DNA of 64,000 nt from Pseudodesulfovibrio sp. JC047 (GTDB lineage Bacteria > Desulfobacterota > Desulfovibrionia > Desulfovibrionales > Desulfovibrionaceae), in the NCBI RefSeq assembly GCF_010468615.1, contig NZ_WUEH01000003.1:124001-188000 (forward strand). The letters are read 5' to 3'. Position numbers and translations under genes: made by a program. How positions within the stretch are numbered: position 1 is the stretch's first letter; the number at the start of each line of letters is the position of its first letter. Below the pieces are notes generated by a model that worked only from the letters and a program-made list of their open reading frames with translations, had not been told where the DNA came from and ran no database searches. This document shows, in pieces, positions 1 through 64,000 of this stretch.

Positions 1-29
1 TTTCTGTCACCCACTCCCCGGAGGAACTC

Positions 30-1682
30 ATGCGTCGCCTCAGTCTCCAGATCGTCCTTGCCTTGATCCTCACAGGTTTATTGCCTTCATGGGCCTGTGC
101 CCAAGACTCCCCGGTCATCCCGTATCAAACCACGCCTAATTTTTCCACGGACCCTTTTTTTGAAGGACAGGAAGGGGGTGATTTCGGCACCGGCCTGGCA
201 TTGGCCGATATCAACGGTGACGGCTTCAAGGACATGGTCGTTTCCAGCGGCAACGACAAGGCCCTGCAACACGTCACCGTCTATTTGAACCGTCAGGATG
301 GGACCTTTCCCGAAACACCCGACTGGTTGTCCGGTGACACCGACCATCACGGCACACTGGCTGTCGGCGATATCGACGGCGATGGAGACAATGATGTCGC
401 TGTCTCGGTTTTTCTCGGCAAAGATCTCGAATATGAAAAAGGCGGAATCAAGGTCTACGTCAATCACAACGGCACGTTGGAAAGCCTACCGTCATTCACG
501 GACACAGGTTACCCATCCTTTGGTTGTGCTCTCGGTGATATCGATGGTGACGGCGACCTCGATCTGGCCGTGGCCTGTGGCGAACCCATTCCCGAAGTGG
601 AAAGCTTTGCCACGCAAGAATGTTCCAAACGGGCCAAACAACGATTCTCCCGCACTCGAAGCAAAAAACGCACAAACAATCCACAGCCCCCGTTCAAGGT
701 CCGCAATCGTATTTATCTCAATACCAATGGGACATACTCGACACAACGCGACACCATCTGGCGAACCTGGGATGCCTTTGTGGCCATGGCCGTCACGTAT
801 GGCGATGTCAACGGGGATGGACTGATGGACGTGCTTTTTGATTCCGCGCCGATCCGGCTCTATCTGGGCCGACAGGGAATGACCCCGGACACCACACCGA
901 GCTGGACCTCCGAGGACCAGAATTACTACGGCAATGGCCTTGATTTTGCCCCCACCATCCACACGGAACCGGCACAACCGGACACGGTGCCGACCATTGC
1001 AAGTTCATCCAATTGCTACATGGGCAAAGGACGCGGCGGGTTCTCGCTCTATCGATTCCTGTCCCCATTCGTCATTCAATACGAACCCCGAACCAGTTGG
1101 CCAATCTGGACTTCGAAACACGGAGGATGGGGTTCGGCCATCCGCCTGGCCGACCTGAACCAGGACGGCAACCTCGATCTCATCACGCACCGTTGGAACC
1201 CTCCGGGACGAAATGAACTTGCGGGAACCCTGCTGGTCTATCTCGGCAACGGGTCCACCTACCCCGAGACCTGTGACTGGACATCGTCCGAACAATACAC
1301 GTCCATCATTGAAGCCATTGATCTGGCCGATCTGGATAAAAAGGCGGTGGCACAGGGTGTCTATGAAGCCTCTGTCGATGACAGTCACTGGGGAAAAGGA
1401 CAGGATGGACAATCCGTTTTCTACGTCGGGCCACAGATCATTGAAGCAATCACCTCGGTCAAACGGTGGAGTCAGGCCAGCGGATGGCGCGAATTGCGCC
1501 CCGGCACGGACTACACCACTGTTCCCGGACGGAACTGGGTCTCCTTTGCCACACCGCTTCATCTGGGCAACAAGGTCCAGATCGTTTTCACGACTTCCCC
1601 GGAACTGGATATCGTCTACACCAACTGGAATTGCGATCTCGGAAACTTCATCTACAGGTATCACCGCGCTTCAAATCGATAG
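30..1682 (+). CDS. Secreted FG-GAP/VCBS repeat protein
   Basis: A 550-residue protein with a typical Sec signal peptide (positive MRR start, hydrophobic core, cleavage probably after ACAQ near residue 25). Five or more calcium-loop repeats of the FG-GAP/VCBS type are visible: DINGDGFKD, DIDGDGDND, DIDGDGDLD, DVNGDGLMD and DLNQDGNLD, which is the integrin-alpha-like beta-propeller pattern. It is therefore an exported, calcium-binding propeller protein; partner and substrate are unknown. The start is supported by GGAGG seven bases upstream of the ATG. The C-terminal 120 residues lack repeats and may be a separate domain. No operon partner is visible within the window. Confidence 0.85.
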   Translation: MRRLSLQIVLALILTGLLPSWACAQDSPVIPYQTTPNFSTDPFFEGQEGGDFGTGLALADINGDGFKDMVVSSGNDKALQHVTVYLNRQDGTFPETPDWLSGDTDHHGTLAVGDIDGDGDNDVAVSVFLGKDLEYEKGGIKVYVNHNGTLESLPSFTDTGYPSFGCALGDIDGDGDLDLAVACGEPIPEVESFATQECSKRAKQRFSRTRSKKRTNNPQPPFKVRNRIYLNTNGTYSTQRDTIWRTWDAFVAMAVTYGDVNGDGLMDVLFDSAPIRLYLGRQGMTPDTTPSWTSEDQNYYGNGLDFAPTIHTEPAQPDTVPTIASSSNCYMGKGRGGFSLYRFLSPFVIQYEPRTSWPIWTSKHGGWGSAIRLADLNQDGNLDLITHRWNPPGRNELAGTLLVYLGNGSTYPETCDWTSSEQYTSIIEAIDLADLDKKAVAQGVYEASVDDSHWGKGQDGQSVFYVGPQIIEAITSVKRWSQASGWRELRPGTDYTTVPGRNWVSFATPLHLGNKVQIVFTTSPELDIVYTNWNCDLGNFIYRYHRASNR

Positions 1683-1685
1683 GAC

Positions 1686-1717
1686 AAAAAAAAGGCTGGG
1701 AAAATCATTTCCCGGCC
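1686..1717 (-). terminator. Convergent terminator, mainly for mgsA
   Basis: GGCTGGGAAA (1694-1703) pairs with TTTCCCGGCC (1708-1717) across an ATCA loop, with one G-U pair. The A8 run at 1686-1693 becomes a U-tract for minus-strand transcripts, so it suits mgsA best; the hairpin alone may also stop the plus-strand gene. Confidence 0.7.
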
Positions 1718-1789
1718 TTCCTTCCTGCATGATCTCTCTTGGACAGACTCCACAAAGACCAACAACAGTCAAAAATCACGCGACAGCGG

Positions 1790-2266
1790 CTACCACTCTT
1801 TCACATTCCGATCCGCATATTCGAAGTACTCGCCTCGCTTGATGCTGAATTCGTGATCGAAAAAGGCCGATGAAATAAGAAATTCGGCGGACGACCGATT
1901 GCTGGCCGTCGGGATATTGTACAAAACAGCCAAACGCAACAACGCCTTCACATCCACATCATGCGGCTGTGGTTCCATGGGATCCCAAAAAAAGATGAGG
2001 ATATCGACCTCGCCCCCCGCGATCAATGCACCAAGTTGCTGATCGCCGCCCAACGGACCGGATTTCAACCGCCGGACCTTCTTGAATGTCACGCCATCCT
2101 TTTTCGATGATCGCTCCTTGAACAGCGTCTCGACCATCCGTCCGGTGGTTCCTGTGGCAATCAAATGATGTTCCACCATCATGGTCCGATTGCAATCAAT
2201 GAAATCCAACAGCTCACCTTTACAATTATCATGCGCCACAACAGCGATATTTTTCACTTTTTTCAT
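1790..2266 (-). CDS. mgsA: Methylglyoxal synthase
   Basis: Converts dihydroxyacetone phosphate to methylglyoxal and phosphate, a cytoplasmic bypass of lower glycolysis used when phosphate is short. The 158-residue protein has the family signatures HDNCK (residues 12-16), GTTG (39-42), LKSGPLGGDQQ with the catalytic Asp75, and EPQPHDVDV with His102. E. coli MgsA has 152 residues. An ATG four codons further upstream (2278) exists, but GGGAGA lies five bases before the ATG at 2266, so that start is chosen. It stands alone, convergent with the FG-GAP protein gene. Confidence 0.93.
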   Translation of the reverse strand: MKKVKNIAVVAHDNCKGELLDFIDCNRTMMVEHHLIATGTTGRMVETLFKERSSKKDGVTFKKVRRLKSGPLGGDQQLGALIAGGEVDILIFFWDPMEPQPHDVDVKALLRLAVLYNIPTASNRSSAEFLISSAFFDHEFSIKRGEYFEYADRNVKEW

Positions 2267-2630
2267 GGTATCTCCCATATCTATTCAGATCAACGGTTCT
2301 CGACCGCCGCACATATTCTGCACCTTTCATACCGGCAGCTCAAGGACCATTTTCCCCCACCGACCTCGACGTGCCCACCGAGAATGGGCACCTCTTTATC
2401 GAAAAAGCGTCATCCCCATACCAGAAAAAAGCTTTGTGCGCACCAGACACTTGACATTATATGAGGATGAATGTCATTTTCAATTAAACAAATTAATCCC
2501 CTGTTTCATGGACAGAATCAGCCGGTATTTCGAACTGTTGTCTTCGACGCTGTCTCAAAATGAAAACGCTCTTTCAGGACGAAACAGCTTCGCAAAAACC
2601 TAACAGGGGAAAACAGTCCAAGGAGCTTTG
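2267..2630. other. Intergenic region with hairpin and dyad
   Basis: No credible gene. GTGCCCA (2371-2377) and TGGGCAC (2385-2391) form a short hairpin. A TTGACA-like hexamer (2451-2456) starts a dyad TGACATT (2452-2458) / AATGTCA (2470-2476), a possible promoter/operator for the downstream methyltransferase; no good -10 was seen. Confidence 0.35.
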
Positions 2631-3458
2631 ATGCACACGATATCAACAGACGGCATTTCAGACGCAGTTGCGGACACCTTGTTTATCACGCTGTATATGC
2701 GATGCCTCGAAACACAACGGTCCGACCGGATTATCAACGACCCAGAGGCGTGCCGCATGGTCGAAACGCTGAAGTATGATTTCTCCGTCTACGACGCAGC
2801 CACCCGAAGCCAGATCGGCACCTGCATCCGAGTCAGGACATTTGATACCATCACCACAGAGTTCATTGAAACACACGCCGATCCGGTGATCGTCAACCTC
2901 GGATGCGGTCTGGATACTCGATCCAACAGGATCGGACTGGATAAAGGCGTGTATTACAATATAGATCTCCCGGAAGTCATGGAACTGCGAGACATCCTGC
3001 TCCCGCCCGATGATAAAAATATTTCCATCCACACATCCCTCTTTGACATGACCTGGATGCGAGATATCAGAAACGTCCACCCAGACGCCGATATCCTGGT
3101 GCTCTCCGAGGGGGTTCTGATGTATTTCACGGAAGCGGAAATTCGTCCTGTCCTTGAAGAAATTGCCCGGATCCTCTCCCCCGGCGAACTGGTCTTTGAC
3201 GCATGCACGGACTTCGGCTGCAAAATGTCATCCCGTCACGACACCATCAAGCACACAAACGCCCGCTTTCAATGGGGACTCAATGACAACACCCTGCCGG
3301 AGCAATGGGCACCCAATATCCACCTGCACGATGTGTCCTATTACATGCATCAGGAAAAACACCGCTGGGACACGGTATCGAAATGCATGGCCTATATCCC
3401 GGCTTTTGCCAAGGCATTCAAAATGCTTCACTACACCATAGCTCCGGCCCGGGCCTGA
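2631..3458 (+). CDS. Class I SAM methyltransferase, LCM/TcmP-like
   Basis: The protein resembles the leucine carboxyl methyltransferase / TcmP O-methyltransferase group (COG3315 type). Visible signs are the SAM motif VIVNLGCGLDTR around residues 90-101, a following acidic loop YYNIDLPEV, the motif ILVLSEGVLMYF and the segment near GELVFDACT. It presumably methylates a carboxyl or hydroxyl group on a small molecule; the substrate cannot be told. An in-frame TTG lies directly before the ATG at 2631, but AGGAG five bases upstream favours the ATG. It sits alone between mgsA and a marR gene. Confidence 0.75.
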   Translation: MHTISTDGISDAVADTLFITLYMRCLETQRSDRIINDPEACRMVETLKYDFSVYDAATRSQIGTCIRVRTFDTITTEFIETHADPVIVNLGCGLDTRSNRIGLDKGVYYNIDLPEVMELRDILLPPDDKNISIHTSLFDMTWMRDIRNVHPDADILVLSEGVLMYFTEAEIRPVLEEIARILSPGELVFDACTDFGCKMSSRHDTIKHTNARFQWGLNDNTLPEQWAPNIHLHDVSYYMHQEKHRWDTVSKCMAYIPAFAKAFKMLHYTIAPARA

Positions 3459-3580
3459 GCACATCCGCCCACCACACGAAGCAGGGCCTGCTCCGCCGTC
3501 ACTTAACCACGACACACAGCCTCGAAACACACGTTTCGGGGCTTTCACCCATTCCCCGCCCAACCGCTCACCGATTTTGC

Positions 3581-3610
3581 TTGACTTTATAGTTTAGAAC
3601 CTTTACTAAA
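3581..3610 (+). promoter_or_regulatory. Promoter and dyad ahead of marR gene
   Basis: TTGACT (3581-3586) and TACTAA (3604-3609) are 17 bases apart. TTTAG (3593-3597) and CTAAA (3606-3610) form an inverted repeat overlapping the -10, a likely autoregulatory MarR site. The predicted start of transcription falls on or next to the ATG at 3616, so the mRNA may be leaderless. Confidence 0.5.
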
Positions 3611-3615
3611 GTTTC

Positions 3616-4092
3616 ATGACCAGCAAGGAAAATTCTATCAAGGCACTGACCGGCAGGCTGCGACGTATCATCACCAAACACGCCAGGATCGAAGAACTCC
3701 CGATCCGTACAGGCACAAACGTCGGCCTGACAGCCAAGGAAGTCCACTGCCTGAACGCCATCGGCGAACAGGAAGGTGCCAATGTCAAACAGATCGGCGA
3801 CATGCTAGACGTGACCAAAAGTGCGGCCTCGCAAATGATCGGAAAACTTGAAAAAAAAGGGTTCACGCGAAAAGGAAAAGCCGTGGGTAATGACAAGGAA
3901 ATCCTGGTTTCTCTCACCGATGCCGGATGGGAGGCGTTTCAGGCGCACAAGGAATTTCATGAACGCCATTTCACAACGCTTGTAGATAGACTGGAAGCCT
4001 TTCCAGACACACAAATTGCGGTGGCCGCCGCCATTCTCGCCACCGTGGAGACCACGGTGGACGAACGGATTGCGGAATTGTTTACTGACTAA
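3616..4092 (+). CDS. MarR family transcriptional regulator
   Basis: A 158-residue winged-helix regulator. The segment LTAKEVHCLNAIGEQEGANVKQIG..., followed by DVTKSAASQMIGKLEKKGF (recognition helix and wing, about residues 55-85), is classical MarR. Members bind DNA as dimers and are usually released by small phenolic or oxidised ligands. There is no Shine-Dalgarno sequence before the ATG, consistent with a leaderless message. The downstream methyltransferase gene has its own imperfect dyad and may be a target. Confidence 0.85.
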   Translation: MTSKENSIKALTGRLRRIITKHARIEELPIRTGTNVGLTAKEVHCLNAIGEQEGANVKQIGDMLDVTKSAASQMIGKLEKKGFTRKGKAVGNDKEILVSLTDAGWEAFQAHKEFHERHFTTLVDRLEAFPDTQIAVAAAILATVETTVDERIAELFTD

Positions 4093-4166
4093 TTTTTTCC
4101 CGACTCATGGCTGAGCCCCCCCTCTCCAAATCAAAAAACCACACTGATCTTTTTTTTGGCTTAAAA

Positions 4167-4183
4167 GGTTAAATCTCTAAACC
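4167..4183. promoter_or_regulatory. Imperfect inverted repeat GGTT-N9-AACC
   Basis: A 17-bp imperfect dyad with outer arms GGTT and AACC lies 73 bases before the methyltransferase start and 75 bases after the marR stop. It is a candidate operator for the neighbouring MarR protein; no shared core with the 3593-3610 dyad beyond TAAA/TTTA could be shown. Confidence 0.3.
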
Positions 4184-4255
4184 ATAATTTTGCCTCCACT
4201 CAACGCCATGCACAATGCGCTTCCGGAAAAAACGGCCCTCAAACCAAGGATTCTC

Positions 4256-4876
4256 ATGTCTCATCACTCCCAGGCCGCACCGACCAGACATAAAGGTCCC
4301 GGTCCCACCAGTTTCTGGATACAATCCGCCGACGCCGTCTTCAATCACCTGCCCCTGCACACCGGCATGACCTTCATGGACGCCGGATGCGGTGCCGGGG
4401 AATATACCCTCCATGCCGCCCGAATGCTCGGTCCTACGGGACACGTCATTGCCCTGGACACCGTGGAGTCATCGGTCGCATGGTTGAACACCACCCAACA
4501 TGAACCGGGCATGGCGCCGATACAGGGTCACATCTGCGACATCACCACGCCGTTGCCATTCGACGCACAGAGTGTGGACATCGTCCTGCTCGGAACCGTC
4601 CTCCACATCAAGGCTGTCCGAAACCGAGCCACCGCCATGTTTGCCGAATTCAACCGCGTTCTCCGGCCAAACGGCACACTGGCTGTCCTTGAATGCAAAA
4701 AGGAAGAAGCAGACTTCGGCCCCCCGCTCCATTCCCGACTGTCCATACAAGACGTGCAGGCCATGGCCGCTCCAGTCGGCTTTCACACGGCCTCGACACA
4801 TCGTTTCACCCACACCTATCTGCTCTGTCTATCGCCGGATGACAGCACAAAATGCTCGACTCCACACGGCAATTGA
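4256..4876 (+). CDS. Class I SAM methyltransferase (Methyltransf_11 type)
   Basis: A 206-residue Rossmann methyltransferase of the UbiE/arsenite-methyltransferase shape. Motif I is MTFMDAGCGAGEYTLHAA (about residues 35-52), followed by the acidic HVIALDTV turn, motif DITTPLPF, then VDIVLLGTVLH and RVLRPNGTLAVLE. Substrate unknown. Upstream TTG starts are open, but AAGGA five bases before the ATG at 4256 marks the better start. Located just downstream of marR in the same direction. Confidence 0.75.
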   Translation: MSHHSQAAPTRHKGPGPTSFWIQSADAVFNHLPLHTGMTFMDAGCGAGEYTLHAARMLGPTGHVIALDTVESSVAWLNTTQHEPGMAPIQGHICDITTPLPFDAQSVDIVLLGTVLHIKAVRNRATAMFAEFNRVLRPNGTLAVLECKKEEADFGPPLHSRLSIQDVQAMAAPVGFHTASTHRFTHTYLLCLSPDDSTKCSTPHGN

Positions 4877-4931
4877 CATGTGACAAGTTATCGGGCAGTG
4901 CTTATTTTTTTACCGCAAACAAGGAGCGTTG

Positions 4932-5165
4932 ATGTCCGTTCGGTTCCAGGATCTTGCAATTGAAGTTGCTGAAAATCAGGGCCATTGACAGGAGCAAACC
5001 ATTTCCTCTTCGCCGTCCTTTCAGGACTGCATCAAGGCCCTTTCGGCCTGCCTTCTCGTGGTTTTCCCAACCCCGCTCTCATTCAGTGCCCACTTTTTCC
5101 GCAACACCCTCACCACTCTGTCTCTGTTTGAAGCCCTTGGCACCGCCAACGGCCCATATCAATGA
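4932..5165 (+). other. 77-codon frame interrupted by one UGA
   Basis: AAGGAG six bases upstream introduces an ATG at 4932. The frame reads 18 codons, meets TGA at 4986-4988, and then stays open for 58 more codons to a second TGA (5163-5165), with C- and G-rich third positions like real genes nearby. It may be a short leader peptide, a decayed gene with one nonsense change, or less likely a UGA-recoded selenoprotein. No canonical SECIS was seen; only a weak hairpin AGGCC/GGCCT occurs about 50 bases downstream. The protein is not recognised. Confidence 0.3.
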
Positions 5166-5172
5166 CCACATG

Positions 5173-5191
5173 ACCGATTCCGTGAATCGGT
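5173..5191 (+). other. Perfect hairpin before rsgA
   Basis: ACCGATTC (5173-5180) and GAATCGGT (5184-5191) form an 8-bp stem with a three-base loop, 21 bases before the rsgA ATG. There is no T-run, so it is more likely an operator or a stem affecting translation than a terminator. Confidence 0.4.
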
Positions 5192-5212
5192 CTCAACGCA
5201 TGGTGAAAAACA

Positions 5213-6319
5213 ATGACCAAACCTGAAAAACCAATGAACCAATTGTCACACAACGACCCAAAAAACCGACTGGGATGGACTGACACTCTCGAACATCGAG
5301 TGACCGCACTCCCTATCTCGCCGCACACAATAGCCCGCGTCATCAGCGTCCAACGCGGACAATTCCTTGTCTCGGACGGTGTCCGGGAATGGCTATGCAC
5401 GCCTGCGGGCCGCCTGAAGCGCGCCGCCAACCGGGACTATCCCGTGACCGGAGACTGGGTTACCATCGAAGCAACCATCGTCACCGGAGTCATTCCCCGA
5501 ACCAACTTCCTGTCTCGCGGTGCTGCCGGATCACGAGGCCATCGGACCGATACCGCACTCCGGGAGCAGGCCATTGCCGCCAACATCGACACAGTCTTCA
5601 TCGTGTGCGGGCTTGATCGGGACTTCAACACCCGTCGGCTCGAACGGTATCTGACCTTGGTCCACAATCAGGGCATTCCACCCGTGGTGGTCCTGACCAA
5701 AGCGGACCTGCATGACGATCCGACCCCATTCCTTGAAGAAGCCGAGGCCATTGCCTTTGGTGTGCCCGTGGTCATGACATCCATACAGGACGGCCGGGGA
5801 AAGACCGAATTGGAACACTGGCTCGAAGCAGGAAAGACCGTGGCCATGATCGGCTCGTCCGGTGCCGGAAAATCCACCCTTGCCAATTTGTTGCACGGAA
5901 CGGATATTCAGGCCACCGGAGCGATCAGTGACAGTGTCGGCAAAGGCCGTCACACCACCACGGTCCGAGAGCTGCTTCGGATGCCACAGGGCGGGATGCT
6001 CATGGACAATCCGGGCATCCGTGAAATCGCCTTTCACGAAGAAGGCGACGGCCTGACCAGCACCTTTGCCGATATCCAGGCTCTGGCCGAATCCTGCCGC
6101 TTTGCCGATTGCTCGCATGAGCATGAACCCGGATGCGCGGTGCTTCACGCCGTCCAGACCGGGGAACTCAGTCAGGATCGGCTGGACAGTTATCACAAGA
6201 TGGCCAAAGAAATGGAGTATATTGCCTCGCGACGCACCAAAAGCGCGGACCGCGTTGAAAAGGAACGATGGAAAAACGTGGCCCTGCACATCAAGAATCT
6301 CAAAAAACGCAACCGATAA
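5213..6319 (+). CDS. rsgA: Ribosome small subunit GTPase RsgA
   Basis: A circularly permuted GTPase that checks late 30S subunit maturation at the decoding site. Order of parts: N-terminal OB fold (about 40-105), G4 TKAD (162-165), G1 P-loop GSSGAGKST (214-222), G2 GKGRHTTT (243-250), G3 DNPG (265-268), and the C-terminal zinc knuckle with Cys295, Cys300, His302 and Cys308. At 368 residues it is of normal length. A second in-frame ATG lies at 5234; neither has a strong ribosome site. Confidence 0.95.
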   Translation: MTKPEKPMNQLSHNDPKNRLGWTDTLEHRVTALPISPHTIARVISVQRGQFLVSDGVREWLCTPAGRLKRAANRDYPVTGDWVTIEATIVTGVIPRTNFLSRGAAGSRGHRTDTALREQAIAANIDTVFIVCGLDRDFNTRRLERYLTLVHNQGIPPVVVLTKADLHDDPTPFLEEAEAIAFGVPVVMTSIQDGRGKTELEHWLEAGKTVAMIGSSGAGKSTLANLLHGTDIQATGAISDSVGKGRHTTTVRELLRMPQGGMLMDNPGIREIAFHEEGDGLTSTFADIQALAESCRFADCSHEHEPGCAVLHAVQTGELSQDRLDSYHKMAKEMEYIASRRTKSADRVEKERWKNVALHIKNLKKRNR

Positions 6320-6330
6320 TCACCCATAAA

Positions 6331-6367
6331 AACACGCGCCACAGACAGACAACCTGTGGCGCGTGTT
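6331..6367 (-). terminator. Terminator between rsgA and acs
   Basis: A perfect 14-bp stem AACACGCGCCACAG (6331-6344) / CTGTGGCGCGTGTT (6354-6367) with a nine-base loop. The A-run at 6327-6332 gives a U-tract on the minus strand, so it terminates acs and may act in both directions. Confidence 0.75.
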
Positions 6368-6402
6368 CACGAAAATGAATCCCGAAAAAAAGCGATTATG
6401 AA

Positions 6403-8364
6403 TCAGGGATTTTCCTGCTCGCCCCCCTCCGTATTCGGAGCCTGAAAGCTTTCATCTTCCAATCCGGTCAAATCCCCGATGTCATGGCCGGTCTCCTCGG
6501 CCTTGAGCACGCGCCGCATGATCTTGCCTGAGCGGGTCTTGGGCAGGGCCTCACGGAATTCGATGGATTTTATCACGGCCACCGGGCCAAGTTCGTTACG
6601 GATGGTCCGTTTGAGGTCCTTGATGAGATCATCGTCAGGTTCAAACCCGCCATTGAGCTGCACAAACGCCTTGGCAGCCTCGCCCTTGATCTTGTCCGGC
6701 ACCCCGATCACCGCACATTCGGACACGGCCCCGTGCATCCCGAAAGCGGCTTCAAGCTCTGCCGATCCGATACGATGTCCGGCGATGTTGATGACATCGT
6801 CAGCCCGGCCCTGAATCCAGATGTAGCCATCTTCATCCTTCTTTGCGACGTCACCCGCATAGTACACGCCGGGAACTTTCTCCCAACACGCCTTGAAGGC
6901 ATCGTCATCATTCCAATATCCAGTCATCATGGCAGGCCAGGGTTTGGTCACCACCAACAATCCCCCCTTGCCAGGCGGGACCGGCTTCCCGTGCCGGTCA
7001 ACAACATCACACTCCACCCCGGGCAATGGCTTGGTGACAGAGCCGGGCTTGAGCAGGGAAATGGGCAACGGCGCGATCATGAACATGCCGGTTTCCGTCT
7101 GCCACCAGGTGTCCAGCACCGGGCATTCGGACCGCCCGATATTCTTGTACAACCATGTCCAGGCCTCGGGAGCAATGGGCTCACCCACGGTCCCGAGCAA
7201 ACGCAAACTCGAAAGATCATGTTGCTTGGGATACTGGGTGCCGAACCGCATGAGCATCCGAATCATGGTCGGCGCGGAATAAAAAATGGTAACTCCGTAT
7301 TTGGCCACGATGGCCCAGAGTCGATCGGCCTGCGGATAATTGGGATGTCCCTCGTACATGACCGAGGTGGTCCCGGCCATGAGCGGCCCGTAGATACCGG
7401 CACTGTGGCCGGTCACCCACCCGGGATCAGCGGTACACCAGAAAATATCGGTTGGCTTGATGTCAAAAACCGTTGTCAGCGTCCGGTTGACACCCACCAT
7501 GTACCCGGCATGGGAATGGACAATCCCCTTGGGTTTTCCTGTGGTCCCGGAGGTGTACATCAGAAAAAGCGGATCATCCGCGTCCATGACCTCGGTGGGA
7601 GCTTCATTGCGCTCCTGACGGACCAAATCCTCGTACTGAAAATCCCGTCCGTCCACCATGTCCACACTCAGGTTGCACCGCCGGACCACCACCATGGAAT
7701 CGACACAATCCGCGCAGGCACCGATCAAAGCTTCATCCGCAGTTTCCTTGAGACTGACGATCCGTCCGTTGCGATAGAATCCATCCGCCGTGATAACCAG
7801 CTTGGCATGGGCGTCATTGATGCGCTGCCGCAAGGCCTTGGCCGAAAAACCGGCGAAGACCACGGAATGAATCGCCCCGATCTTGGCGATCGCCAACATG
7901 GAAATCACGGTTTCAGGCAAGGGCGGCATGTAGATGACGACTCGGTCACCTTTGCGAATGCCTAATGAGCGCAGGGCATTAGCAAACCGATTCACTTCAC
8001 GGTACAATTCGAAATACGTATATTTGCGCTGGTCGCCGGGTTCGCCTTCCCAGATCAGGGCAAGCTTGTTCTTGTTGGCGGTCTCGATGTGTCGATCCAA
8101 GGCGTTGTACACGATATTGCACCGCGCACCGGGAAACCAGCGATAGAATGGTGCGTCCTTGTCGTCGAGCACCTGATCCCACTTCTTGAACCAATCCAGA
8201 TCATCGGCGGCTTCTTCCCAATATCCCATGAAATCCATCTGAGAGAATCGACGCGCCGCGTCCAATTCCTGGGGATTGACATTGGCCTCGATAACCAATT
8301 GCGGAAGCGGGCGAAACACGCGCTCTTCCTGCAACAAGCTGTCTACTGTTCCTGGCTGGTCCAT
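6403..8364 (-). CDS. acs: Acetyl-CoA synthetase (AMP-forming)
   Basis: Activates acetate to acetyl-CoA with ATP, releasing AMP and pyrophosphate. The 653-residue length is typical. Motifs: adenylation P-loop [20 protein letters not shown], the hinge region [13 protein letters not shown], and the C-terminal [11 protein letters not shown] whose lysine is the catalytic and usually acetylated residue. The ATG at 8364 has AGGAGG five bases upstream. It follows a LytTR regulator gene on the same strand, 103 bases away, and the gap carries LytTR-like direct repeats, so acs is probably a direct target. Confidence 0.95.
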
Positions 8365-8379
8365 ATTTCCTCCTCGCCG

Positions 8380-8469
8380 TCAACGGTTCGGCGAGTCTCT
8401 TTCATAACAATTTATCCCGGCAAATCCCGCGTTATTCGGTCAGCGGTTGCCCGAGCACGTTCAACGGTT
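8380..8469 (-). promoter_or_regulatory. LytTR-like direct repeats upstream of acs
   Basis: On the minus strand the nonamer AACCGTTGA occurs at 8469-8461 and 8388-8380, and AACCGCTGA at 8448-8440. The first two repeats in the row (8461 and 8440) start exactly 21 bases apart, the two-helical-turn spacing typical of LytTR binding sites, and the core resembles the LytTR consensus. They fit control of acs by the adjacent LytTR protein. Confidence 0.5.
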
Positions 8470-9340
8470 ACAATCCGATGATCTTCTTCAACTCCGCGAT
8501 TCGCCGGCGGCTGATGGGCAACTCGATCCGGGTCCGGCCTGCCGTGCGCAGCATGAAGTTTGACCCCGGCATACTCGCGATTTCGGTCACCATGTCGAGA
8601 TTCACCAAATACTTGCGATGCACCCGGAAAAACCGGTGCGGTCCCAGTCGATCTTCCAGATTCTTGAGGCGATGGGATGAAAGAAATTTCTGATTCGCCG
8701 TGTGGATATAGGAATAATCCTCAAAGGCCTCCACAAAAATGATCTGATCATACGGAATGAGAATGGTCCGCCCATCCTGACTCACGGCGAGCTTATCGAT
8801 CTCCGGCCTGCGATTGGCGGTCTGATCCCACGCGGTTTTCAATGCGGCCAAAAAGGAATCCTGCTCTTCTTCGGGCAAGGGCAGCTTCACGGTCTGTTCC
8901 GTGTTTTCATCGCGGGATTCAGTCGCGGCATCCATCTGTGGTTGGGGCGGAGGAACTTCCCGAAACCGGGACTTGAAGGTCTGAAGCCGGTCCATGGTCC
9001 GGGCCATACGCCCTGGCGCAGGCGGCCAAAGCAGGTAGTCCGTGGCTCCCAACTCAAAAGCGGCATACGCCTGATTTTCCGTATCGGAAATAAACACCAG
9101 AGCGGGTTTGTTCTTGCGACCTCCCAACATCTGGGCCATCTCGATACCACTGGTGCCCCCCGACAAATCGATGCCGAGAAAAAACACGCCATATGGAATG
9201 GCTTCAAGCAGTTCCATGGCCTCGAGAGCGGTCACGGCCTCGCCCAAAACCTGAATAAACGCGACCTCTTCCAACGCATCCCGCAGGGCGGTGCGAACGT
9301 CCGGGTCCGGATGTATGAGCAAAGCTTTTAACGTCGGCAT
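8468..9340 (-). CDS. LytTR regulator with degenerate receiver domain
   Basis: A 290-residue protein with an N-terminal receiver-like domain (1-120), a proline/acid-rich linker and a C-terminal LytTR DNA-binding domain (about 190-290, with FVEAFEDYSYIHT and FRVHRKYLVNLD). The acidic pair (Asp12, Asp14) is present, but the position of the phospho-acceptor Asp in FFLGIDLSGG is Gly56 and the conserved Lys is Trp105 (LLWPPAP). It is therefore probably a pseudo-receiver that responds without phosphorylation. It lies directly upstream of acs in the same direction. Start chosen by alignment; no clear ribosome site. Confidence 0.82.
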   Translation of the reverse strand: MPTLKALLIHPDPDVRTALRDALEEVAFIQVLGEAVTALEAMELLEAIPYGVFFLGIDLSGGTSGIEMAQMLGGRKNKPALVFISDTENQAYAAFELGATDYLLWPPAPGRMARTMDRLQTFKSRFREVPPPQPQMDAATESRDENTEQTVKLPLPEEEQDSFLAALKTAWDQTANRRPEIDKLAVSQDGRTILIPYDQIIFVEAFEDYSYIHTANQKFLSSHRLKNLEDRLGPHRFFRVHRKYLVNLDMVTEIASMPGSNFMLRTAGRTRIELPISRRRIAELKKIIGL

Positions 9341-9626
9341 GGGATATCATCGACCTTTGTTCCAATACATTATGAAGAATACTTCACTGATAAGCCTACC
9401 CATAAACGTGTTGTTTCGCAAGGTTGAGGTCGTCCATCCCCTGCTGTCACACAATCCCGGCCCATATGTCACACTCCCGAAACCCACGCAGCTCGCAGTA
9501 GGGATACCGTCTCCACACTTCATTGAAAAATCGTCTTCCTCCGTCGCGGAGTGGGCACTCCTCTCCATGCCCGCTCCGCACCCTCTCCTTGCCAAAACCG
9601 ACGGTTTGTGATCTCAATTGAACATC
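9341..9626. other. Divergent gap, no gene seen
   Basis: A 286-base region between the LytTR gene and the glycosyltransferase gene, which point away from each other. It must hold both promoters, but no convincing hexamers, hairpins or small genes were seen. Confidence 0.3.
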
Positions 9627-10613
9627 ATGAAGACATGTATTTTTCTGCCCCCGGTCAACAAACCGACCGGCGGCGTCACCGTGTTGCGGCAGGTTGCCGA
9701 TATTCTCCATCAGGCTGGGAAAGACGTCCGCCTTGTTGCGCGCGAAACCAGTGGTTGGCGACCGGACGGACTGGCCGATGCCGCGCCAGTGATTGAATGG
9801 GCCGACCTGCATCTGACGTCTGATGACATCTGGATGATTCCCGAAGGGTGGGTCAATGCACTGGCTCCGGGACTGGAAGCCAAGGCGCACTGTCTCAACT
9901 ACGTCCAGAACTGGGCCTATCTGTTTTCGGCCCTGCCCGAAGGGGTGGACTGGCACAACCTGCCCGTGGAATTTCTCGCGGTCTCTGATCCCGTGTCCCA
10001 CTACATCAAGAAAACGACCTTCAAGGATGCCCCGATCATTCGCCCGGGCATCGACCGCTCGATTTTCTATCCGCCAGACAAAAAGCCCACCCGCCGTTTT
10101 ACGGTGGCGTTCATGCCGCGCAAAAACAAGGCACTGATCCAGCAGATCAAGGCCATTGTCGAGCACCGTATCGGACCGAATGCCATCAACTGGCTGCCCA
10201 TTCAGGGCATGTCCACCCATCAGGTGGCCGACGCCCTGCGGTCCGCCCACATTTTCCTGGCAACAGGGTTTCCCGAAGGCTGTCCGCTCCCGCCTCTTGA
10301 GGCCATGGCCTGCGGGTGCCTGCCCGTGGGGTTCACCGGATTCGGCGGCTGGGACTACATGCGCCATATCCAATCGTCCCCCCGATTTACCCCGTGGATC
10401 GATCTGCGTGAAGTGGATTGGGCCGGAAACGGATTCTGGTGCGCGGACGGTGATGTGCTGGATGCCGCGCTCTGTCTGGAAGATGCGCTTGACATGCTCA
10501 AAAAAAACGATCTTTATCTAGCAGCGGCCCTGGAATCCGGGCAGGAAACAGCCGATGCCTACAGCTCTGACACCCAAAAACTCGCCGTCCTCGAAGCGTG
10601 GGACGCATTCTAA
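9627..10613 (+). CDS. Glycosyltransferase, GT-B/GT4-like
   Basis: A 328-residue cytoplasmic protein with the GT-B layout: an N-terminal half starting MKTCIFLPPVNKPTGGVTVLRQVADIL (donor/acceptor loop GGV) and a C-terminal half with FLATGFPEGCPLPPLEAMACGCLPVGF, the E-x7-E type nucleotide-sugar site of GT4 enzymes. Sugar and acceptor cannot be told. A TTG three codons upstream is also possible; no strong ribosome site for either. The tatD-like gene follows after seven bases, so the two are probably co-transcribed. Confidence 0.75.
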   Translation: MKTCIFLPPVNKPTGGVTVLRQVADILHQAGKDVRLVARETSGWRPDGLADAAPVIEWADLHLTSDDIWMIPEGWVNALAPGLEAKAHCLNYVQNWAYLFSALPEGVDWHNLPVEFLAVSDPVSHYIKKTTFKDAPIIRPGIDRSIFYPPDKKPTRRFTVAFMPRKNKALIQQIKAIVEHRIGPNAINWLPIQGMSTHQVADALRSAHIFLATGFPEGCPLPPLEAMACGCLPVGFTGFGGWDYMRHIQSSPRFTPWIDLREVDWAGNGFWCADGDVLDAALCLEDALDMLKKNDLYLAAALESGQETADAYSSDTQKLAVLEAWDAF

Positions 10614-10620
10614 ACACACC

Positions 10621-11439
10621 ATGTCCAAAAAAAACCGACCTGAACCGGAATCCCTGGCACTTGCCGCCGGGGGCGTGGATTCGCACGCGCACCTTGACCT
10701 CGAAGATTTTGACGAAGACCGGGACGAGCTGCTCGCCCGGGCCTCGGCCTCGGGCATCAGCCAGATACTCAATGTCTTTCTCGGACCGGACGCCTATGAA
10801 CGAAACCGGTCCCTCTTTGACACGCACCCGCAGGTTTCCTTCCTGCTCGGCGTACACCCCAACAACGCCCCGGACCTGACCGACGATGCGCTCGAACGGA
10901 TGCGGCACCACTTCAGCACCGATTCACGGCTCAAGGGGGTCGGGGAAATCGGCCTTGATTATTATTGGGATGATGTCCCGCCCGACGTCCAGAAAGTCGC
11001 GTTCATCAAACAGATTGACTTGGCCCGAGAACTGTCCCTGCCCATTGTCATTCATTCCAGAGATGCCAATGACGATACGGCCACCATCCTTGAATCACAC
11101 GGATTCAAAGACTACCCGGTGCTCTGGCACTGCTTTGGTGCGGACATCGAATTCGCTGAACGTCTTGTGGGCAACGGCTGGCATATTTCGATCCCCGGCC
11201 CGGTGACGTATCGAAAAAAATCCGAAGCGGTCCAGGCGGCCGTGGCCCGTATCCCACTCGACCGGCTCATGGTCGAAACAGATTGCCCGTACCTGACCCC
11301 GGAACCATGGCGCGGCAAACGCAACCATTCATCGCTGGTGGTCTTCACGGCCCAACGTATCGCCCAGATCAAAGGCCGCTCACTTGAAAATATCTGGCAC
11401 ATCACTGGCGACAACGCCCGACGCTTCTTTTCCCTGTAA
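10621..11439 (+). CDS. TatD family metal-dependent hydrolase/DNase
   Basis: A 272-residue TIM-barrel hydrolase. Metal ligands are visible: HAHLD (His22, His24), GEIGLDYY (Glu), IHSRD (His), LWHCF (His) and ETDCPYL (Asp). TatD enzymes are cytoplasmic 3'-5' exonucleases acting in DNA repair, and this family also includes YcfH/YjjV. The upstream extension to 10555 overlaps the previous gene; the ATG at 10621 keeps the usual N-terminus. A strong terminator follows. Confidence 0.88.
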   Translation: MSKKNRPEPESLALAAGGVDSHAHLDLEDFDEDRDELLARASASGISQILNVFLGPDAYERNRSLFDTHPQVSFLLGVHPNNAPDLTDDALERMRHHFSTDSRLKGVGEIGLDYYWDDVPPDVQKVAFIKQIDLARELSLPIVIHSRDANDDTATILESHGFKDYPVLWHCFGADIEFAERLVGNGWHISIPGPVTYRKKSEAVQAAVARIPLDRLMVETDCPYLTPEPWRGKRNHSSLVVFTAQRIAQIKGRSLENIWHITGDNARRFFSL

Positions 11440-11449
11440 ATATTCTTCA

Positions 11450-11478
11450 GGGCCTGTCTCCATCAGGCCCCTTTTTTT
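11450..11478 (+). terminator. Intrinsic terminator after tatD gene
   Basis: GGGCCTG (11450-11456) pairs with CAGGCCC (11464-11470), then C and seven T. A textbook Rho-independent terminator. Confidence 0.85.
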
Positions 11479-11531
11479 CTCATTCGCCCACGTCCTCACC
11501 CGACCACTTCGCCGCAGGCGACACAGGGTTT

Positions 11532-11554
11532 CCAAAGGGGGCCCGCCCCTTTGG
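11532..11554. repeat. Intergenic hairpin CCAAAGGGG/CCCCTTTGG
   Basis: A perfect 9-bp stem with a five-base loop in an otherwise empty gap. Similar CCAAAGGGG palindromes are common intergenic elements in Desulfovibrio-like genomes as I recall; only one copy is present in this window. Confidence 0.4.
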
Positions 11555-11641
11555 CTGCCAGAGGCGAAATCACCTGAAAATCCCGCCAAAGGCGGCTTCC
11601 ACTTCTCCCTTTTTCCTACCTTCTTTCACCAAAGACTGCCA

Positions 11642-12598
11642 TCAAGCGGGCACATCCCTATCAATCAATTTCAACTGAGAAATGGAGCCGAGTTCGTGAC
11701 GCATGTGCTCCTTGAAACAGCGTTCAGTGAGGGTTTCGGCCTTGTTTCTGAATTGCACACAGGCAATGGTATTTTCCAATTTTCTGTCCGAACCGGTGAT
11801 CGGCACGATGGTCTTGTCGGCGATCTGATCACTGACAAGATGACTCACGATGACACCAATCCCCATGTCCTGTTCGATGGCCGCTATGATGGCTCCGGCG
11901 TTGTCGGCCACGAAAACCATGTCCAACGAGGACGGCGCCGTGTCAAAATGGAGCTTGAACCAACTGCGAAACAGGGCAATATCCTTTTTGTACCCGATAT
12001 ACTGCAACTGAATCAGCTCGTCGTATCCGGCCCCGAGCACATGCGCGTTGTAATAGGTCTGGGAACAGGCACAAACAAACTGCTCCTTGACGATGGGATG
12101 TATGGTGTAGGTTGTCTCGCCACCAGGGGTGTTGGTAAAAATCGGCAAAATGTCGATGTAGGCGAAATCCAATTCGGCCTGAGATACCTTTTCGAACAAC
12201 ACATTCGGATCACCCAGCTCCAAATAGAATGAAACATTGGGATACTGCCGACGAAACGAAGCCATGATTCCGGGCAGATACGTCTTGCCAAACTCTGACG
12301 GCGCACCGATTCGCAACTCTCCGGACGGCATCTCGAAACTCTCGTTGATGTCGCGAACCCCGTTCTCCAACTGCATCATAAAGGCACTCACAATGGCGTA
12401 CAGCTTGTGCGCCGCCGCCGTGGGAATCAGCTTCCGGTTCACCCGGGTGAAAAGTGCCACCTGCACCTCGTTTTCCAGCTTCTTTATATGCTGACTGACA
12501 CCGGATTGCGTGATGTGCAACGCCTTCGCCGCCCTCGTGGTGCTCTGCTCGGTGTACACATGATAAAAAACCTTGAGTCGGTTGAAATCCGGCAGCAT
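11642..12598 (-). CDS. LysR family transcriptional regulator
   Basis: A 318-residue LysR protein. The N-terminal helix-turn-helix is clear (FYHVYTEQSTTRAAKALHITQ then SGVSQHIKKLENEV, about residues 8-45), followed by the two-lobed effector-binding domain. GGAGAGG six bases upstream picks the ATG at 12598 over one ten codons further up. It is divergent from mtnN-luxS with 128 AT-rich bases between, so SAH/methionine-cycle control is a reasonable guess. The effector is unknown. Confidence 0.88.
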   Translation of the reverse strand: MLPDFNRLKVFYHVYTEQSTTRAAKALHITQSGVSQHIKKLENEVQVALFTRVNRKLIPTAAAHKLYAIVSAFMMQLENGVRDINESFEMPSGELRIGAPSEFGKTYLPGIMASFRRQYPNVSFYLELGDPNVLFEKVSQAELDFAYIDILPIFTNTPGGETTYTIHPIVKEQFVCACSQTYYNAHVLGAGYDELIQLQYIGYKKDIALFRSWFKLHFDTAPSSLDMVFVADNAGAIIAAIEQDMGIGVIVSHLVSDQIADKTIVPITGSDRKLENTIACVQFRNKAETLTERCFKEHMRHELGSISQLKLIDRDVPA

Positions 12599-12726
12599 CA
12601 CACCCTCTCCTGTTCGATTGAATGACATTTTAACTAATCAATTCCAGCAAAATTAATAATTTTACTAATTAATAAATTTCCCGATAGAGTGCAACCAGAC
12701 CACGAGGTCTTCACAAGGAGTTTTAC
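12599..12726. promoter_or_regulatory. Divergent LysR / mtnN-luxS promoter region
   Basis: A 128-base AT-rich gap with several TTAATAA/ATTAATTA-like tracts around 12645-12675. It must carry both promoters and, by the usual LysR arrangement, the LysR operator; no single T-N11-A site stood out. Confidence 0.4.
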
Positions 12727-13437
12727 GTGAAAATAGGAATCATAGCGGCAATGGATGAGGAACTCCGGTTCCTGCATCAGGAATTGACCAATTCGAAAAT
12801 CGTCAGAATTGGTCAATTCACCTTTCATAGTGGACAGATACGAGATGTTGACGTTGTCGTGACCCAATGTGGCATTGGCAAGGTCAACGCAGCGGTCGGG
12901 GCAACATTGTTATTGGAAAACTTCAAACCGGATTCGCTCATCAACATCGGTGTGGCTGGCGGATTCGCTCAAAATATCGAAATCGGGGACGTGGTTCTTT
13001 CTTCGGAAGCGCGACATTACGACGCGGACGCCACGGCCTTTGAATATGAAATAGGTCAAATCCCGAAAATGCCAGCCAAATACACGGCTGATGACGCACT
13101 GCTTCACATCGCCGAAAGCGTGGACATGCGATCGGACAACGTGGCCGTGCATCAGGGAGTCATTCTTTCGGGAGACGCTTTTGTCCATACTCCATCACAG
13201 ATAGCCTATCTGGCCAAGAAATTTCCCGATGCCCTGGCCGTGGAAATGGAAGGGGCGGCCATCGCGCAAACCGGATTTCTGTTCAGGGTTCCCTTTATCC
13301 TCATCCGAGCCATCTCGGACAAGATTCGGGAGTCCGAAAACCAGATTACCTACGCAGACAGCCTGCATAAAGCGGCCAAAAGTTCCGTCAAAATGACTTT
13401 GGGCATTCTTGAAACAATCCATACGAGGGCAGCATGA
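12727..13437 (+). CDS. mtnN: 5'-methylthioadenosine/SAH nucleosidase
   Basis: Hydrolyses S-adenosylhomocysteine and methylthioadenosine to adenine and S-ribosylhomocysteine or methylthioribose. The 236-residue protein begins [13 protein letters not shown] (catalytic Glu near residue 12) and carries [19 protein letters not shown] (ribose-binding Met-Glu) and the proton-donor Asp in RAISDK. It uses a GTG start with AAGGAG nearby. Its stop overlaps the luxS start by four bases (ATGA), so the two are translationally coupled. Two 14-bp palindromes lie inside the first codons. Confidence 0.95.
12781..12819. repeat. Paired palindromes GAATTGNNCAATTC in mtnN
   Basis: GAATTGACCAATTC (12781-12794) and GAATTGGTCAATTC (12806-12819) are each palindromic and are also perfect reverse complements of one another, 11 bases apart, at codons 19-31 of mtnN. 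They could form a strong stem in the mRNA or bind a regulator. Confidence 0.6.
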
Positions 13438-13913
13438 AAAAAATAGCAAGTTTCACCATCGATCACACCAAACTGCACCGCGGTGTCTATGTTTCCCGCA
13501 CGGATCTGGCGGGGACTGCCGTGGTCACGACATTTGACCTGCGCATGAAGGAACCGAACAGGGAACCGGCTCTGGCTCCAGAAGCCGCTCACGCCATCGA
13601 GCATATCGGGGCCACCTTTCTGCGCAACCATCCGCATTACAAGGATCAGGTCATCTACTTCGGTCCCATGGGATGCCTGACCGGATTTTACCTCGTGCTC
13701 AGCACTAAATGCTCGTCACGCGAGATACTCCCACTCATTCAGGAAGTCTTCCAGCATGTTGCAGCATTTGACGGCGACATTCCCGGAGCAAGCCCGGTGG
13801 AATGCGGCAATTATCGTTTCATGGATCTGAATGGAGCGCGACAGGAAGCCGCCCGATACAGTGAGGAAGTACTGTCCGCCATTCAGGACGAAAATCTCGT
13901 GTATCCCGAATAA
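13434..13913 (+). CDS. luxS: S-ribosylhomocysteine lyase LuxS
   Basis: Cleaves S-ribosylhomocysteine to homocysteine and DPD, the precursor of autoinducer-2. The 159 residues include the metal ligands His53 and His57 (HAIEH) and Cys124 (ECGNY), plus the catalytic Cys81 in GPMGC. Together with mtnN it completes the two-step detoxification of SAH; whether AI-2 is used as a signal here cannot be told. A hairpin terminator follows 14 bases after the stop. Confidence 0.95.
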
Positions 13914-13926
13914 CGACCGTCATGTC

Positions 13927-13957
13927 CGGGTGGAAACTCTTTCAGGGCTTCCACCCG
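13927..13957. terminator. Terminator between luxS and DUF4125 gene
   Basis: CGGGTGGAA (13927-13935) pairs with TTCCACCCG (13949-13957); a T-rich CTTTCT follows on the plus strand. It lies between two convergent genes. Confidence 0.65.
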
Positions 13958-14013
13958 CTTTCTATCATGTTCTGGTAGTCCATGCGTTGAACACAGCTAC
14001 CGCCAAGGGCACC

Positions 14014-14604
14014 CTACTGGTGCCGACTCACGCGCCTTTTCAATTTCGCCAACGATGCCACGCCGATTTTTTTCGTTATGTTCTCAAATCGAAGCAGGGC
14101 CAGGTTTTCCCCTTTTTCCCGCGCTTCATGAACACGATCGGCATACAGCGACACCGTTTTTGGTGAAAACGTCTTTAACTCGGCGCATTGATTCCGACGA
14201 AACAGCCCTGGATTTTCCGGGCTGAACCAAGGATACGCCTTTGAAGCGTCACTCATCCAGTGCGCTTCGACATCAACGATTTTTCCGATGGTTTCCATAT
14301 CCCCGGAAACCGGTGGAGTCAGGTCATCCATACGCGCATTTTTTTCCACCAACAAATTCCGACCATCCTGTTTCGCGGCTTTCAAATCAGCCAGATACGA
14401 TTCCAGAAACTCGGTCTGCATGACGGAAAAAAGCATCCATCGCATCTTGCGGAATGTCTTGCGACGTTCCAGACACATGGATGATCCATCAGTCGCGGAA
14501 GCAGCTCGAAACATGACCAATTCATGATCGATAATCTCCCGAATCAGCCGCTCACGGACCTTTTCCCTGGGCGGCGTTCTTTCGAACACGCCAAAAGCAA
14601 ACAT
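14014..14604 (-). CDS. DUF4125 family protein
   Basis: A 196-residue soluble protein matching DUF4125 by memory: IREIIDHELVMFRAA, RKTFRKMRWMLFSVM and LESYLADLKAAKQDGRNLLVEKNARM are characteristic. The family has no known function and occurs widely in Desulfovibrio and in gut clostridia. The start at 14604 has AGAGAGG eight bases upstream; longer frames to 14658 have no ribosome site. It is transcribed alone, convergent with luxS. Confidence 0.6.
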   Translation of the reverse strand: MFAFGVFERTPPREKVRERLIREIIDHELVMFRAASATDGSSMCLERRKTFRKMRWMLFSVMQTEFLESYLADLKAAKQDGRNLLVEKNARMDDLTPPVSGDMETIGKIVDVEAHWMSDASKAYPWFSPENPGLFRRNQCAELKTFSPKTVSLYADRVHEAREKGENLALLRFENITKKIGVASLAKLKRRVSRHQ

Positions 14605-15265
14605 TGCAAAGCCCTCTCTATTCGAGATTTTCATGTGCTGACACGCAGTTCTATCCACGCGCCAATTTCAAGACCTTGAGGAAACCGACTTCGTTGAGGT
14701 CAATCAGTATCCTTCCACATTTTTCGGAAAAACAATTTTTCCATTTCCTCGTCCGGCGACTCTATTCCAATGCCACGAGTTCTCCCGAGGTATACCCACA
14801 GGTTCAGCACGCGCCTGATCTGTCGATGCACCACATCAGCTTTTTTTGCGTCGGACACTTCGCCGAACACCGCCCCTGTACAACCTCAAAAGTTATAGGT
14901 CAAACCAATATGAAAAAAAATGTACCCAAATAAACTCTATTTAAAAACGCATGAAAACACAGACGTATGGATAGGGAAAATGGAGAGATGAAATGAAGCA
15001 GGGAAAAAGCACGCTGCGCCACCATTTTTAGATGGCCACCCAAAAATCAAGCGGCCCATACACGTGAGCCATGCCGGACATCAGTCCGGCATGGCTCCCA
15101 AGTACACACGGCGTCAAGTCGCCTAGGGAAGTGTTATGACATCACTTATGAGAATCTTGACTCCGCTCCTTGGTCAGACACTGATCGTCTCAGTGAACGC
15201 CTGTCCCCCCTCACATCAATCGGAAGGAATCCTCCCGAATCAAATAAGGACAGGCGTGATATCAT
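14605..15265. other. 660-base gap with one strong hairpin
   Basis: No gene with a ribosome site and coding-like composition was found. AGCCATGCCGGAC (15067-15079) and GTCCGGCATGGCT (15084-15096) form a perfect 13-bp stem with an ATCA loop. With no T-run it may be a Rho-assisted terminator for the larA-end of the upstream minus-strand operon or part of a small RNA. Confidence 0.4.
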
Positions 15266-16534
15266 TTATTCTGCGCCAAGCCTCAATTGAAGCCTGCCGT
15301 CCGCGTCAAACGTCACTTCCTGGGGCGATCCAACGATGTCGAATCGTTCCTTGCCGGACAATTCCGGAATCAGTGCCTCGCTGACATAACAATCGGTCAG
15401 GTACAGTGTATTGGGGACACACACCATTCGCACCTCATCGAGTGGTGTATTGCGCAGACAATGCATCATGGTTTTCAATGTCTCTTCCTCGGTGTCCAGG
15501 AACAGCGGCAGGAAGGCCCGGGCCACGAAAGTCGTGGTCAGACAGTTCAGGTACGTGGCCTTGCGATCAATCTTGTCCACCAATTTCCTGGTGGTGAAAT
15601 CAGCAAGTCCGATACCCGTGGCATTGCCGTGCGATGCCTCGGACAGATCCAGAACAGACACGTAATGAATAACGGGAGCAACTGGTTCGGCCCCGCCCTG
15701 AATACGCAGTCTACCGACAATGTTCGTATCCAGCCCTGTTCCACTATAGTTTTTGCCCATCTCCTCGACGACCAACGCGTCCAGGTGTTCGACGGGCAAT
15801 GAAGGCATCAGGGATTTCGAATAGCGCAACAACTCGCGTTCGCGTTCGATGATATCCTTGGCCAAAATCCCTTCGATCTTGGCGGTTTCTTCGTAGGCAT
15901 TCTCGATAAGAGCAAGGCCGCCCACAACCGGCATCTTCGCGATAATGGCGCTCGCGACTTCTTCCAATAATGGGGATAGCCGTTCGGACTTTCCTTCGGC
16001 ATGAAACTGGGTTGCACCCGCAGGTCCGCCGAGTCCCACAACGAGTTTCTTGGCCAGACCGCTTTCCACCGTTCCCTTGAACGACGTATGCGTCTTGACG
16101 CGATTGATGGGCATGATGGCATCCACTTCAAAAGCGGACTCCAGCATGAAGACCTTCCAGCCATTTTCGGTGGTGCCGACTTCGCGCCCCTTGTCGCAGG
16201 TAATGACCCGCGCGCCGAGACGTTCTTCGGTGATACCAAGGCTGTCGAGCACCTCCTTCTGACCGGCGGCCGAGCCACCGCCATGACTGCCCATGGCGGC
16301 CAGCAGTACCGGGGTTGCCCCCTTGTCCTTGACGAATTGCACGGCTATTTCAAGAATCGTCAGAATATTCTGTATACCCCGACTTCCGGCCGTGATGCCC
16401 ACGGTCATGCCGGGTTTGATCGTCTGTTCCAATTTTGCCAGCTCGGCTTTCACTGTGCCGGGCACGTCCTCGACTCGATCCCGCTCAAAATTCTGGCGAA
16501 TTCGAACCATGCGAGGAAATACGTGTGATGTCAT
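15266..16534 (-). CDS. LarA-like nickel-pincer hydroxyacid racemase
   Basis: A 422-residue member of the LarA superfamily (DUF2088). Visible signatures are ITAGSRGIQN, LLAAMGSHGGGS and NRVKTHTSFKG, where the lysine and histidines sit in the region that holds the nickel-pincer cofactor. Classical LarA racemises lactate; other members act on malate, 2-hydroxyglutarate or gluconate as far as I recall. It is the last gene of a minus-strand block that includes a 2-oxoglutarate:ferredoxin oxidoreductase, so 2-hydroxyglutarate is the best substrate guess. It starts 18 bases after the transporter gene. The cofactor genes larB/C/E are not in the window. Confidence 0.72.
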   Translation of the reverse strand: MTSHVFPRMVRIRQNFERDRVEDVPGTVKAELAKLEQTIKPGMTVGITAGSRGIQNILTILEIAVQFVKDKGATPVLLAAMGSHGGGSAAGQKEVLDSLGITEERLGARVITCDKGREVGTTENGWKVFMLESAFEVDAIMPINRVKTHTSFKGTVESGLAKKLVVGLGGPAGATQFHAEGKSERLSPLLEEVASAIIAKMPVVGGLALIENAYEETAKIEGILAKDIIERERELLRYSKSLMPSLPVEHLDALVVEEMGKNYSGTGLDTNIVGRLRIQGGAEPVAPVIHYVSVLDLSEASHGNATGIGLADFTTRKLVDKIDRKATYLNCLTTTFVARAFLPLFLDTEEETLKTMMHCLRNTPLDEVRMVCVPNTLYLTDCYVSEALIPELSGKERFDIVGSPQEVTFDADGRLQLRLGAE

Positions 16535-16552
16535 GTCTCACTCCTCAAGATG

Positions 16553-18019
16553 TTAATACAATCCGATCATCGGGAACCAGATCAACGCGGTCGCGGCCCA
16601 CAATGCCCATGCCATGAGGCCGACCAGCACTGATGATTTGAGCTGTTCCGTCACCGTGTAATACCCGGCACCAAACATGATGATGTTGCCCATGGTATTG
16701 AATGGGAAGAACAACGCATACCCCATGAGAATTGCCTGTGGCAAAACAAACGCCACAACCGGAAAATTGAACGCTGTCGCCATACCAATATAAATGGGAA
16801 TCATGACACCGGCCATGGCCGTGGTGGTTGACCAAATCATGTGACTGAAGATGGTAAAGCCCATCAGGCCGATCATCAACGGCAGCATACCGACACCATC
16901 CAGCCCCAAAGACTGCATCCCGGTCGTGATAACCCAAGCAAAGGCCTCGGTTTTGATCAATGTATTGGACAAGGTGATAACACCGCCGAAATACACGAAC
17001 AATTCCCAGGGAATCTTCTTTTCTGCCTGTTTCCAGCTCAAGACACCAATACTCGGAGCCAAAATCAGACCACTGACCAAAAATGCCAACATGGCGGAAC
17101 TCATCTTGTGCCAGGCATCAGTGGACCACAGGACCAAAGCGAGAATGAAATACAGCAACGCCTTGATTTCTTCCCTGCTCAAGGGACCCATTTTCTTCAA
17201 TTCCCTGTCAACATACTCAATACCGCCGGGAATGGTCGTCATTTCCGGTTTGAAAAGAACCCGCAACAATAACGGAGTACCGATCAAGACAAGAATCGTG
17301 GTGGGCAGGGCTGCCAAGGTCCAATAGCCCCATGTGGTGCCGATGGCGGTGGTGCCAAGGGCGGCCGCGATCAAAGCGATGGAAATGGGATTGGGAATAG
17401 TTGCGGTCTGAAAACCACCAGCCGTGATATTGGATGCAAAGGTGTTTGACAGGAACAACGCTTTACCAAAATTACTTTTTCCCTTCTCAACCTGATACGC
17501 CTGGGCCACACCCTCGACGATCGGCAGCATGGCTGCGGTCCGCGCCGTATTGGACGGGGTCAGCGGAGAAATCAACAGGTTGGCAAACATGGGTGTCAAA
17601 ATCGCACCCAATGGAGTTTTTCCGAACCGCTTCATCATGACAAGCGCAAGCCGCTGGGCGATCCCCGTCTCGGTCATGGCCGTCGAAATGATGAACCCGG
17701 TTACCAGCAACCACAATGCCGGTGAACCGAATCCGGAAATGGCAAATTTGGCCGATCGTATGAGGTGCCCCGCTTCGTTGACTGCGCCGGTCGGATTACC
17801 AACCCACAAATACAGAATAGGAACGAGCATCATGGTACTGGTCGCAATACTCATGCTCAACGTGATCCAGACAACAACCGCACCGGAAAAAATGGTCAGC
17901 AACTTGTGTTGCGTTATCGTCATGGTTTCCGGTGTTGGCAAAAGCCACACACAGAGCGCCACAGCGATCGCAATGATCGTGCCGTATTTTTTCCCGAAAT
18001 CTTCAAATTTGTTTGCCAT
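16553..18019 (-). CDS. DASS/SLC13 family dicarboxylate transporter
   Basis: A 488-residue integral membrane protein of the divalent-anion:Na+ symporter group, with about a dozen hydrophobic segments. The paired Ser-Asn-Thr hairpin motifs show: PLTPSNTARTAAMLPI in the first half and SHMIWSTTTAMAGVMIPI in the second. Such proteins carry succinate, malate, 2-oxoglutarate or citrate, or exchange them. In this operon it likely imports the hydroxydicarboxylate or exports succinate. AAGGAAG precedes the start. Confidence 0.85.
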   Translation of the reverse strand: MANKFEDFGKKYGTIIAIAVALCVWLLPTPETMTITQHKLLTIFSGAVVVWITLSMSIATSTMMLVPILYLWVGNPTGAVNEAGHLIRSAKFAISGFGSPALWLLVTGFIISTAMTETGIAQRLALVMMKRFGKTPLGAILTPMFANLLISPLTPSNTARTAAMLPIVEGVAQAYQVEKGKSNFGKALFLSNTFASNITAGGFQTATIPNPISIALIAAALGTTAIGTTWGYWTLAALPTTILVLIGTPLLLRVLFKPEMTTIPGGIEYVDRELKKMGPLSREEIKALLYFILALVLWSTDAWHKMSSAMLAFLVSGLILAPSIGVLSWKQAEKKIPWELFVYFGGVITLSNTLIKTEAFAWVITTGMQSLGLDGVGMLPLMIGLMGFTIFSHMIWSTTTAMAGVMIPIYIGMATAFNFPVVAFVLPQAILMGYALFFPFNTMGNIIMFGAGYYTVTEQLKSSVLVGLMAWALWAATALIWFPMIGLY

Positions 18020-18186
18020 TGAAATCTTCCTTTTCTAGACGTGAACAGAAATCGAGCTGAGACCGAACCCATCGACTGCACCTGGATAAATCCGGGCAAC
18101 GGCATGGAAATCCATATTTTTTTGATTGGACACCTGACCAGATGGTTGGCCACACCCGCCATGGTCTGAAAATGATCGATCGGGAC

Positions 18187-18210
18187 AAAAAGCCCTCATG
18201 AATTCAGGCT
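18187..18210 (-). terminator. Weak hairpin between glcF-like and DASS genes
   Basis: On the minus strand AGCCT and GGGCT flank a GAATTC-centred loop and are followed by TTTTTG. It is a weak terminator or attenuator inside the operon, which could lower expression of the transporter and racemase. Confidence 0.35.
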
Positions 18211-18226
18211 CTTCTATCCAACCGCA

Positions 18227-19372
18227 TCATTCCACAACATCAAGCCAATGGTAGACGGTTGTTCCTTCCGGAGCAGCCGCCGCGAGTTGAATGGTGCATC
18301 CACTACAACTTGTCAGGATGTACTCAGTGTTCTTGGGAAACCCGGCCAAACAGGAATCAGCCAGTTGCCGCGACAAATCGGGGTTCGTAATCTGGGTAAT
18401 GCCACCCATTCCGCAACACTGCCCCTCTCCCTTGCGCAATCCAGACAAACCGGATTCCAACAAAGGCAGATCGTGATCCGTCCCCCAGTGACAGGGTTGA
18501 TGATAGCCGTAGCTCTCAGGCTTGGCATCCGTGATCTCCCACTGGGCATCAGCCAGCAAGACACTCAACGGCGTCAAACTTTCCCGCCAGGCCACAGTGT
18601 CCGCCTCGGACAACAACGGTTGCCCATACTGGGACAAGGCATGATGACAGGAGGCACAGAACACGGCGATACGGGGACGGCCCAGTTTCTTCCAGACGTC
18701 CACGTTGTTCTGCTGCATGGAATCCATGGTGTCGTACAGGCCCGCTGAATGCATGGTGCCACCGCAGCACCCGAAATCAGATGTATCCAGCACAGTATAT
18801 CCGAACAATCCCAACAAATTGTTCGTCTTGCTCGTCCACTGCGGCCGAATATTCTTGGCCGTGCAGCCCGGGAAAACCACGACGGGTTTGGAATCAACTT
18901 GAATTCCGGGGATCTTGAATAATCTGGCCCACGGCTTCTTGACCGGCTCATTGACCATGGCCTTGGCCGAATCCAGCGAGGGTTTCAACGCTGACGGCGC
19001 AACCCATCCCGGAACCAAGGAGGCCATCATGCCAAGGGACGGCCAGAGCGGGCCCATGTGTTTGATCCACAGGGACCAAAAGTGTTGGGTCCAATTCGGA
19101 TGCGCGTGCCGCATGTCGGCCAGCAGATCCGCCGTGGACAATTTCCGAGCGCACGCGGTCCGACATTTGTCGCATCCCACGCACAACCGGGCCAATTCCT
19201 TGACGTGATCCCAATCCAGATCCGACGGATTCACGCCGGGCGCGGCATAGTCCTCATGCAACGGCTCCAAAAGCAGCCGTTTCGCCTTGGGGGAATATTC
19301 CTCACGTTTGAACTGCGCGTACACGGGACAAACCCGGAGACATTCACCGCATTGTGTGCAACCACGTTTCAC
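18227..19372 (-). CDS. Fe-S subunit of hydroxyacid dehydrogenase (GlcF-like)
   Basis: A 381-residue protein with two N-terminal [4Fe-4S] motifs, CTQCGECLRVCP and CVGCDKCRTAC, and two CCG domains (DFGCCGG and GQCCGMGG, the second near residue 318). It takes electrons from the FAD subunit encoded just upstream and passes them to the membrane or to a soluble carrier. It starts at a GTG one base after the end of the FAD-subunit stop, so the genes are coupled. Similar proteins partner glycolate, lactate and 2-hydroxyglutarate dehydrogenases. Confidence 0.87.
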   Translation of the reverse strand: MKRGCTQCGECLRVCPVYAQFKREEYSPKAKRLLLEPLHEDYAAPGVNPSDLDWDHVKELARLCVGCDKCRTACARKLSTADLLADMRHAHPNWTQHFWSLWIKHMGPLWPSLGMMASLVPGWVAPSALKPSLDSAKAMVNEPVKKPWARLFKIPGIQVDSKPVVVFPGCTAKNIRPQWTSKTNNLLGLFGYTVLDTSDFGCCGGTMHSAGLYDTMDSMQQNNVDVWKKLGRPRIAVFCASCHHALSQYGQPLLSEADTVAWRESLTPLSVLLADAQWEITDAKPESYGYHQPCHWGTDHDLPLLESGLSGLRKGEGQCCGMGGITQITNPDLSRQLADSCLAGFPKNTEYILTSCSGCTIQLAAAAPEGTTVYHWLDVVE

Positions 19373-19373
19373 A

Positions 19374-20747
19374 TCAATACCCCTTGTTCGGGTTGAGAAT
19401 TCCGTTGGGATCGAACAACCCGCGCACCTTGAGCATCAGTTCATGTTCATCCTTGCCAAGCTGCAACCCCACATTCTTGAGGCATCCAACACCGTGTTCT
19501 CCGGACAAACTCCCACCGAACTCCAGCACGGCCTCATCCATTTCGTGATGGGCTTTCCGTGTCCGTTTGGCGTCGTCTGGATCAGAGGCATCGTAATGCA
19601 AATTCGCGTGAATATTTCCGTCTCCGGCATGGCCAAAGGCGATCAACCGTTTGCCATTTTGGGCAGCTAGGCTCTCGAATCGGCGGACCGCCTGAAGGAT
19701 CTGTCCACGAGGCACAGCCATATCGCCACCGATACGGTCCGGTCCGAGGACATATGAAGCAGAGGACACGCTGCGACGGTAGCCCCACAACTCGTTTTCC
19801 TCGTCCGAAGTTGTGCCCATCATGCGCCAGAGGGCGTCATCAATCTGATTGGACAGTTGTTCGATATTCATAGAGACGGTTTCCGCACTGCCATCCACCT
19901 GAAAAAGCAACAGGGAATTCACGGAATCAGGCCACGGATGGCCACCAGTCTGTTTGAGGATATCGAGTACGGTCTCGTTCATGAATTCGACGGCACACGG
20001 CAGGATACCAGCGGCAAAGACCTTGCCCATGGATTGCAGGGCCGCGTCCAGACTTTCATAGCCGACCAGAAGCGAAGCCGTGCCTTCGGATTTCGGAATG
20101 AGTTTGAGATACAATTTGGTCAAGATGCCCAACGACCCTTCCGAGCCAACCATGAACCGGGTCATGTCCAGCCCCACGACATCCTTTTGAGTCCGCCCAC
20201 CAAAGGACAGGATTTTCCCGCCAGGGACCACCACGTCGCATCCAAGCACATAGTCCCGTGTCACGCCATATTTCACAGCGCGCAAACCACCTGCACAGGT
20301 CACCACATTTCCGCCCACACTCGTCGCCTTGCTACTGGCCGGATCGGGTGGGTAAAACAGGTTGTGCTTTTCACATTCCTGCTGAAAGGCAACCGTATTG
20401 ACGCCGGGTTCGATCGTGGCCACGAAATCGGTTTCCGAAATATCCAGAATCCGATCCATGCCAAGCATGGACACCACGATGCCGGGTACCGTGGGAACAC
20501 AGCCACCAGAAAGGCTTGTGCCCCGGCCTCGAGGATGAACCGGAATGCGTTCCGCATCGGCCCATCGCATGAATTCAGACACCTGCTCCACACAGGTGGG
20601 GCGGACAACCGCCAGGACTTCGCCTCGAATATTACTGGCGTCGGATTCATACACCCGCAGCGAAGGTTTGTCGTATTTTACACCGTCCTGAAACAACTCA
20701 TCCAAAAATTGCTTATGGTCGGCAGTGAGTTCTGTCGTATATGTCAT
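19374..20747 (-). CDS. FAD-linked D-2-hydroxyacid dehydrogenase (GlcD/D2HGDH-like)
   Basis: A 457-residue flavoprotein of the vanillyl-alcohol-oxidase fold. The FAD site shows as PVHPRGRGTSLSGGCVP and DPASSKATSVGGNV; the C-terminal part carries AFGHAGDGNIHANLH and SGEHGVGCLK, whose histidines bind metal in D-2-hydroxyglutarate and D-lactate dehydrogenases. It oxidises a D-2-hydroxyacid to the 2-oxoacid. Because 2-oxoglutarate-processing genes precede it in the same block, D-2-hydroxyglutarate is the preferred substrate guess, with D-lactate or glycolate as alternatives. Confidence 0.87.
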   Translation of the reverse strand: MTYTTELTADHKQFLDELFQDGVKYDKPSLRVYESDASNIRGEVLAVVRPTCVEQVSEFMRWADAERIPVHPRGRGTSLSGGCVPTVPGIVVSMLGMDRILDISETDFVATIEPGVNTVAFQQECEKHNLFYPPDPASSKATSVGGNVVTCAGGLRAVKYGVTRDYVLGCDVVVPGGKILSFGGRTQKDVVGLDMTRFMVGSEGSLGILTKLYLKLIPKSEGTASLLVGYESLDAALQSMGKVFAAGILPCAVEFMNETVLDILKQTGGHPWPDSVNSLLLFQVDGSAETVSMNIEQLSNQIDDALWRMMGTTSDEENELWGYRRSVSSASYVLGPDRIGGDMAVPRGQILQAVRRFESLAAQNGKRLIAFGHAGDGNIHANLHYDASDPDDAKRTRKAHHEMDEAVLEFGGSLSGEHGVGCLKNVGLQLGKDEHELMLKVRGLFDPNGILNPNKGY

Positions 20748-20920
20748 TCTCTTTCCTTACTCGTATCCGTCCATGCACTCCGCTCCGTGGGAGCCGGCCC
20801 TGATGCTGTTCAACACACAAGGGCCGGGCTTCCCTGGGGGGGGTGATGGTTTATGGTCTTTTCTACTTGGGGGTGACGATATATCTCCATTACGAGGGAA
20901 TAGTCCCACGCCATGTCTGA

Positions 20921-21808
20921 TTATGCTGAATTTTTTCCCTGAAGGTGGTTGGCCACGGTTTCTCCAAGAAGTCCGAGCTGTTCCACCACCACGACACCGG
21001 CATCCCGCATGGCCGCGATCTTGTCTTCGCCACGGCCTTTGGACCCGCTGATAATGGCACCGGCATGGCCCATGCGTTTCCCGGCAGGCGCGGTCAGTCC
21101 GGCAATGAAACCGAACACGGGTTTGGGATAGTTGGTCTCCTTGATGTAGGCAGCGGCTTTTTCTTCATTGTCGCCACCGATCTCACCCAACATACACACG
21201 GCTTCGGTATCAGGATCATTGCGGAACATCTCCAGCAAATCAATGAACTTGAGACCCGGAACAGGGTCGCCACCCATGCCGATACAGGTACTCTGCCCCA
21301 AACCGGCCGTTGTCAACTGGTGCACGGCCTCGTAGGTCAGGGTGCCGGACCGGCTGATGAGTCCGACATGACCGGGACGGTGAATGTAATCGGGCATGAT
21401 ACCGATCTTGCTCTTGCCGGGGCTGATAACGCCGGGACAATTGGGACCGATGAGCCTGGCCCCTTTACTCTTCAGGAACGCCTTGCAGCGAACCATGTCG
21501 AGCACGGGGATATGTTCGGTAATCAGAATGATGGTCTTGATTCCGGCTTCAGCGGCTTCACACGCGGAATCCGCAGAGGCCAAGGCCGGAACAAATATGA
21601 TGCTTGTGTCGGCTCCGGTGGCATCAACCGCTTCCTGAACGGTGTTGAAAACAGGGACACCGAGGACTTCCTGTCCCCCTTTGCCCGGAGTAACTCCGGC
21701 AACAACTTTGGTCCCATAGTCCAGCATTTTCTGGCCATGGAAAGACCCTTCGCGACCAGTCAATCCCTGGACCACGACCTTGGTATTTTCATCAATGAGG
21801 ATACTCAT
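20921..21808 (-). CDS. sucD: Succinyl-CoA ligase alpha subunit
   Basis: With SucC it converts succinyl-CoA to succinate with formation of ATP or GTP. The 295-residue protein begins with a CoA-binding Rossmann fold ([15 protein letters not shown]), has [19 protein letters not shown], and the active-site histidine that is phosphorylated sits in [13 protein letters not shown]. It overlaps the sucC stop by four bases. In this block it would capture the energy of 2-oxoglutarate oxidation. Confidence 0.95.
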
Positions 21809-22977
21809 TCGTTTGTCCCCTGTGTGAGTTTTGCAATGGACGCCGCAGCTTCGGACATGGTGTTTGCCAGCACGAAATCAAGACCGCTATCCCGCAGGAT
21901 TTGTTTGCCTTCCTCAACGTTTGTGCCTTCCATCCGCACGACGGTCGGCAGTGTGAAATGGGTCTGTTTGGCGGCTTCGACAATACCGGCGGCAACAATG
22001 TCGCACCGAAGAATGCCACCAAAGATATTGATGAGAATACCACGAACATTGGGATCGGAAAGCATGACCTCGAAGCCCTTGGTCACCATCTCGACACTGG
22101 CACCGCCTCCGGCATCCAGGAAGTTGGCGGGTTCGGCTCCAGCCTGCTTGATCGCATCCATCGTCGCCATGGCCAGCCCGGCACCGTTCACCATGGTCCC
22201 TACATATCCGTCGAGCTTGACATAATTGACGCCGAGTTCAGCGGCTTTCCGCTCCAGCGGGTCCTGTTCTTCGGGATCTTCCAGAGCCTTGACGTCCGGT
22301 TGCCGTTTGAGGCCGCTTTCGTCAAAATTCAACTTGGCGTCCAGCACGATCAGATCACCATCTTCGGTCACGGCCAGCGGATTGATTTCAACCTGAGTCG
22401 CGTCCTTTTTCACACACAACTCGATCAATTTGAGGATGAGCTTCACGCCCTGACCGATCTGCTTCGGCGTCAGCTCACAACCGAACAGCAACTGCCGGGC
22501 CTGAAACGGCCAGAGATGATGGTTGCCGTCAAGCGGCGTGGTAAGAATCCGTTCCGGATGATTTTCCGCAACGTCTTCAATGTCCATGCCACCATCCGGG
22601 GAAGCCATGACCGTCAGGCATTCGGCTCCGCGATCAAGGACAATGGCCAGATACAGTTCACGCGCAATGGCCGTTCCCTGCTCCACCCAGACGCTGTGGA
22701 CCTTTTTGCCTTCCGGGCCGGTCTGCTTGGTCACCAACTGCATCCCGAGGATGTCGTTGGCTGCGGCCTTGACCTCGTCCATGGTCTTGCAAACCTTGAC
22801 GCCACCGCCTTTTCCCCGACCACCGGCATGGATCTGGGCTTTGACCACCCGGACCGGGCCGGACAAGCCCTTTGCCACATCCAGAGCTTGGTCAACCGTC
22901 TCGGCCCTGCCACCGTCAGGGACAGGAATACCTGTGTCCTTGAACAGCTTTTTCGCTTGATATTCATGAATATTCAT
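21805..22977 (-). CDS. sucC: Succinyl-CoA ligase beta subunit
   Basis: A 390-residue ATP-grasp subunit: it begins [12 protein letters not shown], holds the nucleotide-binding segment [17 protein letters not shown], and ends with [11 protein letters not shown] and a CoA-ligase domain. The sequence VEINPLAV marks the metal site. It lies between the Kor genes and the FAD dehydrogenase, translationally coupled to sucD. Confidence 0.95.
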
Positions 22978-23045
22978 TGTGTCTCCTTACGTCAAAACGC
23001 GGCACAAAAAACGCGGATGCACACTCGCACATCCGCGCAACACAT

Positions 23046-23597
23046 TTATGCCTTGCTCATGTATGCCTGGGCGAGATTTTCACCCAATTGCAGTGCTTTC
23101 TGGTTGGAGGGAAAGAAGGCTTCCTTGAACCGACCGCGAACGACCTTTTCCAAAGAATCCAGTTTGACCACTCCGGTCAATGTGGCCAGTGCTCCGAGCA
23201 CACAGATGTTGAACGCCACGGGTTTTCCCAATGTCTCGATTGTGGAATGATACATGGGCAATCCGATCTGTTCGGCATCGACCTTGGGGTCGGCCGTGAC
23301 CAATGACGAATCATACAAAGCCATTCCACCCGGTCGAATGAGCGGAAGGTATTTGCTGGCCGCTTCCTCGGTCAGGGCAACCAGATAATTCGGCTGCAAG
23401 ACCTTGGGAAAATAAATCTCCGAATCAGAGATGATGACATCGGACCGGGTGGCTCCACCACGGGCTTCCGGGCCATACGACTGCGACTGAACCGCGGTCA
23501 GCCCTTCTTCCAATGCTGCGGCTTCTGCGAAGATGATGGCCATGGTAATGACCCCTTGTCCGCCAGAGCCGGATAACAGAAAACGATATCTTTCCAT
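23046..23597 (-). CDS. korC: 2-oxoacid:ferredoxin oxidoreductase gamma subunit
   Basis: A 183-residue gamma subunit with SGSGGQGVITMAIIFAEAA at the N-terminus and the segment YGPEARGGATRSDVIIS, both typical. It is part of the four-subunit KorABCD complex that oxidises 2-oxoglutarate to succinyl-CoA. A frame open to 23648 would overlap korB; GAGGAG eight bases before 23597 fixes the start. Confidence 0.9.
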   Translation of the reverse strand: MERYRFLLSGSGGQGVITMAIIFAEAAALEEGLTAVQSQSYGPEARGGATRSDVIISDSEIYFPKVLQPNYLVALTEEAASKYLPLIRPGGMALYDSSLVTADPKVDAEQIGLPMYHSTIETLGKPVAFNICVLGALATLTGVVKLDSLEKVVRGRFKEAFFPSNQKALQLGENLAQAYMSKA

Positions 23598-23602
23598 GAC
23601 TG

Positions 23603-24403
23603 TTACTCCTCGTTCGCCTGAGCAATGACGTTGGCGTATTCTTCGCAATATTCGGGACGCTCTTCATCGACAAAGATACCGCGAGGAATCAACTCCGGGT
23701 TCTCTTCGAGCTTCTTGGACCCAAGCGGAGCCGTGTTATCGCGATAGGATTTCAACAAATCGATCGCACCGCCCATCTTGTTCTTGCGCCCGAAATACGT
23801 GGGACACTGGACCATGACTTCCACAGCGGAAAAGCCCTTGTGATTGATGGCCTTCTTCAGGATCTTCGCCATTTCCTTGACGTGGAACGCCGTGGTCCGG
23901 GCGACGAAAGAGGCACCGGCACCCTTGGCCAGGGACACGGTGTCAAAATCATTGTCAATGCTACCGTATGGCGCGGTGGTGGCAAGAATGCCACGACCGG
24001 ACAACGGCGAATATTGACCACCTGTCATACCGTAGATGCGGTTGTTCAACACGATCGCGGTCAAGTCGATATTCCGACGACACGCGTGGATGAAGTGGTT
24101 GCCGCCAATAGCCATGGCATCGCCATCCCCCATGGGAACGATGACGTTGAGTTCAGGCTTGGACATCTTGATGCCCGTTGCACACGGCAGGGCGCGACCA
24201 TGCATGGTGTGCATGGTATGAAAGTTGACGTATCCGGAAATACGCGCGGAACACCCGATACCGGAAATCATGCACATGGAGCGGGGATCGAGTCCCAACT
24301 CGTCAACCACGTGCAGCAAGCTGTTCAGGACAACACCATGTCCGCATCCCGGACACCAAATGTGTGGGAAAAAACGTTCGCGGATGAGATCTGTATACGC
24401 CAT
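23603..24403 (-). CDS. korB: 2-oxoacid:ferredoxin oxidoreductase beta subunit
   Basis: A 266-residue thiamine-diphosphate subunit. The cofactor motif GDGDAMAIGGNHFIHACRR followed by VLNNRIYGMTGGQ is plain, and CPGCGHG near the N-terminus holds part of the cluster ligation. It sits two bases downstream of korA. Kor rather than Por or Ior identity is inferred from sequence flavour and from the succinyl-CoA ligase genes next door. Confidence 0.92.
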   Translation of the reverse strand: MAYTDLIRERFFPHIWCPGCGHGVVLNSLLHVVDELGLDPRSMCMISGIGCSARISGYVNFHTMHTMHGRALPCATGIKMSKPELNVIVPMGDGDAMAIGGNHFIHACRRNIDLTAIVLNNRIYGMTGGQYSPLSGRGILATTAPYGSIDNDFDTVSLAKGAGASFVARTTAFHVKEMAKILKKAINHKGFSAVEVMVQCPTYFGRKNKMGGAIDLLKSYRDNTAPLGSKKLEENPELIPRGIFVDEERPEYCEEYANVIAQANEE

Positions 24404-24405
24404 TG

Positions 24406-25563
24406 TTATATCCCCTTCCCTTCGATAACTCGCATGATTTTCCCGATATCCGTCGGTGTCACAAGCGTTCCATCCAAACGGTTGACGAGATAGACTCGAT
24501 CAGGATCCTTCACAGCCTGTTTCACTTGCGACAAGACCTGTCCCATGTTCAGTTCGACCACGTAAACATTCTTGGCATTGGCGGTCTTTTCACGGACCAG
24601 ATCCTTGGGAAACGGCCAGATGGTCTGCAATTCCAGCAGGCCGATCTTGTGGCCTTTCTGCCGCCGTGATTCGACAAGATGTCGAGCACTTCGAGCGCAT
24701 GAACCATACGAAACAAGCACTTCCTCGGCATCGTCCAGATAGAATTCCTTCCACATGGCCAGCTCATTGACGCGGGTTTCGATCTTGTCCACCAGATGAT
24801 GCACAAGCTTATCGACCTGCTGAGGCTGCTCGGTGGGGAAGCCCCAAATGTCGTGAAATAACCCGGTCACATGAAAACGGTGTTCTTCACCGTAATCGGA
24901 CATGGGAAGACGACCATCTTCGCGAGCCAGATAGGGGTGATAGTTGACACCGGGCTTCACATCGGTCTTGAGCCGTTCGACAACCGACAACTCCCCGGCT
25001 TCGGGAATGGTGAGGGATTCACGCATATGACCCATGACTTCGTCGAACAACAGGATGACCGGTGTTCTGTAAGTCTCTGCGATGTTGAAAGCCTGAACCG
25101 TGATGCTGAACATGTCCTGAATGGTCGAGGCGGTCAGGGCAACGATGGAATGTTCTCCGTGAGTGCCCCACCGGGCCTGATTGACATCGGCCTGCCCCAC
25201 CTTGGTGGCCAGACCAGTGGACGGCCCCGCACGCTGGACATCAACGATGACACAGGGGATTTCTGCCATGGCCGCATATCCGATGGCTTCCTGCTTAAGA
25301 GAAAAGCCCGGTCCGCTGGTGGCGGTCATGGCCTTTCTGCCAGCCAACGAGGCACCGCAGACAGCGCACATGGAGGCAATCTCATCTTCCATTTGAATGA
25401 ACGCACCACCGATCTTGGGAAGCTGAATGGCAAGATGCTCCGCAATTTCCGTCGAGGGGGTAATGGGGTATCCTGCAAAAAATTTGACGCCAGCATACAG
25501 AGCGCCACGAACACAGGCTTCGTTCCCCTGCACAAACCGAACATTTCGTGTTTCTTGACTCAT
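24406..25563 (-). CDS. korA: 2-oxoacid:ferredoxin oxidoreductase alpha subunit
   Basis: A 385-residue alpha subunit with GNEACVRGALYAGVKFFAGYPITPSTE, the typical FAGYPITPS start, then QMEDEIASM and TSGPGFSLKQEAIG. It overlaps the ferredoxin-subunit stop by four bases. It binds the CoA-acylating part of the reaction producing succinyl-CoA and reduced ferredoxin in the cytoplasm. Confidence 0.92.
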   Translation of the reverse strand: MSQETRNVRFVQGNEACVRGALYAGVKFFAGYPITPSTEIAEHLAIQLPKIGGAFIQMEDEIASMCAVCGASLAGRKAMTATSGPGFSLKQEAIGYAAMAEIPCVIVDVQRAGPSTGLATKVGQADVNQARWGTHGEHSIVALTASTIQDMFSITVQAFNIAETYRTPVILLFDEVMGHMRESLTIPEAGELSVVERLKTDVKPGVNYHPYLAREDGRLPMSDYGEEHRFHVTGLFHDIWGFPTEQPQQVDKLVHHLVDKIETRVNELAMWKEFYLDDAEEVLVSYGSCARSARHLVESRRQKGHKIGLLELQTIWPFPKDLVREKTANAKNVYVVELNMGQVLSQVKQAVKDPDRVYLVNRLDGTLVTPTDIGKIMRVIEGKGI

Positions 25564-25781
25564 GAGGCCACCTCTTCAGTCGCTTTTACGCTTTTCTTCG
25601 GGGGCTTGTTGACGACAATAGCCAGATCAGGACAGTACAATTCGCACATTCCACATGCGATGCATTTTTCCTGATCCACTACCGCTTTCTCTTCAACGAG
25701 TGAAAGCGCTTCTTTGGGACAGAAAGCGACGCATATTCCGCATCCCTTGCACCATGTCGTGTTGATGATGACTGGATCCAT
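25560..25781 (-). CDS. korD: 2-oxoacid:ferredoxin oxidoreductase ferredoxin subunit
   Basis: A 73-residue protein with two [4Fe-4S] motifs, CKGCGICVAFCP and CIACGMCELYCP. It is the electron-wiring delta subunit of the KorABCD complex and the first gene of the long operon. The ATG at 25781 has GGAGAAAGG just upstream; the frame extends further to 25862 but without a ribosome site. Confidence 0.9.
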   Translation of the reverse strand: MDPVIINTTWCKGCGICVAFCPKEALSLVEEKAVVDQEKCIACGMCELYCPDLAIVVNKPPKKSVKATEEVAS

Positions 25782-25961
25782 GCCTTTCTCCAGATTGTGA
25801 TTCCTGCAATACAGGGGAATCGTTTGATGTATCTGCAAACACACTGAGGTTTGCCATGCCACGATCGATTGTCACAACAACCGATCCAACAATCGGCCAA
25901 GGAGGGAATGAGGCACTGTGGGACAACTCAATGTCCACGTTTTGTCTCGGATTCACCCTGT

Positions 25962-25996
25962 CCGTTTGTCTGTTTGTATGACAAACAGACAAACGG
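25962..25996 (-). promoter_or_regulatory. Perfect 35-bp operator-like palindrome before korD
   Basis: CCGTTTGTCTGTTTGT (25962-25977), ATG, then the exact reverse complement (25981-25996). Its core TTGT-ATG-ACAA fits the TNGT-N3-ACNA pattern bound by FadR/FCD-type GntR regulators. On the minus strand TTGCCC and TACAAA are 17 bases apart around it, so the site would cover a promoter -10. The GntR gene is next door. Confidence 0.6.
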
Positions 25997-26199
25997 GGCA
26001 AGGAAGATTTTAAAAATAGACGAAGAAAAAAATAATAATAAAATATTTCAATAGTTTAGCTTTTTCATTTTTACAGCTCTACCAATACCCAAGGAACTGT
26101 TTTGCAAATTTCACGACAAAACACTGACTCACAACGGCATGAGGAGACGTGTGACGATTCATTTCACCAAGCAAAAAAAGAGATTGAAAGACAGAAAAA

Positions 26200-26243
26200 A
26201 ACGATCAGCATCCACACACACTCCATGTGTCACGCTGATCGTT
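26200..26243 (-). terminator. Minus-strand terminator, second in tandem
   Basis: AACGATCAGC (26200-26209) pairs with GCTGATCGTT (26234-26243); on the minus strand a run of T follows (complement of the A-run at 26194-26200). It lies 100 bases beyond the GntR stop. Confidence 0.6.
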
Positions 26244-26274
26244 CTCAAAAAAAGGACAAGGAAGACGACATTCC

Positions 26275-26304
26275 GCAAAAGAAAAGGCGCTTCAAGCGCG
26301 CCTT
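26275..26304 (-). terminator. Terminator of GntR gene
   Basis: On the minus strand AAGGCGC and GCGCCTT pair around a seven-base loop and are followed by TTCTTTT. It starts 50 bases after the GntR stop. Confidence 0.6.
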
Positions 26305-26353
26305 CATATGAATATATCCGTCAATTTCGAAAGGGAAATACAGAAGAATATTT

Positions 26354-27097
26354 TTAGGTATCGCTTTGAAAAAGGATGGGCTCCAGTTCGATCCCTTGAC
26401 GCGACGCACTGTTGTGCAAATGCTCGTGAACCGCTTCGCGTGCTTCGAAAGGCTGCTTGGCCACAATGGCTTCGTATATTTTCTTATGCTCCTGAAACAC
26501 GAGCTTTGATCGTTCATAGTCCTGATTGGACAAGGCACGGGCATCCTGCACCCCTTTCAGCAATCGGGCCGAAAGAAACCGGATGAAACTCATGATATAT
26601 TCATTGCCAGCGGCCTCGGCAAGAATGGCATGAAAGGCGTAATCAGGGATCAGGCCACTCTCTTTGTCAACAATGGCCTGACTCAACTCATCAAGATGGG
26701 CTGCCATCTTTGCCAGATGTTCGTCGGTCCGCCTGACCGCAGCAAGAGCGGCACTTTCACCTTCCATGATAAGCCTGAATTCAATGATATCAGCCTTATT
26801 CTCATCGGAGGCAAAGACGCTGGGCAGGGTAAAAATCTTCCGTGAATATTCATCACATACAACAGGACCACTACCCCGCTTCGACTTGAGAATTCCTTCG
26901 AACTTGAGACGCGCCAGCGCTTCTCTCACCACGGTCCGGCTCACGCTGAATGTCTTCGCCAAAGCCGTTTCCGAAGGAAGCACATCGCCAGGCTTGAAAT
27001 CGCCTTCCTGGATTTGTCGCGCAATGATGCTCGCCAGTTCTTCGGGAAGGGATGGCCATCGTCCAAGCCCCTCTGAATTCAAGTGTGTTATGCTCAT
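26354..27097 (-). CDS. GntR/FadR (FCD) family regulator
   Basis: A 247-residue regulator with an N-terminal winged helix (LPSETALAKTFSVSRTVVREALARLKFEGIL, about residues 40-70) and an all-helical FCD ligand domain with the metal-binding histidines (DYAFHAILAEAAGN and later EHKKIYEAI, VHEHLHNSA). FCD proteins sense hydroxy- or dicarboxylic acids such as lactate and glycolate. It lies directly upstream of the korD operon, in the same direction, with a perfect palindromic operator between. Confidence 0.88.
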   Translation of the reverse strand: MSITHLNSEGLGRWPSLPEELASIIARQIQEGDFKPGDVLPSETALAKTFSVSRTVVREALARLKFEGILKSKRGSGPVVCDEYSRKIFTLPSVFASDENKADIIEFRLIMEGESAALAAVRRTDEHLAKMAAHLDELSQAIVDKESGLIPDYAFHAILAEAAGNEYIMSFIRFLSARLLKGVQDARALSNQDYERSKLVFQEHKKIYEAIVAKQPFEAREAVHEHLHNSASRQGIELEPILFQSDT

Positions 27098-27290
27098 GGC
27101 ATACGCTTAACGCTGATGATATCGATAATCAAGAAAAAGAAACAACTATTGATAATTCTATAAACTCGCGTCTCGTTTTATCCTGTTGCACGATGTTTCA
27201 TGCCGCAGCCCAACGGACGCTCCATATCAAAAAGAAGGTCACACGCAAATCATTTCGCCGTTTTCCGCGATCCAGAACCACTTTGCGGTC

Positions 27291-27653
27291 CTACATCCCC
27301 CAAACCACACAGCCCCAGACACCGACGGCCCAGAGGATGGCCACAAGCACCCCAACTGACCCGAGATCTTTCGCAGCCCCTGACAGAACGTGCTTTTCCG
27401 GGCCAATGCGATCAACAACGGCTTCGATCGCCGTATTGAAAATCTCTGCGACAAGCACGCCGATAAGACTGCCCACAAGCAGCAGTGTTTCAACCATGCT
27501 CACATCAAGCCACAAAGCCACCGGAACCAGAATCACACACACCAGCAACTCTTCCTGAAAGGGTTTCTGCTTCAAGGCAAACCCGAATCCCTGGACGGAA
27601 TAGGTGAACGCATTGAAAATGCGGCGCATGCGCGCCTTCAAAAATGACGTCAT
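27291..27653 (-). CDS. dgkA: Diacylglycerol kinase
   Basis: A 120-residue integral membrane enzyme with three hydrophobic helices. The signature EIFNTAIEAVVDRI followed by KDLGSVGVL is that of prokaryotic DgkA, which phosphorylates diacylglycerol to phosphatidic acid at the inner membrane. AGGAG lies four bases before the start. It follows the phosphoethanolamine transferase gene by 66 bases on the same strand, which fits recycling of the diacylglycerol that transferase releases. Confidence 0.93.
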   Translation of the reverse strand: MTSFLKARMRRIFNAFTYSVQGFGFALKQKPFQEELLVCVILVPVALWLDVSMVETLLLVGSLIGVLVAEIFNTAIEAVVDRIGPEKHVLSGAAKDLGSVGVLVAILWAVGVWGCVVWGM

Positions 27654-27719
27654 GACTCTCCTGTTTTTTTAGCATCAACTATGCCGGTACTCGGACTGTC
27701 TCTTCTCTCTCGCCAGAGG

Positions 27720-29363
27720 CTATCGAACCATATCCTTATATGAATGGCCATGAATAACGCGTGCGGTATCGCCTTCCTTGCTCAAGAGCGTATGCAACCC
27801 ATCGAGTTTCTCGGAACGAATTCGTGCGAGTTTCGCAATGGTCCCGGACAGTGAACACGTCGAATACGGGCGGTGAATGATTCCCTCCAAAGCGGTCGCG
27901 ATGTTCGCATGACTCTCCCTATATGCCGGAGACATCCAAAAAAGCATGGGGACTTCCACCATATTCTTGGTCGGATTCTTCTCGGAACACCCACGCATGT
28001 ATCGCGAGTCATAGACGTCCTGTCCATGATCGGAAAAGTACAGGACAAAGGATGTGTCCGGTACGTTTTTCACCGCTTCCACCACCCGGTGCAGAACAAA
28101 ATCAGTATATGCAAGGCTGTTGTCATAATGATTGATATGCTCAATGGCCTCGTCATCAGCCCATTCCTTCAGGGCCACCCCTTCACGCGAGTCCGGGGCA
28201 AAGATCATTCTTTCTCGTGGATACCGCAAGGCATAGGTCAGATGAGACCCCAAAAGATGCAAAAAAACGGCTTTCTTCGGTGCGGGATCAGCCAAGGCCT
28301 TTTCAAGATGCGGGAGCAATTCGCCATCATAGGTCGCGCTTTTCCCTTCCTTGCGGGAGAGGTTGATATAGTGACGAGCAGACGCCCGCGCAGTCATGGT
28401 CTCCAGAATATTCCCGGACCCTTTGGGGGCCGTCTGATTGGACAACCAAAATGTCTTGAAGCCGCACGCATTGAAAAGGTCAATGATGGACGGTTGAAAA
28501 TCGTTCTGTTCAAGGGCACCCAAACGGAGCACCTGCTTGAGAGAAGGAATGGTATGTGTTGCGGGGCTGGTGACGTCGTCAAAGACAAGCCAGTCATCTT
28601 TTTCTGCATATGGGGTGGTATCCCGTGCATATCCATAGATTCCCATATGATTTCTATTGGCGGACTCGCCGACCACGATCACGCAGGTCAACGGACTGTC
28701 GTCGGTCTCAAGCGTCCCGAAAATACCTACGGGCACGACTTTTTCATGGGCGGCCCTCCGCGATTCCTTGACGTATCTGTCCAGGCTCCACACCACCATA
28801 TATCCAGGATGTGAGCCAAGGAACCGCTTACCCTGCTCCACTGCGGTCTTGGCGACAAAGCCGGAGACAACCAGCAAAATGGTCCCGATGACAATCACGC
28901 CTTTTTTCCCGAACAACACCTCCCGCTTGATCACCCGAAGAAACAGCAGGACGGGAATCACACAGCTGAAAAGCACTCCCATGACCTTCAGCAGGCTGAC
29001 CTGATCGACAAAAAACTCGGACGATTCCGGCCCGGTCGTCTCGATCATGGAAAAAATTGCATACGTCGAGATACCAGACTGATATGTCAAAATATGAAAG
29101 GTGTTGCACAAACTGGCCACCATAAGGGCCACAAAAGCCGGAACGGTAAACCACTTATAGGCGCGGCGACTCAAAAAAACAGCCGGCACCGCAAGCAATG
29201 CATCAATCAACACGGCACGGAACGTATCGGCAAGCGCAAAACCGCGAAACGTTACCCCATAAAGCAAAAGACCATTAAACACATCCAGGCTGATAAAAAG
29301 AAGCCATGTCCCGACAAAACCAGCAAAGTTCAGCCGGTTCAGTATTTTTTTCAACCATGCCAT
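27720..29363 (-). CDS. Lipid A phosphoethanolamine transferase, EptA/CptA-like
   Basis: A 547-residue inner membrane protein with about five N-terminal transmembrane helices and a periplasmic alkaline-phosphatase-fold domain. The nucleophile segment is VGESANRNHMGIYGYARDTTP, zinc ligands appear in YFSDHGQD and the later ESHAN region. The enzyme moves phosphoethanolamine from phosphatidylethanolamine onto lipid A or core sugar, lowering negative charge and polymyxin binding. The length equals E. coli EptA. GGGAGA eight bases before the ATG at 29363 favours that start over one 38 codons upstream. Confidence 0.82.
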   Translation of the reverse strand: MAWLKKILNRLNFAGFVGTWLLFISLDVFNGLLLYGVTFRGFALADTFRAVLIDALLAVPAVFLSRRAYKWFTVPAFVALMVASLCNTFHILTYQSGISTYAIFSMIETTGPESSEFFVDQVSLLKVMGVLFSCVIPVLLFLRVIKREVLFGKKGVIVIGTILLVVSGFVAKTAVEQGKRFLGSHPGYMVVWSLDRYVKESRRAAHEKVVPVGIFGTLETDDSPLTCVIVVGESANRNHMGIYGYARDTTPYAEKDDWLVFDDVTSPATHTIPSLKQVLRLGALEQNDFQPSIIDLFNACGFKTFWLSNQTAPKGSGNILETMTARASARHYINLSRKEGKSATYDGELLPHLEKALADPAPKKAVFLHLLGSHLTYALRYPRERMIFAPDSREGVALKEWADDEAIEHINHYDNSLAYTDFVLHRVVEAVKNVPDTSFVLYFSDHGQDVYDSRYMRGCSEKNPTKNMVEVPMLFWMSPAYRESHANIATALEGIIHRPYSTCSLSGTIAKLARIRSEKLDGLHTLLSKEGDTARVIHGHSYKDMVR

Positions 29364-29720
29364 CCGCACATTCTCCCACGTATCTCGTTCACAAAGAAAT
29401 ACCTCAACAGCCAACAAAACGTTTGAGTATATATTCAAACATTCAAGGTCAACGTCTTTGCAGTTTTCTCCCTGCATTCATTTCATACAAATAGTGGTCT
29501 TTAATTCTCCCTTGCCATGCCCCCACACAAACGGTGACACGAAACGCCCTTCTCTGTCCCTGAACAAAAAAAGGCCAAGAACCTCACTCTATGGATTGTG
29601 AATATTCCATTTTTTGATATATATAGACACATTGTCATAACAACATACGAATTTGGACATCGCGTCTTCCGTGACACAGGAAGTCTTGACATCCAATACA
29701 TCTGAAAAGGAGCAATGACG
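29364..29720. other. Divergent gap between eptA-like and amidohydrolase genes
   Basis: An AT-rich 357-base promoter region without genes. The element TATATATAGACA (29619-29630) is repeated upstream of the TetR gene and is described separately. Confidence 0.4.
29619..29642 (+). promoter_or_regulatory. TATATATAGACA-N3-TGT element, copy 1
   Basis: TATATATAGACA followed by CAT and TGTCATAA, containing the small dyad GACA-CAT-TGTC, about 80 bases before the amidohydrolase start. The identical 12-mer with TGT at the same spacing is found at 31633-31655 before the TetR gene. Confidence 0.45.
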
Positions 29721-31166
29721 ATGAAGGGAAAAACACCTCAGGACCAACAGGATTCGCACGCCAACTCACGAAGGGACTTTCTCAAAACGGCATCAGCCGC
29801 AGCCGTTGCCGTTGGCATCGGAGTGGGAATGGCACACACCACACACGCAGCAATGCCCGCTTCTCCATTGATGACAAAGGACGAGGAGGGACATGAGACC
29901 CTTCTCATTAAAAATGTCAATATTTTCGACGGAACGCACGACCAGTTAAAAAAAGGCATGAGCGTTCTTATCAAAGGGAACACCATCGTCGAAATCAGCA
30001 CCAATTTCACAGTTCCTCACAATACGAAGATCATTGACGGGGGTGGCAGGACCTTGACGCCAGGATTTATCGATATCCACACCCATCTGCAATTCAATGT
30101 CGGTCCCCATGAATTCATGGCAGCTCCAGCCGACTATCACGGGGCGCTTGCCTTATGGGAAGCAAACAACACACTCATGCGCGGATTCACCACCATGCGT
30201 GATGTCGGCGGTTCTGTCTGGGGTGTCAAAAGAGCCATTGATGAAGGCTATTTTCCCGGTCCACGCCTCTACTCAAGCGGATCGGTTATCGGCATGACCG
30301 CAGGGCATGGAGACTACAGAACCACCAACACCTTTCCCCGACAACTGGGAGGGGCTTCGGAGACAGAAATTGAACGACTCGGCATGACGTACTTTGCCGA
30401 TGGCGTACCGGAAGTCCTTTCCGCCAGCCGGACCGTCATGCGTAGCGGTGCGGCATTCATCAAAATGTTTGTAGGCGGTGCAGTGTCCGGTCTGTATGAT
30501 CCACTTGATGTCGCGGAATATTCGCTGGAAGAAATCAAGGCGGCAGCCCATGAAGCGGATCGATGGAACACCTATCTCGCTGTTCACACCTACACGGACA
30601 AAGCGACCATGACCTCCATTGAAGCCGGGGCAAAAACGCTTGAACACTGCAATCTGATCGGTGAAAAGACCGTCAAACACGCGGTTAAAAACGGATGTTA
30701 CATCAGTGCTCAGACAGGTGTCTATCTCAGCCCTGCCCCGGAATCATTCACACCGGCTCAGGTTGCTCGCCAACAACAGGCTGCGGAAGGATTGGACAAT
30801 CTGCTCACGCTTTGCCAAAAGCACAAAGCCAAGGTCGCTTTTGGATGTGATTTACTCGCTTCCCTTGCATCAAAAGAAACGCAATGCACTGAATTCGTTA
30901 ACCGAACAAAATGGTTTTCAAACGTGGAAATTCTGAAACAGGCCACCTCTGTCAACGGGGAAATTCTTGCCTTGAGTGGGCCGCGCAACCCCTATCCCGG
31001 CAAACTCGGCGTTATTGAAAAAGGCGCGCTGGCAGACGTACTGCTTATCAATGGTAATCCACTCAAGGACCTGGACCTCCTGTTAAATCCGGATGAAAAT
31101 ATTGCCGTGATAGTCAAGGACGGCAAGGTCTACAAGGACACGCTCAGTCAGCACAGCATAGGATAA
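29721..31166 (+). CDS. Tat-exported amidohydrolase, Xaa-Pro dipeptidase-like
   Basis: A 481-residue metal-dependent hydrolase of the amidohydrolase superfamily with a twin-arginine signal (NSRRDFLKTASAAAV, cleavage likely after THAA) and so probably periplasmic. Ligand motifs in order: DIHTHLQF (HxH), the carboxylated Lys in AAFIKMF, VHTYT (His), EHCNLI (His) and FGCDLL (Asp). The group with FTTMRDVGG includes prolidase-like and imidazolonepropionase-like enzymes. The substrate is unknown. AAGGAG sits eight bases before this ATG; a second ATG two codons earlier is too close. Confidence 0.8.
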   Translation: MKGKTPQDQQDSHANSRRDFLKTASAAAVAVGIGVGMAHTTHAAMPASPLMTKDEEGHETLLIKNVNIFDGTHDQLKKGMSVLIKGNTIVEISTNFTVPHNTKIIDGGGRTLTPGFIDIHTHLQFNVGPHEFMAAPADYHGALALWEANNTLMRGFTTMRDVGGSVWGVKRAIDEGYFPGPRLYSSGSVIGMTAGHGDYRTTNTFPRQLGGASETEIERLGMTYFADGVPEVLSASRTVMRSGAAFIKMFVGGAVSGLYDPLDVAEYSLEEIKAAAHEADRWNTYLAVHTYTDKATMTSIEAGAKTLEHCNLIGEKTVKHAVKNGCYISAQTGVYLSPAPESFTPAQVARQQQAAEGLDNLLTLCQKHKAKVAFGCDLLASLASKETQCTEFVNRTKWFSNVEILKQATSVNGEILALSGPRNPYPGKLGVIEKGALADVLLINGNPLKDLDLLLNPDENIAVIVKDGKVYKDTLSQHSIG

Positions 31167-31235
31167 AACAGCCATGGCTCCCCCCTTGCTAAACAGGATA
31201 TGGCACACAAACCTCACACAACCATATTCATACAT

Positions 31236-31265
31236 AGAGGGGCCGAACTCCAGTTCGGCCCCTCT
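31236..31265 (+). terminator. Terminator-like hairpin after amidohydrolase
   Basis: AGAGGGGCCGAACT (31236-31249) pairs perfectly with AGTTCGGCCCCTCT (31252-31265), a 14-bp stem with an almost closed loop. Only scattered T follows. Confidence 0.6.
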
Positions 31266-31856
31266 CCTTTCTACAATGTCCCCTCTCATTCCCGAATTTC
31301 CCCCGACGTAGAAAAGCCCTCCATCAGAAAAAAAGAACGCATTGTATGTCATTGCCCCGCTCAACAGGACACCTCTCAAAAAAAAGTAAAAGAGAAGAGA
31401 CACCTTCACAGGGCCCTCAAATCAACGGATTTCCTCTTATTTGGAAACAAACATTCGCCCCAGCAGATTAAAACAAGGACACAGAATACAGTCTCTCAAA
31501 ACAAAAAAGGAAAAAACGACGAACTCAGAAACTAAAACGAATAAACGATATTCAGCCATTTCAATCGGGCGTGCCAATACATACCCTCAAGAGGAAAATG
31601 GCTTCAGTAAACCGACGACAGGAAGATCTTGTTATATATAGACAAAATGTTGTAATCATCGTGTTTTGATTTTTTTTTGTACTTTGTAAAAAAAAAGATC
31701 TTGATTATTTTTCAAAAAAAAGCTTTAATGATCTTTGAGAATAGGAAAATCCATGTACCAGATGATTTCGTGGTCAAAATCTTCCCTTTTTTTTGCCCAC
31801 GACTGGTATACGTCCCCCCCCCTTCTACATTGAAGGGAACAAGCACAAGACAGACT
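31266..31856. other. AT-rich gap before tetR gene
   Basis: About 590 bases with no credible gene; long A and T tracts occur, especially from 31670. The element TATATATAGACA at 31633 is the only notable signal. Confidence 0.35.
31633..31655 (+). promoter_or_regulatory. TATATATAGACA-N3-TGT element, copy 2
   Basis: TATATATAGACA, AAA, TGTTGTAA, about 220 bases before the TetR ATG. Same 12-mer and same TGT spacing as at 29619 before the amidohydrolase, which suggests one regulator, possibly the TetR protein itself. Confidence 0.45.
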
Positions 31857-32576
31857 ATGACCAAAGAGATGAAAACGTCCAAAGACCGAGCAAAATTGAA
31901 ACAGCAAAGAATCATCAAATTCTTCATTGATTCTGCCAACGAAATAATCAAACAGGATGGCGTTGGCGCAGTCACAATTCGCAAGGCCGCAGATCTTGCT
32001 GGATACACCAGCGCGACACTGTACAACTACTTCGACAACCTGCAACACTTGGTCTTTCTCGCGACCATGACATACCTTGAAGAGTATAATGCAGCCCTTC
32101 CTCGCTATTTGAAAGGGTCGAAAAACTCCATTGAACGATATATGCTGGTCTGCAAATGTTTTGCGGAATTCTCCTTCTCTGATCCTGAGATTTACGAATT
32201 ACTGTTCTTCACCCATAGCGATGAAAAACTCGAAGAATATACCAAACAATATTATGACCTTTTCCCTGAAAGAATCGTTAAGGACTGGCCTGCGCCACTC
32301 AACAAGATTTATGTGCTCAATAGCATCTACTCCCGCAGCTACATGATGCTGGACGACTGTATTCAAGAAGGATTCATTACGCCCGAAAAGGCACAGGATT
32401 TCAACGACGTCAATCTCCGCATATACAAAACCATTCTTCAAGATGTGCAGGAAGGCGAACTTACCAAGAAAGAAGCCATTTCCAAGACGATGAAATATTA
32501 TTTTCAACTCATGGAATATTATATGGAACCGGACGCCTTACCTCTCTTGAAACAAGTCAAACAAAAACTGCAATAA
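31857..32576 (+). CDS. TetR family transcriptional regulator
   Basis: A 239-residue regulator with an N-terminal helix-turn-helix (FIDSANEIIKQDGVGAVTIRKAADLAGYTSATLYNYFDNLQHL, about residues 25-65) and a helical ligand domain. The frame is open 60 codons further upstream, but that part is not conserved-looking and starts in an A/T tract; the ATG at 31857 gives a normal length. It lies between the exported amidohydrolase gene and a metallo-hydrolase gene. Confidence 0.82.
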   Translation: MTKEMKTSKDRAKLKQQRIIKFFIDSANEIIKQDGVGAVTIRKAADLAGYTSATLYNYFDNLQHLVFLATMTYLEEYNAALPRYLKGSKNSIERYMLVCKCFAEFSFSDPEIYELLFFTHSDEKLEEYTKQYYDLFPERIVKDWPAPLNKIYVLNSIYSRSYMMLDDCIQEGFITPEKAQDFNDVNLRIYKTILQDVQEGELTKKEAISKTMKYYFQLMEYYMEPDALPLLKQVKQKLQ

Positions 32577-32707
32577 ACGTTTTTTCACGGATCATCCGTC
32601 ACACAGTCAAACGCATCATATGAACAAAAAGGCATCATGCACAACCGTGCAAAAATATCCGTGGGCAACCAAGCCTTCCCACTAATCCATACCCATAAAA
32701 TAAAGCG

Positions 32708-33328
32708 ATGCAGATCAGAAAATTTATTCTCAGTCCATTTCAAACCAACGGATACCTGCTTTCAAAGAACGGACAAGCAATTTTCATCGATCCAGGAGAT
32801 AACCCGACTGAGGCCATCTCCATCATACAACACGAAGGATTGACGCTAACCCATATTCTCATCACGCATATGCACAGCGACCATTTCTATGGAGCGGCCA
32901 CACTCGCCAAGGCAACTCATGCCGAAATTTTGGCGAGCGCAGACGATGCCTTCATGGTCGAAACAGAAATTCGTGAAGCACCCCAATGGGGCTTTTCTCC
33001 GCTTGATGAACCTTTTTCCTTCACCTCCATCCAGCCCGGCGAGCTCGAATTCCTCGGCGAAAAATGCCAAATACTCGCCACCCCCGGGCACTCTCCAGGA
33101 AGTCTGACCTTCCACTTTACGGATAAAGGCATTGCATTTGTCGGGGACCTCATTTTTTATCGCAACATCGGCCGAACCGACTTTGAAGGCGGCGATCTGT
33201 CCACCCTGCTCAATTCTGTCAACACCCAAATATTCACTATGCCGGACGCAACGATTCTCTACCCCGGCCATGCCAACGCAACCAACGTGGCAGATGAAAA
33301 GGCGCACAATCCGCATTTTCGCCGATAG
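32708..33328 (+). CDS. MBL-fold metallo-hydrolase, glyoxalase II-like
   Basis: A 206-residue zinc hydrolase with the metallo-beta-lactamase signature THMHSDHFYG (about residues 57-66), a second-site LATPGHSPGS, the bridging Asp in FVGDLIF and the last ligand in YPGHANATN. Members hydrolyse thioesters such as lactoylglutathione or act on small-thiol substrates. It follows the TetR gene by 131 bases and is closed by a strong terminator, so it may belong to that regulator's unit. Confidence 0.85.
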   Translation: MQIRKFILSPFQTNGYLLSKNGQAIFIDPGDNPTEAISIIQHEGLTLTHILITHMHSDHFYGAATLAKATHAEILASADDAFMVETEIREAPQWGFSPLDEPFSFTSIQPGELEFLGEKCQILATPGHSPGSLTFHFTDKGIAFVGDLIFYRNIGRTDFEGGDLSTLLNSVNTQIFTMPDATILYPGHANATNVADEKAHNPHFRR

Positions 33329-33371
33329 AACCCATACCATCCAATGCCTCAAGATAGGGGCAACACTCAAA

Positions 33372-33414
33372 AAGAAGCCTGTACGTAAAACATCACATCG
33401 TACGGGCTTCTTTT
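33372..33414 (+). terminator. Terminator after MBL hydrolase gene
   Basis: AAGAAGCCTGTACG (33372-33385) pairs with CGTACGGGCTTCTT (33399-33412) with one G-U, then TTATTAG. Separates the upstream unit from the carnitine locus. Confidence 0.75.
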
Positions 33415-33835
33415 ATTAGAATAGAGTCTGCCCCTTTTTTCCTTTACGTCCTCTCTCTTTTTCTATTTTCCCCCCTCTTCCATCTGTCAAAATGCCACAA
33501 TTTTCTCTAAAAAAATCATTTTCTCTGTCAAAAAAGAAAAAAGAGCAATTTAATTAATTTCTCAACTTATTGTAATATATGATATATTAATATTTTCAAT
33601 TTTATGATCATGGTTTTTTTTTAAAAACGATTGCAAAACAATCGCGGTTGTGCAAAAAATCACTTCCAACAAACAAACGCGATTAGCAATCTTTATGCGA
33701 TCATATTATTGGCATTCAAAAAAGACCATAAACGCGTTTGAGGCAATTGAGGGAGCACACAAAATGCGCTCAGGGGGGTTGAGCAGTTTTCAACTGACTC
33801 AACAGTATTTTTTCTAATAACGTGGAGTGTTTCGG
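33415..33835 (+). promoter_or_regulatory. AT-rich caiT leader with palindromes
   Basis: A 420-base region with no gene, strongly A/T-rich. It holds TAATATAT-G-ATATATTA (33573-33589), a 17-bp palindrome, and CGATTG-CAAAA-CAATCG (33628-33644). Both are candidate sites for an FNR/CRP-type or dedicated activator of the carnitine genes; no CaiF homologue is in the window. Confidence 0.45.
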
Positions 33836-35350
33836 ATGGAACCAAACAAGACAAAAAAAGTGAAGATAGACCCAAAAGTCTTTTTCCCTTCACTGACTAT
33901 TGTGGGAATCCTGAGCTACCTGACTGTCAGGGATTTGGATGCGGCCAACAAAGTCATCAACACACTGTTCAGCTACGTCACCAACACGTGGGGTTGGGCG
34001 TTTGAATGGTACATGATCATCATGTTGATCGGTTGGCTGTGGATGGTTTTCGGACCGTGGAAAAACAACAAACTGGGCGAAGAAGAACCAGAATTCAGCA
34101 CAGCCAGCTGGGTCTTTTTACTCTTCGCGTCTTCGACGTCTGCCGCAGTTCTTTTCTGGGGGTCATATGAAGCATATTGCTACGTTTCCACACCGCCCTT
34201 CGGCTTTGAACCATTTTCCGTTACTGCCAAGGAATATGGACTGGCATACAGTCTCTTCCATTGGGGACCACTACCCTGGGCCGGATACGGATTCTTTACC
34301 GTCGCTTTCGGGTATTTTCTCTTTGTAAAAAAAATCAACGTCATGCGCCCAAGTGGAACGCTTGCTCCGATCATTGGCGAAAAAAACTGCAAGGGAATAC
34401 TCGGGGCCATCATCGACAATATGTATATTGTCGGTCTGATTCTCGCCATGGGAACCAGCCTCGGTTTGTCCACCCCATTGGTCACGGAATGCATCGAATG
34501 GCTTTTTGGAATCCCGCACACCCTGCAACTTGATGCCACAATCATTGCCTGCTGGATTCTCCTGAACGCCATCTGCGTTGCCTTTGGCCTGTCCAAAGGT
34601 GTCAAAATGGCTTCTGACCTCAGAAGTTACCTGTCCATCTTTGTCCTTCTGTGGATCTTGTGCCTCGGTGGAACCACGTTCATCTTCAACTACTTCACTG
34701 ACTCCGTCGGTATCATGTTGAGCAACTTCACCCGGATGCTCTTCTACACCGATCCCATCAGGGGTGGAGGTTTCCCGCAGGGTTGGACTGTCTTTTACTG
34801 GGCATGGTGGGTCATTTACGGAATTCAGACCTGCCTCTTCCTCGCACGTATCTCTCGTGGCCGCACGGTTCGACAGGTCTGCGTTGGCATGGTCAGCGGA
34901 CTGACCGCCACCACCTGGTTCATGTGGACCGTCTTGAGTGGCAACACCATGGACCTCATCCATCGCGGTGTCATCAACATGCCGGAACTGGTCGCCAAAT
35001 ATGGTGCTCCACGAGCCGTTATCGAAACGTGGGCAGCATTGCCTTTCAGTACAGCCACAATGGTCATTTTCTTTGTGCTGTGCTTCATCGCAACCGTTAC
35101 CCTTATCAACGCCTGTTCTTACACGTTGGCAATGTCAACATGCACAGAGGCTGATGGCTACAGCGAACCCCCTGTTTGGGTCCGTGTCGGTTGGTCGGTT
35201 CTCGTCGGAATCATCGGCGTCACCCTGCTTGCCCTTGGAGGACTCAAGCCTCTCCAGACGGCAATCATCGCAGGTGGCTGCCCGCTCTTCTTCGTCAACC
35301 TGATGATCATCTGGTCCTTCATCAAGGATGCACGAGCTAACAACTGGTAA
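33836..35350 (+). CDS. caiT: Carnitine/gamma-butyrobetaine antiporter CaiT
   Basis: A 504-residue BCCT-family transporter, the same length as E. coli CaiT and very similar to it over its whole length as I recall that sequence (for example [59 protein letters not shown]). The arginine in SDLRSYLS (about residue 263) corresponds to CaiT Arg262, which occupies the sodium site and makes transport sodium-independent. It would exchange external L-carnitine for internal gamma-butyrobetaine. The ATG at 33836 has GGAG eight bases upstream. Confidence 0.95.
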
Positions 35351-35357
35351 AAAATCT

Positions 35358-35389
35358 GAAGGGGGAAGCCTCGACAGCTTCCCCCTTTT
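35358..35389 (+). terminator. Attenuator-like hairpin between caiT and caiA
   Basis: AAGGGGGAAGC (35359-35369) pairs with GCTTCCCCCTT (35377-35387) and runs into TTTTA. It resembles a partial intrinsic terminator and could make caiT more abundant or separately controlled from the enzymes. Confidence 0.55.
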
Positions 35390-35411
35390 AAAAAGTAAAG
35401 GAGATTCACTC

Positions 35412-36545
35412 ATGGATTTCAGACTGACAGATGAACAAGAATTATTCGTCGCGGGCGTCCGCGATCTGATGGAAAGCGAAAACTGGGAACAGTACTTCGT
35501 TGAGTGCGACAACAACCACGAATACCCCGAACGTTGGGTCAAGGCACTTGCCGAATTGGGCGTTGACACAATGCTCCTGCCCGAAGAGCACGACGGTATG
35601 GGCATGGATATGGTCACCCTGACCGCCATTTGGGAAGAACTCGGACGCCACGGTGCCCCGACCTATGTTCTCTATCAACTGCCCGGCTTCAACACGATCC
35701 TGCGTCACGGTACCCAGGAACAGATCGACACGATTTTCGCATTTCGCGGGACCGGCAAACAGATGTGGAACTCCGCCATCACCGAACCCAGCGCAGGTTC
35801 CGACGTTGGCAGCCTGAAGACCAATTACACCCGTAAAGACGGCAAGGTCTACCTCAACGGTCAAAAATGCTTCATCACAAGCTCCCTTCATGCCCCGTAT
35901 CTCGTGGTCATGGCTCGTGATTCCGCATCCGAAAAGCCCATCTTCACTGAGTGGTTCGTTGACATGAGCAAAGAAGGCGTCAAGCTGAACCCGCTCGACA
36001 AGCTCGGCCTGCGCATGGACAGCTGCTGTGAAATCGTATTCGACAATGTTGAACTGGAAGAAAAAGACATGTTCGGCACCGAAGGCAACGGCTTCAACCG
36101 CGTCAAAGCCGAATTTGACGATGAACGGTTCCTGGTCGCCTGCACCAACTACGGTGTCGCTCTGTGCGCTTACGAAGATGCGGCAAAATACGCGAATCAG
36201 CGTGTCCAGTTTGGTGAAACCATTGGCCGCACTCAGCTCATTCAGGAAAAATTCGCTCACATGGCTATCAAGCTGAACAGCATGAAAAACATGCTGTTTG
36301 AAACCGCATGGAAAACCGATCAGGGCACTGCCACTTCCGGTGATTCCGCCATGTGCAAATACTTCTGCGCAAATGCCTCTTTCGAAGTCATTGACACCTC
36401 CATGCAGGTTCTCGGCGGCATCGGCGTGACCGGCCATCGTGTCGCTCGCTTCTGGCGTGACCTCCGCATCGACCGTCTCTCCGGCGGCTCTGATGAAATG
36501 CAGATCCTCACACTTGGCCGTGCTGAATTGAAAAAATACCGCTAA
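35412..36545 (+). CDS. caiA: Crotonobetainyl-CoA reductase CaiA
   Basis: An acyl-CoA dehydrogenase-fold flavoprotein of 377 residues (E. coli CaiA has 380) that reduces crotonobetainyl-CoA to gamma-butyrobetainyl-CoA. It begins [20 protein letters not shown], carries [18 protein letters not shown] and [12 protein letters not shown], and ends in [15 protein letters not shown], all nearly the same as E. coli. Electrons would come from FixA/FixB. AGGAG eight bases before the ATG at 35412 fixes the start. Confidence 0.95.
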
Positions 36546-36584
36546 AGTCAAAACGATCAAAACTGAAATAATCAGGTTAGATAC

Positions 36585-37820
36585 ATGTCCAATAAAATAA
36601 ATACACCCAAATTCGGCCCACTGACAGGCGTCCGCGTCATCTTCTCGGCTATCGAGATCGCTGGTCCCTTCTCAGCACAAATGCTGGCTGAATGGGGTGC
36701 GGAAGTCATCTGGGTTGAACACACGGCATACGCGGACACGATTCGCGTCCAGCCGAATTACCCGGAACTGTCTCGCCGCAACCTGCACGCCATGTCCTTG
36801 AATATCTTCTCCGATGAGGGCAAAGAGACCTTCCTGAAACTCATCGAAAGTGCCGACGTGCTGATCGAAGCAAGCAAAGGCCCCGCTTTCGCACGTCGCG
36901 GCCTTCCCGATGACTTGCTCTGGGAACACAATCCCAAACTGGTTGTTGGCCATCTGTCCGGTTTCGGTCAGTACGGAGATGACAAGTTCACCAATCTGGC
37001 TGCCTACAACACCATTGCCCAAGCCTTCAGCGGTTACCTCATCCAGAACGGCGATGTGGATCAGCCCATGCCGGCATTCCCCTACACCGGGGATTACCTC
37101 GCCGGATACGCTGTCACCAGTTCCGTGCTGGCTGCTCTGTACAATGCAGAAAAGACAGGCAAAGGCGAAAGCATTGATATCGCCATGTACGAAGTCCTGC
37201 TCAACGCCGGTCAGTACTACATGATGGACCACTTCAATGGTGGCGAAATGTGCCCCCGCCAGACCCGGGGCAAGGACCCGATCTGGGTCGGTTGCGGAAC
37301 ATACATTTGCAACGACGGCTACATGGTCATGGAACTTGTCGGCGCAGCTCAAATCGAAAAGATGTTCGCAAAACTCGGCATGAGCGACAAGCTCAACACC
37401 GAAGAATACCCGACTGGCACCCAGCTCATCTCCCGGGAAAGCCCCTCCGGTCCCGACGTTGAAAAAGGACTGGAAGCATTCATGGCAGAGCGGACCGTTG
37501 AAGAAGCCCTGGCCGAACTGGCTGATGTCAAAATCGCTGGTGCAAAGGTCCTGGCTGTCGATGAATTGGAAACCAACCCGCAATACATTGCCCGTGAATC
37601 CATCGTCGAATGGGACAGTATGTCCGGTCGCAAGATCAAGGGACCGAACATCATGCCCAAATTCAAGAAAAACCCCTGCAAGATCTGGCGTGCAATGCCT
37701 TCGCACGGCATGGACACCACCGCGATCTTGAAGGATCTGGGCTATTCCGATGACGCCATCAAAAAGCTGGCTGACAACGGCACGGTCAAATTGGGCGATG
37801 CCACCCCAAAAGACAACTAG
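36585..37820 (+). CDS. caiB: Carnitine CoA-transferase CaiB
   Basis: A class III CoA-transferase of 411 residues (E. coli 405) that moves CoA between gamma-butyrobetainyl-CoA and carnitine or crotonobetaine. The catalytic aspartate is Asp170 in [11 protein letters not shown]. It also shows [19 protein letters not shown] and GLPDDLL, as in the family. It follows caiA by 39 bases in the same direction. Confidence 0.95.
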
Positions 37821-37840
37821 TCGCTGAATACCTAAAAAAA

Positions 37841-37963
37841 ACGGACTGTTCAAAAACGAATGAGTAGCATTCATCTCCAGAAAATTGTCGCAGGAACTCC
37901 ACTCTCCATGAAATGCGATCGCTTTTTGGACCTCATTCAAAAAACCGTTTTTGAACAGTCCGT
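37841..37963. mobile_element. 123-bp MITE-like inverted-repeat element
   Basis: ACGGACTGTTCAAAAACG (37841-37858) and its exact reverse complement (37946-37963) are 18-bp terminal repeats around 87 bases; AATGAG/CTCATT continue the pairing inward. The element lies between caiB and caiC, carries no gene and would fold as a long hairpin in the mRNA. A miniature transposable element or a large processing/termination hairpin are the two readings. Confidence 0.5.
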
Positions 37964-38014
37964 AAACAACAATTCTTCTTTGGATGCAACACATTCAAAT
38001 AAAGGGATATGACA

Positions 38015-39607
38015 GTGGATATCGTTGGTGAAAAAAATATAGGCGCATTGTGGGACGAACTGGCTCAAGTCCATGCTGCAAAGACTGCACTCATTTTTGA
38101 AAACGCCTGTGGCGACACATGCGAGTTCACCTATGCCGAGCTCAATGACGACATCAATCGTGCGGCCAATCTGTTCCTTGAACTGAACATCCGAAAAGGC
38201 GACAAGGTCGCGGTTCAAGTTCACAATAGTCCAGAATTCCTGACAAGCTGGTTCGGTCTCGCCAAGATTGGCGCCATCATGATCCCGATCAATGTTCATT
38301 ACCGCCATGAAGAATGTGCGCATATCCTCAAAAAATGTGCTCCCAAGGCATTGATCATTGAAGAACAATTTTTACAAATACATCAGGAAATTCAGCAACA
38401 GCAGGACATAACAATCCTGCACACGCTTATTGCTCGAACAGACCACGACACAGCGCATCCGAAAACACTCAACTACAACGCGATGCTCCGTAAGCAAACT
38501 ACAACGCTCAAGGAACACGTTTTTGTCAGTTGTGATGATCCGGCAGAAATAATTTTCACCTCTGGAACGACAACACACCCAAAAGGTGTCGTCATCACGC
38601 ATTACAACCTCTGTTTTGCAGGCCGCTATACATCCTGGCAGGTAGGGATTGACTCTGACGACAGATACCTGACGATGATGCCTGCATGTCACATCGACTT
38701 TCAATGTACTGCTGCCATGCCCACATTCGCTGTCGGTGCGACTTTCATCATGCTTGAGAAATACAGTGCCCGAAAATTCTGGCGACAGGTCTGCCTGCAT
38801 CGGGCCACCCTGACGGAATGTATTCCTCTCATGATCCGTACCCAAATGCTGCAACCCCAAAAAGCATGGGAAAAAAACCATTGCCTGCGGGACGTCCTTT
38901 TCTATCTTACGCTCTCCGATCAGGAAAAAAATGCCTTTATGGAACGGTTCAATGTTTCGCTCTTCACGTCATATGGCATGACTGAAACCATTGTCGGCAT
39001 TCTCGGTGACCGGCCTGGCGACCGGCGGAAATGGCCATCCATCGGAAGGACAGGTATTTGCTATGACGTCGAAATTCAGGACAAACACGGCAACGAAATT
39101 CCGCCAAACGAAATCGGCGAAATTGCCATCAAGGGCATTCCCGGAAAAACCCTTTTCAAAGAGTATTATGAAGAGCCGGAAGCCACGGCAGAAACACTGA
39201 CGTCCGATGGCTGGCTGAAAACCGGAGACAAAGGGTACACAGACAAAGATGGGTACTTCTATTTTGTCGATCGCAAACTCAATCTGATCAAACGCTCGGG
39301 CGAAAATATCGCCAGCACCGAGATTGAAAATCTTCTGGTGAGTCACCCGCTTATCATGGACGCCGCAGTTGTCGGCATCCCGGATACCATGTGCGACGAG
39401 ACAGTCAAAGCCTTCATCATCGTCAAAGACGGTGAATCCGTGACAGAAAAAGAAATACTCCAATTCTGCTCCGAAAGAATTGCAAAATTCAAAGTACCAT
39501 CGGCGATTGAAATCCGAAAAACTTTCCCAAGGACATGCGTTGGCAAGGTCCAAAAAAGCATTCTCAGAAAAGAATCAGTCCATCAAAATTCACCCTGTGG
39601 CGACTAA
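38015..39607 (+). CDS. caiC: Carnitine/crotonobetaine-CoA ligase CaiC
   Basis: An AMP-forming acyl-CoA ligase of 530 residues that primes the pathway by making the first betaine-CoA. It starts VDIVGEKNIGALWDELA, close to E. coli MDIIGG..., which favours the GTG at 38015 (AAGGGAT eight bases upstream) over an ATG two codons earlier. Motifs: FTSGTTTHPKGVVITHYN, MTETIVGILGDRPGD, TGDKGYTDKDGYF and the C-terminal CVGKVQKSILRK with the catalytic lysine. The gene is 194 bases after caiB, beyond the inverted-repeat element. Confidence 0.93.
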   Translation: MDIVGEKNIGALWDELAQVHAAKTALIFENACGDTCEFTYAELNDDINRAANLFLELNIRKGDKVAVQVHNSPEFLTSWFGLAKIGAIMIPINVHYRHEECAHILKKCAPKALIIEEQFLQIHQEIQQQQDITILHTLIARTDHDTAHPKTLNYNAMLRKQTTTLKEHVFVSCDDPAEIIFTSGTTTHPKGVVITHYNLCFAGRYTSWQVGIDSDDRYLTMMPACHIDFQCTAAMPTFAVGATFIMLEKYSARKFWRQVCLHRATLTECIPLMIRTQMLQPQKAWEKNHCLRDVLFYLTLSDQEKNAFMERFNVSLFTSYGMTETIVGILGDRPGDRRKWPSIGRTGICYDVEIQDKHGNEIPPNEIGEIAIKGIPGKTLFKEYYEEPEATAETLTSDGWLKTGDKGYTDKDGYFYFVDRKLNLIKRSGENIASTEIENLLVSHPLIMDAAVVGIPDTMCDETVKAFIIVKDGESVTEKEILQFCSERIAKFKVPSAIEIRKTFPRTCVGKVQKSILRKESVHQNSPCGD

Positions 39608-39668
39608 AGACAATCACACACGATGAGGCTGACAAAATACATAAAGAGATGGCCCCGAAGACCCTAAA

Positions 39669-39686
39669 TACTAATCACGATTAGTA
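39669..39686. promoter_or_regulatory. Palindrome TACTAATC-AC-GATTAGTA
   Basis: A perfect 8+8-bp palindrome 48 bases before the hydratase gene, in a 126-base gap after caiC. It looks like a dimeric repressor or activator site and suggests a separate promoter for the hydratase-fix unit. No identical copy was seen before caiT. Confidence 0.5.
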
Positions 39687-39733
39687 AATAAAATCTGATT
39701 ACAACTTAATCAACAGTTAAAAGGAGAATGAAC

Positions 39734-40585
39734 ATGGCATTAAAACTCGACATGGTCGGCAAGTGGTATGGTCCCTTTGAACGGGAATATGACTTCAGGG
39801 AGCTCAGCATTTTTGCACTGGGTTGCGGTGCTGCTGCTGATGGCCAGACGGATCTGGAATACGTGTATGAAAAAGACATGAAAATTCTGCCCATGTTTGC
39901 GGCCATGCCTATCGTCGATAGTGAAGTCACCAAAACCATTGACTATGGATTTGAATGGGGTGGCTCTCTGCACTGGGGCTTTGACCTGAACATCCACCAA
40001 CCCATGACCGCGCTGTCCGGCAAGCTGAGCACAAAAGTCCTGCTGAAAGCGCTCTATGATCGTGGCGAAGGTCGTGGCTGCCTTGCCCAACACATTGGCG
40101 AAACATACGACGAAAATGGCACCAAGCTCTTCACCAACGAAAGCTGGGACTGCGCCTTGTACGACGGCGGCTGGGGCGGCGAAAAAGCTCCTCGTGATAT
40201 CGTTGAAATCCCCGAGCGTGAGCCTGACTTCGAGGTCTCCGAAAAAGTTCCCTTGAACCAGTCCTTGTTGTACCGCCTCAATGGTGACTTTCACCCACAG
40301 CACATTGACTGGAAATATGCACAGAAATTCGGTCATCCAAAACCGAACCTCCATGCAGTCAGCACAGCCGGTTTTGCCTGCCGTCATATCATCAAGACCC
40401 TGTTCCCAGGTGAGCCTGAACGCCTGACCCGCTTCAAGACTCGAATCACCAAGTCCCTGTACCCAGGCTGCACCATTAAAACCCAGATGTGGAAATGGGA
40501 TGATAATTCCATCCACTTCCGTGTGATTGATGCCGATCACCCGGAAACTGTCTACTTGAACTACGCACTGGCTGAATGGAAATAA
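39734..40585 (+). CDS. MaoC/hydratase-2 family enoyl-CoA hydratase in place of CaiD
   Basis: A 283-residue double-hotdog enoyl-CoA hydratase 2, like the MFE-2 hydratase domain. The N-terminal half has IFALGCGAAADGQTDLEYVYEKDMKILPMFAAMP (substrate-binding half) and the C-terminal half the catalytic segment YRLNGDFHPQHIDWKYA with Asp185 and His190, then LHAVSTAGFACR. The usual Asn in D-x-N-P is His here. It sits where caiD would be expected, and no crotonase gene is in the window. Its job is probably hydration/dehydration between crotonobetainyl-CoA and carnitinyl-CoA. AAGGAG lies seven bases before this ATG. Confidence 0.82.
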   Translation: MALKLDMVGKWYGPFEREYDFRELSIFALGCGAAADGQTDLEYVYEKDMKILPMFAAMPIVDSEVTKTIDYGFEWGGSLHWGFDLNIHQPMTALSGKLSTKVLLKALYDRGEGRGCLAQHIGETYDENGTKLFTNESWDCALYDGGWGGEKAPRDIVEIPEREPDFEVSEKVPLNQSLLYRLNGDFHPQHIDWKYAQKFGHPKPNLHAVSTAGFACRHIIKTLFPGEPERLTRFKTRITKSLYPGCTIKTQMWKWDDNSIHFRVIDADHPETVYLNYALAEWK

Positions 40586-40616
40586 GACTTCTTACGAGAA
40601 GTTGAGATGAGCTGAA

Positions 40617-40671
40617 AAGAGAAGGGAAAGCTCTCGTGCCAGGTATAATCCCCGGCAGTTTCCCTTCTCTT
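40617..40671 (+). other. 13-bp stem hairpin between hydratase gene and fixA
   Basis: AAGAGAAGGGAAA (40617-40629) and TTTCCCTTCTCTT (40659-40671) pair perfectly around a 29-base loop. No T-run follows; it may be an mRNA-processing or partial-termination site ahead of fixA. Confidence 0.45.
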
Positions 40672-40700
40672 CTGCAAAGATCAAAACAGGAAGGATACAC

Positions 40701-41474
40701 ATGAAAATCATCGTTGGTTGCAAATTAGTCCCTGAAGAACAGGATATCACTGTTCAAAAAGATGGCACGCTCGACTTGAGCAAAGCCACCCCAAAAATCA
40801 GTCAATTTGACCTCAACGCCATTGAGGCCGCGGTCGAAATCAAGGCTGAAATCGCTGACAGCACGATCACTGCCCTGAGCGTTGGTGGCAAATACCTTGA
40901 TAACACCAAGGCCCGCAAGGACATCCTGTCCCGTGGACCGGACGAATTGACATCGGTCATCGACGAGAATCTCGAAACGGCACTGCCCCACCAGACAGCC
41001 CGTATCATGGCTGCCGCGGCCCAAAAAAATGGATTCGATCTGATTATCTGCGGTGATGGCTCCGGCGATCTGTACGCACAACAGGTCGGCATCCGTCTCG
41101 GTGCAGAACTCGAAGTCTCCACCCTCAATGGTGTCACGAAAATTGTTTCTGTCAGCAATGACTTGCTGGTCGTTGAACGCGCTCTGGAAACTGAAGTCGA
41201 GACGCTGGAAGTATCCCTGCCCGCAGTGATCTCCGTATCCCCAGACATCAACGTGCCCACCATTCCCGGAATGAAATCCATTTTGAAAGCGGGCAAGAAA
41301 CCCGTCAATGCCATGACCCTTTCCGACCTCGGTCTTGCTGACGATCCCGCACTGGTGGAACTTGTCGAAATCAAGGCTGCCCAAAAGAAAGATCGGAAAA
41401 ATATCATCATCGAAGGCGATGGCGAAGACAAGATCGCAGAATTTGTCAGCCACTTGCGCACAATCATGAATTAG
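40701..41474 (+). CDS. fixA: Electron transfer flavoprotein beta subunit FixA
   Basis: A 257-residue ETF beta-type protein (E. coli FixA 256) starting MKIIVGCKLVPEEQDI and containing LICGDGSGDLYAQQVG and AVISVSPDINVPTIPGMKSILKAGKKP. With FixB it passes electrons to CaiA; in Fix systems these come through FixC and FixX and may involve flavin-based bifurcation. AGGA precedes the start and fixB follows after 11 bases. Confidence 0.95.
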   Translation: MKIIVGCKLVPEEQDITVQKDGTLDLSKATPKISQFDLNAIEAAVEIKAEIADSTITALSVGGKYLDNTKARKDILSRGPDELTSVIDENLETALPHQTARIMAAAAQKNGFDLIICGDGSGDLYAQQVGIRLGAELEVSTLNGVTKIVSVSNDLLVVERALETEVETLEVSLPAVISVSPDINVPTIPGMKSILKAGKKPVNAMTLSDLGLADDPALVELVEIKAAQKKDRKNIIIEGDGEDKIAEFVSHLRTIMN

Positions 41475-41485
41475 GGAGAAGGAAA

Positions 41486-42430
41486 ATGAGTAAAATTTCC
41501 AACATATGGGTCTTTAGTGACGCAGAATCCCGTCTGCCCGAAGTCATCGCAGGCGGCGCAGAGCTGGGAGAAAAAGTCTCTGCATTTGTCATCGGTTCCC
41601 AGGACCAGGCAACACAAGCGTTTTCATACGGCGCAGATGCCGTTTATCACCTTGGAGAAATGGACTCCGCACGCATCGTGGAAGCATACGCCGACACCAT
41701 GGCGAAGGTCATTGAAGAGGGCGACAAGCCCGCCATGATCCTGCTGCCCGGCACCAAACGCTGCAAAGCCTTGGCCTCACTGCTGGGTGTCAAGCTCAAT
41801 GCAGGAGTTGTCACCGAAGCATCTGAAATCACTTCGGATGGGAATGCAGTCCAAGCCAAACACATGGTGTACGGTGGTCTCGCCCTTGGTGACGAAAAAA
41901 TCGCGTCCCCGATTTCCATCGTGGTCTTCGGTGGAGGCGTCTTCCAGCCGGCTGAAGCTGATGCATCCAAAACCGGCGAAGCCGTTTCCGTGGATTTCAT
42001 CGAGCCCAAGACATCCATCAAATGCATTGAGCGTCAGCCCAAACAAGGCAGCAGCGTTGACTTGAACAAGGCCAAACGGATTGTTGCAGTGGGTCGCGGA
42101 ATCGCCAAACAGGAAGACATCAAGCTGGCAGAGGGTCTCTGCTCCGCCATCGAAGCCGAATTGGGATGCTCCCGCCCCATCGCAGAAAGCGAAAAATGGA
42201 TGGAGCGTGAACGGTACATCGGTATCTCCGGAGTCATGCCAAAACCGGAACTGTATCTGGCACTGGGCATCTCCGGTCAGGTTCAGCACATGGTTGGAGC
42301 AAACGGCGCACAGTACATTGTCGCAGTCAACAAAGACAAGAATGCTCCGATTTTCGACTATGCCGACTACGGTATCGTTGGCGATCTGTACACCATTGTC
42401 CCGGCAATTGTAGACGCATTCAAGGGATAA
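41486..42430 (+). CDS. fixB: Electron transfer flavoprotein alpha subunit FixB
   Basis: A 314-residue ETF alpha-type protein (E. coli FixB 313). The C-terminal FAD domain shows RIVAVGRGIAKQEDI, ELGCSRPIAESEKWM, IGISGVMPKPELYLALGISGQVQHMVG and NKDKNAPIFDYADYGIVGD. It forms the heterodimer with FixA. Genes fixC and fixX are separated from it here by a gap and a symporter gene, unlike the contiguous fixABCX of enterobacteria. Confidence 0.95.
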   Translation: MSKISNIWVFSDAESRLPEVIAGGAELGEKVSAFVIGSQDQATQAFSYGADAVYHLGEMDSARIVEAYADTMAKVIEEGDKPAMILLPGTKRCKALASLLGVKLNAGVVTEASEITSDGNAVQAKHMVYGGLALGDEKIASPISIVVFGGGVFQPAEADASKTGEAVSVDFIEPKTSIKCIERQPKQGSSVDLNKAKRIVAVGRGIAKQEDIKLAEGLCSAIEAELGCSRPIAESEKWMERERYIGISGVMPKPELYLALGISGQVQHMVGANGAQYIVAVNKDKNAPIFDYADYGIVGDLYTIVPAIVDAFKG

Positions 42431-43059
42431 TCAAATAGTTCAACAGACCACGGGGGTCTTCGATAACAACGGCCCCTTGTTCACACAAATGGAGTTCTCA
42501 GAATAAAAAAACATGACGAGTCAAAACGTCTCCATGATTTGATCAATCGGTACACCTGTCATCCTCCACATCAAACGTGACAGGTGTACCGAAATATCAT
42601 GGCCTATCATGGCACAGCCTGGCGCCATTCAGGAATGTCATGTACCAGACAAACAAATGACACGACATGAACAATATTGCACTCGGCCAACCCCTTATCC
42701 TCCACAGATATGCCTGCACAATTTGATGCAGGTGGGCCCAAAAGCAAACAAAACCTGAGTTCATTGTGGACTGGAACAGAACGGGAACGTTCACAAAGGT
42801 TCTTCATTATCACACAAACGTACTTTTATGCGGTGATAATGAAGAACCTGCCCCAAAATCACCATGAATTATATCGAAAACAATCAACTATTTTCCAAAA
42901 AACCAAAAGACGCGGTAACGCGGGAAAACATACATATTCTTTTTGAGGAATAAATACTGAAATTCGAAAGTTAAAATCACATGTTCTTGCGGTCCCGCCG
43001 TTCTTAAGCATACAGAAGGCCAAATTTTAACTGCAAGATACAAGCAATAAGGACGAAGT
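42431..43059 (+). other. Structured 630-base gap after fixB
   Basis: No gene was found. Two perfect long stems are present: CGGTACACCTGTCA (42548-42561) / TGACAGGTGTACCG (42578-42591) and AGGTTCTTCATTATCAC (42797-42813) / GTGATAATGAAGAACCT (42833-42849). Neither is followed by a T-run. The first may end the fixAB message; the second could be an operator for the symporter unit or part of a small RNA. Confidence 0.45.
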
Positions 43060-43188
43060 ATGGGCGAAATTATATTTTCCATCTCCATAGGAGCATGTCT
43101 TGTGACTGTTGGACTGTTCATGAACTGGAAGCTCTCAAAAGAATATCGAAAACTTCTACGAGAAAAAACCGAATCCAAATCGGAATAA
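43060..43188 (+). CDS. 42-residue symporter accessory membrane protein
   Basis: A short gene (ATG at 43060, TAA at 43186-43188) with AAGGA eight bases upstream, ending four bases before the symporter ATG. The product begins MGEIIFSISIGACLVTVGLFMNW, one transmembrane helix, and has a charged tail rich in Lys and Glu. It fits the small accessory proteins that I recall being encoded just upstream of sodium:solute symporters. It probably supports folding or assembly of its neighbour. Confidence 0.65.
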   Translation: MGEIIFSISIGACLVTVGLFMNWKLSKEYRKLLREKTESKSE

Positions 43189-43192
43189 TATT

Positions 43193-44812
43193 ATGAACAT
43201 CTATACTATCGGCGTTCTTTGCTGCATCTTGATCTATATTATCATCGGGTTTTACGCTGGCCGGAAAATAGAAAATGTCGAAGACTACTATGTCTGCGGA
43301 CGCAATGCCCCGACCATCATGATCGCAGGGACCATGTTTGCTTCCATGCTCAGCACGAACGGCTTCATGGGGGATACCGCGTATTGTTTTACCGGGAATA
43401 TAACAACCATGATCCTGATTAATGCTCTCTGCGCTTGCGGATACGTTGTCGGACCACTGCTCTTCGGTCGATATCTGCGTCGTGCAAAAGTCAACACCAT
43501 GCCTTCATATTTCTGGCGTCGTTTCAACAGCAAAAGAATTCGACGATTTGCCGGCATAACAACAGTTATTTCACTGTCTGCCTATCTTCTGAGCGTCATT
43601 CAGGGCACGGGAATTCTCATGGAAACCCTGACCGGATATGACAAAACTATCTGCCTGCTCATCGCATGGTTCTGCATCACCTTTTTCACCATTTATTCCG
43701 GGTCTCGGGGTGTCGTCATCACCGACACACTCATGTGCATCTTCTTTCTCGCCGCAACCATTATCGCCGGACCATTCGTGTTCAACGCAAGCGGCGGTCT
43801 CGGAAATCTGATAACGACCCTCGCGACCTCGCCAGACACACCGGCGGGACTTCTGGATTACCATGGCAACACAGGCGGCAAATCGCCAATGGACATGATC
43901 ATGTATGCCATCACCATCGGATGCGTCTGGATGCTGGCTGTCAGCGTCAGCCCATGGCAGGCCGGGCGCAACATGATGGCAAAAAGCGAACACGTCATCT
44001 TCCGTTCCGGTGCCATCTCGGCCTTTCTGACTGTCTTCTTCCTGTTGTACCTGTACCTGATCGCAATCAGCATCATTCCGTTACACCCCAATATCGACAA
44101 ACCGGAAAAAATTCTCATATGGGCGGCCTTTGAAATCATGCCGCAATTGATCGGCGTTGTCCTGTTGACAGGTATCATGACAGCAGGACTTTCCTCGGCA
44201 TCAACTTTTCTTTCTGTCGTCAGCTTCAGTATCTCCAGTGATGTCATGGACATTAATTTCAAGGATGAAAAAGCCCAATTGGAATTCACACGATTTGCCG
44301 TCCTGGTTGTTGGATTGATGGCCTTGGGACTGGCCTGTCTGGAGCTGTCATCCATCCGCATCATCACTTGGTTTGCCAGCACCATCATCGCCTCATCATG
44401 GGGAGTGGTGGCCATTGCCAGCGTGTGGAGCAAGAAACTCACGGAACGCGGAGCCTACTATTCGATGGTCGGCGGATTCTTTTGCTACCTGATCGCTAAA
44501 ATTCTGAAGGAAGTGGCGGGACTCCCCCTCAACAATCTACTCGATCCCTTCTTTATCGGGATTGCCCTGAGCGCCGTATTGGCAATTCTGGGATCACGAG
44601 GACAAAAACGCACTCCCGAAGAAGCGGCTTTCCACACCAAATTGCATGAGGTGCCAGCGTCCGAAATCGTCATCAGCGATTACAAGAAAGATACAATATA
44701 CGGTTGGGGCCTGGTGGGAGCTGGAATTCTCATCTCCTCCATATTCATAATTTATTGGGCAATCCCCTACAATACAATCAAGGGAATCGACCTGCTGTCT
44801 TTCCTTAATTAA
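43193..44812 (+). CDS. Sodium:solute symporter (SSS family)
   Basis: A 539-residue membrane protein with about 13 hydrophobic helices and family signatures: ENVEDYYVCGRNAPTIMIAGTMFASMLSTNGFMGD near the N-terminus, QGTGILMETLTGY, and GIMTAGLSSASTFLSVVSFSISSDV, whose Ser residues lie at the sodium site. The substrate is unknown. Its place between fixB and fixC suggests a betaine, a breakdown product, or a carbon source linked to carnitine reduction. It is preceded by the 42-residue accessory gene. Confidence 0.83.
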   Translation: MNIYTIGVLCCILIYIIIGFYAGRKIENVEDYYVCGRNAPTIMIAGTMFASMLSTNGFMGDTAYCFTGNITTMILINALCACGYVVGPLLFGRYLRRAKVNTMPSYFWRRFNSKRIRRFAGITTVISLSAYLLSVIQGTGILMETLTGYDKTICLLIAWFCITFFTIYSGSRGVVITDTLMCIFFLAATIIAGPFVFNASGGLGNLITTLATSPDTPAGLLDYHGNTGGKSPMDMIMYAITIGCVWMLAVSVSPWQAGRNMMAKSEHVIFRSGAISAFLTVFFLLYLYLIAISIIPLHPNIDKPEKILIWAAFEIMPQLIGVVLLTGIMTAGLSSASTFLSVVSFSISSDVMDINFKDEKAQLEFTRFAVLVVGLMALGLACLELSSIRIITWFASTIIASSWGVVAIASVWSKKLTERGAYYSMVGGFFCYLIAKILKEVAGLPLNNLLDPFFIGIALSAVLAILGSRGQKRTPEEAAFHTKLHEVPASEIVISDYKKDTIYGWGLVGAGILISSIFIIYWAIPYNTIKGIDLLSFLN

Positions 44813-44946
44813 AAGCATAGAATAGCCTTAACAGGCTAAATTTACTGGGAATAATTTGTATCCTTTTACTCATGACGGAGAAAAGGACGTCTTTCACTCA
44901 ACCCAAAAACATCTCTAAGGCCTCTGGCCGTATATGAGGTACCATT

Positions 44947-46230
44947 ATGTCTGTAGATTTTGATGTAATCATTGTTGGCGCAGGCCTCGCAGGATGCACC
45001 AGTGCATACCTGCTGGCTCAAGCCGGTCTGGAAACGCTGGTCATTGAACGTGGCAACTTCCCTGGTGCCAAGAACATGACTGGCGGCAGACTGTACGGTC
45101 ACAGCCTGGAAAAGATCTTCCCCAATTTCGCGGAAGAAGCCCCGGTTGAACGGTGCATTGTTCATGAAAAAATTTCCTTTATGGACGGCGAAGACAGCAC
45201 CACTTTGGAATATGCTTCGCCCAAATCCGAAGATCCGGCAGACCGTTCCTATTCGGTCCTCCGTTCTAAATTCGATCAATGGCTTGCTGACAAGGCCGAA
45301 TCTGCCGGTGCCAGCATCGTGCCCGGTATCCGGGTCGATGACCTCATCGTCCGCGACGGCAAAGTCTGCGGCGTGGTTGCCTCGGGTGAAGAAATGGAAG
45401 CCCACACGGTCATCCTGGCCGACGGCGTCAATTCCATTCTGGCCGAGAAACTCGGTATGGAAACCAAAGTCTCTCCACATACCGGAGCGGTAGGCGTCAA
45501 GGAAGTCATCCAGCTCTCCAAGCAACAAATCAATGACCGCTTCGGCTGCACGGATGATGACGGTGCGGCATGGCTCTTCGCGGGCACCCCGTCCAATGGG
45601 CACATGGGTGGCGGCTTCATTTATACCAACGAAGACACCTTGTCCCTCGGTCTGGTCTTCGGCCTGCACAACATTGATAAGACAGATAAAAGTGTTCCTC
45701 AAATGTTGGAAGACTTCAAGGACCACCCCACCGTCAAACCCCTTCTTGAAGGTGGAAAACTGATCGAATACTCTGCCCACGTTGTTCCTGAAGGCGGCTA
45801 CGACATGATTCCGAAACTGGTCGGTGACGGCGTGCTCGTGGCAGGCGATGCCGCAGGCCTGTGCCTGAATGTCGGATTCACCGTTCGAGGTATGGATCTG
45901 GCCATTGCGTCCGGCGAAGCTGCGGCAAAAGCGGTGATCGCTGCCAAAAACAACGGAGACTTCAGCGAAAGCGGACTGTCCTCCTACAAAACGGAACTTG
46001 AAAACAGTTTTGTAATGAAAGATATGAAGCTGTATCAAAAGCTTCCCCGATTTCTCGACAACCCCCGTATGTACAACGAATACCCAAACATGGTGACCGG
46101 AATCATGAAAGATATCTTCACCATCAACGGAACATCCGTTCCCTTGCGGAAAATCATTACACCTCACTTGAAACAGGTTGGATTCATGAACCTGCTTAAA
46201 GACGGCTTCAAAGGAGCGAAAGCGATATGA
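44947..46230 (+). CDS. fixC: ETF:quinone oxidoreductase-like flavoprotein FixC
   Basis: A 427-residue FAD protein (E. coli FixC 428). The dinucleotide fold is at the start (DFDVIIVGAGLAGCTSAYLLAQAGLETLVIERG), followed by MTGGRLYGHSLEKIFPNF and the C-terminal GDAAGLCLNVGFTVRGMDLAIASG. It exchanges electrons between FixAB and FixX/quinone at the membrane. The stop overlaps the fixX start by four bases. Confidence 0.95.
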   Translation: MSVDFDVIIVGAGLAGCTSAYLLAQAGLETLVIERGNFPGAKNMTGGRLYGHSLEKIFPNFAEEAPVERCIVHEKISFMDGEDSTTLEYASPKSEDPADRSYSVLRSKFDQWLADKAESAGASIVPGIRVDDLIVRDGKVCGVVASGEEMEAHTVILADGVNSILAEKLGMETKVSPHTGAVGVKEVIQLSKQQINDRFGCTDDDGAAWLFAGTPSNGHMGGGFIYTNEDTLSLGLVFGLHNIDKTDKSVPQMLEDFKDHPTVKPLLEGGKLIEYSAHVVPEGGYDMIPKLVGDGVLVAGDAAGLCLNVGFTVRGMDLAIASGEAAAKAVIAAKNNGDFSESGLSSYKTELENSFVMKDMKLYQKLPRFLDNPRMYNEYPNMVTGIMKDIFTINGTSVPLRKIITPHLKQVGFMNLLKDGFKGAKAI

Positions 46231-46514
46231 GTAATCCAGTCAATGTAGACGTCAAACTCGGCGTCAATAAATTCTTTGTCGACGAGGGAAATCCTCACAT
46301 CGAACTGGTGGAAACGCCAAATGAAGAGGAATTCGCCAAACTCGAAGCAGCATGTCCCGCCGGTCTGTATAAAAGAGATGACAACGGCACCATGCATTTC
46401 GATTGTGCGGGTTGTCTGGAATGTGGCACCTGCCGGATTCTGTGTGGTAAGACCATCCTGAAAAAATGGGAATATCCCAATGGAACATTCGGGGTTGAAT
46501 TCCGCCACGGTTAA
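46227..46514 (+). CDS. fixX: Ferredoxin-like protein FixX
   Basis: A 95-residue ferredoxin-like protein of exactly the E. coli FixX length. The cluster motif is FDCAGCLECGTCRILC, and the C-terminus KKWEYPNGTFGVEFRHG is typical. It is translationally coupled to fixC and completes the FixABCX electron route to CaiA. Confidence 0.95.
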   Translation: MSNPVNVDVKLGVNKFFVDEGNPHIELVETPNEEEFAKLEAACPAGLYKRDDNGTMHFDCAGCLECGTCRILCGKTILKKWEYPNGTFGVEFRHG

Positions 46515-46674
46515 GTCGTTGAACGGCATTACGACAGAGTCAATCCCATCTTCAAAAGAATAGACAAACTTCCCATCCCCTTGGTAAGTCCAGACCCCTG
46601 TTCGGCATCATGACAAAAGGACTCCTTTATGCCATTGACATCCGGACAAAACTCCTAAAACTTGGGCTTCCCGG

Positions 46675-46703
46675 TGCCGACAGTGAAACCAGCACTGTCG
46701 GCG
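46675..46703 (+). other. Hairpin in fixX-yhdT gap
   Basis: TGCCGACAGTG (46675-46685) pairs with CACTGTCGGCG (46693-46703), with a G-U at the end. It probably closes the fix unit; the remainder of the 259-base gap shows nothing else. Confidence 0.45.
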
Positions 46704-46773
46704 CCATCAAGGGCTTTGAAAAAAGGGCCTGAGAATACATCATCCCCCAATTCCGTTTACAAGGGAACGCATC

Positions 46774-47085
46774 ATGAACAAACAATCACAGGACCCACGA
46801 TTCAAACAGGCCAACAAAGAGGCCCTGCTCGCATTGGGTGTCTACGCCCTGTACTTTGTCTGGTGGTATGTGTGCGCGTATGGCCTGGGGGACGGCAACC
46901 CCGACGACTATGTGTATGTCTTTGGAATGCCGGAATGGTTTTTCTACAGTTGCATTGTCGGCTATCCCCTCATCACCATCCTGCTCTGGGTTGTTGTCCG
47001 CTGTTGTTTCAAGGACATGCCTCTCGACTCGGAACCACCTCACGACAGCCACCCTTCCAACTCCACCACGAGGGAGCATCGTTAA
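46774..47085 (+). CDS. yhdT: YhdT family (DUF997) small membrane protein
   Basis: A 103-residue protein with two hydrophobic helices (ALLALGVYALYFVWWYVCAYGLG and FFYSCIVGYPLITILLWVVV) and the family pattern DPRFKQANKEALLALG ... GMPEWFFYS ... KDMPLD. In enterobacteria yhdT lies directly upstream of panF, as here, and the product is thought to accompany the pantothenate symporter. Its stop abuts the panF start with no gap. The start at 46774 is ATG; the ribosome site GGGAACG is modest. Confidence 0.82.
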   Translation: MNKQSQDPRFKQANKEALLALGVYALYFVWWYVCAYGLGDGNPDDYVYVFGMPEWFFYSCIVGYPLITILLWVVVRCCFKDMPLDSEPPHDSHPSNSTTREHR

Positions 47086-48552
47086 ATGCCAACCAATCTT
47101 TCCACCATAATCCCGGTTATCATCTATCTGGCACTCTCCTTTGCCGTGGCCATCTGGGCTCGGAAAAAATCCGAGGCCTCCCAGTCTTCACAAGGATTCA
47201 TTGAAGATTATTTCATTGGAGGACGCTCCTTGGGAGGCTTTGTCCTCGCCATGACCATCATCGCGAGCTACACCAGCGCGAGCAGCTTTGTCGGCGGCCC
47301 GGGTGTGGCCTATCGCCTCGGTCTCAGCTGGGTCCTGCTTGCCATGATTCAGGTTCCCACGACATTCCTGACCCTCGGCATCCTCGGCAAACGATTTGCC
47401 ATCATGGCCCGCAAGACGCAGTCCGTGACCATCACTGACTATCTGCGCGCCCGGTATGACAGCGACGCCGTGGTCATCCTCTGTTCCATCGCCCTCATCG
47501 TCTTTTTCATGGCCGCCATGCTGGCGCAGTTCATCGGCGGGGCGCGACTTTTTCAATCCGTAACCGGATATCCCTACATCATTGGCCTGGTTCTTTTCGG
47601 GGCCAGCGTGGTTCTCTACACGGCTGTAGGCGGCTTCCGGGCGGTGGTCCTGACCGATGCCATTCAGGGCATTGTCATGATCGTGGCCGTTGTGGTCGTG
47701 CTGTTGGCTGTTATCAAAGCCGGTGGCGGCATGGAGCACTGCATCACCACCCTCAAAGAAATTGACCCGGGGCTTATCACGCCAACCGGACCCAAAAACG
47801 CCGTTCCACAACCCTTTACCCTCTCCTTCTGGGTACTCGTCGGTATCGGAATCCTCGGACTTCCCCAGACCACACAACGATGCATGGCGTACAAGGATTC
47901 CCAGGCCATGCACAACGCCATGGTCATCGGAACGCTGCTTATCGGCTTCATGATCCTGTGCGCCCACTTGGCTGGAACACTCGGACGAGCGGTTTATCCG
48001 AACCTCGCGGCGGGCGATCTGGCCATGCCAAGCCTCATCGTCGAACTGCTTTCCCCGGTCTGGGCGGGCATCTTCATTGCCGGACCACTGGCCGCCATCA
48101 TGTCAACGGTTGACTCCATGCTCCTGCTTGTCTCCGCCGCCATCATCAAGGATCTGTATATTCATTACAGACTCAAAGGCGATGCCTCACGGATGACGCT
48201 TGTCAGCCTGAAAAAAGCGAGCCTCATCTGCACGGTTGTCATCGGATTTCTGGTCTTTATCGCAGCGATCGAACCGCCTGACCTGCTGGTCTGGATCAAC
48301 CTGTTCGCCTTTGGCGGACTGGAAGCCGTGTTCCTGTGCCCAATCGTCATTGGTCTCTATTGGGAAAAAGGCAACGCGACCGGGGCCATCGCCTCAATCC
48401 TGCTTGGCACGTCCACCTTTGTCATTCTGACCATCATGAAACCGGCCATGGGCGGCATCCATGCCATTGTCCCCACCACGCTGGTTGCCCTGATTGCCTT
48501 TGTTGCCGGCTCACTTCTTGGACGAACGCCCAGTCTTTCCAAAGGGCATTGA
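47086..48552 (+). CDS. panF: Sodium/pantothenate symporter PanF
   Basis: A 488-residue SSS-family transporter close to E. coli PanF (483 residues): DYFIGGRSLGGFVLAMTIIASYTSASSFVGGPGVAY, LLAMIQVPTTFLTLGILGKRFAI, AQFIGGARL, YTAVGGFRA and LAFGGLEAVFLCPIV-like stretches are clear. It takes up pantothenate with sodium to feed CoA synthesis, which is in keeping with the CoA-heavy metabolism of the neighbourhood. It is coupled to yhdT. Confidence 0.9.
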   Translation: MPTNLSTIIPVIIYLALSFAVAIWARKKSEASQSSQGFIEDYFIGGRSLGGFVLAMTIIASYTSASSFVGGPGVAYRLGLSWVLLAMIQVPTTFLTLGILGKRFAIMARKTQSVTITDYLRARYDSDAVVILCSIALIVFFMAAMLAQFIGGARLFQSVTGYPYIIGLVLFGASVVLYTAVGGFRAVVLTDAIQGIVMIVAVVVVLLAVIKAGGGMEHCITTLKEIDPGLITPTGPKNAVPQPFTLSFWVLVGIGILGLPQTTQRCMAYKDSQAMHNAMVIGTLLIGFMILCAHLAGTLGRAVYPNLAAGDLAMPSLIVELLSPVWAGIFIAGPLAAIMSTVDSMLLLVSAAIIKDLYIHYRLKGDASRMTLVSLKKASLICTVVIGFLVFIAAIEPPDLLVWINLFAFGGLEAVFLCPIVIGLYWEKGNATGAIASILLGTSTFVILTIMKPAMGGIHAIVPTTLVALIAFVAGSLLGRTPSLSKGH

Positions 48553-48649
48553 TCCGTCCAAAGACAAAAGGCACTGGTCGGCATATTCCTTTTCAACACT
48601 GAACATCGGACACTTCACCGTCGTCACGACTCCATTTCGAGGCTTGAAA

Positions 48650-49399
48650 ATGAAGACCCTTTTAACATTTGGTGACAGTTTTTCAGACAATGGTTTTTCA
48701 AACGGGTGTGGGTATAACAGACTGAGCAATGGCCCGGTCTGGGTCGAATATCTGGCTCAGATGCTGGGCGCATCCCTGGAAGATCGGGCATGGTGCGGCG
48801 CCACATCTGGCCACGGCAATGCCTCTGGTCCAAAAGACTGGTCAGGTCTGGCCTGGCAGGTTGACACCTATTCTCCGACGAATAGCGAAACCAACAGACT
48901 CTGCACGCTCCTGATCGGCATAAACGATGTGTATGACGGAACCGGCACGGCCAAAGACAGTGTCGCCAACATCATAAGAGCGATAGAAACTCTCAACGAC
49001 AAGGGGATTCATCGCTTTCTGATTTCCAATGTCCCGGACATTACCCATGCTCCGGCATATGCCGAGGAATACGCACCTCTCAAGAAGACCGTCCAAAACA
49101 CACTTCGAACAATCAACGAACACCTTGAACAGTCTCTCACCGGACCAAACGGATTGTTGACGCGACTGCCTGACATCACACTCTACCCGGTGCTGAATGC
49201 CTATGACATTTTCAACGCGCTGGTTGCAGACTCCCGATTTGCAAACACCAGAGAACCGTGGAATGGCACCTATTCAGATCCAAACACCACCGGATACATG
49301 TGGTGGGACGACTGGCACCCGACAACAGAAACCCACAAGGCGTTTGCCAAAGAAGCATTCAAGATCATTGAGTCCGGTCCCATTCGCCGTCAGGCATGA
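48650..49399 (+). CDS. SGNH/GDSL family esterase
   Basis: A 249-residue hydrolase starting MKTLLTFGDSFSDNG, so the GDSL serine is Ser10. The Asn block is GINDVYDG and the catalytic Asp-x-x-His is DDWHPT near residue 227. There is no signal peptide, so it is probably cytoplasmic or exported by an unusual route. Related enzymes are lipases, thioesterases or acyl-transferases; substrate unknown. GAGG eight bases before this ATG supports the start. It follows panF by 97 bases and ends at a bidirectional terminator. Confidence 0.75.
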   Translation: MKTLLTFGDSFSDNGFSNGCGYNRLSNGPVWVEYLAQMLGASLEDRAWCGATSGHGNASGPKDWSGLAWQVDTYSPTNSETNRLCTLLIGINDVYDGTGTAKDSVANIIRAIETLNDKGIHRFLISNVPDITHAPAYAEEYAPLKKTVQNTLRTINEHLEQSLTGPNGLLTRLPDITLYPVLNAYDIFNALVADSRFANTREPWNGTYSDPNTTGYMWWDDWHPTTETHKAFAKEAFKIIESGPIRRQA

Positions 49400-49445
49400 C
49401 CGATCATCGCATCATTCCGACTTCGGGCCAAACACGCTCCCATTC

Positions 49446-49479
49446 AAAAAGGGTCTCCAAATAACTGGAGACCCTTTTT
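49446..49479. terminator. Bidirectional terminator
   Basis: AAAAAGGGTCTCCA (49446-49459) and TGGAGACCCTTTTT (49466-49479) with a six-base loop, A5 on one side and T5 on the other. It serves both the esterase gene and the convergent LysE gene. Confidence 0.88.
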
Positions 49480-49530
49480 GAATTCATACTCGAAACAGGC
49501 TCTGACGCGCATTCCATCTTTTCAGCCAGT

Positions 49531-50133
49531 TTACCATACCGCCCGATAGATATGGGTGTAGGCCATCTCCAGAGCCACGAAGACCAACACGGCTCCCATA
49601 CAATAATTAAACCACTTCAAATACAGGGAATTCTCAATATATCTGGACACCTTTGTTCCTGCAACGGCGTAGACCAAAGGCGCGCCGAAACCGAGAAGCC
49701 CCAACCCGATTGACCAAAGAGCGATGGCACTCCCCTGAATGCCTGCTGCTGGGAATTGGACCGCTGTCACTGGCAGAACAACCAGAAAGGACTTTGGATT
49801 CAACAACTGCATGAGCAACCCGTCACGAAATGAAAACGCGCTTCCAGTGTGTTCATCCCGCTCGAGGGCACTTTCCGAAGCAATAATCTTATAGGCGAGA
49901 AAGAGGATAAAAGCGGTTCCAAGGGCCGAGATAATGGGCATGACGCTGTGGTCGATCACCGCGCTTCCGGCATACCCGACAAGCAGAAACCAGAAGCACA
50001 ATGCGGTCCCCACTCCCATGCAAAACGAAATATGTGTGGTAAATCGGGTGTGCATTCCGCGATTCAGACTGAGGATATTCACGGGACCGGGCGTATACAT
50101 CACCCCAATGCTATACAACAGAATTCCGAGCAT
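49531..50133 (-). CDS. LysE family amino acid exporter
   Basis: A 200-residue membrane protein with about six helices. The N-terminal MLGILLYSIGVMYTPGPVNILSLNRGM with TPGP and the later LLMQLLNPKSFLVVLPV are typical of the LysE/RhtB group, which exports amino acids or related metabolites. The AraC gene precedes it by ten bases on the same strand, so it likely controls this exporter. Confidence 0.85.
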   Translation of the reverse strand: MLGILLYSIGVMYTPGPVNILSLNRGMHTRFTTHISFCMGVGTALCFWFLLVGYAGSAVIDHSVMPIISALGTAFILFLAYKIIASESALERDEHTGSAFSFRDGLLMQLLNPKSFLVVLPVTAVQFPAAGIQGSAIALWSIGLGLLGFGAPLVYAVAGTKVSRYIENSLYLKWFNYCMGAVLVFVALEMAYTHIYRAVW

Positions 50134-50143
50134 GGGACCATCC

Positions 50144-50977
50144 TCATGGTTTGATTTGTTGTTGATACTGTTTCGGTGTGATCCCGTAGAATCGCTTGAA
50201 CGATCGATTCAGGTGACTCACATCGAAAAATCCGAAATCCTGCGCAACATCCGAAACAGCGGTTCCCGATTCAAGCGAAATTCGAACCTTGTTGATCTTG
50301 AGATTGAGAATATATTGGTGCGGGGTCAACCCGAACTGATTTCGAAACAGGCGAATGAAATGATATTTTGACAGAGAGGCCACGCCACTCAGGACATCAA
50401 TCGAAATATCCTCTGTGATATTGTCATGAATGTATTCTCTGGCTCGCAACAACAAAGCGTCCTTGTCGCGCACCCATGCGTCAACACTGGAAATCCCCAA
50501 CCGCTGTGCTAATCGTTTCGCGATGGCATACAGGCAATGATCATATTCGACAGCAAGATGCCGCCCCTCAGTCACAAGCCGGGACATATTCAGAATCAAA
50601 GCCCGAAGCACGGCATCGTCAAAATGGGGTTGCGCCAGACGAAATTCCTTTGCATCCGACGTAGCCGCACTCCAAAGCAATGGATAGAACTCCGTGGTGT
50701 CGAAATAGAGCATGGTGTACTTCAAGGCGTCGCTGGTTCCCGGATGTCCATTGTGAACATCGCCCGGATTAAACGCGATGATATTGCCGGGATGACTTCG
50801 AAAAAACTGCCCCTTGCACGCGAATTCCTGCACACCATCCATGGTCACGCCAAGAGCCAACTCTTCATGCGCGTGTTTGGCGTAGGAAAAATCCGACATG
50901 ACCGCATTGAGCATGGTCATGCCGACATCGCTCCCCGCGTTCACAAATTCAAAATGATTCGATTCCATACGTGCCAT
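50144..50977 (-). CDS. AraC family transcriptional regulator
   Basis: A 277-residue protein with an N-terminal cupin-like sensing domain and a C-terminal double helix-turn-helix: DISIDVLSGVASLSKYHFIRLFRNQFGLTPHQYILNLKI (first) and GTAVSDVAQDFGFFDVSHLNRSFKRFYGITPKQY (second). The ATG at 50977 has AAGGG seven bases upstream and is preferred over one 15 codons earlier. It is co-transcribed with the LysE exporter. Confidence 0.88.
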   Translation of the reverse strand: MARMESNHFEFVNAGSDVGMTMLNAVMSDFSYAKHAHEELALGVTMDGVQEFACKGQFFRSHPGNIIAFNPGDVHNGHPGTSDALKYTMLYFDTTEFYPLLWSAATSDAKEFRLAQPHFDDAVLRALILNMSRLVTEGRHLAVEYDHCLYAIAKRLAQRLGISSVDAWVRDKDALLLRAREYIHDNITEDISIDVLSGVASLSKYHFIRLFRNQFGLTPHQYILNLKINKVRISLESGTAVSDVAQDFGFFDVSHLNRSFKRFYGITPKQYQQQIKP

Positions 50978-51307
50978 ATTTCGCCCTTTGTTCTGCATCA
51001 GTCCTACCCCACCCACCAACAAAAAACTTGGACAAAATTGCTCAATATCCTCTCATTCCAGACAACGGAACGCCCCGGCGATATTTCTCGTAACCAGCCT
51101 GGCCCAACAAGAGAATCACAAATATCCAAGCTCACCCCAAAAAGTTCTTCGTCTGGATATTACGCGAAAAAACAACATATTGGCAACACGATCACTCCCA
51201 CCCAAAAAGAGAACGGACCTGGATAATGGCAATCCAGGTCCGTTCGGAATTATCGTCTTACAACGATACCCGAGCATCTGTCGGGAATGGTGTGAGCGTG
51301 GGAATGG
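50978..51307. other. Gap with a minus-strand terminator
   Basis: GAACGGACCTGGAT (51211-51224) and ATCCAGGTCCGTTC (51232-51245) form a 14-bp stem; on the minus strand TCTTTTTGGG follows, so it ends the DUF3861 gene. The rest should contain the AraC promoter; no gene seen. Confidence 0.6.
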
Positions 51308-51598
51308 CTAAAGCTCACCCGACAGACTCCTTTTCAATTCTTTCATCAATGCCTTGAAGTGAGGCATCAGCTTGGCCATGGATACAGAATCCCTGTTTGA
51401 AAGGACCGCGCTGCCAAGCAGCTTGGCACCAACCACCAACGCACAACGGGTCGCTTCGTCAAAAGCCCCCTGCTGCCGCGCTCGATCCAGCAGATCAGAC
51501 ACATCGTCATGGCTTCCAGCCTCAAAGAGCATCGGGCCCTCGGCGGTTTTGCCCTCAACCGGCTTTTTCTCCACCGTTATCGTGTACGTATACTTCAT
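51308..51598 (-). CDS. DUF3861 family protein
   Basis: A 96-residue soluble protein. The pattern YTYTITVEKK, FEAGSHDDVSDLLDRAR, VVGAKLLGSAVLSNRDS and LMPHFKALMKELKRSL matches DUF3861 from memory. Function unknown. It sits between the rdh unit and the AraC gene, 93 bases after the small membrane protein gene, and may or may not share that transcript. Confidence 0.6.
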   Translation of the reverse strand: MKYTYTITVEKKPVEGKTAEGPMLFEAGSHDDVSDLLDRARQQGAFDEATRCALVVGAKLLGSAVLSNRDSVSMAKLMPHFKALMKELKRSLSGEL

Positions 51599-51691
51599 TC
51601 GAATGTTCCGTCCTTATGGGATGCGATGCAATCTGTACACACTCTCGACGAACCTTTCCCTCTCCAAAACTTCGAAGATACCATACCACTC

Positions 51692-51910
51692 CTATTCCAG
51701 ATTCTTCTTGAACTTGGACATGGTCTCATCACTCACATCCAACTCAGGCGAGGCCAGAACAGGGGCTTCCATGACCATTTCTTCATTGGATCTGTTCAAT
51801 TCGTCGATCACGTGGGTTCCCACTTCGATTGAAATCAGAAGCAGGCCCAACACGGCGAATATGGGGACAACTATTCCAATCAGGCGTTCTTTTGTGTTCG
51901 CTTGAGCCAT
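51692..51910 (-). CDS. Small membrane protein at end of rdh operon
   Basis: A 72-residue protein with one hydrophobic helix (LIGIVVPIFAVLGLLLISIEVGTHV, residues 10-34) and a polar C-terminal tail. AAGGAGG lies in the 3' end of the rdhC-like gene, about 11 bases before its ATG, and the two frames overlap by 31 bases, so it is translationally linked to that gene. No family recognised. It may be an extra subunit of the dehalogenase membrane complex. Confidence 0.6.
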   Translation of the reverse strand: MAQANTKERLIGIVVPIFAVLGLLLISIEVGTHVIDELNRSNEEMVMEAPVLASPELDVSDETMSKFKKNLE

Positions 51911-53109
51911 ACCTTTTTCACCCTCCTTCGCAGCATTTTGATAAAACCTTCAATCGGCGGAATGGGACACAGATAGTTGCACCACGGACGCCTGATGAAC
52001 ATGGCCGTAACGAGCACCAGACCCAACAGGAAAAACAGAAAGATGCTGCCATCCAGATCAAACAGGGTTCCAAAGATCTCATAGCCGGACAACCCGGGAT
52101 TTCTGAACAGAAGCGCAATGATGATTGCCATGAAAGCCAGACCGCGCTGCGCCCATTTGAACCCTGATTTATACGGAATGTTCTTTGCCTGCTTGGCACC
52201 TCCGACCAATCCCATGCACTCCTGAGCCGCGCCAAAGGGACAAAACCACATGCAATAGGGATTCTTGTTGTCAATGGTGAGAACCAGAAATATCCCGGTA
52301 ACCAGCAGATAATAGTATATATGCGTCTGCCATTCGGGCCAGAAACCAAGCAACAATTTATTGATATGCGAAATGGTCAACGGTTCCGTGTACCAAAACC
52401 CCAACACGATCATGCCGACAACCATACTGAACCATCTGGCCTGTTTGGTAAATTTGAAGGATCGACGATGACCGATGAACCCGACCGCAAAAAGCACGAT
52501 CAGCACGATCTCAGGCACACCAAACTGGATTCTTTCAACAGGTTCCGGCGGCACCGACAAATTTAATTGGGACTTGGCAATGGTTCTGCTGCCCTGAAGC
52601 GCGGCCTTTGCCAAGGCTCTGGAAGTATATGTCGCCCCGGCGACAGCGGCCAAATCTTCGCCAAACGAAAAGGCATCAGTATAGCTCTTGCCAAGCAAGG
52701 TCTCCGTGAATCCGCTGGCGGCCACCCGTTTGAACCAATTAGGCGTCTCCTTGTGGTCAACCACGCCGACCCCGGTAATCGAGCCTTTCAAGTCAGTGGC
52801 AACGGCCAAGACCAGCGGCCCGCCATACCCATTGGCCGTTCCCAAGGAAACATAGCATCGAAACGTCTCCGCATCCTGACCGTCATAGGCGGCAAAGGTC
52901 ACATCATCGAGTCGTTCGAACCGCGTCGCACTCGGCACGGCTTTATGCAAAGCCGGTTCGATCGCATTCGTACTTTGGGTATATCCAAATATACCGGCAG
53001 CAATAATACAGACAATTGCAGCCAGTCCAAGCCACCAATCCAGATCCCTGGTCGTGCCGGACCGAGTCTGGTCTGTCTCGTTTATTTTCTGAATATGCAC
53101 AGTCTTCAC
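51880..53109 (-). CDS. rdhC: RdhC-like FMN-binding membrane flavoprotein
   Basis: A 409-residue membrane protein of the NosR/RdhC group. After one N-terminal helix comes a periplasmic FMN-binding domain (FGEDLAAVAGATYTSRALAKA; flavin is attached at the threonine in this group), then several helices and two Cys motifs CMWFCPFGAAQEC and CNYLCPIPP. In dehalogenase clusters RdhC is proposed to carry electrons or assist maturation of RdhA. AAGGAG nine bases before the GTG at 53109 favours it over a GTG seven codons upstream (53130). Confidence 0.78.
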   Translation of the reverse strand: MKTVHIQKINETDQTRSGTTRDLDWWLGLAAIVCIIAAGIFGYTQSTNAIEPALHKAVPSATRFERLDDVTFAAYDGQDAETFRCYVSLGTANGYGGPLVLAVATDLKGSITGVGVVDHKETPNWFKRVAASGFTETLLGKSYTDAFSFGEDLAAVAGATYTSRALAKAALQGSRTIAKSQLNLSVPPEPVERIQFGVPEIVLIVLFAVGFIGHRRSFKFTKQARWFSMVVGMIVLGFWYTEPLTISHINKLLLGFWPEWQTHIYYYLLVTGIFLVLTIDNKNPYCMWFCPFGAAQECMGLVGGAKQAKNIPYKSGFKWAQRGLAFMAIIIALLFRNPGLSGYEIFGTLFDLDGSIFLFFLLGLVLVTAMFIRRPWCNYLCPIPPIEGFIKMLRRRVKKVWLKRTQKNA

Positions 53110-53231
53110 TGTCTCTTTCTCCTTGTACACTGTCCCTCTGGCTCACCCGCCAACGAGGATCTCGGACACCAGAAAATATCCGGTACCGTGCAGGGGGGCA
53201 CGGACACCGGACATTTGTATATATGAAGATT

Positions 53232-53528
53232 TTATGCCGTCAGTCGTTTTCGGACAGAACGCATGGTCAAAACAGCCACAACCAACATCGGCAATCCCAT
53301 GAAGACCACGGTCAGCCAAGCGGCTCGCGCAACGCCTTCCTGAAAAGACGCGATGAATGTCTGTCCCATGAACATGAACAGAAGGAAAACCACCACCACA
53401 CCAATCCATTCCATCCATTTGAGACGGATCGATTTTTCCTTGAGAAACACAAACAGATATGTCGCTCCGCCACCCATCAGAAATCCGATGAGGACGTACC
53501 AAAACCACGTCCAGCTTATCAAATGCAT
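53232..53528 (-). CDS. rdhB: Reductive dehalogenase membrane anchor RdhB
   Basis: A 98-residue hydrophobic protein with three transmembrane segments. WFWYVLIGFLMGGGATYLFVFLKEK at the start, followed by a second helix and a last AWLTVVFMGLPMLVVAVLTMRS, matches the RdhB/PceB anchor. It holds RdhA on the outer face of the cytoplasmic membrane. It begins 21 bases after the rdhA stop with GGAG nine bases upstream. Confidence 0.85.
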   Translation of the reverse strand: MHLISWTWFWYVLIGFLMGGGATYLFVFLKEKSIRLKWMEWIGVVVVFLLFMFMGQTFIASFQEGVARAAWLTVVFMGLPMLVVAVLTMRSVRKRLTA

Positions 53529-53549
53529 TTTCTTTTTCTCCCTGTTTCC

Positions 53550-54998
53550 TTATGAGCGTGATTTGTCCAAACCAAAAAGCGGAACGTCCATGGGATCGGC
53601 ATCCCACGGCGACTTGGTGGGTGCTGGCTCCTGACCGTATCCAAAGATATCGTCCATATTACGGATGATGGAGTTCAGGGCCGGAGCTTTGGCAATGGAC
53701 ATGCGCACGAGGTCATGCATCACGGCTTCGTCAAATTTGGTAAAAGGACAGACGGTTTGGCACCGGCTGCAATCCGGGTCACCGCTCAACATGTAGGAAT
53801 AACATTTCTTGGCATTCATGTACCACCCCTTGTATCCCTTGGCCTGCCACGGGACATCGCCACCCCAGAACGGCTCATCGGCCATGCTGATGGCACCAGA
53901 CGGACACATCTCTCCGCATTTCTTGCAGACCTTGCAGAATTCCACGATACCGGCGTCAATCGGTTTGGTTTCGGCCAGCGGCAAATCGGTCACGGTGAGC
54001 ATCACTGTCCGCAAGTCCGTCCCCCATTGCGGGCTACACAAAATACCGGCCCGACAGCCTTCGCCCATGCCTGCCATGATACCAAAGGGCACACTGCGGC
54101 CAACGGAACTGGTTCCACCTCCAAAATGCTGATATCCCAGACCTCGCAGGAACACCTTGATTCGATTGGAGTAGATATTTGCACGAGAATAGGCGGCCGT
54201 ATTACTACAGGCCCAACTCATGCGGTCCGTGTACTGCTGCATCCACAGGGACTGGGGAATCACCGCACAGATGACCCACAAATCCTTGTTCGGCAAAACA
54301 TATTTGCCATTCGGCTTGGCATACCCCTTTTCAACATCCTCGAATTCAATGATCCCGTAGAGCAATTTCTTGGTTTTCTCATTGAGCTTGACAAACCCCA
54401 TGTCCGCGGCACCGAGAATCCGGCCAGCCACCCGCAGCATCCGGGAATTCTCTTCCGGCGTGCCTTCATATTTTGGCACCCCGAAATCGTCGGGCGTATA
54501 GAACATGGTGGGATGTTCCCACTCGTTCAGGGCTTGTACATCCGGTCCGGTCCAGCCTGGGGCGAGGGAACTAAGCGCGCCCCATCCCCAACAATTAGCA
54601 TCACCCAAGGCCCGATCTCGCAAGGAATAGCCCGGCGCATTTTCACGAACTTTCTTGGTGGTGGATTCAATATTGCTGGCATGGATCTTCATATATTCAT
54701 TTTTGTCGTCCCACGCATCAGGATTGAACAACGTGGCCTGTCCGCCGGGAAATACTTCCATATTGTCCCAATCGATCTGAACGGTCGGCTCATCCACTTC
54801 ACGCACCCAAAATGGCAGATTGCGATCAGCATGGGGGGACGCCATCATATCGTCCAAATCCTTGAATCCAGCAGCAGAAATGCCACCAGTCGCTGCTTGC
54901 AATCCAAGTGCCCCGCCACCAACACCCAACATTTTCATGAATGTTCGACGCCCGACAGTGGAATGATAGTGTTTTTTTCTCGAAATCGACTCACGCAT
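53550..54998 (-). CDS. rdhA: Reductive dehalogenase catalytic subunit RdhA
   Basis: A 482-residue corrinoid iron-sulfur enzyme that removes halogen from an organohalide used as electron acceptor. It has a twin-arginine signal (GRRTFMKMLGVGGGALG, residues 16-33), a corrinoid-binding core with SVGRSVPFGIMAGMGEG, and two [4Fe-4S] sites: Cys355, 358, 361, 365 and Cys399/410, 413, 417. The substrate cannot be told from the sequence. It is the first gene of the operon, behind a sigma-54 promoter, with AAGGTGG four bases before its ATG. Confidence 0.92.
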   Translation of the reverse strand: MRESISRKKHYHSTVGRRTFMKMLGVGGGALGLQAATGGISAAGFKDLDDMMASPHADRNLPFWVREVDEPTVQIDWDNMEVFPGGQATLFNPDAWDDKNEYMKIHASNIESTTKKVRENAPGYSLRDRALGDANCWGWGALSSLAPGWTGPDVQALNEWEHPTMFYTPDDFGVPKYEGTPEENSRMLRVAGRILGAADMGFVKLNEKTKKLLYGIIEFEDVEKGYAKPNGKYVLPNKDLWVICAVIPQSLWMQQYTDRMSWACSNTAAYSRANIYSNRIKVFLRGLGYQHFGGGTSSVGRSVPFGIMAGMGEGCRAGILCSPQWGTDLRTVMLTVTDLPLAETKPIDAGIVEFCKVCKKCGEMCPSGAISMADEPFWGGDVPWQAKGYKGWYMNAKKCYSYMLSGDPDCSRCQTVCPFTKFDEAVMHDLVRMSIAKAPALNSIIRNMDDIFGYGQEPAPTKSPWDADPMDVPLFGLDKSRS

Positions 54999-55054
54999 AC
55001 AACCACCTTGTGTTTAAAGTCATACTTTGGCATCACGCCAACAGCACAACCTAC

Positions 55055-55070
55055 TGCATACTCCATGCCC
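55055..55070 (-). promoter_or_regulatory. Sigma-54 promoter of rdhA
   Basis: On the minus strand the sequence GGGCATGGAGTATGCA fits TGGCAYG-N4-TTGCA with the invariant GG and GC ten bases apart. Transcription would start around 55044, about 45 bases before the rdhA start codon. It matches the AAA+ sigma-54 activator encoded divergently. Confidence 0.7.
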
Positions 55071-55138
55071 CACAATATATGTAGATAATTCAGATATTTA
55101 ACAAAATAGACAGACACAAACAGGTTGTCCCATTTGAC

Positions 55139-55162
55139 AAATTCGTACCATGGTGCAAATTT
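55139..55162. promoter_or_regulatory. Upstream activator palindrome
   Basis: A 24-bp imperfect palindrome centred on ACCATGGT with AAATT/AATTT ends; 20 of 24 positions are symmetric. It lies about 70-90 bases upstream of the -24 element, the distance typical of a sigma-54 enhancer, and 46 bases before the activator's own ATG. Confidence 0.55.
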
Positions 55163-55207
55163 AGTGAACTATTTACACAGTCTATTTTTTCAAACGGTTG
55201 GAAACAA

Positions 55208-56845
55208 ATGAGCGATTACACATTTTTACGGAATCTGATTTTAAGCATCAACAGCAGTCTGGATTTTGCCCAGGCCATGCGAGCCACGTATGCTTTCCTG
55301 TCTCAACATCTTCCAATTGTCGGCATATCCCTGCATCGATTTCTACCCCAGCTCCATTCGACACAACTGGATTTTCTGACAACGAAAAATGAATTCTACG
55401 CATTGGATACGCTTGTCCCCTTATCGGACCAAAGCATGGAACGGCTGCAACAGCATGAGCAGGCCAAAGATATCTCCCATGGATGCAGCTGGAAAGAAGC
55501 ATCCATGGGCAAATGCCTCAATCACGCGCTAGCGGGCTTCATCCCTCCCGGGGATCACTCATTTCTGGTGGCCATTTTAACTGCGGGCGACCACATCGTG
55601 GGTCACCTCTGTCTGGTCGGAAAAGAAAAGAACTGTTTTACCCCCGAACATGAGGCCTTACTGGAATTAATGCGGGCACCTGTGGGGCTGGCCATGATGA
55701 ATCTGCTCCAACACCGGAAGACCCATGAATTGCAAATGCGACTGGATGAACACCGACGGCAACTGGCCGGAGAGGTCAGCCTGCTGAAAGAAACGTCCAT
55801 CATCGGCAAGGATGGAGGCTTACGGCACACCATGCAGATGGTTGAACAACTGACAGGCAGTGACGCGCCCGTGCTTATCATGGGAGAAACCGGCACTGGC
55901 AAGGAATTGATTGCTGACGCGGTCCAACGGGTATCAGCCCAAAGAGACGGCCCATATCTCAAGATGAACTGTGGAGCGATCCCGGAATCCCTCATCGACA
56001 GTGAATTGTTCGGCTATCAGAAGGGCGCGTTTACCGGCGCATTGACCGACAAACCCGGAAAATTCGAACAGGCATCAGGCGGCACCCTTTTTCTCGATGA
56101 AATCGGCGAACTGTCTCCTTCATCACAAGTCCGACTCCTGCGCGTCTTGCAGGACAAGGTCGTGGAACGAGTGGGTGGCATCAGGTCCATCAGGATTGAT
56201 GTCCGCATCATTGCGGCCACCAACCGTCCTCTTGAGAGCATGATGCAGGCCGGAACTTTCCGGGAAGACCTCTATTATCGGCTGAACGTTTTCCCTCTCA
56301 GATTGCCCCCTCTCAGAGACCGTACCGAAGACATTCCCTTATTGATTCACCATTTCATTGAGGAATTCAGCAAAAAGCTCCACATATCAAAGAAGATTGA
56401 AATCGAATCGAATTCAATGAAGCATTTGTATGAATATTCATGGCCAGGCAATATTCGGGAACTCAGAAACCTGGTCGAACGCGCATTGACCGTGCACCCG
56501 TCCGGCAAGGTAAATCTTGCTCAATACCTGCCGCAGGACCCGGGCTGGTACCTCTCAGCCGAAGAAAGTCCGGGCTACCTGAAAAAAATGATCCAGGAAG
56601 AAGTGGCAGCGACCCTTGCGACCATCAAACTGCCCGAAGCGCAATCAGAAGTGCCCCAAGACATGAAAGACGAGCCTCCCCTCTCCCTTGATCGAGCCAT
56701 GGCTGCGCACATCAGCACCGTGCTCCACCATTGTCGAGGCAAGGTCAGCGGACCAGGCGGCGCGGCCGAACTTCTGGAGATCAACCCCAGCACGTTGCGC
56801 AAACGGATGAAAAAACTCAATATCAATTTTGGGCATTCAGGATAG
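55208..56845 (+). CDS. Sigma-54 activator with GAF domain, probable rdh regulator
   Basis: A 545-residue enhancer-binding protein. Parts in order: a GAF-like sensing domain (about 1-190), AAA+ core with Walker A GETGTGKE (226-233), the sigma-54 contact loop GAFTGA (273-278) and Walker B FLDEIG (295-300), and a C-terminal Fis helix-turn-helix (GGAAELLEINPSTLRKRMKKL). It is divergent from rdhA, whose promoter is of sigma-54 type, so it most likely senses the organohalide or its redox consequence and turns on rdhABC. Confidence 0.9.
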   Translation: MSDYTFLRNLILSINSSLDFAQAMRATYAFLSQHLPIVGISLHRFLPQLHSTQLDFLTTKNEFYALDTLVPLSDQSMERLQQHEQAKDISHGCSWKEASMGKCLNHALAGFIPPGDHSFLVAILTAGDHIVGHLCLVGKEKNCFTPEHEALLELMRAPVGLAMMNLLQHRKTHELQMRLDEHRRQLAGEVSLLKETSIIGKDGGLRHTMQMVEQLTGSDAPVLIMGETGTGKELIADAVQRVSAQRDGPYLKMNCGAIPESLIDSELFGYQKGAFTGALTDKPGKFEQASGGTLFLDEIGELSPSSQVRLLRVLQDKVVERVGGIRSIRIDVRIIAATNRPLESMMQAGTFREDLYYRLNVFPLRLPPLRDRTEDIPLLIHHFIEEFSKKLHISKKIEIESNSMKHLYEYSWPGNIRELRNLVERALTVHPSGKVNLAQYLPQDPGWYLSAEESPGYLKKMIQEEVAATLATIKLPEAQSEVPQDMKDEPPLSLDRAMAAHISTVLHHCRGKVSGPGGAAELLEINPSTLRKRMKKLNINFGHSG

Positions 56846-56891
56846 AATTCGTCATAAGGGAATGAAGGCATCCGTGCATTTCAACGGCCAA

Positions 56892-57512
56892 TCATTCCCC
56901 TTTTTCAGGTCGATACGGTTCTTCGCGAACACCATGGGAGACAACCAGTTTAAGCATGTAAATCGGTGCAAACCAATCCATTCCAACCGGTGGGGCACAG
57001 ATCTCCGGCCCAATCATGATTGAGAACACAATAATCAAAAATGACACAGGTCGCCGCAAATACAGTGGCAGCCGGTGTATGAAAAGGATGGAAAGCATCA
57101 TGCAACCATACCAAAAAGTCGCGTACCACCAGGTCACAGCAAAGCACAAAGGCACAATGAAAATCTGAAAATGAATAAATGGGAAAAGCACGCGGCTTCC
57201 AACCAGCTTTTCCAACCACGAACGCGCCACGCGTTCCTCGGTGTGCAAAAACCGTTTCATGGACCCAAGCGCATTGGTCACCACCCCACCAACCATGTCC
57301 AAAGCCAGGACACTGGCCACCACAAGTTGTGTCAGGCTCCAATCCAAATCCCGCCAAACCAGAAAATACAACAGGACAGGAGCGAGCACGATCACGTAAT
57401 TCGCGAGCACATTCTCGGCTTTGGTCGCACCATACCCTGTCGTGAACGAAAACGTTCCGGGACATTCCCAGTCAATATGCGCCTTTTTGATGATGAATTT
57501 GTCCTGTGACAT
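56892..57512 (-). CDS. Integral membrane protein of unknown function
   Basis: A 206-residue protein with about five or six hydrophobic helices (for example VLANYVIVLAPVLLYFLVW, LVVASVLALDMVGGVV, ILFIHRLPLYL and FLIIVFSIMIGPEI). There is no signal peptide and no motif I recognise. It is divergent from the TetR gene; their shared promoter region contains a spaced inverted repeat, so the TetR protein probably represses it. Confidence 0.6.
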   Translation of the reverse strand: MSQDKFIIKKAHIDWECPGTFSFTTGYGATKAENVLANYVIVLAPVLLYFLVWRDLDWSLTQLVVASVLALDMVGGVVTNALGSMKRFLHTEERVARSWLEKLVGSRVLFPFIHFQIFIVPLCFAVTWWYATFWYGCMMLSILFIHRLPLYLRRPVSFLIIVFSIMIGPEICAPPVGMDWFAPIYMLKLVVSHGVREEPYRPEKGE

Positions 57513-57592
57513 ACGATACTCCTTCGGATTTTCCTGCCCCTGAACCGATCACCCCTGCCTTCAAGCTCGTCACTGTGCGTATAGTCTTTTTT

Positions 57593-57657
57593 CGACCGTA
57601 TGGACTAAATACGAAATCTTGACTCTGTTCGTCAAGGAATTATAGTCCAGATGGTCG
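57593..57657. promoter_or_regulatory. TetR promoter with flanking inverted repeat
   Basis: CGACCGTATGGACTA (57593-57607) and TAGTCCAGATGGTCG (57643-57657) are imperfect inverted copies (13 of 15). Between and into the right arm lie TTGACT (57619-57624) and TATAGT (57641-57646), 16 bases apart, a good sigma-70 promoter for the TetR gene. A minus-strand promoter for the membrane protein gene likely overlaps. The arrangement suits autoregulation by looping or paired dimers. Confidence 0.6.
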
Positions 57658-57674
57658 AAAAAAAAGGAGACGCA

Positions 57675-58220
57675 ATGCCCAAAATAATAGATCACGAACG
57701 CTATCGAAAGGAACTCGCGGCACAAGCCACCAAAATTTTTCAACAACATGGCTATGCAGGGATGGGAATGCGCCAAATTGCCAAAGAACTCGGCATCTCG
57801 AAAAGTGCGCTCTACCACTATTTCCCGAGTAAGGAGGCCCTGTTCACAGCATGTTCAAAGGCGGTCACATCCTTTGAAGCTGACGAATTCGATGCAGCAT
57901 CCATCGCCGCCATGAACCGACCTGAACGAGCCAGGGCCTTGATCGATTTTTTCATGCGACTCGAAAAGGATTTCAAAGGCGAACTCACGGTTCTGCTGGA
58001 CTATCTCAGGCCGCTCTCACCATCCCTGATCGCCAAAGACGAAAACATGCGTCATTCGAACCAACAATACACAACCATGATCACGGCCTTTGTCGGACCT
58101 GACAAGGCCCAATTCGTGCTATGCCTGATGTACGGTCTGCTCCTCCAGCGACTCTTTGACGGGGGGACAAGCGATCTTCAGGACTTCGAGGAAAAATTGA
58201 TCGCTATCATGGACCACTAA
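57675..58220 (+). CDS. TetR family transcriptional regulator
   Basis: A 181-residue repressor. The helix-turn-helix is QATKIFQQHGYAGMGMRQIAKELGISKSALYHYFPSKEALF (about residues 15-55). AAGGAG five bases before the ATG at 57675 fixes the start; the frame is open eight codons further. It faces the membrane protein gene and lies 400 bases upstream of the P-type ATPase cluster, which it could also control. Confidence 0.88.
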   Translation: MPKIIDHERYRKELAAQATKIFQQHGYAGMGMRQIAKELGISKSALYHYFPSKEALFTACSKAVTSFEADEFDAASIAAMNRPERARALIDFFMRLEKDFKGELTVLLDYLRPLSPSLIAKDENMRHSNQQYTTMITAFVGPDKAQFVLCLMYGLLLQRLFDGGTSDLQDFEEKLIAIMDH

Positions 58221-58615
58221 TCACCGCCGCCCCCTTTCCCGCCCCATTGATCACCGCAAAAGCCAGATATCCTTAACGATATCTGCCATCGCTTTCCCTT
58301 TCAAAAAGACAGAAATCATCCGTCTTTTCCATGCATTTTTACCGCAATATTTCCGTTCGAATCAAAAAAACGACATTTTTGCGTGACAATGAATTCGATT
58401 TTCATTATCAACTCTTTGCTTGCATATGCACGATCACCTGTTCAATGACACACAGAACAGCCAGTCGTCGCATAATGGGCAAAATGACCAGCTGGACACA
58501 GGAAAAACCGCACATGACATGCGCGGTCAAAAAAAACAGCAGTCACTCGTGACAATGAAAAAGACTTTCATTCTCGAATACTGTTGTCCATTCAGGACAA
58601 ATTCACACTCCAGAA
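58221..58615 (+). promoter_or_regulatory. Leader of ATPase cluster with two matching dyads
   Basis: No gene. TGACAATGAA-N7-TTCATTATCA (58384-58410) and TGACAATGAA-N7-TTCATTCTCG (58550-58576) share left arm, spacing and most of the right arm. The halves resemble Fur box halves (GATAATGA/TCATTATC) but the centre is six bases too long. Also present: CAGATATC/GATATCTG (58264-58285) and the palindrome TGCATATGCA (58421-58430). Confidence 0.55.
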
Positions 58616-60844
58616 TTGAGCACTATCGTGAAACAGACCATGACCATCCGCCACTCAATTCCCGGACGAATTCGCGTTCGCATTCGGGACCTGTATAAAA
58701 ACGAAAAACTCGCGTTTTCGTTTGACACTCAACTTGGCACACTCAATTTCGTTAAAAATGTCCGGGTCAACCTCCGCTGCGGCAGCTTGGCGGTTCGCTT
58801 CACGCCGACCTCGGGCGATACCGATGCGATACTCGCCAAGATCACCGACATCCTGCATATCGAAAACACACCCGAGGCGCGGGGTATCCACCCGCCCGCC
58901 TGTGCGTCTTCCCTGTGCGAATGCACGGCCTGTGCAACCACTGAAGCAGGATGCAATCCCGTCAAATCAGCCCTGCACCGTTTCATTGCGGTCAGTTCCG
59001 TCATGGGCGTGGTCTTCACCAGAACCACCATCCTTGGTCTGACCGTCGCCGAGACCGCACTCAGCCCATTGGGACTGGTGGCCCTCGGCCTGTCCTTCCC
59101 ACTCTTCAAACAGGCCTATCACCAACTCAAACAGAAACGTTTTACCCTTGAAGCGTTCCTCGGAGCGAGCTGCGTGGCTGCCGTGGCTGCTGGTGAAGCA
59201 CTCACCGCATTCGAGGTTCTGTGGATCAATTCCGGGGCCGATCTGGTCAAGGCATGGATCACCGAACGCTCCCGCAAATCCATCAGCGACATCTTGGAAG
59301 TCTCCTCCCATCACACCTTTGTCCTCATCAATGGCGTCGAAGTGGAAAAAGACGTCGAAGCCTTGCGCGCAGGTGACATCGTGGTGTTGCACACCAGCGA
59401 AAAAGTCTGCGTGGATGGCGAAATCGTGGATGGCGAAGCGCTCATGGACGAGGCCCCCATTTCCGGCCGGTCGGACTTCATCCCCAAAACAGTCGGGGAC
59501 ACGGTACTGGCCGGAACCTTCGTCCGTCAGGGCGTGATCTACGTCAAGGCCCATGAAGTGGGTGATCGCACCTATCTTTCCCGCGTCCTGAAAATGGTCG
59601 AGGATTCACTGGAAAACCGCGCCCCCATCGAAGGGGTGGCCGACAGGTTGGCCGCCAATCTCATCAAGGTCGGTTTCGTCACCACTGCCGGGACATGGTT
59701 GCTGACCGGCAGCCTGTACCGCGCCTTCACCGTCCTGCTCGTCATGGCCTGTCCCTGCGCCACGGTGCTGGCCGCGTCAACCGCTGTTTCCGCAGCTATC
59801 AGCGCAGCGGCCAAACGCAACATCCTCATCAAGGGTGGCCGCTATCTTGAAGAAGTCGGCAAAACCGATACTGTCTGCTTTGACAAGACCGGCACACTGA
59901 CCACCAACGCCCCCATGCTCGCCCGCATCGTCTCAATGAACGGGACCAACGAGGACGTATTGCTGCAAATGGCGGTCTCCGTAGAGATGCACAATCACCA
60001 CCCATTGGCCCAGGCCATCAAAAACGAAGCGGAGGAACGGTCCATCGTTCCAAAAGAGCATACGGTCTGCGAATATGTCCTTGGCATGGGAATGCGAGCC
60101 GAAGTGTCCAACCGTGAAATTCTTGTCGGCAATCGAAAACTGCTTGAAAAACACGAAGTCCCGGATATCAAAAAAGCCGAGACCACAGCGGCTCCCCTCC
60201 GCCAACAGGGACGCACCGTCCTCTTTGTTGTGGATGACAAGAAAATTCTCGGCCTGCTCGCCTTTGACACCATGATTCGACCCGAAAGTGGCGAAGTCGT
60301 AAAACGGCTCCGACGCGGCGGTGCGGACGCCATCGTGTTGATCACTGGCGACGAGCCGAACACGGCCAACGAATTATCCAGACGGCTCGACATCACCGAG
60401 GTCCACGCCTCGGTCATGCCTGAGGAAAAGGCCACGATTGTCGAGACCATGCAAAAACAGGGAGCGGCCGTTCTCATGGTCGGCGACGGAGTCAATGACG
60501 CTCTTGCCATCACCCACGCCGACGTGGGGGTCGCCATGGGCGCGGGCGGCAGTGAAGTCGCCATCGAAGCGGCGGACATCGCCCTGGTCAACGACGATCT
60601 TGGCGGGCTGGTGTATGTCCAGTCCCTGAGTCAGCAAACGCTGAAAGTCGTCCATCAGAACTTCTGGATCGCAACGGGATCAAATCTCATCGGCGTTGTT
60701 TTCGGGGCCATGGGGATGCTCACGCCCATCATGGCCGGCATGATCCACATCACCCACTCGCTTGGCATCTTGGCAAACTCGGCACGACTGCTGCGCTACG
60801 AGCCTCTGCCACTGGAAACCACCGCGCCAATACAGGAGCAATAA
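58616..60844 (+). CDS. Heavy-metal P-type ATPase, FezB-like
   Basis: A 742-residue P1B-type ATPase. Parts: N-terminal HMA-like domain with TIRHSIPGRIRVR (residues 10-22), a Cys-rich patch (Cys96-Cys113, six cysteines), membrane helices, actuator domain, TM motif CPC (379-381), phosphorylation site DKTGT (423-427), HP motif (462-463) and GDGVNDA. In the actuator the usual TGES is SGRS (283-286), so the dephosphorylation Glu is Arg. In ferrosomes such an ATPase loads iron into membrane compartments; copper or other metal export is an alternative. Start uncertain: TTG 58616, GTG 58628 or ATG 58640, none with a good ribosome site. Confidence 0.78.
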   Translation: MSTIVKQTMTIRHSIPGRIRVRIRDLYKNEKLAFSFDTQLGTLNFVKNVRVNLRCGSLAVRFTPTSGDTDAILAKITDILHIENTPEARGIHPPACASSLCECTACATTEAGCNPVKSALHRFIAVSSVMGVVFTRTTILGLTVAETALSPLGLVALGLSFPLFKQAYHQLKQKRFTLEAFLGASCVAAVAAGEALTAFEVLWINSGADLVKAWITERSRKSISDILEVSSHHTFVLINGVEVEKDVEALRAGDIVVLHTSEKVCVDGEIVDGEALMDEAPISGRSDFIPKTVGDTVLAGTFVRQGVIYVKAHEVGDRTYLSRVLKMVEDSLENRAPIEGVADRLAANLIKVGFVTTAGTWLLTGSLYRAFTVLLVMACPCATVLAASTAVSAAISAAAKRNILIKGGRYLEEVGKTDTVCFDKTGTLTTNAPMLARIVSMNGTNEDVLLQMAVSVEMHNHHPLAQAIKNEAEERSIVPKEHTVCEYVLGMGMRAEVSNREILVGNRKLLEKHEVPDIKKAETTAAPLRQQGRTVLFVVDDKKILGLLAFDTMIRPESGEVVKRLRRGGADAIVLITGDEPNTANELSRRLDITEVHASVMPEEKATIVETMQKQGAAVLMVGDGVNDALAITHADVGVAMGAGGSEVAIEAADIALVNDDLGGLVYVQSLSQQTLKVVHQNFWIATGSNLIGVVFGAMGMLTPIMAGMIHITHSLGILANSARLLRYEPLPLETTAPIQEQ

Positions 60845-60848
60845 GACC

Positions 60849-61160
60849 ATGGATTTCAAACTTTTGATGGAGCTTCGACACCATCTCACGATCAAGCATC
60901 ACGTCCCCGGACGTATCCGGATCAAGTTCGCCCTGGCATTATTGGCGGACTCCCGGGCGCAGGCCCTCAAAAAGGACGCGGGCGACTCACCCCCTCCATT
61001 CATTCGCAACACTTCGGTCAATCTCTTCACCCGAATGGTCGTTATCGAATACGATCCGGACGTGATTGTGCCTGAGAAACTACATGAAGCATTGACCACC
61101 GAGGACCCGGCACGATTCACGGAATTGGCAGCGGAATTCGAACAAATCGTCTCCGCATAA
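60849..61160 (+). CDS. Small HMA-like protein, FezC-like
   Basis: A 103-residue protein that reads like the HMA-like N-terminus of the neighbouring ATPases on its own: TIKHHVPGRIRIKFALALL near the start, then RNTSVNLFTRMVVIEYDPDVIVPEKLHEAL, a beta-alpha-beta ferredoxin-like pattern. It has no CxxC metal motif. It starts four bases after the ATPase stop. In ferrosome clusters as I recall them, a comparable HMA-type protein accompanies the ATPase. Confidence 0.65.
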   Translation: MDFKLLMELRHHLTIKHHVPGRIRIKFALALLADSRAQALKKDAGDSPPPFIRNTSVNLFTRMVVIEYDPDVIVPEKLHEALTTEDPARFTELAAEFEQIVSA

Positions 61161-61185
61161 TAGAGAGCAAAAAGGAGTATTTCAC

Positions 61186-61782
61186 ATGGAAAACATACAA
61201 CAGGCACAGCCCGATATGGGACAGACTCAACCAGCAGGGCAATTCGTACAGCCCCAACCAGGTGGATTGTATCAATACGTTGCCGGAGCCGGATTCGTTC
61301 AGGTCCAGGGCATCCAACCGGCACAGCCCACCATGGGCGCACAGATTCCGACCATGCATCCCGGAACAAATGCACAGGCTGACATGGCCACAGCGCAGGC
61401 AGCCGCACAAGCCGCAGCCTCTCAAGCGGCTCGCCAGACCGCCGACGCCACTGCCGGAATAAATGGACAGGGTATTCCCGAGGGCACGGACCCCAAATTC
61501 GACCAGAACAAATTCGGCCAGATGTACACCGTCATGAACGACGTCATGAACGGCGAGCCAGATCCAACCAAGATCATGGCCTTGTTTCAGGAAACGGACG
61601 GCGATTTCTGGAAAGGTGCCATCGTCGGAGCGGCGGTCGGCTTCCTCGCCAGTAACGAAACCGTGCGAGGTGCCGTCACGGGCGTTGTCGGCTCCATGTT
61701 CGGCAATGGCGATCCCGCAGGCCCACAGGTCACTGTGCCACACCCGACAAATAAGACCTCTTCACTGTCCACTGCATCATAA
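61186..61782 (+). CDS. Gln/Ala-rich glycine-zipper protein
   Basis: A 198-residue protein with a long low-complexity half rich in Gln, Ala, Pro and Met (1-95, including an Ala/Gln stretch at about 66-88) and a C-terminal amphipathic glycine zipper DFWKGAIVGAAVGFLASNETVRGAVTGVVGSMFG. The second half resembles a segment in the 131-residue protein two genes on. It may coat or insert in a membrane surface. Ribosome site AAAGGAG is good. No known family name could be assigned. Confidence 0.65.
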   Translation: MENIQQAQPDMGQTQPAGQFVQPQPGGLYQYVAGAGFVQVQGIQPAQPTMGAQIPTMHPGTNAQADMATAQAAAQAAASQAARQTADATAGINGQGIPEGTDPKFDQNKFGQMYTVMNDVMNGEPDPTKIMALFQETDGDFWKGAIVGAAVGFLASNETVRGAVTGVVGSMFGNGDPAGPQVTVPHPTNKTSSLSTAS

Positions 61783-61793
61783 AGGAACATTCA

Positions 61794-62339
61794 ATGACAC
61801 AAAGTAATTCCACCCCGTCCTTTGCCAGAGCCGCATTTGGTGCCGCTCTGGTCGGAGCGATTATCGGCGGCACTTCGGCTGCCGCACACGGCATCAGGCA
61901 AGTCAAAAACGGCACGGCCACGACAGAGGATGTCGCCCGAACCGTGGCCCGAGAAGCAGGCACCACCGCCGTGGCTGCGGGAACCGCTGGTGCAGTCGTC
62001 GGCACCTTCAGCCTCAGCCCGCTCGTTTCCTCCCTCGGCATTGTGGCGGTGGCCACCGGCGTCAAATACGCCATGGATTCCCTGATCGGTTCACCGACTC
62101 CGGCAATCGCTCAGGCCGAGCATAACCACGCTCCCCTGCAAACGGACCAGACCGCATCAAAGACCCCACCCAAGAAAACTCCGTCAAAAAAGACACCGGC
62201 CAAAAAAGCCGCTCCCAAGAAAAAGACGACAAAAAAGGTGACGGCCAAAAAGACCACCACCTCGAAAAAGACTGCATCGAAAAAGGCATCGACACCCACG
62301 ACAACTGGCACCCCCACCAAAACCGCTGAAAAGAAATAG
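61794..62339 (+). CDS. Glycine-rich membrane protein with Lys/Pro tail
   Basis: A 181-residue protein with two glycine/alanine-rich hydrophobic segments (FARAAFGAALVGAIIGGTSAAAHG and GTAGAVVGTFSLSPLVSSLGIVAVATGV) followed by a basic tail of about 60 residues made of TKK, SKK and AKK repeats, like histone H1 or AlgP tails. The hydrophobic part suggests membrane insertion and the tail binding to nucleic acid, polyphosphate or another anionic surface. Start supported by AAAGGAAC nearby. Confidence 0.65.
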   Translation: MTQSNSTPSFARAAFGAALVGAIIGGTSAAAHGIRQVKNGTATTEDVARTVAREAGTTAVAAGTAGAVVGTFSLSPLVSSLGIVAVATGVKYAMDSLIGSPTPAIAQAEHNHAPLQTDQTASKTPPKKTPSKKTPAKKAAPKKKTTKKVTAKKTTTSKKTASKKASTPTTTGTPTKTAEKK

Positions 62340-62362
62340 CGCACCACAACGAGGAAATCTTC

Positions 62363-62758
62363 ATGAGCGACTCCATCAACCATCCACAGCCAGGCGAATC
62401 ATCCACCGAAGGCGCCTATTCCCGGGACCCGCAAAATCCGACGTATTACTTTCAGGACAGCAATCAGTATGGGACGGTCAACGCCGCACCCACTGCCCAG
62501 TACTCGACACAAACCGCCGCGCAAACAGCACCGGTCCCCACGGATTCCTCCATGGCCTCGTGGGTCAACTTCACCAGCACCGACTATCTCAAAGGCCTTG
62601 CCCTTGGCGCAGGTGTGGCACTTGTTGTCACCAACCCCACCGTGCAAAAAACCGTTGTTTCCGGCGCGGTCAAGATGTGGGCGGCCCTTCAGGGAGGCGT
62701 CGAGGAATTGAAGGAACAAGTGCAGGACGCCAAAGCGGAAATCAGTCAACAGGATTAA
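62363..62758 (+). CDS. YtxH-like glycine-zipper membrane protein
   Basis: A 131-residue protein with a disordered Gln/Tyr/Thr-rich start and a membrane segment YLKGLALGAGVALVVTNPTVQKTVVSGAVKMW, then an acidic/basic helix (ALQGGVEELKEQVQDAKAEI). The pattern KG-x3-GA-V-x-N-x-TV matches that of the 198-residue protein upstream, so the two may be paralogous shell or scaffold parts. GAGGA precedes the ATG. Confidence 0.65.
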   Translation: MSDSINHPQPGESSTEGAYSRDPQNPTYYFQDSNQYGTVNAAPTAQYSTQTAAQTAPVPTDSSMASWVNFTSTDYLKGLALGAGVALVVTNPTVQKTVVSGAVKMWAALQGGVEELKEQVQDAKAEISQQD

Positions 62759-62762
62759 GCAG

Positions 62763-62984
62763 ATGGCAGTCACCAAAAGTACCCCCCCGTCCAGTGCATC
62801 GGGGATGTCGTCCAAGACGAAAAAGACGCTGGCAAAGGCCGGTATGGCGACGACTCTCGGAACACTGGTCGCTACTGGGCTAATGGAAACCAACAAGACG
62901 GACACCTTGAAAAAAGTCCACCTCTGGTCCGGTTTCGCCCTGGTCGGCTTCTCATACTGGCATTATTCCCTCTATAAAAAATAA
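62763..62984 (+). CDS. Small membrane protein with His pair
   Basis: A 73-residue protein: a Ser/Lys-rich start, a short hydrophobic stretch (GMATTLGTLVATGLM) and a C-terminal helix KKVHLWSGFALVGFSYWHYSLYKK with two histidines spaced as in some haem- or metal-binding helices. Four bases separate it from the previous stop. Family not recognised; found here only in the context of the ATPase cluster. Confidence 0.6.
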   Translation: MAVTKSTPPSSASGMSSKTKKTLAKAGMATTLGTLVATGLMETNKTDTLKKVHLWSGFALVGFSYWHYSLYKK

Positions 62985-63003
62985 GCGACCTGCGGAGACA
63001 CCC

Positions 63004-64000
63004 ATGACCGCGAAAGCGGAACCACACACACGGGCATTCACCATCGCCCACGAAGTCAGAAAACGGATCAGGCTGCGGAGTCAACGGCTGTTCGACCCCG
63101 CACTTGATCTGAAATACCTTGAAGCGTTGGTGGAATCCCTACCCGGCGTGGAGTCGTCCCGGACCAACAAATGGGGATCGAGTATCGTCATCGAGTATGA
63201 CGGCAACCGGACAAACCGGGACCGCATCCTCAACCTGCTCGAAAATATTCCCGTGGACGCCTATATGCCCGACGGCATGAAAGCCGATCCCATTTCCCTG
63301 CCCACGGTCGTGGCGCAGGGGGCGGCTGCCGCACTCACCCCGTTCATGCCGCCGCAGGCCGCAGCCCCAACGAGTTGGCTCATGGGACTGCCCACCATGC
63401 TCGAAGGCCTTCATTCTCTGCTCTATGACGGAGTGAAAGTCGAAGTGCTCGATGCCTCAGCCGTGGCCTTTTCCCTGCTCAGACGAGACTACTTCACGGC
63501 CAATGCCATCGTGGCCATGCTCGGTTTGGGGTCCGCCATGGAGAACTGGACTGAAAAGAAATCCAACGATCTCCTGAAAAACCTCTTGCGTCCGCAAGTG
63601 GAAATGGTCTGGGTGGAACGGGATGCGCAAGAGAAACAGGTCAACTTCACCGATCTCATGGTCGGGGATCTGGTCATCTGCGGTTCTGGCGAACTCGTGC
63701 CCGTGGACGGCGTGGTCGTGGACGGAGACGCGGCCCTGAACCAAAGCTCCATCACCGGCGAATCCCTTCCAGTCCATGTTTCCACCGGGGATGACGTCCT
63801 TTCCGGAGCCGTGGTCGAAGACGGACGCATCAAGATTTCGGCCAACAACGTGGGGAACGAAACCAGCATGGCCCGCATCGGACGTTTTCTTGAAAACTCC
63901 CTGCGAACGCAATCAACATCACAGAAGAAAAGCGATGAACTGGCCGACAAACTGGTGCCGGTCACCTTTGCGCTTGGCCTTGGCCTGTTTGCCATGACCC
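63004..64000 (+). CDS. Second heavy-metal P-type ATPase (partial, cut by window)
   Basis: An open frame of 332 codons running off the window end. The start shows TIAHEVRKRIRLR (residues 13-25), a variant of the motif in the two upstream proteins, in an HMA-like domain, then helices and an actuator domain with intact TGES (251-254) and the conserved GDLVICGSGELVPVDG. The phosphorylation, CPC-type and nucleotide domains lie beyond 64000. GGAG six bases before the ATG. Two P-type ATPases in one operon suggests that one is catalytic for transport and the other specialised. Confidence 0.75.
   Translation, partial: MTAKAEPHTRAFTIAHEVRKRIRLRSQRLFDPALDLKYLEALVESLPGVESSRTNKWGSSIVIEYDGNRTNRDRILNLLENIPVDAYMPDGMKADPISLPTVVAQGAAAALTPFMPPQAAAPTSWLMGLPTMLEGLHSLLYDGVKVEVLDASAVAFSLLRRDYFTANAIVAMLGLGSAMENWTEKKSNDLLKNLLRPQVEMVWVERDAQEKQVNFTDLMVGDLVICGSGELVPVDGVVVDGDAALNQSSITGESLPVHVSTGDDVLSGAVVEDGRIKISANNVGNETSMARIGRFLENSLRTQSTSQKKSDELADKLVPVTFALGLGLFAMT

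Follow-up and report, generated by a model that had tools for sequence, protein, structure and literature searches.

Ferrosomes are iron organelles of bacteria, described only recently as a class. Solidesulfovibrio (Desulfovibrio) magneticus RS-1 makes ferrosomes, and S. putrefaciens and R. palustris reportedly have published six-gene fez operons; we know of no role for most ferrosome accessory proteins. FezA and FezB of C. difficile are described as repressed by Fur (PMC12574912), and FezC is described as binding heme b (PMC10979944).

The locus compared here with these systems comes from Pseudodesulfovibrio sp. JC047 and lies at the end of the window, the 64,000-nucleotide stretch of contig NZ_WUEH01000003.1 that was analyzed. 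At 58628-64000, the window holds seven co-directed ORFs separated by gaps of 4 to 25 bp. The operon runs beyond the window edge, where a double-FeoA gene starts 3 bp after the seventh gene (ATP2). The features are as follows.

58384..58410, no strand assigned: Fur-box-like inverted repeat, an exact pattern match ~220 bp before ATP1
58550..58576, no strand assigned: second Fur-box-like inverted repeat, same pattern with 2 mismatches
58628..60844, + strand: ATP1, a P1B-type ATPase with an HMA_2 N-terminus, CPC, and HxxH in the last membrane helix
60849..61160, + strand: solitary HMA_2-type protein, with an HMA_2 match below the Pfam cut-off
61186..61782, + strand: GZ1, with a Pro/Gln-rich N-terminus and a C-terminal glycine-zipper segment
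61794..62339, + strand: MamC-like membrane protein with a lysine-rich tail (NF038051 match below cut-off)
62363..62758, + strand: GZ2, a YtxH-like glycine-zipper protein (hhalign to plasmid operon proteins)
62763..62984, + strand: FezC-like cytochrome half, 73 aa, two helices, H53 and H67
63004..64000, on past the window to 65142, + strand: ATP2, a FezB-type P1B ATPase with an SCA motif
L005 11146-11883 (L005 11142 is window 65142), past the window: double-FeoA gene (FeoA2)

The starts of ATP1 (GTG) and of the HMA_2-type protein were picked by homology. Beyond the double-FeoA gene, the opposite strand carries three further genes: one FezA-like with a glycine zipper, one of MarR type, and one of the Fur family. 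The other loci retrieved from the genus, and loci from other families, repeat the gene order of the cluster; thus, the cluster is more than a chance arrangement, and the seven tightly spaced co-directed genes of an earlier note on this DNA are real. That note did not see the FeoA-domain gene past the window edge, and the cluster start that it gave, 58221, only marks where a TetR gene (57651-58220) has just ended. None of the other loci compared has an equivalent of the TetR gene, and we do not favor it as the cluster regulator. As a separate observation, raw counts over 36 genomes of the genus give window-type clusters in 7 and clusters of the 38-41% type in 6, with no overlap.

A third ATPase, ATP3, occurs in five relatives (G003, G013, G020, G029, and G033) and was not found in the JC047 genome, and the FezA-like gene is the sole member present here of a convergent second gene set of the relatives. 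These absences fit a reduced cluster that may no longer form ferrosomes. We regard such decay as extremely improbable, since each of the eight genes in the run ATP1-FeoA2 has an open frame, the genes sit close together, and the upstream repeats are present. ATP3 was likewise not seen in most of the named clusters, nor in eight of the nine from the phylum sample whose contig is complete past ATP2.

The membrane motif of ATP2 is SCA, which we take to be the mark of P1B-6 ATPases. A review table (PMC7558416) assigns Fe(II) to pumps of this type, and a 2016 paper states that none had been biochemically tested by then (PMC4932525). ATP2 matches the RS-1 FezB candidate at 40% over 578 aa, versus 29% for ATP1; here and below, RS-1 FezB and FezC are candidates, assigned from similarity and genomic position rather than from locus tags. 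ATP2 also falls with this candidate in a clade of SCA-motif ATPases that is separate from ATP1 (100/100) and takes in the ATPases of similar plasmid operons. On the other side of the ledger, some relatives carry SCV, SCS, GCA, or ACA in place of the motif, and ATP2 is missing from 2 of 27 loci bearing the accessory genes (L092 and L094); both were counted against a fez assignment. With its SCA (P1B-6) motif, ATP2 is a predicted P1B ATPase of the FezB kind.

The 73-aa protein aligns with the membrane portion of the RS-1 FezC candidate (39% over 57 aa, 9e-13). Its H53 and H67 are invariant in 13 of 13 rows, and its DUF4405 match (0.0029) is below cut-off. It is a candidate FezC, a putative DUF4405-like heme protein, but the HMA half that RS-1 FezC carries is absent; this absence also counted against the fez reading, as did two ferritin-family matches genome-wide. 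The solitary HMA_2-type protein (HMA_2, 1.4e-05) matches a Vibrio operon protein at 37% over 100 aa, and a search of a small set with the profile of the 88-aa FezA-like protein picked up the RS-1 candidate (3.1e-05; hhalign, 69%). RS-1 and JC047 share an SCA P1B ATPase, a FezC-like membrane half, and, tentatively, a FezA-like glycine-zipper protein, whereas no match to ATP1, GZ1, the MamC-like protein, GZ2, or FeoA2 was seen around the ATPase of the RS-1 candidate locus. The comparison with FezB and FezC proposed in the earlier note favors fez, and its reading of the locus is supported by the clade of ATP2 and by the match of the 73-aa protein.

Plasmids of Vibrio, Azospirillum, Arcobacter, and Cereibacter bear fez-like operons of the six-gene type, which share with JC047 the HMA, GZ1-like, MamC-like, GZ2/YtxH-like, and SCA-type ATPase proteins, and the Vibrio operon keeps the JC047 order except for ATP1 and FezC. 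The MamC-like counterpart is weak in Cereibacter and was not found in Azospirillum. By hhalign, GZ1 matches the Vibrio and Cereibacter operon proteins at 97%, and GZ2 matches four plasmid operon proteins at 97-98.5%; the GZ1 and GZ2 profiles cross-match, so the two are related families. Since every small accessory protein is matched in one or more of the plasmid operons, the suggestion that their composition may be new does not hold. Neither ATP1 nor a double FeoA was found in the plasmid operons, Cereibacter having a single divergent FeoA gene; the double-FeoA protein and the additional P1B pump, with its CPC and HxxH, both recur in distant relatives. These two proteins are what is distinctive in the JC047 cluster, and the fez kind itself is known.

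An SCA-type pump, FeoA, and Fur-like repeats would suit any iron handling, including an operon for iron efflux across the ordinary cytoplasmic membrane, which would rid the cell of surplus Fe(II), form no organelle, and use the small membrane proteins as pump subunits or regulators. We consider efflux of this kind unlikely because a vesicle-type accessory set accompanies the SCA ATPase across phyla and because related candidates for FezA, FezB, and FezC are present in RS-1, which makes ferrosomes.

ATP1 matches HMA_2 (4.9e-12) and E1-E2_ATPase (6.8e-36) in Pfam and forms its own clade of 21 rows; its CPC plus HxxH signature is kept in 21 of 21 relatives. To our knowledge, HxxH in the last helix is unlike copper and zinc pumps. 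The CPC motif of ATP1 and its 354.2 bits against TIGR01512, a cadmium-family model with a cut-off of 313.5, would fit an operon for copper, zinc, or cadmium detoxification. This model is passed by all four ATPases tested, including ATP2 (375.2), ATP3 (327.7), and the RS-1 FezB candidate (345.2), a result counted against fez; it is nondiscriminating, since the FezB candidate passes too. The copper model TIGR01511 (cut-off, 397) was reached by neither ATP1 (337.7) nor ATP2 (326.8). With these scores and a nondiscriminating cadmium model, the outcome that the earlier note had named as grounds for abandoning its reading, best matches to copper/zinc exporters with a metal-responsive repressor, was not obtained. 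With a FeoA gene adjoining and the conserved HxxH, we rate the exporter reading low, and detoxification of these metals is very unlikely as the function of the operon.

The MamC-like protein matches the MamC model NF038051 at 4.1e-10 and 39.8 bits over positions 5-91 of 97, below the curated cut-off of 100. All 18 members of its family match the model; among 60 relatives, there were 11 matches, all in fez-type clusters, and none over the cut-off. We do not favor a low-complexity artifact, as the glycine-zipper proteins GZ1 and GZ2 have no MamC match at E 1 and 11/11 matches lie in fez-type clusters. Judged by these profile matches, the relation appears specific to fez clusters. The protein shares the NF038051 match with MamC (Mms13), a magnetosome membrane protein, and differs from it in scoring below the cut-off, in its lysine-rich tail, and in having a fez rather than a magnetosome neighborhood. 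Two structure predictions, both of low confidence (mean pLDDT, 60 and 61), gave only three helices, in the model of the MamC-like protein, and two in the other, and the MamC-like family returned nothing significant against solved structures.

The upstream repeat follows the pattern TGAYAWTGA-N7-TTTCAWTRTCA, which was read off these same sequences. The window has two sites (four strand matches) versus 0.08 expected, and none of 100 shuffles had as many. Genome-wide, the pattern occurs at 10 distinct places, the two here and eight elsewhere, and the reversed control gave none. One of the eight precedes DUF3450/ExbB genes, one precedes a DUF2325 gene, and one lies near a feoB-like ORF recognized by eye; five have no evident connection to iron. 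Beyond the genus, the best matches have 4 to 8 mismatches, and only that of RS-1 (4) beat all its 100 shuffles. Only within the genus does the Fur-like repeat convince, which was counted against the fez reading; both upstream repeats are putative Fur binding sites.

The sequence directly shows which genes are present and in what order, how they are conserved, the clades to which they belong, the conserved ligands, and the upstream repeats, and these support an extended fez cluster. We infer organelle formation, the metal, the direction of transport, and each individual role; from sequence, the locus is probably an iron-regulated, extended-type fez operon that builds ferrosomes as membrane-bound iron stores. 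Under iron shortage, Fur would leave the upstream boxes and the operon would be expressed. GZ1, GZ2, the MamC-like protein, and the FezA-like protein encoded further on may shape and coat inner-membrane vesicles, into which ATP2 would pump Fe(II), with the FezC-like cytochrome half, as a dimer, perhaps setting the redox state of the iron. On the cytosolic side, the HMA_2 and double-FeoA proteins could bind or hand over iron or tune the pump. ATP1 would be a second, different P1B pump that shares this membrane and either carries another metal or releases iron. A tentative joint proposal, to which we give somewhat less than even chances, is that MamC is a specialized offshoot of a ferrosome-based family, a mineral-shaping membrane protein that both organelles inherited, and that a CPC plus HxxH pump and double FeoA beside FezB would let this ferrosome type handle a second metal or move iron in both directions.

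These findings describe a conserved, enlarged fez layout that Desulfobacterota share with a small number of loci from elsewhere. The cluster puts forward specific proteins as candidate second pump, cytosolic iron factor, and vesicle components, and the tie to MamC makes the shared parts and ancestry of two iron organelles testable.

A fez-like operon occupies positions 58628 to 64000 (+) of the window (G000:C3:124001-188000), which belongs to a genome of 3.57 Mb. Its seven codirected genes, separated by 4 to 25 bp, are, in order:

58628-60844, +, P1B ATPase with CPC and HxxH motifs (ATP1)
60849-61160, +, solitary HMA_2-type protein
61186-61782, +, glycine-zipper protein (GZ1)
61794-62339, +, MamC-like protein
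62363-62758, +, YtxH-like glycine-zipper protein (GZ2)
62763-62984, +, 73-aa FezC-like protein
63004-65142, +, FezB-type SCA ATPase (ATP2)

ATP2 is truncated at the window edge; its full length on the stretch extending past that edge (L005) is 712 aa. There, ATP2 is followed after 3 bp by FeoA2, a gene whose 245-aa product contains two FeoA stretches. Farther on, the opposite strand carries an 88-aa glycine-zipper gene and genes of the MarR type and the Fur family. Before the operon, positions 53550 to 56845 hold a reductive-dehalogenase-type gene and a divergent sigma-54 activator gene.

Both ATPases have an N-terminal HMA_2 match (under the Pfam cut-off in ATP2) and the usual P-type domains. 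The membrane motif is CPC in ATP1 and, at the same place, DYSCA in ATP2; the SCA motif is the mark of the P1B-6 class. A table in PMC7558416 assigns Fe(II) to P1B-6, a class described in 2016 as lacking a biochemical test (PMC4932525). On a 73-row tree, SCA-type ATPases and their close variants formed a single clade of 48 rows (100/99), and the 21 rows of ATP1 and its relatives formed a separate one (100/100); the other two P1B ATPases of the genome fell outside both, on long branches. Both cysteines of CPC, C421, and H711/H714 (numbered from a TTG ORF of 742 aa) were kept in all 21 ATP1-family sequences, and we know of no P1B class with this residue set.

Solidesulfovibrio (Desulfovibrio) magneticus RS-1 is described as forming ferrosomes and carrying fez genes (PMC12748827, PMC12713370). 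The RS-1 protein that scores highest against the ATP2 family, an SCA ATPase of 743 aa, reaches 610 bits (runner-up, 381). The end of its gene is overlapped by the gene for a 146-aa HMA and two-helix protein, and a small glycine-zipper ORF lies in front; by position and similarity, these three are candidates for FezB, FezC, and FezA, respectively. ATP2 shares 40% identity with the FezB candidate over 578 aa, and ATP1 shares 29% over 624 aa. On a 23-row tree, the FezB candidate grouped (100/98) with genus and order ATPases that are 38 to 41% identical to ATP2, as sister to ATP2, ATP3 (a third ATPase of some genus relatives), and the plasmid ATPases described below. The FezC-like protein shares 39% identity with the RS-1 FezC candidate across 57 aa (9e-13, single comparison), and its family has two histidines invariant in 13 of 13 rows; FezC is reported to bind heme b and to be related to DUF4405 (PMC10979944). 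The ATP2 and FezC-like matches support the ferrosome (fez) identification proposed in the earlier note. Modest scores against the FezA candidate (3.1e-05; hhalign, 69%) suggest that the 88-aa gene may be FezA-like.

The MamC-like protein matched the magnetosome MamC model NF038051 at 4.1e-10 (model positions 5 to 91 of 97), as did all 18 members of its family, Vibrio and Arcobacter included (best, 3.2e-20). At a threshold of 0.001, the model hit 11 places in 8 of 60 relatives, all inside fetched fez-type clusters; none of the 11 reached the 100-bit cut-off, and 14 control genomes gave no match. Because the model is matched, yet only below this cut-off, within fez-type clusters, and in no control genome, sequence places this protein as a relative of MamC, not MamC itself. 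The MamC loop is reported to bind iron and affect magnetite size (PMC6584501). A literature search of limited reach met no link between MamC and ferrosomes, which may still be published.

Published fez operons of a six-gene type exist. SCA-type ATPase operons with small genes before the ATPase also occur on plasmid records of Vibrio, Azospirillum, Arcobacter, and Cereibacter, the last with ACP in place of SCA. Profile comparison found GZ2 counterparts in all four (97 to 98.5%), HMA counterparts in Vibrio, Azospirillum, and Arcobacter (97 to 98.5%), GZ1 counterparts in Vibrio and Cereibacter (97%), and a FezC-like counterpart in Arcobacter (98.8%). For the MamC-like protein, it gave 94% in Vibrio, a less sure 78% in Arcobacter, a weak 21% in Cereibacter, and no counterpart in the Azospirillum operon. 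The Vibrio operon shares the order HMA, GZ1, MamC-like, GZ2, ATPase with the window but lacks ATP1 and FezC; it lies in a stretch without annotated features on a 1.7-Mb plasmid record of Vibrio sp. THAF190c (L061 5289-9052). The Cereibacter plasmid is typed conjugative, and a DUF2325 gene lies near the Arcobacter operon (L059 4509-4841).

Window-type ATP2 (at least 73% identity) is present in 7 of 36 genus genomes, the window genome counted, and an SCA ATPase at 38 to 41% in 6 others; GZ2 occurs in 12 of 395 genomes of the phylum sample, again counting the window genome. Named loci include Desulfonema magnum, Desulfatirhabdium, Dethiosulfatarculus, Desulfosarcina, and a KSB3 bacterium. Among 27 annotated window-type loci, picked by ATP2 or GZ2 and partly used to train the annotation models, GZ1, MamC-like, GZ2, and FezC were each detected in 26 loci, ATP2 in 25, FeoA2 in 23, ATP1 in 22, and HMA in 18. 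Eleven loci were identified through GZ2 alone and stayed outside training; among these, MamC-like and GZ1 were present in 11, FezC in 10, ATP2 in 9, and ATP1, FeoA2, and HMA in 8 each. Upstream genes missing from L028, L051, L056, and L093 to L095 reflect contig ends; real gaps are ATP2 in L092 and L094, FeoA2 in L050 and L095, and HMA in L052, L053, L055, and L057. ATP1 is placed downstream in L051 and L053. The 27-locus count leaves aside L033 (4.3 kb; FezC, ATP2, FeoA2), L029 (second contig of G029), and the refetched copies L045 to L048. Five genus relatives have a third ATPase with an ACA motif behind FeoA2, plus convergent further genes; this ATPase was not found in the window genome.

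Several loci differ in other ways. In the L092 cluster (4640-6970), the HMA and GZ1 genes flank a second ATPase of the CPC type, and no SCA-type ATPase was found in the stretch. Genus loci of the 38 to 41% type, such as L035 and L041, have different small proteins, one a glycine zipper with a lysine-rich tail; in L035, a cation-efflux (CDF) gene adjoins them. In the draft assembly of Salidesulfovibrio brasiliensis (L032/L048), ATP2 and ATP3 are each split over two overlapping frames.

Two Fur-box-like inverted repeats (58384-58410 and 58550-58576) precede ATP1, and we infer that Fur binds there. Such a repeat lies within 500 bp in 7 of 7 genus clusters (at most one mismatch in 6), a count that is not independent because the pattern was read off those very sequences; among 21 other loci, RS-1 alone (4 mismatches) beat all its shuffles. 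Elsewhere in the genome, a DUF2325 gene directly follows a Fur-box-like repeat (L135 2214-2495).

The cluster is best read, from its sequence, as an iron-regulated ferrosome-building operon. ATP2 would load Fe(II), the FezC-like cytochrome would manage redox, and the operon's membrane proteins would shape the vesicle, with the HMA and FeoA proteins facing the cytosol. ATP1 might handle a second metal, release iron, or balance charge. Since the genome has two ferritin-family matches, ferrosomes would supplement ferritin in this organism.
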